Shown piece after piece: positions 1 to 39,654 of a stretch of DNA of 39,654 nt. The first letter of the stretch is position 1; each line of letters opens with the position of its first letter. A program made the translations under genes and the position numbers. Origin of the DNA: Thermoflexales bacterium (GTDB taxonomy: Bacteria > Chloroflexota > Anaerolineae > B4-G1 > DUEL01). The notes under the pieces are model-generated. The model was not told the DNA's origin, ran no database searches, and saw nothing but the letters and a program-made list of their open reading frames with translations. The stretch covers positions 1-39,654 of the forward strand of contig JACIWQ010000018.1 in NCBI GenBank assembly GCA_014360895.1, read 5' to 3'.

Positions 1-127
1 GCCAGACAGTTATGCGGTCACCTGAACCGATAGCGAAGGGGTCCCACATCAGGGAACCCTCCCCTCTATCCTGTCCTTATCAGGCGATTTATGCACCAAA
101 GCCGTTATAGAGCCAAATGATTCCTGG

Positions 128-391
128 TTGACACGGCTGGCAACCGCCATGGGATTTGCGACAGAGATTGAACCGGCGGGGAATTATGTGTATCGGTTTA
201 ATGCCTGGGATGTTAAACGTATTTCCAAGGCATTGTTTTACCAATCCCATTATGTCAGGCTATTCGCAATCCACAGGGTGGCAAGGAGTAAAGCGGAGTT
301 CATAGTTTTGAGAGTTCTGAACTCCCTCGGGAATACGTTGGCACCTACACTGGGCAACACGATAATTTTCATTATCACCAAATCAGTATGA
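128..391 (+). CDS. C-terminal piece of a probable methyltransferase (partial or broken)
   Basis: The reading frame is open from position 26, after an in-frame TGA at 23-25. The first possible start is TTG at 128, so the usual N-terminal part of such a protein is missing or in another frame. The visible protein ends in a hydrophobic strand (GNTIIFIITKSV) of the type that closes many class I SAM-dependent methyltransferases. A mid-region with aromatic and basic residues (NYVYRFNAWDVKRI) precedes it. No SAM-binding glycine motif is present. Its stop overlaps the next start (ATGA at 388), as in an operon, and the next two genes are also methyltransferases. It may be the end of a gene that starts outside the window with a frameshift, or a degraded remnant. 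The family assignment is weak. Confidence 0.35.
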   Translation: MTRLATAMGFATEIEPAGNYVYRFNAWDVKRISKALFYQSHYVRLFAIHRVARSKAEFIVLRVLNSLGNTLAPTLGNTIIFIITKSV

Positions 392-1038
392 CCAAGTGGT
401 GTGGAAATATGGTGAGCAATAGTGAAGACTTGCTTATGGACGACATCCGCAAATTGCATTTAGGTTGCTTTGATCAAGTCGTCCCCGGTTGGCTGAATAC
501 AGATATCACTCCACATATTTTTGTCGCTCGGGTTCCCGGTCTGGCCTGGCTTCTCTATCGGGTTGGCAGGATGTCCAGAGAGCGCTACGAACAGCACAGG
601 TCAGGTTTGTTTCGTAACGTTCATTACCTTGATGTCAGAAAGCGATTTCCGTATCCGGATAATACGTTTCACTTTGTCTACACTTCGCATCTGCTGGAGC
701 ATCTTGTGCCGGCCCATACCGAATTTTGCGTGTCTGAAATATATCGTGTATTGAGGCCCGGTGGAATCGTACGAATTGCTGTACCGGACCTGGACCAGAT
801 TGTGGCGAGTTACGATCCGCAAAACCCAGTGCCCTGGCTTGACTCCTTTTTTGAAGCAGGCCAAAAGAACCCGAAAAATCGGCATCACTGGCATTATAAC
901 GAAGTATCAATGCGGAGGTTATTGGAAAAAGTCGGTTTTCAGGAAATTTGTCGGTGCGAGTTCCGGCAAGGTAGATGCGCCGATATAGCCATCCTTGATA
1001 GGAGGCCTGAATCATTGTTTATGGAAGCCGTGAAATGA
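388..1038 (+). CDS. Class I SAM-dependent methyltransferase
   Basis: This small cytoplasmic methyltransferase probably modifies a sugar or a glycolipid intermediate, judging from its place at the head of a polysaccharide locus. Motif I appears as KLHLGCFDQ, with the usual GCG changed to GCF, followed by an acidic residue in LNTDI. The central signature is FHFVYTSHLLEHL, then EIYRVLRPGGIVRIAVPDL, which is typical of the Methyltransf_11 group. The 216-residue length counts from the ATG at 388, which overlaps the previous stop. ATG at 409 and ATG at 436 (starting MDDIRKLHLG) are also possible, and 436 fits the domain edge best. The stop overlaps the next gene. Codon use is much less GC-rich than in genes after 3600. 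The substrate is unknown. Confidence 0.85.
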   Translation: MTKWCGNMVSNSEDLLMDDIRKLHLGCFDQVVPGWLNTDITPHIFVARVPGLAWLLYRVGRMSRERYEQHRSGLFRNVHYLDVRKRFPYPDNTFHFVYTSHLLEHLVPAHTEFCVSEIYRVLRPGGIVRIAVPDLDQIVASYDPQNPVPWLDSFFEAGQKNPKNRHHWHYNEVSMRRLLEKVGFQEICRCEFRQGRCADIAILDRRPESLFMEAVK

Positions 1039-1661
1039 ACATTCACGATCTATATCGTCCTTTCTTGCGGCATTTCCGTAGCCGCCGAATGCAGGACTTT
1101 TACCGCCGATTCCAGATCACGCCAGCCACCAGAGTCCTGGATGTAGGCGGGACGGGATTCAACTGGTCCCTTTGCCCGTTTCGTCCCAACCTGACCCTGC
1201 TCAACATACGTCCGCCAAGAGAAAAGGAGGAAGGTATAGGGCAATGGATCATTGCCGATGCCCGGCATCTGCCTTTCAAAGATTGTGCCTTTGAAGTCGT
1301 GTATAGCAATTCGGTCATTGAGCATCTGGGAACCTGGGATAATATGAGACAAATGGCTTCGGAGATCCGTCGCGTGGGCATCCGGTACTTTGTGCAAACG
1401 CCGAACCGGCGATTCCCGATAGAGCCACATCTGCTTACGCCATTCGTCCATTGGTTCCCAAAATGGCTACAGCGGCGCTTGTTGCGAAACTTTACACTAT
1501 GGGGACTGGTCACCCACCCGACGCCTCAGGATTGTGAGAATTTTCTTCGGGAGGTGCGGTTGCTGGACGAGGAGGAGTTGCAGAGACTCTTTCCGGATGC
1601 CGAGATTCGGCGCGAGCGTTTCTTGGGATTATCTAAATCTCTGACCGCTCTGAAACTATAA
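1035..1661 (+). CDS. Class I SAM-dependent methyltransferase
   Basis: This is a second small methyltransferase of 208 residues, coupled to the previous gene by an ATGA overlap. Motif I is VLDVGGTG (about residues 35-42). A conserved acidic region follows (IIADARHLPFKD), then the post-motif FEVVYSNSVIEHLG, which is typical of Methyltransf_11/25. The C-terminal half (PNRRFPIEPH, a WLQRRLLR basic stretch) resembles methyltransferases found beside glycosyltransferases in O-antigen and exopolysaccharide clusters. It probably methylates a sugar residue or lipid-linked intermediate in the cytoplasm. Base composition is near 50% GC, like the previous gene and unlike the downstream locus, which suggests a recently acquired or exchangeable part of the cluster. 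Confidence 0.85.
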   Translation: MNIHDLYRPFLRHFRSRRMQDFYRRFQITPATRVLDVGGTGFNWSLCPFRPNLTLLNIRPPREKEEGIGQWIIADARHLPFKDCAFEVVYSNSVIEHLGTWDNMRQMASEIRRVGIRYFVQTPNRRFPIEPHLLTPFVHWFPKWLQRRLLRNFTLWGLVTHPTPQDCENFLREVRLLDEEELQRLFPDAEIRRERFLGLSKSLTALKL

Positions 1662-1683
1662 ATTCTAATTCGGGAGGTGAACT

Positions 1684-2703
1684 ATGTCTTTCTGGACGAA
1701 CCGTCGGGTTCTGGTCACCGGTGGAGCCTCATTTATTGGCTCCCACCTCGTGGATGCCCTGGTAGAGCGCGGGGCGAAGGTGCGCATCGTGGATGACCTT
1801 TCCAGCGGTAAACTGGAGAACATCCAGCATCATCTTGCCCAGGGCACAGTGGAGTTCATCCAGGCCGACCTGCGGGAGCCGGGGGTGGCCCGGATGGCGA
1901 TGCGGGATATAGAGATTGTCTTCCATTTGGCTGCTGACCACGGCGGTCGTGGCTACGTGGACTTGCATCAGGCTGGACCAGCTTCTAATCTCTTCTTGGA
2001 TGGCCTCATCTTCTGGGAAGCCCGCCGGGCCGGAGTAGAGAAAGTCGTCTTTGCCTCCTCCGGCTGCGTCTATCCCAATTTCTTGCAGAGCGATCCCGAA
2101 AGGGAAATCTATTTGACCGAGGACCTGGTCAAGCCGCCCTACGACGCCGACAATATGTACGGCTGGGCCAAACTGATGGCCGAACTGACTCTGAAAGCCT
2201 ACCACAGAGAATACGGAATGAAAGCGGCTTCCTGTCGCTACTTTACCGTTTACGGCCCCCGCGGAGTGGAGAACCACGCGGTGATCGCAATGATCGCCAA
2301 AGCGTTCATCGGGCAGAACCCATTTGAGGTCTGGGGCGATGGAACCCAGGTGCGCAACTGGACCTACATTGACGATATCGTGCGGGGCACCATTCTCGCG
2401 GCCGAAAAGATAGACGACGGCACGGCGGTGAACCTGGGCACGATGGAACGGGTGCGGGTAATAGACGCGGTCAAGATGGTGCTGGAGTATACCGGCCACA
2501 AAGCCGAGATTGTCTTCCGGCCCGATATGCCTACCGGCCCGCTGAACCGGGTGGCGGATAACTCCCTGGCGAAGAAACTCCTGGGTTGGGAGCCGCAGGT
2601 GCCTTTCCGGGAGGGACTGAAGCGAACCATTGACTGGTATTTCGCCACCAAGGACCGGGAGCAAGTGCGGAAAATTTTGGGGCGGATGCTGACGGAGCGA
2701 TGA
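1684..2703 (+). CDS. NAD-dependent sugar epimerase/dehydratase (extended SDR)
   Basis: This is a nucleotide-sugar epimerase or dehydratase of 339 residues, the normal length for the family. It has an N-terminal Rossmann fold with VLVTGGASFIG at residues 9-19. The middle glycine of the usual GxxGxxG motif is serine here (Ser16). The catalytic triad is visible as Ser125/126 in FASSGCVYP and Tyr159-x3-Lys163 in MYGWAKLMAE. The HLAADHGGRGYVD segment resembles GDP-mannose 3,5-epimerase-like enzymes, but the substrate cannot be fixed from sequence. A strong ribosome-binding site, GGGAGGTGA, lies just before the ATG. The stop overlaps the next start. It probably makes an activated sugar for the glycosyltransferases of this locus. 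Confidence 0.92.
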   Translation: MSFWTNRRVLVTGGASFIGSHLVDALVERGAKVRIVDDLSSGKLENIQHHLAQGTVEFIQADLREPGVARMAMRDIEIVFHLAADHGGRGYVDLHQAGPASNLFLDGLIFWEARRAGVEKVVFASSGCVYPNFLQSDPEREIYLTEDLVKPPYDADNMYGWAKLMAELTLKAYHREYGMKAASCRYFTVYGPRGVENHAVIAMIAKAFIGQNPFEVWGDGTQVRNWTYIDDIVRGTILAAEKIDDGTAVNLGTMERVRVIDAVKMVLEYTGHKAEIVFRPDMPTGPLNRVADNSLAKKLLGWEPQVPFREGLKRTIDWYFATKDREQVRKILGRMLTER

Positions 2704-3454
2704 TGAGGCCACCTCGGGTTAACATCTTGGGAGTTGGTATCAGTGCGATCAATATGGAAATGGCCCTGACAGTTATTGAGGGCTGGATAGAGCGCCGGGA
2801 ACCCCACTACGTATGCGTCACAGGTGTCCATGGGGTGATGGAAAGCCAGCGGGATGAAGGCCTGCGGCGGATTCACAATCAGGCTGGCCTGGTTACACCC
2901 GATGGGATGCCTCTGGTCTGGCTGAGTCGTCTGAAAGGGTACCGCCACGTGGACCGGGTCTACGGGCCGGACCTGATGCTGGCTCTCTGCGAGCACTCCG
3001 TGTCCAGGGGCTATCGCCACTTCTTCTACGGCGGCGCGGAGGGAGTGCCGGAACAACTATCGGAAGTGCTTCAGAAACGTTTCCCCGGCCTCCAGGTCGT
3101 GGGAACCTATTCGCCCCCTTTCCGCCCGCTGACACCTGAGGAAGATGAGGCGGTCGTACAGGTGATCAACAAGGCCAATCCGGACATTATCTGGGTCGGA
3201 CTCAGTACGCCCAAACAGGAACGGTGGATGGCAGAGCATCGGGCGCGCCTGAATGCGCCGGTGCTGATCGGCGTGGGGGCGGCCTTTGACTTCCTGACCG
3301 GCCGCAAGCCGCAGGCCCCCCGCTGGATGCAGCGTGCCGGCCTGGAATGGCTCTTCCGTCTCCTCACCGAACCCCGGCGCCTCTGGCGGCGATACCTGAT
3401 CAACAATCCCCTCTTTGTGGCGCTGGTGGTGCTGGAGGCGATGGGAGTGAGAAA

Positions 3455-3467
<13 letters not shown>
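2700..3467 (+). CDS. WecG/TagA/CpsF family glycosyltransferase
   Basis: This enzyme of 255 residues transfers a sugar, often ManNAc or ManNAcA in characterised members, onto a polyprenyl-pyrophosphate-linked acceptor on the inner face of the membrane. Family signatures are GVHGVMES and TPDGMPLVW near the N-terminus, YGPDLM, then HFFYGGAEG. The core is DIIWVGLSTPKQERWM followed by IGVGAAFDFLTGRKPQAP, and the C-terminal EWLFRLLTEPRRLWRRY is the membrane-associating tail of the family. The start is ATGATG at 2700 or 2703, overlapping the epimerase stop, so the two are translationally coupled. The last codons lie inside an 8-nt tandem repeat that begins at 3455. Confidence 0.93.
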
Positions 3468-3506
<39 letters not shown>

Positions 3507-3598
3507 TGTGGTCGCTTCTCTGCGTGCTTTGCGGTGAGGTTATCCGCGCATCTGTGAGAAGTACTGTCCGTGATTTCCGAAAGGAGGGGAGGGGACCC

Positions 3599-5008
3599 GT
3601 GCTCCGGCGCTACAGTGTGGATTTCGCGATTTTCTCTATGTTCCTGGACGCCGGGTTGACGGCGTTGGCCCTGCACGGGGCGGCCCTTCTGCGCTCTCAA
3701 CTTCCCGACTCCCTTCCCGGCCTTCATCCCCTGAGCGCCGTTCGGCTTCCGGCCCACCTCTACCTCATCGCGCCGCTCCTGTGGGTGCTGGTCCTGCTGG
3801 TGGTCTCCGCCTACGACCCCCGCCAGACCTACCGGGCGGCGGACGAGTTCGGGCGGGCAGCCTTCGGGTCCTTCCTGGCCTCCCTCTGCTTCGCCGGTCT
3901 GCTCTACCTCACCGAGCGCGGGCTTTCCCGCTGGCTGTTTATCACGTTCGTCCTTCTGGACTTCGCCCTTCTTCTGGGCTGGCGCGCGCTGGCCCGGCTG
4001 GCCTGGAAGGCAGCGAAGGCCCCCCCGGTCCGGCGCCGGGTTCTCATCGCTGGCGCGGGGGAGGTGGGACGGCGGGTGGCGGAGATGGTCCGCCGGCACG
4101 CCTGGACCGGGCTGGACCTGGTGGGATTTCTGGACGACGACCCGGCCAAACGGGAATGCGGCCTGCCGGTGCTGGGGACGCTGGATGAGGCGGCCCGAGT
4201 CGTTCGGGAGTACGGGGTGGAGGATGTCGTCATCGCCCTCCCCCGCCGGGCGCATGCCCGGGTGGATGGGTTGGTCCAGACCCTGCACGAACTCCCGGTC
4301 CGGGTCTATGTGATCCCGGACTATTTCGCGCTGGCGCTTTATCGGGCCTCGGTGGAGGATTTCGCGGGCATCCCGATGATCAACCTGCGGGCGCCGGCGC
4401 TGAACGACTTCCAGCGGCTGGTCAAGCGGGTCTTTGACCTGGTCGTTGGGGGAATGCTGACCCTCTTGGCGTTTCCTGTAATGGGGATTGTGGCACTGGC
4501 GATCAAACTGGATTCGCCGGGCCCAGTCCTCTTCCGCCAGCAGCGGGTGGGAGAGAACGGGCGCCTGTTCACGATGTACAAGTTCCGCTCTATGGTCGTC
4601 AACGCCGAGGCGCTGCAAGAGCAGGTGAACGAGGTTCGGGAGGACGGTCGCATCATCCACAAGAAGCCCGACGATCTGCGGGTGACCCGGGTGGGGCGGT
4701 TCATCCGGCGCTATAGCTTGGACGAACTCCCTCAGTTGTTCAACGTCCTGAAGGGGGAGATGAGCCTGGTGGGGCCGCGCCCGGAGTTGCCCTGGCTGGT
4801 GGAACGGTACCAACCCTGGCAGCGCCGGCGCTTCGCCGTCCCCCAGGGCATCACCGGCTGGTGGCAGGTCAACGGTCGCTCCGATAAGCCGATGCACCTG
4901 CACACCGAGGAGGACCTGTTCTACATCCAGAACTATTCCCTCTGGCTGGACCTGGTGATTCTCTGGAAGACGGTCTGGGTGGTGCTGCGGGGGAGAGGAG
5001 CGTACTGA
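3599..5008 (+). CDS. Polyprenyl-phosphate sugar-1-phosphate transferase (WcaJ/WbaP type)
   Basis: This is the likely initiating enzyme of exopolysaccharide synthesis. It moves a sugar-1-phosphate from a nucleotide sugar onto undecaprenyl phosphate. The first ~140 residues hold four to five membrane segments. Next is a CoA-binding-like Rossmann module (VLIAGAGEVGRRVAEM). Last is the catalytic bacterial sugar-transferase domain (RVFDLVVGGM, DSPGPVLFRQQRVGENG, MYKFRSM, SLDELPQLFNVLKGEMSLVG PRPE, GITGWWQVNGRSD). The catalytic Asp-Glu pair is in SLDELPQ. I chose GTG at 3599 (470 residues) because AAGGAGGGGAGG stands just before it. The longer open frame back to 3506 would translate repeat sequence. 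Confidence 0.93.
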   Translation: MLRRYSVDFAIFSMFLDAGLTALALHGAALLRSQLPDSLPGLHPLSAVRLPAHLYLIAPLLWVLVLLVVSAYDPRQTYRAADEFGRAAFGSFLASLCFAGLLYLTERGLSRWLFITFVLLDFALLLGWRALARLAWKAAKAPPVRRRVLIAGAGEVGRRVAEMVRRHAWTGLDLVGFLDDDPAKRECGLPVLGTLDEAARVVREYGVEDVVIALPRRAHARVDGLVQTLHELPVRVYVIPDYFALALYRASVEDFAGIPMINLRAPALNDFQRLVKRVFDLVVGGMLTLLAFPVMGIVALAIKLDSPGPVLFRQQRVGENGRLFTMYKFRSMVVNAEALQEQVNEVREDGRIIHKKPDDLRVTRVGRFIRRYSLDELPQLFNVLKGEMSLVGPRPELPWLVERYQPWQRRRFAVPQGITGWWQVNGRSDKPMHLHTEEDLFYIQNYSLWLDLVILWKTVWVVLRGRGAY

Positions 5009-5031
5009 GTGGGGGAGCGGAGGGGGCAGGG

Positions 5032-6462
5032 GTGCTGAGGAGCAGAGGAGACAAGGGGTTGGGATTGGCGAGGATATGGCGGGTAGGCACTGTTTTGCGC
5101 CGCGCGCTGGGCCTGGAATGGCTGGTGACGGGCGCCACGGCACCTGTTCTACTCTTTCCCACTTTGCGCCCGACCTGGACTGCGACCGCGCTGGGGATGC
5201 TGGCCCTCTGGTGGCTGCTGCGCTGGGCTCTGCGGCGGGAACCCTGGCCGCTGACGCCGTTCAACGGCGCGCTGTTGCTCTTCTCCCTGACAGTTCTCAC
5301 TGGGTTTCGGGTTTCCCTCTTCCCAGACCTGACGATCCCCAAAGTGGCCGGGCTGGTTTTGGGGCTGGCGGTATTCCGGGCCCTCGCGTTCGCGGCCGGC
5401 TCTGAACGTTCCTTCAGCCTCGCTCTGGTGCTGTTTTTCCTGCTCGGGTTGGGAATCTTGACCGTCGGTGTGCTGGGCACCGAATGGAAACAGACGGTAG
5501 AAGCCGTCAGTGTCTGGACGCGAGGTATTCCCCGCCTGATCCCAAAGTTGCCGGAATCCGGGGCCGAGGCCGTACACCCCAATCAATTAGCAGGAGCCCT
5601 GACACTTTACCTGCCCGTAGCCCTCAGTATGATTGGGGGATGGCGCTTCTCGCACCGGTCCATCGCGCGGTCGGTGTGCTCTCTGATCGGATGCGCTCTA
5701 TGCCTCGTCCTGGTGACCGGGACGTTGCTCCTCACCCAATCCCGTAGCGGCTGGATAGGGGGAATAACGGGCATCGCCCTGACGCTGGCTTTGTGGGGGA
5801 CTGCGTTGCCCCGAATGTCGTGGCGAAAATGGGCTGCCTGGGGGATATTGATCGTTGGAGTGTCACTGGCTCTCTTCTGGTTTGTCCGTATCGGTCCGGA
5901 GGGCCTCAGGAATTTATGGAAGGAGCCGGCCATTGAGACCCCCGTGGGCCCGCTGAACACTCTGGAATTCCGCAAAGAGGTCTGGCAATGGGCCTGGATG
6001 GGTGTCCAGGATTTCCCGCTCACCGGGTGTGGTCTGGGTACATTCCGCCGGATCGGGCGTGTACTCTATCCCTTTAATCCGGCCGTCGTGCCCCCGGATT
6101 ACGACATCGCCCACGCCCACAACATCTTCCTGCAGACCGCGCTGGACCTGGGGATTCCGGGGCTGGTGGCATATCTGGCATTATTGATGACCGCGCTGGC
6201 GCTGTGCGAAAGGGTAGCCCTCACCCCTCCCCCGCCGCCTTCAGCGGCACCCCCTCCCCTCTCCCACACTGTGGGAGAGGGGAGGGGGTTGGGGGGAGGG
6301 GTGAGGGCCCTGGCCCTCGGCCTGGCCGCCGGCCTGGTCGCCCTCCACGTCTACGGCCTCACCGACGCGCTGGCCCTCGGCTCCAAACCCGCCGTCGCCT
6401 TCTGGTACGCGCTGGGGTTAGTGGCCGCGCTGGGACAGATGGAGCGGGGCAGAGATGATTGA
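5032..6462 (+). CDS. O-antigen ligase / Wzy_C family membrane protein
   Basis: This polytopic membrane protein has about 11-12 hydrophobic segments and 476 residues. It belongs to the O-antigen ligase/polymerase superfamily, which joins or polymerises lipid-linked glycans on the outer face of the membrane. The family region is GAEAVHPNQLAGALTLYLPV, a TQSRSGWIGGI segment (an Arg in a short loop), and the large extracytoplasmic loop ending in HAHNIFLQTALDLGIPGL, the hallmark of the Wzy_C domain. GTG at 5032 follows GGGGGCAGG. TTG or other downstream starts are possible. A 90-bp nested palindrome (6218-6307) sits in frame near residues 396-425, between the last membrane segments. The stop overlaps the next gene. 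Confidence 0.88.
   Translation: MLRSRGDKGLGLARIWRVGTVLRRALGLEWLVTGATAPVLLFPTLRPTWTATALGMLALWWLLRWALRREPWPLTPFNGALLLFSLTVLTGFRVSLFPDLTIPKVAGLVLGLAVFRALAFAAGSERSFSLALVLFFLLGLGILTVGVLGTEWKQTVEAVSVWTRGIPRLIPKLPESGAEAVHPNQLAGALTLYLPVALSMIGGWRFSHRSIARSVCSLIGCALCLVLVTGTLLLTQSRSGWIGGITGIALTLALWGTALPRMSWRKWAAWGILIVGVSLALFWFVRIGPEGLRNLWKEPAIETPVGPLNTLEFRKEVWQWAWMGVQDFPLTGCGLGTFRRIGRVLYPFNPAVVPPDYDIAHAHNIFLQTALDLGIPGLVAYLALLMTALALCERVALTPPPPPSAAPPPLSHTVGEGRGLGGGVRALALGLAAGLVALHVYGLTDALALGSKPAVAFWYALGLVAALGQMERGRDD
6218..6307 (+). repeat. Nested GC-rich palindrome inside the O-antigen-ligase gene
   Basis: Inner perfect palindrome: arms 6249-6268 and 6270-6289 (20 bp, one central base, core TCTCCCACACTGTGGGAGA). 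Outer arms: 6218-6233 (CCCTCACCCCTCCCCC) and 6292-6307, the exact reverse complement. The whole element is 90 bp, divisible by three, and keeps the reading frame. It encodes a Pro-, Ser- and Gly-rich loop. Confidence 0.93.
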
Positions 6463-6733
6463 TCTCGGGAGCGTCGCCGCCAACGCCCTCTGGGTCCTGG
6501 GCCTGGCCCTCATCCTGGCCGCGCTCAGTTGGGCGAATTGGCGAACCCACCGCGAGCCTATCCGCTTCCGGGAAGCTCTCCGCCAGCCGGTCTCCCAGCG
6601 GGCATTGAACACCGGCCTGGCTCTCTTCGCCGTCGGGCTGGCGATGACGGAGCATCGCCTCTGGGCCCAGGTTCTCTGGGGACTTCTGGCCGTGCTGGCC
6701 CTTCTCCAGGCCTGGTGGCCACGGCGAATATGA
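6455..6733 (+). CDS. Small membrane protein of unknown function
   Basis: This is a 92-residue protein with three hydrophobic stretches (ANALWVLGLALILAALSW, TGLALFAVGLAMTE, VLWGLLAVLALLQAWW), so probably three membrane helices. It overlaps the end of the O-antigen-ligase-like gene by eight bases and is likely co-translated with it. I do not recognise a family. The position suggests an accessory membrane component of the polysaccharide polymerase or ligase step, but nothing in the sequence shows this directly. Base composition matches its neighbours. Confidence 0.7.
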   Translation: MIDLGSVAANALWVLGLALILAALSWANWRTHREPIRFREALRQPVSQRALNTGLALFAVGLAMTEHRLWAQVLWGLLAVLALLQAWWPRRI

Positions 6734-6772
6734 GCCTTTAACGGAATCGCATCAGGGACCACTACCTTAATG

Positions 6773-6810
6773 AAAATCCGCGTTTGTTCGCGTTGATCCG
6801 CGTCCCATTT
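6773..6810 (+). repeat. 10-nt periodic repeat, CCGCGTTCAT family
   Basis: AATCCGCGTTTGTTCGCGTTGATCCGCGTCC-type text: three decamers built on TCCGCGTTNA. It is the first of several copies of this family in the window (7829, 10854, 11836, 35724). The rest of 6734-6898 holds no gene. Confidence 0.8.
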
Positions 6811-6859
6811 CCGCTCCTCGTCGGCTGCGCCGAAAGAGGATGCCTAAATCCACAGAGTA

Positions 6860-6868
6860 TGGTATAAT
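6860..6868 (+). promoter_or_regulatory. Extended -10 promoter candidate for the coiled-coil gene at 6899
   Basis: TGGTATAAT is a perfect TATAAT preceded by the TGn extension, 31 bases before the start codon. There is no good -35 hexamer 16-18 bases upstream (ATGCCT at 6840), as is usual for extended -10 promoters. Confidence 0.6.
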
Positions 6869-6898
6869 CTCATCAGTCCAGAGAGGCGGGGGTGAGAA

Positions 6899-7783
6899 AT
6901 GACCATTACTGTAGACGATCTCCAGACCCTGGTAGAGATGCTGGAGACCGATCCGGATTGGCGGGCCCGCTTCCGTCTCCTGCTGGTGGACGACCTTCTG
7001 CGGGAGGCGTCAAGCACCCTGTACCGGGTCACCCTAAATGTGAGGCAACTGACGGAGGCGTACCAGCGGACGGAGGAGCGGCTCACCCGCCTGGAGGCCG
7101 TTGTGGCGGAACTGGCGGAGGCGCAGCGGCGGGCTGAGGAGCGGCTCGCGGGGGCAGAGGAACGGCTCACCCGCCTGGAGAATATTGTGGCCGAACTGGC
7201 GGAGGCGCAGCGCCGGGCGGAGGAGCGGCTCGCGAAGGTGGAGGAGCGGCTCGCGGGAGCGGAGGAACGGCTCACCCGCCTGGAGACTGCCATTCAGACG
7301 CTGGTGGAGCAGGTGGACCGGCTGGTGGGCTGGCAGTGGGGGGAGGCCGGCCGCCTGGAAGGAGAACGCTACGAGCGGTTGCTGGTGAAACGGGCCCCTT
7401 CCCTCTTCAACCGGGGGACCGGCGGTGCAACGGACAATCCCTTTGTCCAGCAGTGGCTCTCGGAGTGGCTTCAGGAACCCCTCGCCGCGGGAGAACTCCC
7501 CGATGAGGAGAACCCGTTCCTGGCCGATCTGATCTGGCGGAAGGGAGACCGGGTGGTGGTTGTGGAGGCCTCCGTCCACGTGGACCGGCGCGATGTCCAG
7601 CGGGCCGCCCGACGGGCGGAAGCCCTGCGACGGGTCGGGGTCAATGTGATCGGGATGGTCATTGGCGAAGCGTGGGTCAGCCCCACCGTGCGGGAGTATG
7701 CTCAGGACACCGGGGTGGATTGGAAGGTCGGCGACGATTGCTCCGAAGGCTGGATCGCGTTCCGGCGTCTGGCCGCAGCATAG
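6899..7783 (+). CDS. Coiled-coil protein with a C-terminal nuclease-like domain
   Basis: The protein has 294 residues. Residues ~1-45 form a small helical head. Residues ~50-145 are a long heptad coiled coil with an almost exact repeat of 28 residues, four heptads starting ERLTRLE. Residues ~155-294 form an alpha/beta domain with FLADLIWRKGDRVVVVEAS followed by a long basic helix (RRDVQRAARRAEALRR) and VIGMVIGEA. That layout (acidic residue, hairpin, Glu in a strand, helix) resembles PD-(D/E)XK-like domains of the DUF3782 kind. The expected Lys after the Glu is Ser here (EAS), so catalysis is doubtful. It has its own extended -10 promoter and a purine-rich ribosome-binding site, and it interrupts the polysaccharide genes. 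Function unknown. Confidence 0.75.
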   Translation: MTITVDDLQTLVEMLETDPDWRARFRLLLVDDLLREASSTLYRVTLNVRQLTEAYQRTEERLTRLEAVVAELAEAQRRAEERLAGAEERLTRLENIVAELAEAQRRAEERLAKVEERLAGAEERLTRLETAIQTLVEQVDRLVGWQWGEAGRLEGERYERLLVKRAPSLFNRGTGGATDNPFVQQWLSEWLQEPLAAGELPDEENPFLADLIWRKGDRVVVVEASVHVDRRDVQRAARRAEALRRVGVNVIGMVIGEAWVSPTVREYAQDTGVDWKVGDDCSEGWIAFRRLAAA

Positions 7784-7828
7784 GGTTCATCGGAGATAGC
7801 GGCAGGAAACCACCCCGTTCATCGTTGG

Positions 7829-7870
7829 GGAAAATCGGCGCTTGTCCGTGTTCATCCGCGTCCGATGTCT
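7829..7870 (+). repeat. 10-nt periodic repeat, CCGCGTTCAT family
   Basis: AAAATCGGCGCTTGTCCGTG continuing into TTCATCCGCGTCCGATG. It is a diverged member of the same decamer family as 6773, lying between the coiled-coil gene and the next membrane protein. No gene lies in 7784-7896. Confidence 0.75.
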
Positions 7871-7896
7871 GATAAACCCCACACCGTCGTAACAGG

Positions 7897-8892
7897 ATGA
7901 TGGCCCCTCTCCCGGAGGTGAAATCTACGGCTGCCCAATGGGCGCGGGCAGGGCGCTGGGTTGTGGGAATCGGCATTTCCCTCCTCGCCCTCTGGCTTTT
8001 GGCACGGGAAATCTCCTGGCCCGCCGTCCTGGAAGCGCTGCGCTCCGCCGACTACCGCTGGGTCGCGGCGGGCGTCGTCGCGATTATCGCCACCTTCCTC
8101 ACCCGCACCCGACGCTGGCAGGCCCTCCTCTGGCACACCCGCGTCCCCACCCGCCCGGCAATGACTGCTCTTCTGGTCGGTCAGGTCGTGAACCTGGCCC
8201 TCCCGATGCGCAGCGGAGACGTGGCGCGCGCCGCCTGGGTCGCCCCCGAACGGCAGGCCGGCTTCCCCGAAGCCCTGGGCAGCATCGCGGTGGAAAAGGT
8301 CTGGGACCTCCTGGCCCTCCTGGCCTGCGGGGTCGTTCTCCTGGTCTGGCTCCCCCTCCCCGATTGGTTCGCCCGTTCCACCGAAGGGACCGCCCTAGCT
8401 CTGGTGGTTGGCGGGGGGGCGCTCTGGGCCGGCCTCCACTGGCAGGAGACGCTCTTCCGCTGGGCCGGCCGTCTGCTGGCCCACTTCCCCGCCGGATGGG
8501 ACCGGGCGCTCCTCCCGCTCCTGCGCCGCCTGGCCAACGGCCTGGAAGGGCTCCGTCGCCCCGGCGTCTCCGGGCGGGCGCTCCTCTGGACGGCGCTCAC
8601 CTGGGGTCTGGGCGCACTGGCGAACTGGGCCGTCCTGGCCGCCTTCGGCATCCCCTCTGTCGCGGCGTCCCTCTTCCTCCTGGCTGCCCTGATGGTCGGA
8701 GGGACCGTGCCGGTGCCGGGACGACTGGGGCTCTTTGAGGGCATCTGCGTCCTCTCCCTGGCTCTGTTTGACGTCCCCCGCGACCTGGCCCTGGCCGTCG
8801 GGGTGGTGCTCCACCTGGTCGTGATGGGGCCGCCGATGGTGGGCGCTGCCCTGCTGGCGCTATGGCCCGGTCGCCCGAAAGGCGCGCGATGA
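7897..8892 (+). CDS. LPG-synthase-type flippase-like membrane protein (UPF0104)
   Basis: This integral membrane protein of 331 residues with about eight membrane helices belongs to the lysylphosphatidylglycerol-synthase transmembrane family (also UPF0104, or flippase-like domain proteins). Members often sit beside glycosyltransferases and are thought to move or modify lipid-linked substrates. Features seen are an N-terminal segment ending ALWLLAREISWPAV, a TRTRRWQALL basic loop, then LLVGQVVNLALPMRSGDVARAAW, the most conserved family block. SIAVEKVWDLLALL and GGTVPVPGRLGLFEG, also family signatures, follow. The start is ATGATG at 7897 or 7900. The stop overlaps the GT2 gene start (ATGA), indicating coupling. 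The exact substrate is unknown. Confidence 0.9.
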   Translation: MMAPLPEVKSTAAQWARAGRWVVGIGISLLALWLLAREISWPAVLEALRSADYRWVAAGVVAIIATFLTRTRRWQALLWHTRVPTRPAMTALLVGQVVNLALPMRSGDVARAAWVAPERQAGFPEALGSIAVEKVWDLLALLACGVVLLVWLPLPDWFARSTEGTALALVVGGGALWAGLHWQETLFRWAGRLLAHFPAGWDRALLPLLRRLANGLEGLRRPGVSGRALLWTALTWGLGALANWAVLAAFGIPSVAASLFLLAALMVGGTVPVPGRLGLFEGICVLSLALFDVPRDLALAVGVVLHLVVMGPPMVGAALLALWPGRPKGAR

Positions 8893-9935
8893 CCCGAATC
8901 CGCTACTCCGTCATCATCCCGGCCTACCAGGCCGAAAGGACCATCGGCCCCTGTGTGCGGGCCTTGGACGAGCAGACTGTCCCCCGGGACCAGTACGAGA
9001 TCATCGTGGTGGACGACGGCTCCACCGACCGGACGGCCGACGTTGCCCGCCAGGCGGGAGCGGACCGGGTGTTGACCATTCCCCACAGCGGCCCCTCGGC
9101 GGCCCGCAACGCGGGGGTGGACGTCGCCCAGGGGGAGATCGTCCTCTTCGCCGATGCCGACTGCGAGCCCTGGCCCGACTGGCTGGAGCGGATGACGGCG
9201 CCCTTTGCCGACCCCGCCGTGATGGGCGCCAAGGGGGTCTACCGGACCCGGCAGCGGGCGCTCATCGCCCGTCTGGTCCAACTGGAGTACGAATTCCGCT
9301 ACGACCGGATGGCGCGCCTGGCGTCCATTGATTTCATTGACACCTACGCGGCGGCCTACCGGCGGGAACTCTTCCTCCGCTACGGCGGGTTCGCCACCGA
9401 CATCCCGATCCCCTCGGTGGAGGACATAGACTTCTCCTTCCGCTTGGCCCGGGCCGGGCACCGGCTGGTCTTCGTCCCCGACGCGCGGGTCTGGCATACC
9501 CACCCGTCCACCCTGGGGGCGTATCTGGCCCGCAAGGCCCGCTACGGCTTCTGGCGCGGGCTGCTCTATCTCTGGCACCCGGAGAAGCGGCAGGGGGATA
9601 CGCACACCGACCCGGCGCTGAAGAAACAGTTCGCCCTTCTGGCGTTGACGGTGCTCTTTCTGGCCGCCGGGCTGTTCTGGCCTCCCCTCTTCCTGGGGGC
9701 CGGTGGGGCGCTGCTGGCCTTCCTCTGGACGACGCTCCCCTTTGTCCGCTGGGCCTGGGCGCGGGACCGGGCCGTGGCGCTGGCCTGGCCGGGGGTGACC
9801 TTCCTGCGGGGGCTCTGCCAGGGGGCCGGCCTGGCGTTGGGGCTGGCGTATCACCGTCTGTTCCGGCAGAAGGTACTTTCAAAGCCCATTTCCTCCAGGG
9901 CTCCGGCTGGACAGAAACCGGAACCAGGGTTATAA
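8889..9935 (+). CDS. Family 2 glycosyltransferase with membrane anchor
   Basis: This 348-residue glycosyltransferase has the GT-A fold. YSVIIPAYQAERTI opens the nucleotide-binding region, VVDDGSTD follows, and FADADCEP carries the DxD metal-binding site. GPSAARNAGV is a family hallmark, and SVEDIDFSFRLARAGH holds the ED catalytic-base motif. From about residue 250 there are two to three membrane helices, which place the enzyme on the inner face of the membrane and suggest a polyprenyl- or lipid-linked acceptor. I chose ATG at 8889, overlapping the upstream stop, over ATG at 8862, because the shorter form begins exactly at the domain. The final codons overlap the -10 element of the next gene's promoter. 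Confidence 0.93.
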   Translation: MTRIRYSVIIPAYQAERTIGPCVRALDEQTVPRDQYEIIVVDDGSTDRTADVARQAGADRVLTIPHSGPSAARNAGVDVAQGEIVLFADADCEPWPDWLERMTAPFADPAVMGAKGVYRTRQRALIARLVQLEYEFRYDRMARLASIDFIDTYAAAYRRELFLRYGGFATDIPIPSVEDIDFSFRLARAGHRLVFVPDARVWHTHPSTLGAYLARKARYGFWRGLLYLWHPEKRQGDTHTDPALKKQFALLALTVLFLAAGLFWPPLFLGAGGALLAFLWTTLPFVRWAWARDRAVALAWPGVTFLRGLCQGAGLALGLAYHRLFRQKVLSKPISSRAPAGQKPEPGL

Positions 9936-9936
9936 T
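9908..9936 (+). promoter_or_regulatory. Sigma-70 promoter for the 9954 gene
   Basis: -35 TGGACA at 9908-9913, 17-base spacer, -10 TATAAT at 9931-9936. The stop codon of the GT2 gene lies inside the -10. Expected transcription start is near 9943, giving a leader of only about 11 bases before the ATG at 9954, with AGAGGA as ribosome-binding site. Confidence 0.75.
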
Positions 9937-9953
9937 GGCTACAAGAGGACGAA

Positions 9954-10325
9954 ATGCCGCGCGTTCTGGAGGCTCCCCCTTTGCTGCGTCGGGCCTGGGG
10001 CGAGGAGGTCGCCGATGCGTTGGCCCTCTGGCTGGGCAGCATCCTGGAAGAACGGACCATATCCCGGGATGAGTACCGCCACATCCTCTCCCGGCTGGAT
10101 ATACTGGAGCACGACGTGGCCGACCTGAAGTCGGAGGTGCAGGAACTGCGCCGGGAGATGAACGAGCGCTTTGATCGGATGAATGAGCGCTTTGACCAGA
10201 TGCACGAGCGGCTGGACCGCATGTATGCCCAAATGGTCGTCCAGACCCGCCGGCTCATCGGCGCGCTGACGCTCCTCGGTACGGTCATCGCGACCCTGCT
10301 GGCTATTGCTCAATTTGTCTGCTAA
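9954..10325 (+). CDS. Small coiled-coil protein with C-terminal membrane anchor
   Basis: This is a 123-residue protein. After a head of ~45 residues comes a continuous coiled coil (about residues 50-98) with repeats of the type MNERFDRMNERFDQMHERLD. A single hydrophobic segment at the C-terminus (LIGALTLLGTVIATLLAIAQF) follows. It looks tail-anchored in the membrane with the coiled coil in the cytoplasm. Proteins of this shape are common beside other coiled-coil/nuclease-like ORFs in GC-rich bacteria, but no function is established. It has its own near-consensus promoter inside the polysaccharide locus. Its end overlaps the start of the next gene by 20 bases. Confidence 0.8.
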   Translation: MPRVLEAPPLLRRAWGEEVADALALWLGSILEERTISRDEYRHILSRLDILEHDVADLKSEVQELRREMNERFDRMNERFDQMHERLDRMYAQMVVQTRRLIGALTLLGTVIATLLAIAQFVC

Positions 10326-11820
10326 TCCTGGTGCGGGACGACTCGCTTTTCTCATCCTGGCGGGAACGCTGACCCTGGTGGCTATTTACCTTCCCACCAT
10401 GCCCCCCTCCCTCACCTGGGCCCACTGGGGCGCCGACGGCGGAGATATGGCGGCTGCCGTTGCGCTTGGCCGTCTCCCTCATCCACCGGGCTTCCCGACG
10501 TACCTGCTCCTGGGGGCGGCCTGTATGCGCCTTCCCTGGGGCGACCCCGCCTGGCGGCTCAACCTGCTCTCCGCCCTCTCCGCCGCCGTCGCTGCCGGGC
10601 TGACGGCCGCCGCCGTCCGCCGGGTCTCGTCCTCCGCCGTCGTTGCCCTCGCTGCCGGCCTCTCCCTGGGACTGGCCCCCCTCTTCTGGTCCCAGGCCCT
10701 CATCGCCGAGGTCTACGCTCCCGCCGCGCTCTTCTCCGCCGTCGTCCTCCTCCTGGCCCTCCGCCCGACCCCCGCGTGGCTCATGGGCGTCCTCTGGGGA
10801 CTGGGCATCGGGGTCCACCCCACGCTTCTTTTCCTGGCTCCGGTGGTGGTAGGGAACCACGGATTTCACGGATTGCACGGATTAAAAGACATATCCGCGT
10901 TCATCCGCGTTCATCCGCGTCCCCTTCTCTTTGCCCTGCTGACGGTCGCTCTGCTCTACGGTCCGGTCCTTCTGGTGTGGGGGACGGCTCCCTCTCCCTG
11001 GGCCGACCTCTCCTCTCCGGCCGGGTGGTGGGCCTACGTGAGCGGTCGGCTCTACCACGGCTACCTCTTCGGCCTGCCGCTGGCCTTCTGGCCCCGACGG
11101 CTTCTGGCCTGGGCCGGCCTGATGGCCCGCCAGTTCACCCCGGTCGGCGTGCTGCTGGCCCTCTGGGGGTGGGCGCGCCTCTGGCGGGAACGCCGGCCAC
11201 TGGCGCTGACCACCGCCCTGGCCTTCGGCGCCTTCAGCCTCTACGCCGTCGGCTACAACACCGCCGACTCCCTGGTCTACCTGACCCCGGCCCTGCCCCT
11301 GGCCGCCCTCTGGCTGGGCGCGGGCCTGGATGCCGTGCTTCGTACTGCGTATTCCGTGCTCCGTATTCCCTATCCCCTTCCCCCTGCCTCCTGCCCCCGG
11401 CCTCCTGCCTCCTGCCTCTTGCCTCTTGCCTCCTGCCTCCTGCCTCCTGCCTCCTGCCTCCTGCCTCCTGCTTCCTGCTTCCTGCTTCCTGCTTTCTGCT
11501 TCCTGCTATTCTGGCACCAGATGGACCTCCACCACGACCGCACCGCCGTCGCCTGGGCCGTCCAGACCCTGCGCGCGGCCCCGCCGGACGCCGTCCTTCT
11601 CACCGCCCAGGACGGAGCCACCTTCGCCCTCTGGTACGTCCGGGACGTCCTGGGAGAACGGCCCGACGTCCGCATCGTGGACCGGGACCTGCTGGCCCAC
11701 GCCCCGTACCGCCGGTTTCTGGAGACGGAGTGGGAGACCACCGGCGCTCTGGAAGAGGCGCTACAGGACCCGGCCCGGCCCGTTATCGCAGTATACGCTC
11801 CACTGGAAAGAGGACCGTAG
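10306..11820 (+). CDS. DUF2723 multi-pass membrane glycosyltransferase-like protein
   Basis: This is a 504-residue integral membrane protein of the DUF2723/GT-C type. Its signature WAHWGADGGDMAAAVALGR, then PHPPGFPTYLLLG (residues ~38-70), matches the conserved first extracytoplasmic loop with an Asp-Gly-Gly-Asp. GT-C enzymes use polyprenyl-phosphate sugars on the outer face of the membrane. Ten or so hydrophobic segments follow, then a short extracytoplasmic domain (DLHHDRTAVAWAVQ). The start is TTG at 10306 (or TTG 10315), overlapping the previous gene. Two repeat-derived segments are translated in frame: residues ~184-206 from a 9/10-nt repeat and ~346-410 from a heptanucleotide repeat with a 7-residue protein period (LPPASCL). 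Confidence 0.85.
   Translation: MLNLSANPGAGRLAFLILAGTLTLVAIYLPTMPPSLTWAHWGADGGDMAAAVALGRLPHPPGFPTYLLLGAACMRLPWGDPAWRLNLLSALSAAVAAGLTAAAVRRVSSSAVVALAAGLSLGLAPLFWSQALIAEVYAPAALFSAVVLLLALRPTPAWLMGVLWGLGIGVHPTLLFLAPVVVGNHGFHGLHGLKDISAFIRVHPRPLLFALLTVALLYGPVLLVWGTAPSPWADLSSPAGWWAYVSGRLYHGYLFGLPLAFWPRRLLAWAGLMARQFTPVGVLLALWGWARLWRERRPLALTTALAFGAFSLYAVGYNTADSLVYLTPALPLAALWLGAGLDAVLRTAYSVLRIPYPLPPASCPRPPASCLLPLASCLLPPASCLLPPASCFLLPAFCFLLFWHQMDLHHDRTAVAWAVQTLRAAPPDAVLLTAQDGATFALWYVRDVLGERPDVRIVDRDLLAHAPYRRFLETEWETTGALEEALQDPARPVIAVYAPLERGP
10854..10924 (+). repeat. 9-nt plus 10-nt periodic repeat inside the DUF2723 gene
   Basis: Three copies of a nonamer (CACGGATTT, CACGGATTG, CACGGATTA) are followed by three decamers TCCGCGTTCA. 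The segment is translated in frame as a His-, Gly- and Leu-rich loop near residues 184-206 of the membrane protein. Confidence 0.88.
11335..11509 (+). repeat. 7-nt tandem repeat (CCTGCCT/CCTGCTT) inside the DUF2723 gene
   Basis: After a short CGTATTCCGTGCTCCGTATT stretch, about 17-18 heptamers of CCTGCCT, CTTGCCT and CCTGCTT type run from ~11382 to ~11508. The period is not divisible by three, so all three frames are open and the protein repeat is seven residues. The host reading frame is preserved. Confidence 0.92.
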
Positions 11821-11835
11821 TCCAATGGGCTATCA

Positions 11836-11975
11836 GAAAATCCGCGTTCATCTGCGTTTATCCGCGTCCCAAATCCGATGAACCGGAAAAAATCTGCGTA
11901 AATCTGCGTTCATCCGCGTCCCAAATCCGATGACCCGGAAAAGAATCTGCGTAAATCCGCGTTCATCCGCGTCCT
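11836..11975 (+). repeat. Higher-order ~52-nt repeat of 10-nt units; supplies the start of the DUF4012 gene
   Basis: Three copies of a ~52-base block, each made of decamers of the type AATCTGCGTA and CATCCGCGTC followed by CCAAATCCGATGACCCGG. The ATG at 11930 lies in the GATGACCCGG part of the second block, and the third block encodes residues ~4-16. Confidence 0.9.
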
Positions 11976-13873
11976 ACCTCCTCCTGGCCCTGGGAGCGGC
12001 GCTGCTCCTCCTCTGGACGGTGACGGTGGGCCGGGCGGCGCTCTCCCTGCGGACCCACCTGCGGGAGGCGACCGCGCTGGCGGCGCGCGCCCAGGAGGAC
12101 CTGCCCGACCCCGAGGCCCTCTGCGGCCTGGTGCGTGGCCTGCGGGCCGACGTGGCCACGCTGAGCCGCCAGGCCGGCTGGGCGGTCCGGCTGGCTCCGG
12201 CCCTGGGTTGGCTCCCCGGCGTCGGCGGCGACCTGCGCGCCGCGCCGCACCTGCTGGCGACCGCCGACCACCTCACCCGCGCGGGCGTCCTGGCCTGTGA
12301 CGCGCTGGCCCCTGCCTTCGGCCTGCTGGGAGAAGGGATGAGCCTCCCGTCCCTGGAAGCCGTCCTCCCCTACCTGGCCGCCGCCCGGCCCTCGCTGGAG
12401 GAGGCGTTGGGCGAAGTGGAGCAGGCCGCCGTCACGTGGGAGCAGGTGGACCGAGCCACCCTTTCCCCCCGGACGGCCCGTCGGGTCGCGCTGCTGGATA
12501 GAGCCCTGCCCCTCCTGCGGGTCGGCCTCTCCGCCGCCCTGGTGGCCCCCCACCTCCTCGGCGCCGACGGCCCCCGGACCTACCTCGTCCTGGCCCAGAA
12601 CGAGGACGAACTCCGGCCCACGGGCGGGTTTCTCACCGGTGTGGGCGAAGTGCGCGTCCAGAACGGGCGCCTGGTCGGCATGACCTTCCGGGATAGTTAC
12701 GCCGTGGACGACTTTTCCCTCCCTTACCCCGATCCCCCGGAGCCCCTCCGGCGCTACATGGGCATTGACCTCTGGGTCTTCCGGGACAGCAACTGGTCGC
12801 CCGACTTCCCCACGGCGGCCCGCCAGGCAATGGCCCTGTACCGTCCGGGATACGAGGTATCGGTGGACGGTGTGCTTGCCCTGGACCAGTACGCCCTGCG
12901 GGAACTGGTCGGCGCCCTTGGCCCGCTGACGGTGGAAGGCGAGACCCTCACCCGCGAGACCGTCATCCCCTACATCCGCCGGGCCTGGGCGCCGGAGGAG
13001 GGAAACCTGACGCGCGAGTGGTGGCGGGAGCGCAAGTCCTTCATGGGCGCGCTGGCCCAGGCCGCCTGGGACCGTCTCCAGAGCGGCCCGGTGGATAGCC
13101 ACGCCCTGGCCCGCACGCTCGTCCGGCTGCTGGAGGAGAAACACCTGCTGCTCTACCTCTCCGACCCCCGGGCCCACTCCTTGGTGGCCGGACAAAACTG
13201 GGGCGGCGCGCTCCAGCCGGGAGTGGGCGATTTCCTGATGGTCGTGGATGCCAACGTCGGGTATAATAAAGCCAGCGCGAAGGTGCTGGAGGCCGTGACG
13301 TATGAGGTGGACCTGAGCCTTCGGCCCCCACGGGCCACCCTGACCCTGGTCTACACCCACACTGCCCCACCCGGGTATCCCTGCATCCCGGAGGTCCGCT
13401 ACGACCCGGTCTACGAGCTGATGATGGACCGTTGCCTGTGGGACTACCTGCGGGTCTACGTCCCCCAGGGGGCCCGGTTGGTGGACGCCACCCGCATCCC
13501 GGTGCCGGGAGAGGCCCTCTGGTCGGGTCGGCCCGAATCCGGCGACGTTATTGTCCGACCGGCGGAGGAAGGGCCGCTTCTCTCGCTGGAGGCGCTGATG
13601 CTCCTGCCCCCGGGCGCCGTCCAGACCCGTACCTTCACGTGGGAACTGCCGGAGGGCGTGGTGGTCTGGGAGGGAGACGGAGGGACCTACAGCCTGCGGG
13701 TCCAGAAGCAGCCAGGGACGGCGGGGCACCCGCTGCGGGTGCGCATCCGGCTGCCCGAAGGGACTACTCTGGTCGCGGCCGACCCGCCCCCGTCGGCGGT
13801 GGAGGGGTCCCTGGTCGTTTATGCGACCCGGCTGGACCGGGACCGGGAATTCGTCCTGCGGTTCCGGCCTTAG
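11930..13873 (+). CDS. DUF4012 domain-containing surface protein
   Basis: This is a 647-residue protein with an N-terminal membrane helix (YLLLALGAALLLLWTVTVG) and a large extracytoplasmic region. The DUF4012 core is clear: YLVLAQNEDELRPTGGFL at about residues 219-236, then FRDSNWSPDFPTAARQAM and VDGVLALDQYALRELV. It shares motifs with families found in polysaccharide clusters of Chloroflexota and Gram-positives. The fold is related to LytR-type proteins by general layout only, and the reaction is not known. The only plausible start, ATG 11930, lies inside a tandem repeat, without a clear ribosome-binding site. The first ~16 residues are repeat-derived, so GTG ~12018 would be an alternative but would lose the membrane helix. 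Confidence 0.85.
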   Translation: MTRKRICVNPRSSASYLLLALGAALLLLWTVTVGRAALSLRTHLREATALAARAQEDLPDPEALCGLVRGLRADVATLSRQAGWAVRLAPALGWLPGVGGDLRAAPHLLATADHLTRAGVLACDALAPAFGLLGEGMSLPSLEAVLPYLAAARPSLEEALGEVEQAAVTWEQVDRATLSPRTARRVALLDRALPLLRVGLSAALVAPHLLGADGPRTYLVLAQNEDELRPTGGFLTGVGEVRVQNGRLVGMTFRDSYAVDDFSLPYPDPPEPLRRYMGIDLWVFRDSNWSPDFPTAARQAMALYRPGYEVSVDGVLALDQYALRELVGALGPLTVEGETLTRETVIPYIRRAWAPEEGNLTREWWRERKSFMGALAQAAWDRLQSGPVDSHALARTLVRLLEEKHLLLYLSDPRAHSLVAGQNWGGALQPGVGDFLMVVDANVGYNKASAKVLEAVTYEVDLSLRPPRATLTLVYTHTAPPGYPCIPEVRYDPVYELMMDRCLWDYLRVYVPQGARLVDATRIPVPGEALWSGRPESGDVIVRPAEEGPLLSLEALMLLPPGAVQTRTFTWELPEGVVVWEGDGGTYSLRVQKQPGTAGHPLRVRIRLPEGTTLVAADPPPSAVEGSLVVYATRLDRDREFVLRFRP

Positions 13874-13900
13874 AAAAATTCCACCCGTGCGGTTGATTAT

Positions 13901-13975
13901 TTAACCGCGAAGGACGCAAAGAGCGCAAAGCTTCTTTTAGACTCTTTGCGTCCTTGGCGCTCTTTGCGGTTTTGA
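13901..13975 (+). repeat. Compound inverted repeat, ACCGCAAAGAGCGC family
   Basis: TTAACCGCGAAGGACGCAAA is followed by GAGCGCAAAG on the left. The right side has CTCTTTGCGTCCTTGGCGCT then CTTTGCGGTTTT. The two sides are inverted versions of the same short words in changed order. It follows directly the DUF4012 stop. The word AAAAATTCCACC precedes both this element and the next (13875 and 14023). Confidence 0.85.
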
Positions 13976-14033
13976 AAAGGTGCCTCCATACCGACGCGCT
14001 GGCAAGTAATCGCACAGGTGGGAAAAATTCCAC

Positions 14034-14112
14034 CCCAAAGGTCACGAAGGGCACGAAAGAGCATTGTAAGGCCGTTAAACCCTTCGTGTCCTTTGTGTCC
14101 TTCGTGGTTTTC
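14034..14112 (+). repeat. Compound inverted repeat, ACCACGAAGGACAC family
   Basis: Left arm words CACGAAGGGCACGAAAG and right arm words CCTTCGTGTCCTTTGTGTCC then TTCGTGGTTTT are inverted relatives. The central ~20 bases hold GCATTGTAAGGCCGTTAAA. With the previous element it fills the ~280-base gap 13874-14156, which has no gene. Confidence 0.85.
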
Positions 14113-14156
14113 GGATGCTTTCAAGCCCGAGCGGATTACCTGGTCAGGAGGGAACG

Positions 14157-14654
14157 ATGAAAAAGGTGGCATTCTGGGTTGCCGTTATCGGCCTGCTGGC
14201 CCTGGGATTGGCCGTCGGGCCGGACCTCTGGGCGGCGCCGGGGCAATCCCCGCACCGCCAGACCGTCCCGACGCGCACGCCGGTCCCGCCGCCCACCGAG
14301 CCGCCACCGCCTCCGCCACCGCCCTCCGGAGAGACCCCGGCGGCCCCGACGGCCACGCCGATTCCGCCTACGGCCACCCGGCCCGCGCCGACCCGTCCGC
14401 CGGCGACGCCCACGGCCACCGTGACGCCTCCCTCCCCGACGCCCACAGCACCGCTGCCAAGCCCGACGGCGACGGCCACACCGGCTCCCGCGTCGCCTAC
14501 CCCCACCGCCGCGCCGACAGCTGTCGCTTCGCCGACCCCGGTCGCTGCGGCGGAGCGGGGAGGTTGGAGAGTGCCCCCGTTGCTGTGGGGAGGGCTGGCG
14601 CTGATCGCGGCAGGGGTGGTTCTCCTGCTGGCCTTCGGGAGGCGTCGTGGGTAG
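14157..14654 (+). CDS. Pro/Thr-rich surface stalk protein, membrane anchored
   Basis: This is a 165-residue exported protein with a signal peptide or N-terminal membrane helix (VAFWVAVIGLLALGLAVG). A stalk of about 100 residues made of TPTATP/PPPT-like words follows. It ends in a C-terminal helix (LLWGGLALIAAGVVLLLAF) and a GRRRG tail. The tail resembles a stop-transfer signal, but no LPXTG motif precedes it, so sortase anchoring is not supported. It starts at ATG 14157 behind AGGAGGG. Such stalks usually display or space a partner across the wall. The next gene starts inside this one and encodes an enzyme with the same type of linker, so the two probably act together at the surface. No catalytic domain is visible. 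Confidence 0.8.
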   Translation: MKKVAFWVAVIGLLALGLAVGPDLWAAPGQSPHRQTVPTRTPVPPPTEPPPPPPPPSGETPAAPTATPIPPTATRPAPTRPPATPTATVTPPSPTPTAPLPSPTATATPAPASPTPTAAPTAVASPTPVAAAERGGWRVPPLLWGGLALIAAGVVLLLAFGRRRG

Positions 14655-15900
14655 TTCTCGCTGGATTCGGGGAGCGGGGTGGGCGCTGATCCTGGCGGGG
14701 GGAGCGCTCGCGCTGGCCGCGCTGCTGCAGGGGATGGCGCGGCCTGCCGTGCATATGCGCCTCACCCCTACACTGGAGCCCCTGGTCCCCACCCGCACTC
14801 CATCCCCTGCGTCTTTGCCGGTGGCCTCTCCCTCAGCAACGGGACTATCTCCCACTCTCTCCCCTACACCTCCCGCTTCACGCATCACGCCTTCACGCAT
14901 CACGCCTTCACGCATCACGCCTCACGTTTCACGTTTCACGCCTCCCGCTTCACCTATCACGCCTCACGTTTCACGTTTCACGTACCACGACCTCCCCCGC
15001 TGGGGTGTCGGAGTTGCGGTCGGGCCCATTTCACGGTACAATACCACACCCCTGCGTCTGGGCTGGTACCTGGACTGGCGGGCCCGCGCCGACCCGCCCC
15101 GGCCGGGGGGCGTGGAGTACGCCCAGATGGTCCGGGTGAAGGACGGGGTGCTTCGCCCCGACGCGGAGGCCATCGCCGCCATCGCCCGGGCCAACCCCGG
15201 CTCCCTGTGGCTGATCGGCAACGAGCCGGACGTGAAGTGGCAGGACAACGTGGACCCCGTCACCTACGCCCGGCTGTATCACGAGGCCTACACGGTCATC
15301 AAAGGGGCCGACCCCACGGCGCAGGTGGCGATCGGCGGGGTCTCCCAGCCCACGCCGCTGCGGATGCGCTACCTGGACGCGGTGCTGGAGGCCTATCGGG
15401 AGCAGTTCGGAGCCCCGATGCCGGTGGACTTCTGGAACGTCCACAACTTCATCCTGCGGGAGGAGCGGGGCTCGTGGGGCGTGGACATCCCTCCCGGCCT
15501 CCCGGACGACCGGGGGGTGCTCTACGAGATAGAGGATTCGGGCAACCTGGAGGCTTTCCGGCGGCAGATATGGGACTTTCGGCGCTGGATGGCGGCGCGG
15601 GGCTACGGCGGCTGGCCGCTCATCGTCTCCGAGTACGGCATCCCAATGCCGGAGGACTACGGCTTCCCGCCGGAGCGGGTGGTGGCCTTCTTGGAGGGCA
15701 CCTTTGAGTTCTTTCTGACCGCCGCCGACCCGGCCCTGGGCAACCCGTCAGATGGCTACCGGTTGGTCCAGCGCTGGTGCTGGTACAGCCTGGACGATGT
15801 CACTTATCCCACCGGCCGCCTCTTTGACCCCCAGAGCGGGGCGATGACGGAGGTGGGGGAAGGATGGGTGGAATACGTATCGGCTCTGCAGTCACCATAA
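14647..15900 (+). CDS. Membrane-anchored clan-A-like glycoside hydrolase
   Basis: The 417-residue product has an N-terminal membrane helix (residues ~8-30), a Ser/Pro/Thr-rich linker (~38-113) and a TIM-barrel-like catalytic domain (~115-417). The acid/base candidate is Glu193 in LWLIGNEPD, and the nucleophile candidate is Glu329 in LIVSEYG, the standard strand-4 and strand-7 positions of retaining clan GH-A enzymes. FWNVHNF supports this. It probably trims or remodels the polysaccharide made by this locus on the outer face. The specific GH family and the substrate cannot be read here. The start is GTG 14647, overlapping the upstream gene. Linker residues ~77-113 come from a 7-nt repeat, in frame. 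Confidence 0.8.
   Translation: MGSSRWIRGAGWALILAGGALALAALLQGMARPAVHMRLTPTLEPLVPTRTPSPASLPVASPSATGLSPTLSPTPPASRITPSRITPSRITPHVSRFTPPASPITPHVSRFTYHDLPRWGVGVAVGPISRYNTTPLRLGWYLDWRARADPPRPGGVEYAQMVRVKDGVLRPDAEAIAAIARANPGSLWLIGNEPDVKWQDNVDPVTYARLYHEAYTVIKGADPTAQVAIGGVSQPTPLRMRYLDAVLEAYREQFGAPMPVDFWNVHNFILREERGSWGVDIPPGLPDDRGVLYEIEDSGNLEAFRRQIWDFRRWMAARGYGGWPLIVSEYGIPMPEDYGFPPERVVAFLEGTFEFFLTAADPALGNPSDGYRLVQRWCWYSLDDVTYPTGRLFDPQSGAMTEVGEGWVEYVSALQSP
14872..14990 (+). repeat. 7-nt tandem repeat (CACGTTT/CACGCCT) inside the glycosidase linker
   Basis: About 16 heptamers built on TCACGCC, TCACGCA and TCACGTT, encoding ITPSR/HVSRFT-type repeats in the linker. The motif is the reverse complement of the GTGAAAC repeat at 16661. 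Confidence 0.9.
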
Positions 15901-15917
15901 ACGAGGCTAATCGGCTA

Positions 15918-16679
15918 ATGGTGTTCAAGTGGTTGCGCCCCAAAACCCGACCGTCCGCGAAATCCCCAACGACCGCTGAAATATCTCACCCGCTCCAGGA
16001 GCGCATCGGCTATACGTTCCGGGAGCCGGGGTTGCTCCTGCGCGCCCTGACCCATCCCTCTTACGTCCACGAACACCCTGAGGAGGGCTGGGATAACCAG
16101 CGGCTGGAGTTTCTGGGCGACGCCGTCCTGAGCTTGACGGTCGCGGAATGGGTCTTCCATCGGTATCCCGAATTTCGGGAAGGGGAGATGACCCGCCTGC
16201 GGGCCGTCCTGGTCTCCGAAGAGATGCTGGCCCGCTTCGCGGCCCAACTGGGCCTGGGCGACTTCCTCCGCCTGGGAAAAGGCGAAGAGGAGCGCGGGGG
16301 GCGAGAGCGAGCGCCCAACCTGGCCGATGCCTTTGAGGCTGTGATCGGTGCGATGTATCTGGACGGCGGGCTGGAGCCGGTGCGGGCACTGGTGCGGCTG
16401 CTGATGGCGCCGATGGCGGAAGCGATTCTCGCCGCCGAGGCCGATAAGGACGCCAAGAGCCGCCTCCAGGAATGGGCCCAGGCCGAACTGGGCGTCACTC
16501 CCCGCTACCGCATCGTCGCCGAACATGGCCCCGAACACGCCAAGACCTTCGTCGCCGAGGTGCTCCTGGGGGACAAGGTAGCTGGCCGGGGGGAGGGGCG
16601 CTCCAAACAGGCCGCCGAACAGGCCGCCGCGCGGGACGCGTGGGAGCGGAGGACGGAGTACGAAACACGTGAAGAGTGA
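15918..16679 (+). CDS. rnc: Ribonuclease III
   Basis: This endoribonuclease cuts double-stranded RNA, including rRNA precursors. The family signature is intact: QRLEFLGDAVL (Glu64, Asp68 counted from ATG 15918), with the metal-binding pair in the second helix (LADAFEAVIGAMYLDGG). The C-terminal dsRNA-binding domain covers ~180-250 (DAKSRLQEWAQAELG to GRSKQAAEQAAARDAWE). ATG 15864 would overlap the glycosidase gene. ATG 15918 (253 residues) gives a length near the family norm. The last ~10 residues run into a 7-nt repeat. Placement after a polysaccharide locus is not functionally obvious. Confidence 0.95.
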   Translation: MVFKWLRPKTRPSAKSPTTAEISHPLQERIGYTFREPGLLLRALTHPSYVHEHPEEGWDNQRLEFLGDAVLSLTVAEWVFHRYPEFREGEMTRLRAVLVSEEMLARFAAQLGLGDFLRLGKGEEERGGRERAPNLADAFEAVIGAMYLDGGLEPVRALVRLLMAPMAEAILAAEADKDAKSRLQEWAQAELGVTPRYRIVAEHGPEHAKTFVAEVLLGDKVAGRGEGRSKQAAEQAAARDAWERRTEYETREE

Positions 16680-16724
16680 AACGTGAAACGTGAAACGTGA
16701 CAAGTGAAACGTGAGGCGTGAAGC
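16661..16724 (+). repeat. 7-nt tandem repeat (GTGAAAC) at the 3' end of rnc
   Basis: Eight to nine heptamers of GTGAAAC, GTGACAA and GTGAGGC type. The rnc stop TGA (16677-16679) lies inside it, and it fills the whole gap to the next start. Confidence 0.9.
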
Positions 16725-16727
16725 AAG

Positions 16728-17518
16728 ATGGACGTTCCGCTGGACGAAATCCTTCGCTGGCTGGCCCCCTTGTTGCCCTACCTGATCCGGGCCGGACAGA
16801 CGGCGGCCGATGAGGCCGGCCGTCGCCTCGTCGGCACGGCCTGGGAGGGCGTCCGCGCCGCCTGGGCCAAAATCCGCGCCCGGGAGTCCGTGGCCCGGGC
16901 CGCCCAGGACCTGGCCTCCCACCCCGACGACCCCGATGCTCAGGCCGCCCTCCGCTTCCAGATTCGCAAGGCCCTGGCCGAAGACCCCGCCCTGGCCGAA
17001 GAACTGGCCGGGCTCCTCCAGGCCCGCGAGGTTCACCTCTACATCCACCCGGCTCCTCCCCCCGTCCCTGAGCGCCCCCGCCCCCTCCACAACCTCCCGC
17101 AGCCCGACTACGTCCGCTTCGTCGGCCGGGAGGAGGAACTGGCCTGGCTTCGCCAGCGCCTCTCCCCCTCCAGCCGGGTCTGGGTGATTGCCCTCACCGG
17201 CATCGGCGGCGTGGGCAAGACGGCCCTGGCCCTGAAAATCGCCCACGAATACCGGGAGCGCTACGGCGAACTCCCGCCCGAAGAGCGCTTTGACGCATCG
17301 TCTGGGCCTCCGCCAAAGAGCAGGTCCTCACCTCCGCCGGCCCCAGGCCCGCCGGCCCTCCGGGCCTCGTCTCCCAGACCCTGGCCGAGGTCTACCGGGC
17401 CATCGCCCAGGCCCTGGAGCGGGAGGCCATCACCCGCGCCGCCCCCGAAGACCAGGACCGGGAGGTCCAGAAAGCCCTCACCGCTCATCTTTCCGACTTT
17501 TTGACAATCGGGAGGTAG
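16728..17518 (+). pseudogene. STAND (NB-ARC-type) ATPase remnant, frameshifted and truncated
   Basis: Residues ~1-105 form a helical effector-like head, then a Pro-rich hinge. The NB-ARC start follows: PDYVRFVGREEELAWL, with Walker A GIGGVGKTALA (residues ~163-173). At about 17295 the frame breaks. The + frame turns into Pro/Arg-rich nonsense, while one frame over continues as IVWASAKEQVLTSAG and LVSQTLAEVYRAIAQALERE, the expected sequence after FDA. One missing base at GAC-GC-ATC explains this. The joined protein stops at TAG 17516-17518, before Walker B and the sensor repeats, so the gene is also cut short. STAND proteins are commonly signalling or antiviral ATPases. The ribosome-binding site of the next gene sits in its last codons. 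Confidence 0.82.
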
Positions 17519-17521
17519 ACG

Positions 17522-19192
17522 ATGTACCAGGACCCGGAACGAATCGCAGAGGCCTGCAAGCGTTGGGAGGAAACCACCCTGAAGGAGACCCTCTGTCGTC
17601 AGATGGAGCGGTATCCGGAGTTCATCACCGCCTCCGGCGAGCCGGTCCAGCGGCTCTACACCCCCCTGGACCTGGAGGGGGACTACCTGGAGAAAATCGG
17701 CTTCCCCGGTGAGTACCCGTTCACCCGGGGCATCCACCCCACCATGTACCGGGGGCGGCTGTGGACGATGCGGATGTTCGCCGGATTCGGCACCGCCGAG
17801 GAGACCAACGCCCGCTTCAAGTACCTGCTGGCCCACGGCGAGACCGGCCTCTCCGTCGCCTTTGACCTGCCCACCCTGATGGGCTACGACACCGACGCGC
17901 CGGAGGCGGAGGGGGAGTTCGGCAAATGCGGCGTCGCCGTCTCCTCGCTGAAGGACATGGAGATTCTCTTTGACGGCATCCCGCTGGATAAAGTCACCAC
18001 CTCCATGACCATCAACAGTCCGGCGGCGGTCATCTGGGCCATGTACATCGCGGCGGCAGAGAAGCAGGGCGTCCGCATGGACCAACTGGGCGGCACCATC
18101 CAGAACGACATTCTCAAAGAGTACATCGCCCAGAAAGAGTACCTCTTCCCGCCCGAGCCCTCTATGCGGCTGGTGACGGACACCATAGAGTTCGGCAGCA
18201 AATATCTCCCCAAGTGGAACCCCATCAGCATCAGCGGGTACCACATCCGGGAGGCGGGCTCCACCGCCGCGCAGGAACTGGCCTTCACCCTGGCCGACGG
18301 CATGGAGTACGTCCGCTGGGCACTCCGGCGCGGTCTGAATATAGACGAGTTCGCCCCGCGCCTCTCGTTCTTCTTCAACTGCCACAACGACTTTCTGGAG
18401 GAGATCGCCAAATTCCGGGCCGCGCGCCGCATCTGGGCGCGCGAGATGCGCCATACCTTCGGGGCCAAAAACCCCCGCTCCTGGTGGATGCGCTTCCACA
18501 CTCAGACCGCCGGATGCACCCTCACCGCCCAGCAGCCGGAGATCAACATCGTCCGCGTCGCCATCCAGGCCCTGGCGGCGGTCCTGGGTGGGACGCAGTC
18601 GCTGCATACCAACAGCCTGGACGAGGCGCTGGCGCTGCCCAGCGAGTTCGCCGTCACCATCGCGCTGCGGACCCAACAGATTATCGCCCATGAGTCCGGT
18701 GTGGCCAACACCGTGGACCCCCTGGGCGGCTCCTACGCCATAGAGGCCCTCACGGACCGGCTGGAGCGGCAGGCCTACGACTACTTCGCCCGCATTGAGG
18801 CGCTGGGCGGCGTCATCCCGGCCATTGAAGCCGGCTTCTTCCAGAAAGAAATCGCCGACGCCGCTTACCGTTATCAGCGGGAGATAGACGAGCGGCGGCG
18901 CATCGTCGTGGGGGTCAACGAGTTCGTGGCCGAAGAACCGCTCAAGGTGCCCCTGCTGAAGATGGACCCGGAGGGCTACCGGCGGCAGTGCGAGCGGCTG
19001 GCCCGGGTGCGGGCGGAGCGGGATAGCGGCGCCGTGGGGCAGGCGCTGGACCGGCTGCGCATCGCCGCGCAGGGGACGGAGAATGTCATGCCGCACATCC
19101 TCAACGCCGTCCGCGCCTACGCCACCCTGCAGGAAATTATGGACATCTTCCGGGAGGTCTTTGGCCTCTACCGGGAGCCGATGGTCCTGTAA
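17522..19192 (+). CDS. Coenzyme B12-dependent acyl-CoA mutase large subunit, isobutyryl-CoA-mutase-like
   Basis: This is the catalytic TIM-barrel subunit (556 residues) without the C-terminal B12-binding domain, so it needs a separate small subunit, which is not in this window. Barrel landmarks include [46 protein letters not shown] and [16 protein letters not shown]. At the two substrate-determining positions it carries Phe86 (RMFAGFG) and Gln204 (IAQKEY), spaced 118 residues apart. Methylmalonyl-CoA mutase has Tyr89 and Arg207, and isobutyryl-CoA mutase has Phe80 and Gln198, with the same spacing. I therefore favour an ICM-type substrate (isobutyryl/n-butyryl-CoA or a relative). GGGAGG lies six bases before the ATG. 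No MeaB-type chaperone is near. Confidence 0.9.
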
Positions 19193-19223
19193 CGGGTCGC
19201 AAGACACAGGAGAGAGTGGGCCG

Positions 19224-19475
19224 ATGAACCGCTGGCAATATCGGGTGACGGTGCACAGTGCGGAGGAAGTACGGCGGTGGGTAGAGGGGCCGGTGGCCCA
19301 GGTGCCGCCGATGCTCTACTGCGACACCGAGGGCATCTGCTATTTTGACGCCGGGGACCCCTTCCTGCGCGCCGTGGAGGCCGTCCTGAATGGCCCGGGC
19401 GAGCAGGGGTGGGAACTGGTCCAGGTCACCTTCCGCTCCCAGCAGATGATTTGCTTCTGGAAGCGGCCCAAATGA
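19224..19475 (+). CDS. Small DUF4177-like protein
   Basis: This is an 83-residue protein starting at ATG 19224 with AGGAGAG upstream. It begins WQYRVTVHS and ends GEQGWELVQVTFRSQQ then FWKRPK. The layout of one strand, a helix that includes the LNGPGEQGWEL word, and a closing beta hairpin is that of DUF4177-type proteins, whose role is unknown. It lies 31 bases after the mutase gene and is probably in the same transcript. There is a single internal CysX(5)CysYF region (LYCDTEGICYF). No signal peptide or membrane segment is seen. It may have a mutase-linked function, but only position supports that. Confidence 0.75.
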   Translation: MNRWQYRVTVHSAEEVRRWVEGPVAQVPPMLYCDTEGICYFDAGDPFLRAVEAVLNGPGEQGWELVQVTFRSQQMICFWKRPK

Positions 19476-19480
19476 GGGCC

Positions 19481-19514
19481 AGGTGACGGTCACCTAATAA
19501 GGTGACCGTCACCT
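19481..19514. promoter_or_regulatory. Twin palindrome between convergent genes
   Basis: AGGTGACGGTCACCT, a 4-base loop AATA, then AGGTGACCGTCACCT. The two 15-mers are exact reverse complements, and each is also a palindrome (GGTGAC-N-GTCACC). It could form one 15-bp hairpin or two cruciform or protein-binding half-sites. No T-run follows on either strand, so it is either a non-classical bidirectional terminator or a regulator site. Confidence 0.75.
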
Positions 19515-19516
19515 AT

Positions 19517-20335
19517 TTATTGCTGGCACTGCGGGCAGAAGTGGGCACTGCGGCCCCCGATACGGGCGCGGACGATGGAGGCCCCACAGCGGGGGCAGGG
19601 GGCGCCCTCCCGCCCGTAGACCGCCAGATGGGCCGCGAACTCCCCCGGGCGCCCGTCGGGGAGGACGTACCGCCGGTCCGCTAAAGTGGTGCCCTGGCGG
19701 GCAATTGCTTCCTCCAGCACTTCGCGGATGGCCCCGAGCAGGCGGGCCGCCTCCTCCGGCGTCAGTGTATCGGCGCGGCGGAGGGGAGAGAGGCCCGCCC
19801 GCCAGAGAACCTCGTCGGCGTAGATATTGCCCAGGCCGGCCAGGAAGTGCTGGTCGGTCAGCTGCACCTTCAGACGCACCCGCCGCCCCCGCAACATTTC
19901 CACCAGCCGCTCCGGCGTCAGGTCCGGGGCCAGCGGCTCCGGCCCCAGGTCGCCCAGCCAATCCTCCGGGCAAGCCGTCAGCACCATTCGCCCGAACTTG
20001 CGGGGGTCGGAGAAGCGCAGCCGCCGACCGTCGTCCAGATGAAAAACCACCCGGGTGTGGATGTCCTCGGGGGCATCCGCACCCTCCACCGCCAGCCGCC
20101 CGCTCATCCGCAGGTGGACCAGCAGCCATTCCCCGCCGTCCAGGCCCAGGAGCAGCCACTTCCCCCGGCGCCGGATTTCCTGAATGCGGCGCCCGGCCAG
20201 CCGCCGGGCAAAGGTCTCCGGGTCCGGCGCCGCGATGGTGCGCGGCCAGCAGACCCCCACCCGGACGATGCTCCGTCCAATAAGGATGTCCCTCAGTTCC
20301 CGCGCAAGGGTCTCTACTTCCGGCAGTTCGGGCAT
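19517..20335 (-). CDS. mutM: Formamidopyrimidine-DNA glycosylase (MutM/Fpg)
   Basis: This base-excision repair enzyme removes 8-oxoguanine and formamidopyrimidines, with AP-lyase activity. The N-terminus MPELPEVETLAREL supplies the catalytic Pro2 (after Met removal) and Glu3. The conserved Lys is Lys59 in RRGKWLL. The helix-two-turn-helix region is LAGLGNIYADEVLWRAGLSP. The C-terminal zinc finger is complete, CPRCG with a second CPQC pair. The length of 272 residues is normal. It is the last gene of a four-gene minus-strand group (P-ATPase, tsaD, decarboxylase, mutM). The 50-base gap upstream carries a hairpin at 20348-20370. Confidence 0.96.
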   Translation of the reverse strand: MPELPEVETLARELRDILIGRSIVRVGVCWPRTIAAPDPETFARRLAGRRIQEIRRRGKWLLLGLDGGEWLLVHLRMSGRLAVEGADAPEDIHTRVVFHLDDGRRLRFSDPRKFGRMVLTACPEDWLGDLGPEPLAPDLTPERLVEMLRGRRVRLKVQLTDQHFLAGLGNIYADEVLWRAGLSPLRRADTLTPEEAARLLGAIREVLEEAIARQGTTLADRRYVLPDGRPGEFAAHLAVYGREGAPCPRCGASIVRARIGGRSAHFCPQCQQ

Positions 20336-20347
20336 AGCGAAGCCCCC

Positions 20348-20370
20348 GGGAAAGTGCCTGGCACGTTCCC
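20348..20370. repeat. Near-perfect hairpin between mutM and the decarboxylase gene
   Basis: GGGAAAGTGCC-T-GGCACGTTCCC: 10 of 11 positions pair. No T-run follows on the minus strand, so read-through into mutM is expected. It may be a processing site or a small palindromic repeat. Confidence 0.7.
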
Positions 20371-20385
20371 CCGCAAAGGGGCGAA

Positions 20386-21534
20386 TTACTCGCGCACCTG
20401 CATTTCCGGATAATCAAATCCGTTGTACATCTTCGCGGACGTGACGTACGCGCCCGCCGGATAAATGAGCAAAAAGTCACCCGCCTTTACATCCTGGCTC
20501 AGTTGAGCGTGCTGGCTGAACACGTCGTGACTATCACAGGTCGGGCCGGTGACGACGTATTCCCCCAGAGGGCCCTCTTTCTCCTCCGGGGAGATGACGG
20601 CGTATTCCAGCCCGCCCATAATCCACTGAAAGCCCTGATTGATGCCGGTATCCACATACACCCACGTTCGCCGTTCCCGCCGGACCACGCCGATGACCCG
20701 GGTGACGACCACCCCCGCGTTGTCCGTCAGGAACGACCCCGGCTCGGCGTAAATCTCCATTCCGTACTTGGAGCGAATGTGCGCCAGGAAGGGGTTCAGA
20801 GTGCGGGCAATCTGTTCCAACAGGGCGTTCGCGTCCACCAGATGGGCCGGGAAGCCGCCGCCGATGTCCAGGAATCTCAAAGGAATACCGGCCGCGCGGC
20901 AGTCTTCAATCACTCCCAAGGAATCCTTTACCGCTTGCTCCCAGGCGGCCAGACGGGTGTTATTCCACCCCACGTGGAAAGAAATTCCCACCGGTTGCAG
21001 GTGTAGGTCCCGGGCTCGCCGGAACAGGGCAACGGCTTCGCCTGCCGGACAGCCGAATTTCTCGGAGAGTTCCCACCGGGCGCCGCGATTGGAGACGGCC
21101 AACCGCAGATAAACCTCGGCGCCGGGCGCGTAGTGCTCAATCTTGACCAGTTCGCTCTCCGTGTCTGCAACAAAAGTCCGCACTCCGGCCTGCGCGGCCC
21201 GGGCGATATGCTGTTCTATCTTGATCGGGTTACCGAACAAAATACGGGTGGCCGGGACGTGGAGCCGCTGGAGAATTTCTAACTCGCCCAGCGAAGCGAT
21301 CTCAAACGAGGCGCCCGCTTGCTGGAGTCTGCTCAGCACATCCGGATGGTTATTCGCCTTGACAGGGAAAAACACATGGTCAACTTGCAACTGCTCCCTG
21401 AAAGTGTGGATATTCTCCAGTAAGCACTGGGCCGAAAAGAGAAGGGCCGGTGTGCGAGGGGATTCTCCCCGCAGAAATGCCCGCACCATCCGGCGCACAG
21501 GCACGGGTAATTGACTGAAAGGAAAAGGTGTCAT
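20386..21534 (-). CDS. Fold-III PLP-dependent basic amino acid decarboxylase (ODC-like)
   Basis: This is a 382-residue member of the ornithine/diaminopimelate/arginine decarboxylase group 2. The PLP Schiff-base lysine is Lys59 in FFPVKANNHPD. The phosphate-binding and barrel signatures are SFHVGWNN (His187, with Trp where HVGS is common), FLDIGGGFP and IYAEPG (Glu264). The cross-subunit active site is GPTCDSHD (Cys333, Asp337), and YVDTGINQG supplies another acidic residue. It probably makes a polyamine precursor (putrescine from ornithine), but lysine or arginine use is not excluded. I chose ATG 21534 because CAGGAGACC precedes it. The longer frame to 21615 would run into tsaD. It lies between tsaD and mutM. 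Confidence 0.9.
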   Translation of the reverse strand: MTPFPFSQLPVPVRRMVRAFLRGESPRTPALLFSAQCLLENIHTFREQLQVDHVFFPVKANNHPDVLSRLQQAGASFEIASLGELEILQRLHVPATRILFGNPIKIEQHIARAAQAGVRTFVADTESELVKIEHYAPGAEVYLRLAVSNRGARWELSEKFGCPAGEAVALFRRARDLHLQPVGISFHVGWNNTRLAAWEQAVKDSLGVIEDCRAAGIPLRFLDIGGGFPAHLVDANALLEQIARTLNPFLAHIRSKYGMEIYAEPGSFLTDNAGVVVTRVIGVVRRERRTWVYVDTGINQGFQWIMGGLEYAVISPEEKEGPLGEYVVTGPTCDSHDVFSQHAQLSQDVKAGDFLLIYPAGAYVTSAKMYNGFDYPEMQVRE

Positions 21535-21586
21535 GGTCTCCTGCAGTAAATCAGAGTAGAAATGGGAAGCTCTCTCCGCACACCGG

Positions 21587-22594
21587 TTAGATGAGGCGGA
21601 GGTCAGGGGATACATCCAGGTCCCAGCCCGCGCGAGCTCCCGCCTGGTAGCGGAAGTAGCCGCAGGCCGCGACCATAGCCGCGTTGTCGGTGCAGAGGAT
21701 GGGAGGTGGGTAGTAGACGGGGACCCCGGAGCGTTCTCGCATCGCCGCCCGCAGGGCGCGGTTGGCCGAGACGCCCCCGGAAAGCAGGATGGCGGTTGCC
21801 CCGTAGTCTCGGGCGGCCGCCACCGTCTTGGTCACCAGCACATCCACCACGGCCTCCTGGAAAGCGGCGGCCAGGTCGGGGATGAAGCGCGGGGGGATTT
21901 CCTGCCCCTGGACCAGGCGTGCGACGGCGGTCTTCAGCCCGCTGAAACTGAAGTCGTACGTCCCCTCCAGCCAGGCGCGGGGGAGGCGAAAGTGGGCCGG
22001 ATTCCCCGACTGCGCGGCCCGTTCTATGCTGGGGCCGCCGGGGTAGGGGAGCCCCAGCAGCCGCCCCACCTTGTCAAAAGCCTCCCCTGCCGCGTCGTCC
22101 AGCGTGCCCCCCAGGTAGAGATAATCGCCGTGGCCCCGCATCAGGACCAGTTCCGTGTGCCCGCCGGAGACGATGAGGACCAGGAGCGGGAAAGAGAGGT
22201 CCGGTGGGGCGGCGCCCTCATCGGTGCTTTCCAGCCAGTTGGCATAGAGGTGCGCCTCCAGGTGGTTGACCGGGACCAGAGGCAACCCACGCCCCAGCGC
22301 CAGCCCTTTGGCGACGTTCACCCCCACCAACAGCGACCCCACCAGCCCCGGCCCCACCGTCACCGCCAGCGCGGTCAGGTCCTCCCAGGCGACCCGGGCC
22401 TGGGCCATGGCCTCCCGGATGACCGGGACGATGGCCTCAATGTGGGCGCGCGAGGCCAGTTCGGGGAACACACCGCCGTACCGCGCGTGGAGGTCTACCT
22501 GCGAGGCCACCACATTGGAGAGGATGCGGCGGCCGTCGGCCACGACGGCCGCCGCCGTCTCGTCGCAGGAGGTTTCAATCCCCAGGATGATCAT
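21587..22594 (-). CDS. tsaD: tRNA threonylcarbamoyladenosine transferase TsaD
   Basis: TsaD transfers the threonylcarbamoyl group to A37 of ANN-decoding tRNAs, with TsaB and TsaE partners that are not in this window. The ASKHA fold is clear: [16 protein letters not shown] at the N-terminus and [16 protein letters not shown]. The metal-binding HxxxH motif lies in [11 protein letters not shown], with VSGGHTELV and [13 protein letters not shown] as nucleotide-binding segments. ATG 22594 gives 335 residues, the family norm. It begins only ten bases after the P-ATPase stop, so it is transcribed with it. It is an essential housekeeping gene embedded in this minus-strand operon. Confidence 0.96.
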
Positions 22595-22604
22595 CGCGCG
22601 TCCC

Positions 22605-25412
22605 CTACCGACGGTAACTCCGGTACCCTTCCAGTGCCTTGTTGATCTCCGCGACGGCCGCCGGGACAAAAATCAGTGGTAGCAGTAGCCCCCACTCCCG
22701 CAACCCCAGAGGAATCGTATCAAAGATGGGTTGAAGGAAGGGAACGTAGATGGCTGCCAGAAGGAGCGCCACCGATGCCAGCACAGCGTACTGCATATAT
22801 TTGTTGGAGAAGACACCGACCCGAAACAGGGGGTACCGCTCCGACCGGATGGCGTAGGCCAGAGGGAGTTCGCTCAGCGCCAGGGCCGCAAAGGCCATCG
22901 TCCGGGCCAGCGTCATATCGCCATTGCCCCAGCGGTACTCCAGCAGGAAGGCCGCCAGGACGATAGCGGCAAGGGAGAGGCTGATCAGGGCAATCCCCCG
23001 GAGCATCGGGCGATTGATGACCGGCTCGTTCGGTGGGCGCGGCGGCCGGTCCATAATGTCGGGGTCGCCCTTCTCCATTCCCAGCGCCAGCGCCGGCGCG
23101 CCGTCGGTCAACAGGTTGACCCACAGCAACTGGATGGGGGTCAAGGGCGGGAGATACCCCATCAGCGTCGCGACAAAGATGGTCAAAATCTCCGCGATAT
23201 TGGCGGAGAGGAGGTAGAAGACGAATTTGCGAATGTTGGAGTAGATGATGCGGCCCTGCTCTATCGCGGACACGATGGAAGCGTAGTTGTCGTCGGTGAG
23301 CACCATATCCGCCACCTCTTTGGTGACGTCGGTGCCGGTGATGCCCATCGCCACGCCGATGTCGGCCCGCTTCAGCGCCGGCGCGTCGTTAACCCCATCA
23401 CCGGTCATCGCCACGATATGCCCCCGGGATTTCAGCGCCTCCACAATGCGCACTTTGTGCTGGGGGCTCACCCGAGCGAAGACGTCTATCCGCTCAATCC
23501 GCTCCCGTAACTCCTCATCGCTCATTTGATCCAGTTCGGCACCCGTCACCACCTGCCCGACCGGGCGAAGGAGACGGATGTCGTGGGCGATGGCCCGGGC
23601 CGTATCGGGGTAGTCGCCAGTAATCATAATGGTGCGGATGCCCGCCGTTCGGGCCTTCTCCACCGCCGGCCGCACCTCCGGACGGGCCGGGTCCCGCATC
23701 GCCACCAGCCCAATGAAGGTCAGGCCCTGCTCCAGTTGCTCCGGGTCCTGGGAATGGATGAGGTCCTTCGCGTCTTCGGGCAGCAGGCGACAGGCCACCG
23801 CCAGCACCCGTAGCGCCTCCCGCCCCAGGTCCCGGTTGACGTTCTCTATGTGGGCCCGTCGGGCCGGCGTCATCGGGACGCTGATGCCGTTCTCCAGGAT
23901 GTGAGTACAGCGGGGCAGGACGGAGTCTGGCGCGCCCTTGACGTAGACGATGTAGCCGCCCGGTCGTTCCCCCTCCGGCCCGCGCATGGGCCGTCCGTCC
24001 ATCCGGTGGACCGTCGCCATGCGCTTGCGTTCGGAGTCAAAGGGAATCTCGCCCACCCGGGGCAACTGGGCCTCTACCTCCTCCCGCCAGAGCCCCGCCT
24101 TCGCCGCCGCGACGACCAGCGCGCCCTCGGTGGGGTCGCCCACCATCCGGTAGCCGTCTCCGTCCTTTTCCAGTTGGGCATCGGAGCAGAGAAGCCCGCC
24201 CCGCAGGAGGGCCATCAGGTCGGGATGATCCGGGGGGGTGATGGGCCGTCCGTCCACCGAGAAGCCACCGCTGGGCTGATACCCTTCCCCGGTGACGTCC
24301 ACCCGCATATCCCCCACGTAGAGGCGGACGACGGTCATCTGGTTCTGGGTGAGGGTCCCCGTCTTATCGGAGCAGATAGCGGTGGCGGAGCCCAGCGTCT
24401 CCACGGCGGGGAGGCGGCGGATGAGAGCGTTGCGGCGGACCATCTCTCGCATCCCCAGGGCCAGGCAGATGGTGACGACGGCGGGTAGCCCCTCCGGGAC
24501 GGCGGCAATAGCCAGACTGACCGCCGTCAGGAAGAGTTCCACCACCATAGAGAGGTACTGCTGGAAGTAGGCCGCCGGTCCGGCCCGAAAGAGCAGGCCC
24601 AGGTCGGTATCCCGAATCAGCGTCTCCAGGAAGACGACGCCGCAGATCGCCAGCGCTCCGATTCCCAGCCAGCGGCCCAGTTGGTCCAGGCGGCGCTGGA
24701 GCGGCGTAGCCTCCTCTTCGTAGGACTGAATCAGTTCGGCGATCTGGCCCAACTGGGTCTGCATGCCGGTGGCCGTCACCACTCCCTTCCCGCGCCCGTA
24801 GGTCACAATCGTGCCCATAGAGGCGACGTTCACCCGGTCGCCCAGCGCCGTATCCTCCGGCAGGACGACGTCGTGCTGTTTCTCCACCGCCACCGACTCT
24901 CCGGTGAGCGAGGCCTCGTCTATGCGCAGGTTGACGGTTTCTATCAGCCGGAGGTCGGCCGGGACGTAGTTGCCGGCCTCCAGGAAGACAATGTCGCCGG
25001 GGACCAGTTCGCGGGCGGGGACGGTGACCCGGTGTCCATCCCGGAGGACGCGGGCATCGGGGGCGGCCATCTTTTTGAGGGCGGCGAGGGCCTCCTCCGC
25101 GCGCCGCTCCTGGATGACCCCCAGGATGGCGTTGAGGAGGACGATGGCGATGATGGCAATCGCCTCCTCAATCTCGCCCAGGACCAGGGAGATGAACGCG
25201 GCGGCGATCAAAATGAGGATGAGGAAATTGTTGAACTGGTCCAGGAGCATCTGCCAGAACGTCGGTCGCGGACGCTCCGCCAGTTCGTTGGAGCCGAATT
25301 TGGATAGTCTCCGATGAGCCTCTTCTTTTGTCAGGCCGTGCTGAGGGTCAGTTTCTAACTCTTTGAAGGTCTCTTCTACGGAGCGCGCGTGCCATGCAAT
25401 CCGCTGGGTCAT
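22605..25412 (-). CDS. P2-type cation-transporting ATPase, calcium type
   Basis: This 935-residue P-type ATPase is of the PacL/SERCA-like group, with an N-terminal cation-ATPase domain, actuator loop (SLTGES), phosphorylation site Asp349 in [26 protein letters not shown] hinge and ten membrane helices. Ca2+-site residues of SERCA site II are kept: AAVPEGLPA in M4 (Glu307), Asn and Glu in SANIAEIL of M5, and Asn and Asp in [10 protein letters not shown] of M6. Calcium export is therefore the best reading, although Mn2+ is possible. The start is ATG 25412 with GGAGGAGGG. It heads the operon with tsaD, the decarboxylase and mutM, and has a near-consensus promoter. Confidence 0.93.
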
Positions 25413-25464
25413 TCCCTCCTCCGATGGGGGTTTCTCCGGTCGTTAGTTACCTAACCACGCCCGA

Positions 25465-25492
25465 ATTATATCCGACTCCGGTAGAATGTCAA
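25465..25492 (-). promoter_or_regulatory. Sigma-70 promoter of the P-ATPase/tsaD operon
   Basis: On the minus strand, TTGACA (25492-25487), a 16-base spacer and TATAAT (25470-25465). Both hexamers match consensus. It lies about 50 bases before the ATG at 25412. Confidence 0.85.
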
Positions 25493-25502
25493 TCGGAGGG
25501 AT

Positions 25503-25530
25503 TTGACATTTGGGCAAATAGTGGTAAACT
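25503..25530 (+). promoter_or_regulatory. Sigma-70 promoter of the lipoprotein gene
   Basis: TTGACA (25503-25508), 16-base spacer, then TGGTAAACT with an extended -10. It is back to back with the minus-strand promoter, and the two -35 boxes are 10 bases apart (TGTCAA-N10-TTGACA). The ~135-base leader to 25673 contains AGGAGA before the start and no other recognised element. Confidence 0.75.
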
Positions 25531-25672
25531 CAATGCAGGTCTCAGACCCAACGACCGTGAAAGCCCAGGGATCACCAGGTTCAGGCTCCCCATTTCCTCC
25601 TCTATCCCTCCATCCCTTTGAGTCTTCGCGGGCGGCGGAGACGAGATACTCTCATCAGCAGGAGAAAGTCCC

Positions 25673-26731
25673 ATGAAGCAAAGACCATTCCTATGGGGAG
25701 CCATTGCGCTCCTGGTCCTGGCGGCAATAGCCTGCTCGCTGGGTGGAAAGACGGCCACACCACCCCCCGCCGCAACCGGCACTCCGCCCTCCGGGGGCCA
25801 GGCCACACCTCTCCCCCCTTCCCCGACCGAAGAGCCCGCGACGGAAGAGGCCCCACCTCTGGAAATCGCCCCCAACGCGCTGGAGAACCTCAACAGTTAC
25901 CGTGCCCGCCTTGTCATGCGGCAGACCGTAGAGGGCGGTGCCACCGAGACGCTCACCATGGAGCAGGAGGAGACGCGCGAGCCGGCCGCCCGGCGCATCG
26001 TCCTCACCGCCGAAGGAGGCGATAACCCTGGCACGCTGGAACTGGTCCAGATCGGCGATACGTCCTGGATGTGCAGCCCCGATAGCGGCTGTATCCAGAC
26101 CCAGCAGTCGGCAGAGGAAGCGACCCAGTTCGGGGAAGGGATTTTGTTCAAGCCCGAGGACTTCGCTTCTTCGGATTACCGGTACGTGGGCCGAGATACG
26201 GTCAACGGCGTGCGCAGCCGCCACTACACCCTGGAACTGACCCCGGAGATGCTGGAGGGGATAGTCAGCGGAACAGTGACCGCCACGAACGCCGACATAT
26301 GGGTCGCGGACGAGGCCGGGATGCCCGCCTATGTCACCCGCCTCACCGTCTCGTGGGAAGGGACTCAGGAGGACGGCAAGAAAATCCAGGGGGATTGGAC
26401 CTATGAGGTCTACGACGTCAACAAGCCTATCACCATCCAGCCTCCCGAGGGCGCGACCGGTGCCCCCGAGGATATCCCGATCTACCCCGGAGCCACCGAC
26501 CAGACCATTATGGGCACGCTCATTATGTTCTCCAGCGCGGACCCGGTGGAGGATGTGGCGGAGTTCTACCGCAACGAGATGCCCGGTCAGGGCTGGACGG
26601 CGGGAGAGGAGTCTACCCTGGGCAACGTTGTCATGCAGGAGTGGACCAAAGGCGACCGCAAGGCCAGCCTGATGATTTCCCCGAAGGACGAGGGAGGCTG
26701 CACGGTGATGATCAGCATAGAGCAGCCGTAG
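25673..26731 (+). CDS. Lipoprotein with LolA/LppX-like domain
   Basis: This 352-residue exported lipoprotein has the signal MKQRPFLWGAIALLVLAAIA followed by the lipobox Cys21 (AIAC). A Pro/Thr-rich tether (~25-60) follows, then a beta-rich domain with TLELVQIGDTSWMC and GVRSRHYTLELTPEM words. These resemble the LppX/LprG/LolA-like proteins that carry lipids or bind hydrophobic ligands. The C-terminal part (DIPIYPGATDQTIMG, DVAEFYRNEMPGQGW) is a second module common in Chloroflexota lipoproteins. It is anchored on the outer face of the membrane. It has its own promoter and a strong terminator, so it is monocistronic. The ligand is unknown. Confidence 0.85.
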   Translation: MKQRPFLWGAIALLVLAAIACSLGGKTATPPPAATGTPPSGGQATPLPPSPTEEPATEEAPPLEIAPNALENLNSYRARLVMRQTVEGGATETLTMEQEETREPAARRIVLTAEGGDNPGTLELVQIGDTSWMCSPDSGCIQTQQSAEEATQFGEGILFKPEDFASSDYRYVGRDTVNGVRSRHYTLELTPEMLEGIVSGTVTATNADIWVADEAGMPAYVTRLTVSWEGTQEDGKKIQGDWTYEVYDVNKPITIQPPEGATGAPEDIPIYPGATDQTIMGTLIMFSSADPVEDVAEFYRNEMPGQGWTAGEESTLGNVVMQEWTKGDRKASLMISPKDEGGCTVMISIEQP

Positions 26732-26753
26732 CGAATACTTCCCGGAGCAACCC

Positions 26754-26791
26754 GATGTGCCAGACAAACTCGTGTCTGGCACATCTTTTTT
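26754..26791 (+). terminator. Strong intrinsic terminator after the lipoprotein gene
   Basis: A 13-bp perfect stem GATGTGCCAGACA / TGTCTGGCACATC with loop AACTCG, followed by six T. Confidence 0.95.
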
Positions 26792-26862
26792 CACGAGGCG
26801 GCAGGGGGTACGGAGGGCGGCGAAGTCTCCCCCCAACTCCCTGGTTCCTCCTCCGATGAGAG

Positions 26863-26890
26863 TTGACTTTTCCCCGTCTGGTATTAAAAT
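26863..26890 (+). promoter_or_regulatory. Promoter candidate and long leader of the phosphorylase gene
   Basis: TTGACT, 16-base spacer, TAAAAT. From there to the start at 27112 is ~220 bases of leader without a gene. It includes a hairpin GGCGGC-GAA-GCCGCC (26938-26953) flanked by GATTTT and AAAAAATC, with the same GCGGCGAAGCCGC word as at 30511. No known riboswitch is recognised. Confidence 0.5.
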
Positions 26891-27111
26891 CCATATAGAA
26901 TTTAGAGGCAGGTGGGATATAAAGGGGATTTTGGGGCGGCGAAGCCGCCGCAACAAAAAATCAGTTCCCTATCCATAGAAAAGCCCTGACCTATACCGAT
27001 TTCTCTTCCGGTCGCGGGATTTTGAGCCTGGCCAACGACATTCTTTGTAGAGGACCACGCACAGCACCTGCCGACGGGATGAGTGAGGGGGGACAGGGCG
27101 GCGGAGGATAA

Positions 27112-28422
27112 ATGCGGGCCATAGATATTATTGAAAAAAAACGGGACGGATACGAACTGACCGCCGAGGAGATAGACTTCTTCATCCAGGGCTACACCCG
27201 GGGGGACATCCCCGACTATCAGGCGGCGGCCTGGCTGATGGCGGTCTATCTGCGCGGGATGAGTGAACGGGAAACCCGCGACCTCACTCTGGCGATGGCC
27301 CGGTCGGGGGACATCCTGGATTTGAGCGACGTCGCTCCTGTGGTTGCAGACAAGCATTCCAGCGGCGGCATCGGGGATAAAGTGACCCTGGTGGTCGCTC
27401 CGGTTGTCGCGGCGTGCGGAGTTCCCGTGGGCAAAATGACCGGGCGCGGCCTGGGCTTCACCGGCGGCACGGTGGACAAACTGGAGTCCATCCCCGGTTT
27501 CCGCACGGACCTCTCCCCCCAGGAATTCAAAGCCCAACTGGCTCGTATCGGCATCGTCATCACCGGGCAATCGGAGAATCTGGCCCCTGCCGACCGGAAA
27601 CTCTATGCACTGAGAGACGTCACCGGTACCGTCTCCTCCCTCCCGCTCATCGTCAGTTCCATCATGAGCAAAAAACTGGCTGGCGGCGCGACGGCCATTC
27701 TGCTGGACGTGAAAGTCGGCAGCGGCGCGTTTATGAAGACGGTGGAGGAAGCCAGCCGCCTGGCTGAAGCCATGGTCCGCCTGGGGCGGGAATTGGGCCG
27801 TCGGGTCAGCGCGCTGGTCTCCGATATGAACCAGCCCCTGGGATGGGCGGTGGGAAATGCGCTGGAAGTCCAGGAAGCCATCAACGCGCTCCATGAGGAG
27901 GGGCCGCCGGACCTGCGAGAGCACTGCCTGGTCGTCGCGGCGGAGATGCTGGCGCTGGCCGGCCGGGTGGCCGACTCCAGCGAAGGGGTGGAACTGGCCG
28001 CTCAGGCTATCGCGGATGGCCGCGCATGGCGCAAATTCCGCGCTCTGGTCGCCGCCCAGGGCGGGGACGTCCGCTTCGTGGATGAGCCCGACCGGTTGCC
28101 CTGCGCCCCCATTACGGAGCCCATTCCCGCCCCGACCGATGGCTACCTCCAGAAAGTGGACGCCGCGCAGATTGGGATGGCCGTGGTGGACCTGGGCGGG
28201 GGGCGGGAGAAGAAAGGAGACCCCATAGACCACTCCGTTGGGGTCATCGTCCACTACAAAGTCGGCGACCGGGTCCAGAAAGGGACCCCCTTATGCACCA
28301 TCTATGCCAGCGACCGGGTCCGGCTGGAACAGGCCAGAGACCGCCTCTTGAAGGCCCACACCATCGGGCCGGAACCCGTACCGCCCCTGCCGCTGTTCTA
28401 CAAGAAAATCCCGCACCAATAA
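27112..28422 (+). CDS. Pyrimidine-nucleoside (thymidine) phosphorylase
   Basis: This enzyme splits thymidine, uridine or deoxyuridine with phosphate into base and (deoxy)ribose-1-phosphate in nucleoside salvage. The 436 residues match the family. The N-terminal helical domain starts MRAIDIIEKKRDG. The phosphate-binding loop is ADKHSSGGIGDKVTLV, and the signature GRGLGFTGGTVDKLESIPG (His of GHTGGT replaced by Phe) marks the family. SSIMSKKLAGG and LDVKVGSGAFMK contribute substrate contacts. The C-terminal domain has GYLQKVDAAQIG. GGAGGA precedes the ATG. The stop overlaps the ribosome-binding site of the kinase gene, so the three genes to 30253 are probably one operon. Confidence 0.94.
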   Translation: MRAIDIIEKKRDGYELTAEEIDFFIQGYTRGDIPDYQAAAWLMAVYLRGMSERETRDLTLAMARSGDILDLSDVAPVVADKHSSGGIGDKVTLVVAPVVAACGVPVGKMTGRGLGFTGGTVDKLESIPGFRTDLSPQEFKAQLARIGIVITGQSENLAPADRKLYALRDVTGTVSSLPLIVSSIMSKKLAGGATAILLDVKVGSGAFMKTVEEASRLAEAMVRLGRELGRRVSALVSDMNQPLGWAVGNALEVQEAINALHEEGPPDLREHCLVVAAEMLALAGRVADSSEGVELAAQAIADGRAWRKFRALVAAQGGDVRFVDEPDRLPCAPITEPIPAPTDGYLQKVDAAQIGMAVVDLGGGREKKGDPIDHSVGVIVHYKVGDRVQKGTPLCTIYASDRVRLEQARDRLLKAHTIGPEPVPPLPLFYKKIPHQ

Positions 28423-28431
28423 GGAGGGACG

Positions 28432-29484
28432 ATGCCACCAGCACCCCCCTCATCCGCCAATCCTATGCTCGCTTTTCTGGAAGAGTGCCGGAAAGAGCAC
28501 GCTCAGGTTCAGGCTGAACTGAAAGAAGTGGATATGCTGATCCAGCAGACGGCCAGCGAGGTAGACCGTCTGGCACAGCGGAGTACGCAGGCCGCCAATC
28601 ATCTCCAGCAGGTAGAAGCTCACTTTGACACCGTTCCCCGCCAGGATATTCGCGAAGCGTACCAGGCGCTGGTAGAAACCCAACAGCGCCTGTTCACCAT
28701 GCGCGGGCAACTGGAAAAACTTCAATCCGACCAGCGCCACCTTCAGCGGTATGCCCGTTTGCTGCAGCGGATTCAGGAATCCTGCCAGGGAGGAGGGGTC
28801 CTCCAGCCACAGGCAGAAGCCCCCACAGAAGTAACCCCTGCCGTGGTGCGAGCGATTGAGGCTCAGGAGCGAGAGCGCCAGATTCTGGCCCGCCAGATGC
28901 ACGACGGCCCCGCGCAGGCGCTGACGAACCTGGTCCTGCAGGCGGAAATCTGCGAACGGCTATTTGAAAGCAATCCGGAACAGGCCCGTGCGGAACTGGC
29001 CAACTTGAAGGCGGCGGTGGTCGCGACGTTCCAGCGAGTCAGGACTTTCATCTCCAATCTGCGCCCGATGATGCTGGATGACCTGGGCTTGATCCCGACC
29101 CTGCGGCGATATGTGGAGGACGCCGGAGAGAGCGAGGGGTTCCGGGTCAGCCTGACCATCACCGGACGGGAACGTCGCTTCGCCCCCTATAAAGAAGTGA
29201 CCGTCTTCCGGGTCATTCAGGAACTGTTGACCAATGCCCGCGATGTCTCCTACGCGACCCGGGCTCAGGTCAACGTGGACGTTGGAGAGGACCGGATTCT
29301 GGTTTCCGTGGAGGATGATGGCAGTGGCTTTGAGATGAGCGAACTGGGACGGGGGGGCACAGTGGCCGAGAGAATGGGGTTAGATACCCTGCGGGAGCGG
29401 GTGGAGATGCTGGGGGGGCGGTTCCAGATAGAGAGCACCCCTGGGCGCGGCACTCGCGCCCTTTTTGAACTCCCCCTTCCATAA
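28432..29484 (+). CDS. Soluble DegS-like sensor histidine kinase
   Basis: This 350-residue cytoplasmic kinase has no membrane segment. Residues ~12-120 are a long coiled-coil sensor region, like DegS. The HisKA_3 dimerisation domain carries His157 in ILARQMHDGPAQAL. RTFISNLRPMMLDDLGLI is the family's connector. The HATPase_c domain has Asn268 in VIQELLTNAR, DDGSGFE as the G1 box, and GLDTLRERVEMLGG plus TPGRGTRALFELPLP at the end. AGGAGG (28422-28427) overlaps the previous stop. The stimulus is unknown. It is followed by an OmpR-type regulator, not the NarL/FixJ type expected for HisKA_3 kinases. Confidence 0.92.
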   Translation: MPPAPPSSANPMLAFLEECRKEHAQVQAELKEVDMLIQQTASEVDRLAQRSTQAANHLQQVEAHFDTVPRQDIREAYQALVETQQRLFTMRGQLEKLQSDQRHLQRYARLLQRIQESCQGGGVLQPQAEAPTEVTPAVVRAIEAQERERQILARQMHDGPAQALTNLVLQAEICERLFESNPEQARAELANLKAAVVATFQRVRTFISNLRPMMLDDLGLIPTLRRYVEDAGESEGFRVSLTITGRERRFAPYKEVTVFRVIQELLTNARDVSYATRAQVNVDVGEDRILVSVEDDGSGFEMSELGRGGTVAERMGLDTLRERVEMLGGRFQIESTPGRGTRALFELPLP

Positions 29485-29557
29485 TTGTCTCAATTATCTC
29501 AACAGGGGTTCTCCCTACGATACATCGTTGCGGTATCATTCTTGCGAGGGGGAGGCC

Positions 29558-30253
29558 ATGGCCCGCAAACTTCGCGTGTTGGTGGTGGACGACCAGATAG
29601 AAGTACTGGAAATGCTGAAGATCATCCTGACGGCTGCCGGATTTGAGGTGATACCGGCCCTGGATGGGCCCTCTGGACTCCGCTCCGCGTATCAGCATCA
29701 CCCGGATGCCATCCTGCTGGATGTGATGATGCCCGGCATGGACGGTTTTGAGGTCTGTCGCCGAATGAGAGACCTCACCGAGGTGCCCATCATTTTCGTC
29801 ACAGCCAAGGCGAATATTGAGGATATTGTGGCCGGTTTTGCGGCAGGGGCCGATGACTATTTGGTAAAACCGTTTCACCAGGCGGAATTACTCACCCGCC
29901 TGACGGCCGCTCTGCGGCGGTCGGCGGAGCACAACCAGGAAAATGGGCCCGTGATTTTCCCGTCGCCCTCTGTTATGCTGGATTGCGACCGCCATGAACT
30001 GGAGATTGGGGGCCGGAAGGTTTATCTGACCCCCAATGAGTTCAAGATTCTCCGCCTGCTGATGCGGCACGCTGGACGAGTGCTGAGCGCGGATGCGATT
30101 CTTTCTCAGGTATGGGGGCCTGAATATATCGGCGAACCCGACCTGGTCAAGCAGTATATCTACCGGCTCCGGCAGAAGATAGAGCCGGACCCGGATGAAC
30201 CCCGCTATATTCGTACCGTGCGCGGCGAGGAATACTACTTTGAGCCGGGGTAA
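29558..30253 (+). CDS. OmpR/PhoB-family response regulator
   Basis: The 231-residue regulator has a receiver domain with Asp11, Asp12 (VLVVDDQ), phospho-acceptor Asp55 (ILLDVMMPGMDG), Thr82 and Lys104 (YLVKPF). The winged-helix DNA-binding domain (~133-229) has LTPNEFKILRLLMRHAGRVLS and the recognition helix region LVKQYIYRLRQKIEPDP, ending IRTVRGEEYYFEPG. I chose ATG 29558 because GAGGGGGAGG precedes it. The 73-base gap after the kinase gene holds a small palindrome ACGAT-AC-ATCGT (29517-29528) that could be an operator. It very likely partners the upstream kinase. Target genes are not evident. Confidence 0.93.
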   Translation: MARKLRVLVVDDQIEVLEMLKIILTAAGFEVIPALDGPSGLRSAYQHHPDAILLDVMMPGMDGFEVCRRMRDLTEVPIIFVTAKANIEDIVAGFAAGADDYLVKPFHQAELLTRLTAALRRSAEHNQENGPVIFPSPSVMLDCDRHELEIGGRKVYLTPNEFKILRLLMRHAGRVLSADAILSQVWGPEYIGEPDLVKQYIYRLRQKIEPDPDEPRYIRTVRGEEYYFEPG

Positions 30254-30301
30254 TTCTCTTCTTCTCTTCGCTCCCCCTCGTCAAAAGGCACTGGGAATGA
30301 A

Positions 30302-30331
30302 ATCGTGGCGGCCAGGCCGCCACGATTTTTT
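30302..30331 (+). terminator. Intrinsic terminator after the regulator gene
   Basis: A 12-bp perfect inverted repeat ATCGTGGCGGCC-A-GGCCGCCACGAT with an A-run before it and six T after it. Confidence 0.93.
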
Positions 30332-30395
30332 CTGTAAACCCTGCAAGTGGTTTAATGGCAGCAGAGGGACCTTCCCCCGGAGCGGGATAGCCCTT

Positions 30396-30638
30396 CCCTC
30401 ACCTCCACCCCCCAACCCCCTCCTCAACTTTGGCCTTTTTGCCCATAGTGGCTCCCCATAGCCCGCTGCCCCTTCCGTGACTCTAGAAAGAAAGATTATT
30501 TTTCATCACAGCGGCGAAGCCGCTGTGATGAAAAATATTTCTTTTTGTTCTTTTGTGCCCGGAAGGGGTGGTTTTCGGATATTTTCTTATCCCCTTCCTG
30601 AAAAGGGCCAAACTTCAGGGCTGGGGGAGAGGTGAGGG
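30396..30638. repeat. 243-bp compound palindromic element between convergent genes
   Basis: There are three nested levels. The outer imperfect arms are 30396-30444 (CCCTCACCTCCACCCCCCAA, then CAACTTTGGCC) and 30599-30638 (GGCCAAACTTCAGG, then GGGGGAGAGGTGAGGG). The middle arms are CCCCTTCCG 30469-30477 and CGGAAGGGG 30560-30568. The central hairpin is at 30499-30535. It holds no gene and fills most of 30254-30687. Confidence 0.85.
30499..30535. terminator. Bidirectional terminator-like hairpin
   Basis: A 17-bp perfect stem TTTTTCATCACAGCGGC / GCCGCTGTGATGAAAAA with a GAA loop. A-rich on one side and T-rich on the other, it can end transcripts from both strands, which suits its place between the plus-strand regulator operon and the minus-strand kinase operon. 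Confidence 0.85.
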
Positions 30639-30687
30639 CGACACCCCTCCGGTGGCATACGAAGTGCGGGTTTTTGCCTTACTGCGT

Positions 30688-31611
30688 TTAATGATTGGGG
30701 CGACCGGCAGCGGGTAAACGCCGGTCATTTTCATCTCCTGCCCGATAATCTTCCCAGGTCTCCGGGTGAATCCACACATCGCCGATTCGCAGAGCGTCCA
30801 CCTCTTGCAGGGAGTGGGCCGGGGTGAGGAGAAGGACGGTCTTCCGGGCCGGGTCGGCCTCCAGAACGATGCCCAGGGCCAGCGCGAACCCCCGGCGGTC
30901 CTCCATCGCCACCAGTTGGTACCGGCTAAAGCAGGGGGCAGGAAATACAGCCAGGCGCGCCCAGGAGATTTCCAGCGGATAGGCGTCGGCGAAATAGCGG
31001 GCGAAGAGGCGGGCGCGGTAGGCCCGACGGGTCAGCATATCGCGCGGCCGGATTGCCGGAGCGGCCGGAAGTTCCACCACGCGCGTGCGGGCCGAGCGAC
31101 GCAGCGGGCCCAGAATGGGCTCCAGTTCATTCCCCTGCCGAATCGCGAACACGACGGTGGGCTCCAGGAGGTCCACCTTCGCCTGCTTCAGCGCCGGCCC
31201 CCCCTGTTCCGGAGCAATCAACCCCGTGGTATCCAGAACGGTCACCGTGGCGCCCAGTTCCTGCGCCCGCCGGGCCAGTTTATGGACGCCGATCAGGGTG
31301 GGCAGCATATGCCCCCGGGGGGAGTTGGAGCCCACAAAGAACCGCACGCGCGGGCCGCCGGGGGGAAACCCCGTCTCCCCGCCCTGCCGCAGGGCCAGCG
31401 TCATCGTCGTCGGCGGACCCAGGCTGGCCTGACCGATGTCGCCGTCAATGAACGCCACTCGCTCATGGAACGCGCAGAGACGGGTGTACAGGTACCGGGC
31501 AAAGGTGGATTTCCCCGTATCCGGCGCGCCGATGACCATCAGGACGCCGGAGAGGCCCTCCAGGCTCAGTTGCTCCCAGTACGGTGGAATTTCTATGTGG
31601 ACCACGGGCAC
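30688..31611 (-). CDS. Clp1/Grc3-like polynucleotide 5'-hydroxyl kinase
   Basis: This 307-residue P-loop enzyme is of the Clp1_P family, which phosphorylates 5'-OH ends of RNA or DNA. Walker A is IGAPDTGKSTFARYL (residues ~27-41). The Walker-B-like segment is AFIDGDIGQASLGPPTTM, whose DxDxGQ and PP match Clp1/Grc3/Nol9. VLDTTGLI and FAIRQGNELEPILGPLRR (lid with paired arginines) follow. A small C-terminal beta domain (ALALGIVLEADPARKTVLLLTP) completes it. The start is GTG 31611. A 28-nt tandem repeat separates it from endonuclease IV, its upstream operon neighbour. The pairing suggests an end-processing role in repair or RNA maintenance. Confidence 0.85.
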   Translation of the reverse strand: MPVVHIEIPPYWEQLSLEGLSGVLMVIGAPDTGKSTFARYLYTRLCAFHERVAFIDGDIGQASLGPPTTMTLALRQGGETGFPPGGPRVRFFVGSNSPRGHMLPTLIGVHKLARRAQELGATVTVLDTTGLIAPEQGGPALKQAKVDLLEPTVVFAIRQGNELEPILGPLRRSARTRVVELPAAPAIRPRDMLTRRAYRARLFARYFADAYPLEISWARLAVFPAPCFSRYQLVAMEDRRGFALALGIVLEADPARKTVLLLTPAHSLQEVDALRIGDVWIHPETWEDYRAGDENDRRLPAAGRPNH

Positions 31612-31637
31612 CCGATCCCAGACGATTGACCCCGGAT

Positions 31638-31738
31638 GACTCCCGACTGCCCCCTATCAGCTACCGACTTCCGACTGCCCCCTGTCGGCTACCGACTTCC
31701 GACTGCCTCCTATCAGCTACCGACTCCCGACTGCCCCC
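31638..31738. repeat. 28-nt tandem repeat, 3.6 copies
   Basis: Units start at 31638, 31666, 31694 and 31722 (partial): GACTYCCGACTGCCYCCY followed by RTCRGCTACC. They are direct repeats with no spacers, so not a CRISPR array. The stop codon of endonuclease IV lies in unit 3. Confidence 0.93.
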
Positions 31739-32577
31739 ACGAGAGAGCGAAGAACGGCCAGGTTCTCTATGTCTTCATGCAGGTCGTCGCTTTTGGGCGT
31801 CTCTAACAGACCCGGCAGCGCGGCCAGGCGCGGGTCGTTGACCACCATCCGGAAGGTTTCCAGTCCCAGCACCCCCTTGCCGATATGCTCATGCCGGTCC
31901 ACCCGGCTGCCCAGGCCGTTTTTGCTGTCGTTGAGATGAACGGCCATAAGGCGGGAGAGACCGATGACCCGGTCAAACTCCTGCAGCGTTGCCTCGTACC
32001 CTTCGGGGGTCCGCAGTTCGTAGCCCGCCGAAAAAGCGTGGCATGTATCCAGGCAGACCCCCAACCGCTCTCCCTCCGGGGTGTTCTCTATCAGCCAGGC
32101 CAGTTGTTCAAACCGGTACCCCAGATTGGTCCCCTGTCCGGCGGTCGTCTCCAGCAGGATGCGGGCCCGGAAACCGCGCGTGGCGGCGTGAACTTCTCCC
32201 AACGCCCGGGCCACCCGTCTCAGTCCCTCCTCCTCCCCGGCGCCCATGTGGGAGCCCGGATGAAGCACCAGGTACGGGATGTCCAGCGCCTCACACCGCT
32301 CCAGTTCTATGATCAGGGTATCCAGGGACCGCCGCCAGAGGTCCTCCTCCGGCGCGGCCGGGTTCAGCAGATAGGACGCATGCCCCACCGCCGGCTGGAT
32401 GCCCGTCTCGGCAGCTTTCTCCTTGAACAGGCGAATATCCTCCTCCGTCAGGGGCTTGACGGCCCAGGCCCGGTTGGACTTGACGAAGAGTTGAACGGCA
32501 TCGCAACCCACCATGCGGGCCCGATCAAACGCCAGGTGGAGGCCACCGGCAATGGACTCATGGGCGCCCAGTCTCAC
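31717..32577 (-). CDS. nfo: Endonuclease IV (AP endonuclease family 2)
   Basis: This Zn-dependent apurinic/apyrimidinic endonuclease makes 3'-OH ends at abasic sites. The 286-residue TIM barrel starts RLGAHESIAGGL. Metal ligands are visible in VGHASYL, VLHPGSHMGAG, ILLETTAGQG, VCLDTCHAFSAGY, AVHLNDSKNGLGSRVDRHEHIG and LLETPKSDD. Together these match the three-zinc site of the family. GTG 32577 follows GGAGGTGG. The last residues (VGAVGSR) and stop come from the 28-nt repeat. Its start overlaps the small coiled-coil gene by 20 bases. It works in base-excision repair, as does MutM encoded at 19517. Confidence 0.95.
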   Translation of the reverse strand: MRLGAHESIAGGLHLAFDRARMVGCDAVQLFVKSNRAWAVKPLTEEDIRLFKEKAAETGIQPAVGHASYLLNPAAPEEDLWRRSLDTLIIELERCEALDIPYLVLHPGSHMGAGEEEGLRRVARALGEVHAATRGFRARILLETTAGQGTNLGYRFEQLAWLIENTPEGERLGVCLDTCHAFSAGYELRTPEGYEATLQEFDRVIGLSRLMAVHLNDSKNGLGSRVDRHEHIGKGVLGLETFRMVVNDPRLAALPGLLETPKSDDLHEDIENLAVLRSLVGAVGSR

Positions 32578-32734
32578 TTTCCACCTCCTCCGATTCGCCG
32601 ATCAGCTGCTCTAGTTCCTCCTCCATGTCCTCCAGTTCCTGCAACATCGCCGGGGGGACGGAATGTCGGGGCAGGCGGGCCCGCAGGTCCGCAATTCGGC
32701 GTTCCAGTTCGGCGACCCGTTCGGCCCGATTCAT
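32558..32734 (-). CDS. Small coiled-coil protein, unknown function
   Basis: This 58-residue acidic protein starts at ATG 32734 (MNRAERVAELERRIADLRAR), four bases after the oxidase stop, and overlaps the endonuclease IV start by 20 bases. Two helical segments with heptad pattern (AERVAELERRIADL, and PPAMLQELEDMEEELEQL) are joined by LPRHSVP. It has no metal motif or signal. The tight packing between two genes says it is real and co-translated. It might be a helper or dimerisation partner of endonuclease IV, but only position supports that. Confidence 0.65.
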   Translation of the reverse strand: MNRAERVAELERRIADLRARLPRHSVPPAMLQELEDMEEELEQLIGESEEVESETGRP

Positions 32735-32738
32735 CGGG

Positions 32739-33872
32739 TTACCTCTTCTGCCCCCTCTCCGCATCCAGCAACCCGGGAGGTGTCCCCTCCAGCATCATCT
32801 CTACCACCCGCTCGGCCACAACAAAGGCCCAGCACAGCCCCCAGCCTCCCAGTCCCAGAGCGAAATAGACGCCGGGCAAGTGTGAAAGCACGCCCACAAC
32901 GGGCACGCCGTCGGGTGTGCAGCCGACCATCCCGCTCTGGCGCTGGAGGATGTTCCCCTCCACTGTCGGGAAGTACCGGCGGACGAAGCGGGAAAGCCCT
33001 CCCCGCAGTGCCGTATCCGGGTCGGGGGAACTTTCGGAGGGGGACGGGCGTCGGAGATACCGCCAGGCCCCCAGAAGCAGATGACCGTCCGGAAGGGGAC
33101 GGGCATACTCGTAGCCATAATCGGTATAGCAGGGAGTTGTCAGTGGCGGTTGATTCTGGCCTTTGTCCAACCGGGCAGTTATCCGCAGGGCATGCCCGGG
33201 GCTCACCCATCGGGAGAGGGCAGGCTCCAGGGTCGGCGCGTATCCTCCGGCGGCCAGCACCACCGCGCCGCAGCGGACGGCCCGCCGGTACGCCCAGACC
33301 CGAATACCGGCCCCTTCGGCCTCCAGGGCCTGGACCTCGGTGTGGGTGTGGACGGCGACCGGCGCGGAGGCCAGCAGCGCGCGGGTGAGATCCGCCGCGT
33401 CCACCACCCCGTCGCCGGGGGAGCGGAGAGCTGCCAGGAACCCCCGCTGCAGCGGGTCGGTTCGGCCAAACCATGCCTCAAAACCGTCCTCCCGCAGCAG
33501 TTCCGCCGAAGCCCGCAGCGCCTCCGCCTCTTCCTCCGTGACGGCCAGGGCCAAGCTTCCCGTCCGTTCCACCGGCACGCCCAGGCGGGTTGCCGTCTCC
33601 ATCAGCCGTTCCCGCCCCTCTACGGAGAGTTCCCAGAGAGCCCGCGCGGTCTCCCGGCCGAGGGACTGGACGGCCCAGTGGTAATGGCCGGGCAGGCCGG
33701 TCAGCAACAGGCCGGCGCTGCGGCCCGTCGCGCCCCCCGCAACCTGCTGGGCCTCCAGAACCGCCACCTGCAGACCCTGGCGGGCCAGCCGGGCTGCCAC
33801 CGCCGCGCCGACAATCCCCGCGCCCACCACAACCACGTCGCATGTGTCCACCGGATGCTCTGGGGCGTCCAC
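32739..33872 (-). CDS. FAD-dependent amine/amino acid oxidoreductase (DAO family)
   Basis: This 377-residue DadA/glycine-oxidase-like flavoenzyme has an N-terminal Rossmann motif VVVVGAGIVGAAVAARLARQG, followed by the conserved GGATGRSAGLL segment of DAO proteins. AVVLAAGGYAP and the C-terminal FAD-contact region DGVPVVGVL, then YFALGLGGWGLCWAF, complete the fold. The substrate is probably a small amine or N-substituted amino acid. I chose GTG 33872 because GGGAGGAGG lies just upstream. The longer frame starts inside the promoter (33931-33959) and cannot be translated from that transcript. It heads the operon with the coiled-coil protein, endonuclease IV and the 5'-kinase. Confidence 0.88.
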   Translation of the reverse strand: MDAPEHPVDTCDVVVVGAGIVGAAVAARLARQGLQVAVLEAQQVAGGATGRSAGLLLTGLPGHYHWAVQSLGRETARALWELSVEGRERLMETATRLGVPVERTGSLALAVTEEEAEALRASAELLREDGFEAWFGRTDPLQRGFLAALRSPGDGVVDAADLTRALLASAPVAVHTHTEVQALEAEGAGIRVWAYRRAVRCGAVVLAAGGYAPTLEPALSRWVSPGHALRITARLDKGQNQPPLTTPCYTDYGYEYARPLPDGHLLLGAWRYLRRPSPSESSPDPDTALRGGLSRFVRRYFPTVEGNILQRQSGMVGCTPDGVPVVGVLSHLPGVYFALGLGGWGLCWAFVVAERVVEMMLEGTPPGLLDAERGQKR

Positions 33873-33930
33873 TCCCGGCCTCCTCCCGGATTCCGGCTGG
33901 GTTGATCCAACCAAAATCTCTCTTTCTCCC

Positions 33931-33959
33931 ATTATACAGGGGTTACAGACCGCTGTCAA
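33931..33959 (-). promoter_or_regulatory. Perfect-consensus sigma-70 promoter of the oxidase/nfo/kinase operon
   Basis: On the minus strand, TTGACA (33959-33954), a 17-base spacer and TATAAT (33936-33931), a full consensus match. Expected start of transcription is near 33924, which rules out the ATG overlapping the -10 as a start codon. Confidence 0.9.
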
Positions 33960-33960
33960 C

Positions 33961-33988
33961 TGGACAATCCAGCCCGGGTGGGTATAAT
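33961..33988 (+). promoter_or_regulatory. Sigma-70 promoter of the OB-fold cassette
   Basis: TGGACA (33961-33966), 16-base spacer, TATAAT (33983-33988). Its -35 nearly touches the divergent promoter's -35 (one base between). CTGGA-CAA-TCCAG (33960-33972) is a small inverted repeat over the -35 that could be an operator. Confidence 0.75.
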
Positions 33989-33990
33989 TA

Positions 33991-34019
33991 TCTCACACGG
34001 AGACACAGAGGGCACAGGG
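33991..34019 (+). repeat. Short purine-rich repeat (CACGGAGACACAGAGG)
   Basis: TCTCACACGGAGACACAGAG then GGCACAGGG: three ~8-9-nt words of one type, in the leader of the OB-fold gene. It may belong to the same class as the other short-period repeats. Confidence 0.6.
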
Positions 34020-34047
34020 AAAAGTAGAAAAAAACAGAGGGGGAACA

Positions 34048-35715
34048 ATGACCCATTGCCCCAGTTGTGGGCGATACGTTGGCCCATACGAAGCATGTCC
34101 GTACTGTGGCGCCCGGCAGGCCCCCCGGGTCTCCCTGCGCGCGGTGAAGTGGGCCGCCCTCATCCTGGCCACCGTCGGGCTGGCCCTGCTGTGGGTCGCC
34201 GCCACCCGTCTCCCCCTGCCCCATATCTCCATCAACCAGGCCTCCGCCACCATGAACTTCGCCTACGTGGAGATCGCCGGGCAGGTGGTGCGCGGCCCCA
34301 CCTATAACCCCGATTCCCGCTCCCTCTCCTTCACCGTCGCCGACGATACCGGCGAGATGCGTGTCTGGGCCTTCCGGGATGTGGTGGATAGCCTGCGCGC
34401 CGCCGGACGGATTCCCGGCCTGGGCGACCAGGTCGTCGTCGCCGGCACCCTGCGGGTTCGGGAGGAGGACGTTTCCCTCACCCTCAACGCTCCCGAACAC
34501 TTGCAGGTCACCCGTCCGGAGGCCGAGGAGCGGGCCATCGGCTCCATCACCGCCGCCGATGCCCTCCGGCGGGTCCGGGTACGGGGCCAGGTATGGGACG
34601 TCCGCGAGCCCTACTCCGGCCTCACCCTCATCACCCTCCGGGACGCCACCGGCGCCATCGGCCTGGCGGTGGACGACAGCCTCCGCTACCTGACCGGCGA
34701 CCTTCCCCTGCCGGAAGTGGGCCAGTCCCTGGAAGTCACCGCAACCGTCTCCCTGTACCGGGATACCCCCCAACTGGTCCCGCCGTCGGTGCGGGAGATC
34801 GTTCTGCTGGAAGGGACGGTCCCCGTCGCCGAGGAGCGGCCCATCGGCACCCTCTCCGCCGCCGACGAGGGCCGCCTGGTCACCCTCCGGGGCACCGTCC
34901 GCCAGGCGGAAGCGTTCTCCGCCGGGTACCGGATGCTCCTGGAGGACGATACGGGCTCGGTGACCGTCCTCCTCTGGCAGGACCTCTACCGCGCTCTCTC
35001 GGACCCCGCCGCCCTGCAGGCCGGCGCCCAACTGGAAGTGACCGGCGAAGTCTCCCTCTACCGGAACAGCCTGGAGGTCATCCCGGTCCGCCCGCGCGAT
35101 GTGGTTCTGTTGACGGTGACCCCATCGGCCCGCGCGCTCCCGATCAGCGCGCTGGCGGGTGAACCCCTCGGGGCGATGGTCACCGTGGAGGGGACCGTTG
35201 TGGAGGCCGAATCCTTCCAGAACGGCTTCCGTCTGACCCTGGACGACGGCACCGGGCAGGTTGTCCTGCTGCTCTGGCTCTCGGTGTACGACGAACTGCC
35301 CGACCCCGCCAGCCTGCGGGAGGGCGCGCGGGTGCGGGCGACGGGCGAACTGGAGGAGTACCAGGGCCAGCGGGAGGTGGTGCCGGCCCGGGGGACCGAC
35401 GTGGCGGTCATCCAGCCGGCGGAGGTTCCGCCCCGGCGGGAGATTGCCTCCATCACCCCCGCCGACCGGGGCGCGACGGTGACCGTGGAGGGAGCGGTCG
35501 TCCGGAGCGAACCCTTCTCCCAGGGCTACCGGGTCTGGGTGGACGACGGGAGCGGTGAGGTGCTGGTCCTGCTCTGGCAGAACATCTACGAGCGGGTGGC
35601 GGGCCGGGAGCAGCTGGCCCCCGGCGCGCAGGTCCAGGTGACGGGCATCGTGGAGGAGTACCGGGGGACGCTGGAAATCGTCCCCCCGCTCCCCGGCGAT
35701 GTGGCTGTCCGGTAG
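34048..35715 (+). CDS. Membrane protein with zinc ribbon and five tandem OB-fold domains
   Basis: The 555-residue product starts with a zinc ribbon (Cys4, Cys7, Cys17, Cys20: CPSCG and CPYCG). One membrane helix follows (residues ~35-52). Then come five OB-fold-like domains near 72-155, 175-256, 276-357, 376-455 and 476-555, with a period of ~100 residues. Domains 3-5 are close copies. Each has TVEGTVV at the start, a centre of the LDDGTGxVxLLLW type and an end of the LEVxPxxxxDV type. Each is preceded by a linker such as IASITPADRG. OB folds of this kind usually bind single-stranded nucleic acid, sometimes other ligands. The zinc ribbon lies on the cytoplasmic side and the OB array outside, if the helix is a simple anchor. 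It is the first gene of a four-gene cassette with its own promoter. Confidence 0.85.
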   Translation: MTHCPSCGRYVGPYEACPYCGARQAPRVSLRAVKWAALILATVGLALLWVAATRLPLPHISINQASATMNFAYVEIAGQVVRGPTYNPDSRSLSFTVADDTGEMRVWAFRDVVDSLRAAGRIPGLGDQVVVAGTLRVREEDVSLTLNAPEHLQVTRPEAEERAIGSITAADALRRVRVRGQVWDVREPYSGLTLITLRDATGAIGLAVDDSLRYLTGDLPLPEVGQSLEVTATVSLYRDTPQLVPPSVREIVLLEGTVPVAEERPIGTLSAADEGRLVTLRGTVRQAEAFSAGYRMLLEDDTGSVTVLLWQDLYRALSDPAALQAGAQLEVTGEVSLYRNSLEVIPVRPRDVVLLTVTPSARALPISALAGEPLGAMVTVEGTVVEAESFQNGFRLTLDDGTGQVVLLLWLSVYDELPDPASLREGARVRATGELEEYQGQREVVPARGTDVAVIQPAEVPPRREIASITPADRGATVTVEGAVVRSEPFSQGYRVWVDDGSGEVLVLLWQNIYERVAGREQLAPGAQVQVTGIVEEYRGTLEIVPPLPGDVAVR

Positions 35716-35723
35716 AATACCAT

Positions 35724-35750
35724 GAAAACCTGCGTTCATCCGTGTCCCCC
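35724..35750 (+). repeat. 10-nt repeat, CCGCGTTCAT family (diverged)
   Basis: AAAACCTGCGTTCATCCGTG then TCCCCC, in the 67-base gap between the two OB-fold genes. No terminator is seen, so the genes are probably co-transcribed. Confidence 0.7.
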
Positions 35751-35782
35751 TTTCATGTTCCGCATTCTGTAGGAGGTGCTGG

Positions 35783-36625
35783 ATGCGCCGAATCCTTCCG
35801 GTGATTTTCCTGCTCCTTGTCCTGACCAGCTGCGGGAGGCCGACGCCCACTCTCACGCCGGTCAGCCTGCTGCCCACGCGACCCCCCGCGACGCCGACCG
35901 CCGCGCCGTCCCCCACGCCGATGCCGCCCACACCCACGGCCACACCAAAGCCCCGCCCCACCCTGACGGCGACGCCGTCACCCACGGTGGAACCCTCCCC
36001 AACCCCACCTCCGCCCACGCCGACGCCCGTGCCCGTCGTCATCACCCCCATCGGCCGACTGGCGGAGCACCTGGGTCAGGAGGTGACGGTGGAAGGGCAG
36101 GTCGTCTCCACGGCCTCCTTCTCCAAAGGGTTCAAATTCACCCTGGACGACGGCACCGGACGGGTTGTCCTGCTGATGTGGCTCAACGTGTACGATGATT
36201 GCCGGGATGCGCACAAGATCAACCTGGGCGCGCGGGTGCGGGCCACCGGCACCGTGGGGACCTACGAGAACGAGTTGCAGATTGTGCCCGACTGGGGCCG
36301 ACAGGTGAGGGCCCTCCAGGCCGCCGCCCCCTCTGCCCCGGCGCGCCCGATTGCTTCCCTCACCGCCGCCGACGAGGGCCAGCGGGTGATGATTGAGGGG
36401 ACGGTCGCCCGGATAGAGAAGGGCGAGTCCAACGTCCGGCTCTTCGTCACCGACGGGAGCGGGGAGATACTGGTCCTCCTGTGGCCGAATATCTACGAAC
36501 GGGTGCCCAATCGGGAGCAGCTGGATGCTCCCGGGACAGCGGTGCAGGTGGTGGGGACCGTCCAAATCTATAAGGGGACGCTGGAGGTGATCCCCGCGCT
36601 GCCGTACGACGTGGTCGTCCGATGA
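35783..36625 (+). CDS. Lipoprotein with two OB-fold domains
   Basis: This is a 280-residue lipoprotein with signal MRRILPVIFLLLVLTS and lipobox Cys17 (LTSC). A Pro/Thr-rich tether (~20-87) follows, then two OB-fold domains at ~99-178 and ~201-280. They are close relatives of domains 3-5 of the preceding protein: TVEGQVVSTASFSKGF, LDDGTGRVVLLMW, then TDGSGEILVLLW and NIYERVPNREQL. The protein must sit on the outer face of the membrane. Both genes clearly arose by domain duplication. AGGAGGTG precedes the ATG. The stop overlaps the permease gene (ATGA), so the lipoprotein and the permease are made together, which suggests that the OB folds deliver a ligand to it. Confidence 0.86.
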   Translation: MRRILPVIFLLLVLTSCGRPTPTLTPVSLLPTRPPATPTAAPSPTPMPPTPTATPKPRPTLTATPSPTVEPSPTPPPPTPTPVPVVITPIGRLAEHLGQEVTVEGQVVSTASFSKGFKFTLDDGTGRVVLLMWLNVYDDCRDAHKINLGARVRATGTVGTYENELQIVPDWGRQVRALQAAAPSAPARPIASLTAADEGQRVMIEGTVARIEKGESNVRLFVTDGSGEILVLLWPNIYERVPNREQLDAPGTAVQVVGTVQIYKGTLEVIPALPYDVVVR

Positions 36626-37998
36626 CCGAGATGCTCCGCTCCCTCCTGTTCGCCATTATCGGCGCGCTGGCGGCCGCGCCGCTGGCGCTGCTGCCCGCGC
36701 TCCACATTTATAACATCGCCGGCCTGCTGGTGCTGGGGACTGCGGCCCTGGGCCCCCTCCTCCCCCCGGAGCATATGGCCATGCTCTTCCTGGGCATGAT
36801 TACCTCCTACGCCATCCTGAACACCATCCCCAGTATCTTTTTCTCCGCACCGGACGAGTCCATGGTCTTCATCGTCCTGCCCGGACAGAAGTACCTGATG
36901 CAGGGGCGGGGGTACGAGGCGGTGGCACTGACCGGCATCGGGAGCCTGGGCGGCATCGCCGTCCTGTTCCTGCTGACCCCGGTGGCCCCGCGTCTTTTCC
37001 CGGCCCTGCGGGCGGTCCTCCAGCCGCACCTGCACTGGATTCTGTGGACGGTCATCGCCTTTATGCTGCTCTCGGAGTGGCCCAAGGGGAGCGACCGGGC
37101 CCCGGCCGGGTGGCGGCGCTGGTGGGACGGCTGGCGCAACCTGGTGGCCGGCCTGGCGACCTTCCTCCTCTCCGGCCTCCTGGGCTTCGTCCTGATGTAC
37201 CGCTCTATCCTCCCGGTCTACGCGGCCTACCAGAACCTCCTCCCGGCCTTCGTGGGGCTCTTCGCCGTGCCCTGGGTGCTGCAGAACCTGCTGGCGCGGG
37301 TGGAGTTACCGCCCCAGTACATCGCCCGCGACGTGGACGCCACCCCGGGCCTGGTCGGACGGGGGGTTTTTGCCGGGGCGCTGGGCGGCCTCTTCGCCGC
37401 CTTCTTCCCGGTGGTGACAGGGGGCATCGGCGGCCTCATCGCCGGACACGCCACGGCCCAGCGGGACGACCGGCTGTTCATCCTCTCCCAGGGCGCCTCC
37501 AAAGTCGTCTACTACGTGGGCGGATTCCTGCTCTTCTTCGTCCCCGGCCTCTACCTGACGCGCGGCGGCATGGCCTGGATGCTGAGCACCCTGTGGCGGT
37601 CATACACCCCCCAGGCCTACTATCTGGCCGTCGCCGCCGTCCTGCTGACCGGTGTCCTTTCCTACTTCCTGCTCCTGGCGCTGGCGCGCGGGGTTATCCG
37701 GATGATGGGGAGGGTGAACTACCGCGTCGTCAGCTGGGCCGTGCTGGTGGTCCTGATGGTGGTGGTCATGGGGATACCGGCGCTGGGGGAGTACGTGGGC
37801 AGCGGGGACGGGACGGCCGCGCTGCGGGCCGCCCTGGGGGGACTGGCCATCGGCGCCGTCGCCACCGGTATCGGCCTCATCCCCGTCCTCTGGGGCGCCC
37901 GGCGAATGAACTGCATGGGGTTGCTTCTGCTCCCCATCGCCCTGAACATGTCCGGCCTCGGCGCGACGGTGGCCGGCTGGCTGGGCCTGCTGGGATAG
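36622..37998 (+). CDS. TctA/COG1784-like membrane permease
   Basis: This is a 458-residue integral membrane protein with about 11 hydrophobic segments. The N-terminal region (ALHIYNIAGLLVL, then NTIPSIFFSAPDESMVFIVL, residues ~67-86) and the middle repeat (FFPVVTGGIGGLIAGHATAQ) match the TctA superfamily in its archaeal-type COG1784 branch. In the classic tricarboxylate transporter TctA needs a small TctB and a binding protein TctC, but neither is here. Instead, the coupled partner is an OB-fold lipoprotein. The transported substrate is therefore unlikely to be assumed as citrate. It starts at ATG 36622 within the previous stop. The LysM gene follows seven bases after its stop. Confidence 0.8.
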   Translation: MTEMLRSLLFAIIGALAAAPLALLPALHIYNIAGLLVLGTAALGPLLPPEHMAMLFLGMITSYAILNTIPSIFFSAPDESMVFIVLPGQKYLMQGRGYEAVALTGIGSLGGIAVLFLLTPVAPRLFPALRAVLQPHLHWILWTVIAFMLLSEWPKGSDRAPAGWRRWWDGWRNLVAGLATFLLSGLLGFVLMYRSILPVYAAYQNLLPAFVGLFAVPWVLQNLLARVELPPQYIARDVDATPGLVGRGVFAGALGGLFAAFFPVVTGGIGGLIAGHATAQRDDRLFILSQGASKVVYYVGGFLLFFVPGLYLTRGGMAWMLSTLWRSYTPQAYYLAVAAVLLTGVLSYFLLLALARGVIRMMGRVNYRVVSWAVLVVLMVVVMGIPALGEYVGSGDGTAALRAALGGLAIGAVATGIGLIPVLWGARRMNCMGLLLLPIALNMSGLGATVAGWLGLLG

Positions 37999-38005
37999 GG
38001 GGGAC

Positions 38006-38764
38006 ATGCGATCCGCCGGGATCAGCACACGAGTGGCGCTCGTCCTGATTCTGCTCTCGGCGGTCGCCGGAGCGATTTTGCTCCTGCTGGGGCGGGAGCC
38101 ATCGCCGGAGGGGGCGGCCACCCCGACCCCATCTGCCACAGTGGCACCATCGCCGACGGCGACGGCGGTCCCCACGGTCCCCCCGCCATCCCCCACTCCC
38201 GGCCCGCTCCTCCACGTTGTCCAGCCCGGGGAGACACTGGCCAGCATCGCGGCGGCCTACGGCGTCCCGCTGGCCGAACTGATCGCCGTCAACCACATCC
38301 AGGACCCCAACCTCATCCGGGTCGGACAGGTGCTGGTGATCCCCGGAGTCTCGGCGACGGCGGTCCCCGCGGAGAGCCCCACACCCCTTCCGGCCAGTGG
38401 TCCGGCCCCGACGCCGGTCCGGCGGCCCACCCTTTCTGCACCGACTCCGTCCGGCCCGCCCGCGGTGGAGATTGCCGGCGTGCTGGGCGCGGGGGACCTG
38501 GCGCGCGAAAGCGTCCGCCTGCGCAATCGCGGGGGAACGGTCTCCCTGGAGGGATGGAGTCTCTCCGATGCCAGCGGCGACCGTTACACCTTCCCCCGCC
38601 TGGTCCTCTTCTCCGGAGGGGAGGTCATCCTCCACTCCGGCCCCGGAATCTCCACTCCGACCGACCTCTACTGGAACCGCGCCGCGCCGGCCTGGCAATC
38701 GGGGGAACTGCTCACCCTGCGGGATGTGGAGGGAAACGTGGTAGATACCTACGTAGTCCCTTGA
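38006..38764 (+). CDS. Surface protein with LysM and lamin-tail (LTD) domains
   Basis: The 252-residue protein has an N-terminal membrane helix (VALVLILLSAVAGAILLLL) and a Thr/Pro-rich linker. A LysM domain (~69-113: HVVQPGETLASIAAAYGVP to IRVGQVLVIPG) follows, then a second Pro-rich linker and a lamin-tail domain (~150-252: VRLRNRGGTVSLEGWSLSD, GGEVILHSGPG, LLTLRDVEGNVVDTY). LysM binds peptidoglycan or chitin-like glycans. Bacterial LTDs often occur with secreted nucleases or ComEC-like proteins. It is seven bases after the permease gene, behind GGGGGGGA, and closes the cassette. A role in tying the system to the wall is likely. Its stop overlaps the -35 of the next promoter. Confidence 0.88.
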   Translation: MRSAGISTRVALVLILLSAVAGAILLLLGREPSPEGAATPTPSATVAPSPTATAVPTVPPPSPTPGPLLHVVQPGETLASIAAAYGVPLAELIAVNHIQDPNLIRVGQVLVIPGVSATAVPAESPTPLPASGPAPTPVRRPTLSAPTPSGPPAVEIAGVLGAGDLARESVRLRNRGGTVSLEGWSLSDASGDRYTFPRLVLFSGGEVILHSGPGISTPTDLYWNRAAPAWQSGELLTLRDVEGNVVDTYVVP

Positions 38765-38789
38765 CAAATTTTCCCTCCTGTGGTATACT
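38761..38789 (+). promoter_or_regulatory. Consensus promoter of the fmdB-like/csoR-like operon
   Basis: TTGACA (38761-38766), 17-base spacer, TGGTATACT (extended -10; -10 at 38784-38789). Transcription would start near 38796. Confidence 0.88.
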
Positions 38790-38806
38790 ATACCCCAGTA
38801 TGGTAT
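38782..38806 (+). promoter_or_regulatory. Inverted-repeat operator over the -10, probably for the CsoR-family repressor
   Basis: GGTAT-ACT-ATACC-CCAGTAT-GGTAT holds three alternating half-sites giving two inverted repeats (GGTAT/ATACC with 3, ATACC/GGTAT with 7 bases between). It overlaps the -10 and the expected start site. The CsoR-type gene is the second gene of the operon, so autoregulation is the simple reading. Confidence 0.65.
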
Positions 38807-38822
38807 CCAGCAGGAGGAGTCT

Positions 38823-39023
38823 ATGCCCGTCTACGAGTACCGGTGTCCCAAATGCGGTGAACGGTTTGAGAAGTTTGTGCGGTCGTTTAGTGCCCAGGCG
38901 GAGGTCGTCTGCCCCCGTTGTGGCAACACGGACGTGGAGAAGGCCGTCTCCCTCTTTGCCGGTCTGACCGGGAGCGGTCGGGCATCTTCGGGTGCCTCGT
39001 GCTCTTCGGGAGGGTCGCTTTGA
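38823..39023 (+). CDS. FmdB-type zinc-ribbon protein
   Basis: This is a 66-residue protein of the FmdB/CxxC small regulatory family. It starts MPVYEYRCPKCGERFEKF, the family's diagnostic N-terminus. Zinc ligands are Cys8, Cys11, Cys30 and Cys33. The tail is Gly/Ser-rich with one more Cys (SGASCSSGGSL). Its role is not firmly known; members have been linked to gene regulation or to zinc-dependent assembly. AGGAGG stands six bases before the ATG. It is co-transcribed with the CsoR-family gene 44 bases downstream, behind a promoter that overlaps an operator. A link to metal or sulfur stress is inferred from that neighbour. Confidence 0.9.
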   Translation: MPVYEYRCPKCGERFEKFVRSFSAQAEVVCPRCGNTDVEKAVSLFAGLTGSGRASSGASCSSGGSL

Positions 39024-39067
39024 GGGGTTTCGTAGGATGGGGGAGCCGGTGGCTCCCCGGGGGTGAA

Positions 39068-39334
39068 ATGGCCATTCAGGACCCACAGATCAAAGCGGAC
39101 CTGATCCAGCGATTGCGGCGGATTGAGGGGCAGGCCCGAGGCGTGGCCCGGATGATAGAGGACGGTCGGGATTGCCAGGAAGTGCTCCAGCAACTGGCCG
39201 CCATCCGGGCCGCCGTCCAGCAGGCCAGCATTCAGGTCATGCGTTCCTACGCGCTGGAGTGCATCCAGGCCGCCAACGCCTCGCCCGACGAAATGGCCGA
39301 AGCCCTGATCCAGGCTGTCACCCGCTTCGCCTGA
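39068..39334 (+). CDS. CsoR-family repressor with CstR-like cysteine pair
   Basis: This all-helical repressor of 88 residues is of the CsoR/RcnR/CstR/FrmR (DUF156) family: LIQRLRRIEGQARGVARMIE, DGRDCQEVLQQLAAIRAA and MRSYALECIQ. Cu(I)-sensing CsoR uses Cys36, His61 and Cys65. Here Cys36 and Cys65 are present but residue 61 is Tyr. CstR, the persulfide/sulfite sensor, keeps the same Cys pair 29 residues apart and lacks the His. I infer a reactive-sulfur (persulfide) sensor rather than a copper sensor. I chose ATG 39068 (GGGGGTGA upstream), because the longer frame from 38918 reads through the fmdB gene. It probably binds the operator at 38782. Confidence 0.88.
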   Translation: MAIQDPQIKADLIQRLRRIEGQARGVARMIEDGRDCQEVLQQLAAIRAAVQQASIQVMRSYALECIQAANASPDEMAEALIQAVTRFA

Positions 39335-39418
39335 CCCGGCGCCCGGCTCGCCCGCAGGACTTGTGCAGGTGGCCCCGTCGCGCAGGCCCGGGTCCGGCGG
39401 ATGCACCCTAACCGTTTC

Positions 39419-39440
39419 GCCCGACGCTCAAGCATCGGGC
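39419..39440. repeat. Hairpin downstream of the csoR-like gene
   Basis: GCCCGACGC-TCAA-GCATCGGGC: eight of nine positions pair. The words ACCGTTTCGC occur here (39411) and again at 39483, so it may be part of a repeat. There is no T-run, so a terminator role is uncertain. The last ~320 bases of the window contain no gene. Confidence 0.6.
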
Positions 39441-39560
39441 TCATCCTGCGAAGCTCCTGTGGGGCTTTGCATTATAAGCCCGACCGTTTCGCAGTTTGAC
39501 AAATGATTTCGGCAATGGCGCGCCTTCTGCGCCGATTGGTTGCAACTTGAAAAATTAATC

Positions 39561-39580
39561 CGGCAATCGGCCGTTTTTTT
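39561..39580 (+). terminator. Weak intrinsic terminator candidate
   Basis: CGGC-AATCG-GCCG followed by seven T. The stem is short, so it is supported mainly by the T-run. Confidence 0.45.
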
Positions 39581-39654
39581 GCCCTCACCCCACCCCCGGC
39601 CCATCGGGCCACCCCCACCCCACACCAGTGCCTCGGGCAGGGGGTGGGGGGGGG
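39581..39654. repeat. GC-rich palindromic repeat, cut by the window end
   Basis: GCCCTCACCCCACCCCCGGC followed by GGGCCACCC and then CAGGGGGTGGGGGGGG at the end: the same CCCTCACC(C)n/G(n)GTGAGGG type as 6218 and 30396, with its right arm running out of the window. Confidence 0.7.

Follow-up and report, generated by a model that had tools for sequence, protein, structure and literature searches.

An OB-fold array protein and an orphan TctA-type permease co-occur across several bacterial phyla and may be a counterpart of an archaeal transformation pair

The window analyzed here is a 39,654-nt stretch of DNA from a Thermoflexales bacterium (Chloroflexota), and it carries four adjacent plus-strand genes near its 3′ end. 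Gene 1 (34048..35715, 555 aa), which we treat as core component 1, encodes a protein with a zinc ribbon, one helix, and five OB folds. Gene 2 (35783..36625, 280 aa), an accessory, encodes a lipoprotein with a lipobox (LTSC), a Pro/Thr linker, and two OB folds. Gene 3 (36622..37998, 458 aa), core component 2, encodes a TctA-type (PF01970) integral membrane protein, and gene 4 (38006..38764, 252 aa), a lineage-specific accessory, encodes an N-terminal helix followed by LysM and lamin-tail (LTD) domains. An earlier annotation made from the letters alone (the sequence-only reading) had described four adjacent genes with these domains, and open reading frames and Pfam searches agree with it. The lipoprotein stop codon runs onto the permease start codon in a 4-nt overlap (ATGA), and a 7-nt gap separates the permease gene from the LysM-LTD gene. 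Promoter-like sites lie at both ends, TGGACA-16-TATAAT 5′ of gene 1 (33961..33988, plus strand) and TTGACA-17-TATACT beginning at the gene 4 stop codon (38761..38789, plus strand), each recognized by consensus match only, and on this basis the four genes look like a single promoter-bounded unit in this genome. The second site would both close the cassette and open the next unit, an FmdB-type zinc ribbon gene and a CsoR/RcnR-type metal-sensitive repressor gene (38823-39334) that follow the cassette with this promoter-like site of their own. A few kilobases upstream of the cassette, on the opposite strand, a polynucleotide-kinase-like gene of the CLP1_P type (30688-32577, minus strand; PF16575, E value of 1e-29) adjoins an AP endonuclease gene of the endonuclease IV type (PF01261).

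Pfam detects five PF01336 OB stretches in gene 1 (E value of 9.7e-38) in addition to a CxxC..CxxC ribbon and one helix. The ribbon cysteines (C4-C7-C17-C20, 34057..34107) precede a transmembrane helix at aa 30 to 54 (34135..34209) and OB folds 1 (34225..34527), 2 (34528..34821), 3 (34822..35127), 4 (35128..35415), and 5 (35416..35712), all on the plus strand. The helix is placed by an AlphaFold2 model, which also contains five OB barrels at a mean pLDDT of 91.3, in agreement with Pfam for each fold and with structural matches for OB fold 3; the pTM is low (0.58), so the relative placement of the barrels is not fixed. Arginine and lysine residues directly before the helix predict a cytoplasmic ribbon by the positive-inside rule, and from this we infer that the OB folds lie outside the membrane. 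When 24 N-terminal sequences (zinc ribbon, helix, and OB1) from Chloroflexota, Muiribacteriota, and others are aligned, every one of them keeps all four cysteines, an OB1 proline, and an arginine ahead of the helix, which at the level of sequence shows the ribbon, helix, and OB1 to be one orthologous module. The ribbon is absent from the OB proteins of a Chloroflexota branch in which the OB gene is unlinked to the permease gene and from the cyanobacterial versions described below.

The reading of the gene 1 repeats as OB folds is supported by the model and by its structural neighbors, which indicate OB domains of the nucleic-acid-binding type. The best structural matches of the array were p204 HIN, RPA, Teb1, the telomere end-binding protein, RADX, and CST, and single OB folds matched RPA domains, including those of M. 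maripaludis and M. jannaschii, as well as class II tRNA synthetases. The folds are mostly acidic, with pI values of 4.3 to 4.9 and one of 6.1. The segment containing the helix and OB1 (aa 33 to 136) also matched DUF4131, the N-terminal OB family of ComEC, just above the cutoff (E value of 4e-8, 33.5 bits versus 31.6), although PF01336 was far stronger. DNA binding has been reported for the DUF4131 family (PMC12455585).

The gene 2 lipoprotein contains two PF01336 stretches (E value of 5.7e-19). These had been called near-identical, but they share only 28% identity with each other; their identities to OB4 and OB5 of gene 1 are 51% and 59%, respectively. This suggests that the lipoprotein is probably a duplicate of the OB4-OB5 end of gene 1. 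The OB lipoprotein is present in only part of the clade.

The gene 3 product matches PF01970 (TctA; E value of 7.5e-33) and has 11 hydropathy peaks. No TctB or TctC gene was found beside it or within the cassette, and a search of the whole genome found no second PF01970 gene, consistent with the description of the gene 3 product as an orphan permease of the TctA/COG1784 type; among archaea, the PF01970 family is COG1784/arCOG04469 (PMC5898192). The permease had no match to the Competence domain (PF03772), the genome's PF03772 gene being elsewhere (G000:C20). The permease model is of good quality (pLDDT of 89.8, pTM of 0.90), but no related solved structure was found by sequence, and Foldseek searches with the model returned nothing below 0.001. 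The best VIA-align 2 match was the YS1 transporter (Z of 11.6, rmsd of 5.6 over 283 residues), followed by INDY- and TRAP-type proteins (Z of 5 to 8). YS1 was rejected as a structural relative, since a Z of 11.6 is within the range of unrelated helical proteins, and judged from the model the permease appears to have no clear structural relative. A clade permease profile scored OB-linked cyanobacterial TctA proteins at 141 to 145 bits, whereas a canonical Parasedimentitalea TctA (L151), whose gene adjoins a TctC-type gene, fell below threshold. This suggests, for a small sample, that OB-linked permeases group apart from canonical TctA.

The sequence-only reading proposed a search for conserved co-occurrence of the OB-fold genes with COG1784, and for the OB-array gene such co-occurrence was found. 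Among 251 Chloroflexota genomes of at least 90% completeness, the permease profile hit 9, a ribbon-helix-OB1 profile hit the identical 9, and 242 had neither. The OB profile, although derived from linked members, found none in the 242 permease-free genomes, which include members of the carriers' class. The carriers fall in 4 of 71 sampled families, and the chance of such a match is 1e-16 counted by genome or ∼1e-6 by family, simple figures that shared ancestry of the genomes inflates. The OB gene lies apart from the permease gene in seven of the nine carriers. In 20 Muiribacteriota genomes, the permease was found in 13, the OB protein in 14, and both in 13; in the one genome with the OB protein alone, the OB genes are at a contig edge. 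A wider permease scan yielded 57 loci. Of those whose upstream sequence was available, about half had an OB-array gene 5′ of the permease gene in the same orientation, usually at a gap of −23 to +173 nt. Where an adjacent OB gene was missing or the locus was cut, all 30 genome handles tested had an OB match in the genome (one match is weak, and some handles repeat a genome). Pairwise divergences of the OB and permease proteins were strongly correlated (r = 0.93 for 52 pairs and 0.90 for 18 unlinked pairs), a value reached in 0 of 2,000 permutations.

These two proteins occur as a pair with the distribution given here. Unlinked co-occurrence in separate lineages argues for functional coupling, and by far the best reading of the sequence data is that the OB-array gene and the TctA permease gene form a core pair that would act as one functional unit. 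The composition of the loci varies around this core. The OB gene of the unlinked Roseilinea-type branch encodes a helix and three OB folds with no ribbon and often adjoins a small gene that by eye is Trm112-like. Directly 3′ of TctA in the Roseilinea/Thermoflexales-type branch with an unlinked OB gene is a family of ∼140 aa with no Pfam match (L040-L048, L054, and L097; for example, 3158-3592 of L097). Some Muiribacteriota (L089, L091, L093, and L094) carry two different ribbon-helix-OB genes in tandem 5′ of TctA, two TctA loci are present in each of two genomes (G254 and G264), and in one locus an amidohydrolase gene (L010, 6400-7923) sits between the OB genes and TctA.

Two plasmids of cyanobacteria carry a distant version of the pair in the same gene order. 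On the Cylindrospermopsis plasmid (L069, 4201-8379), which gave the best plasmid match to the permease, the permease gene is immediately preceded by a gene annotated as OB-fold and followed by a NERD-domain gene. On the Pseudanabaena plasmid (L070, 3853-6347), a helix-plus-OB gene annotated as hypothetical lies upstream, 383 nt from the permease gene; topA is found ∼2 kb downstream of this pair. The plasmid search with the permease gave only these cyanobacterial matches and canonical proteobacterial TctA, and a search of viral contigs gave no relative.

The claim that all four genes form a functional unit did not hold up. Pfam confirms LysM (E value of 2e-16) and LTD (E value of 6e-13) domains in gene 4, but LysM-LTD genes are limited to the nearest relatives (L002-L005). 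Two further candidates, L038 and L137, were rejected as carriers because they have LysM without LTD. The argument that the lamin-tail domain points to nucleic acids did not hold up either. The gene 4 product may be a cell wall anchor for the complex of this lineage. The most recurrent other neighbor of OB-linked TctA is a membrane protein of the YdjM family (PF04307), whose gene is near TctA in 10 scan loci (L008, L012, L029, L031, L032, L034, L036, L041, L044, and L046). It is directly 3′ of TctA, often by 0 to 44 nt, in most Muiribacteriota loci (L081-L094) and in L008, L029, L032, L034, and L036, and it was not found beside TctA in the window. In Escherichia coli, YdjM is LexA controlled.

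A pair of this make-up has been characterized genetically in archaea. In the methanogen Methanococcus maripaludis, MMJJ_13020 (an OB fold and one helix) and MMJJ_13030 (TctA-like, 11 helices) are each required for natural transformation, which is abolished by transposon hits in or clean deletions of either gene and restored in trans (PMC10133366). The MMJJ_13030 homolog is likewise essential for transformation in Methanoculleus thermophilus, as determined by deletion, where MMJJ_13020 has no single clear homolog, and the authors proposed MMJJ_13030 as a candidate archaeal DNA transporter (PMC10133366). The cassette had been called undescribed. For the archaeal OB/TctA pair, described genetically in 2023, the word no longer applies; for the bacterial pair, no paper describing it was found in the literature collection searched. 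The role in nucleic acid uptake suggested by the sequence-only reading gains, by analogy, an experimental precedent (PMC10133366).

We consider it slightly better than an even chance (a probability of about 0.52) that the cassette is a bacterial counterpart of the archaeal pair that captures extracellular nucleic acid and passes it through the TctA-type protein. The bitopic gene 1 product, with its cytoplasmic zinc ribbon, helix, and outer string of OB folds, would work with the orphan TctA-type protein as an obligate two-component system. The OB string, joined in the window genome by the two-OB lipoprotein, would capture nucleic acid, probably single stranded, at the outer face of the membrane and would pass it to the TctA-type protein, which would let it through. 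This proposal draws on the matches of the array to tandem-OB DNA-binding proteins and on the helix-OB1 segment reaching the DUF4131 cutoff. Nucleic acid is the likely substrate; in bacteria it would be DNA and would move inward, past OB folds on the outside. The acidity of the OB folds, the carboxylate transport for which the TctA family is otherwise known, and the response of MMJJ_13030 to selenium all count against this proposal.

An alternative is a transporter of small molecules or oxyanions, in which TctA is the permease and the tethered OB array replaces TctC and binds a nucleotide, an oxyanion, or an organic acid, the archaeal transformation defect then being indirect. The family membership of the permease and its model neighbors YS1, INDY, and TRAP, all small-solute carriers but with Z scores that are weak for helical proteins, agree with such a role, as do the acidic OB domains and the rise of MMJJ_13030 mRNA by 2.6 log2 under selenium depletion (PMC11097638). 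We nevertheless regard it as unlikely: to bind one small ligand, a design with up to seven tandem OB folds would be odd, the array has its structural matches among tandem OB proteins that bind polymers, and the archaeal mutants were wholly transformation negative and could be rescued (PMC10133366). The pair might instead handle nucleic acid for purposes other than transformation and in parallel with ComEC, either scavenging extracellular oligonucleotides as a nutrient or exporting nucleic acid into the wall or matrix. The carriers have ComEC and DprA anyway, and the LTD of the window and the NERD nuclease of Cylindrospermopsis are domains seen with nucleases, but the window cassette has no nuclease gene and the archaeal phenotype is one of taking up plasmids that go on to replicate or integrate, which makes this explanation improbable.

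More improbable still is an envelope sensor, with the array detecting a polymer of the envelope, the helix and cytoplasmic ribbon relaying the signal, and TctA serving as a regulated channel. The invariance of the ribbon in 24 homologs would fit a sensor, and the recurrent YdjM-family neighbor would point to damage or envelope stress, but the unlinked Chloroflexota branch and the cyanobacteria do without the ribbon, so signaling through it is not essential. That unrelated surface genes have come together by chance is barely credible; the poor conservation of the LysM-LTD gene with the other genes is what such a neighborhood would give, but in two phyla the two core genes strictly accompany each other, whether linked or unlinked, and this refutes it for the OB/TctA core.

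Nucleic acid capture and passage by the OB/TctA pair must also be set against the competence genes of its hosts. A ComEC-type gene is present in 9 of 9 Chloroflexota carriers, in 18 of 20 Muiribacteriota, and in most other carriers, and a second DNA channel would therefore be redundant. This distribution also led us to reject the pair as a substitute for a missing ComEC. No PilT-family match was found in the window genome or in seven other Chloroflexota carriers, so most of them show no evident sign of the usual route through type IV pili. A bolder extension is that the pair is a second, ComEC-independent DNA translocase in at least three bacterial phyla and also the archaeal DNA transporter, one system across both domains; we put this forward tentatively, as possible but short of even odds.

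For the passage of DNA across the archaeal cytoplasmic membrane, the genetic candidates are an OB protein and a TctA-like protein (PMC10133366). That two proteins of like make-up are strictly inherited together in several phyla of bacteria suggests that they are one ancient unit. The bacterial pair also offers a large set of sequences from which structures and complexes can be predicted, and it opens the transporter hypothesis to direct testing.

Compared with known systems, the window permease fits the TctA profile as TctABC permeases do but is paired with OB proteins instead of adjoining TctB and TctC. The tandem OB folds resemble those of RPA, HIN-200, and telomere end-binding proteins, their best structural matches, but they are membrane anchored and predicted to be extracytoplasmic, and sequence identity is low. 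As in ComEC, a predicted extracellular OB fold is combined with a polytopic membrane protein, and the helix-OB1 segment has its match to DUF4131 just above the cutoff, but the permease lacks PF03772 and a beta-lactamase-like nuclease domain, and ComEC is encoded by a separate gene in the same genome. Within the bacterial family, the window differs from the loci of Muiribacteriota and several Chloroflexota in having no YdjM-family gene adjoining TctA. The closest likeness is to MMJJ_13020 and MMJJ_13030, with the same make-up and order, PF01970, and no TctB or TctC, a likeness of family, architecture, and gene order from which we infer orthology. The bacterial hosts differ in also having ComEC, and the window proteins differ in the zinc ribbon, the five OB folds, and the OB lipoprotein. 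The cassette would be a bacterial variant of an archaeal pair known from genetics.
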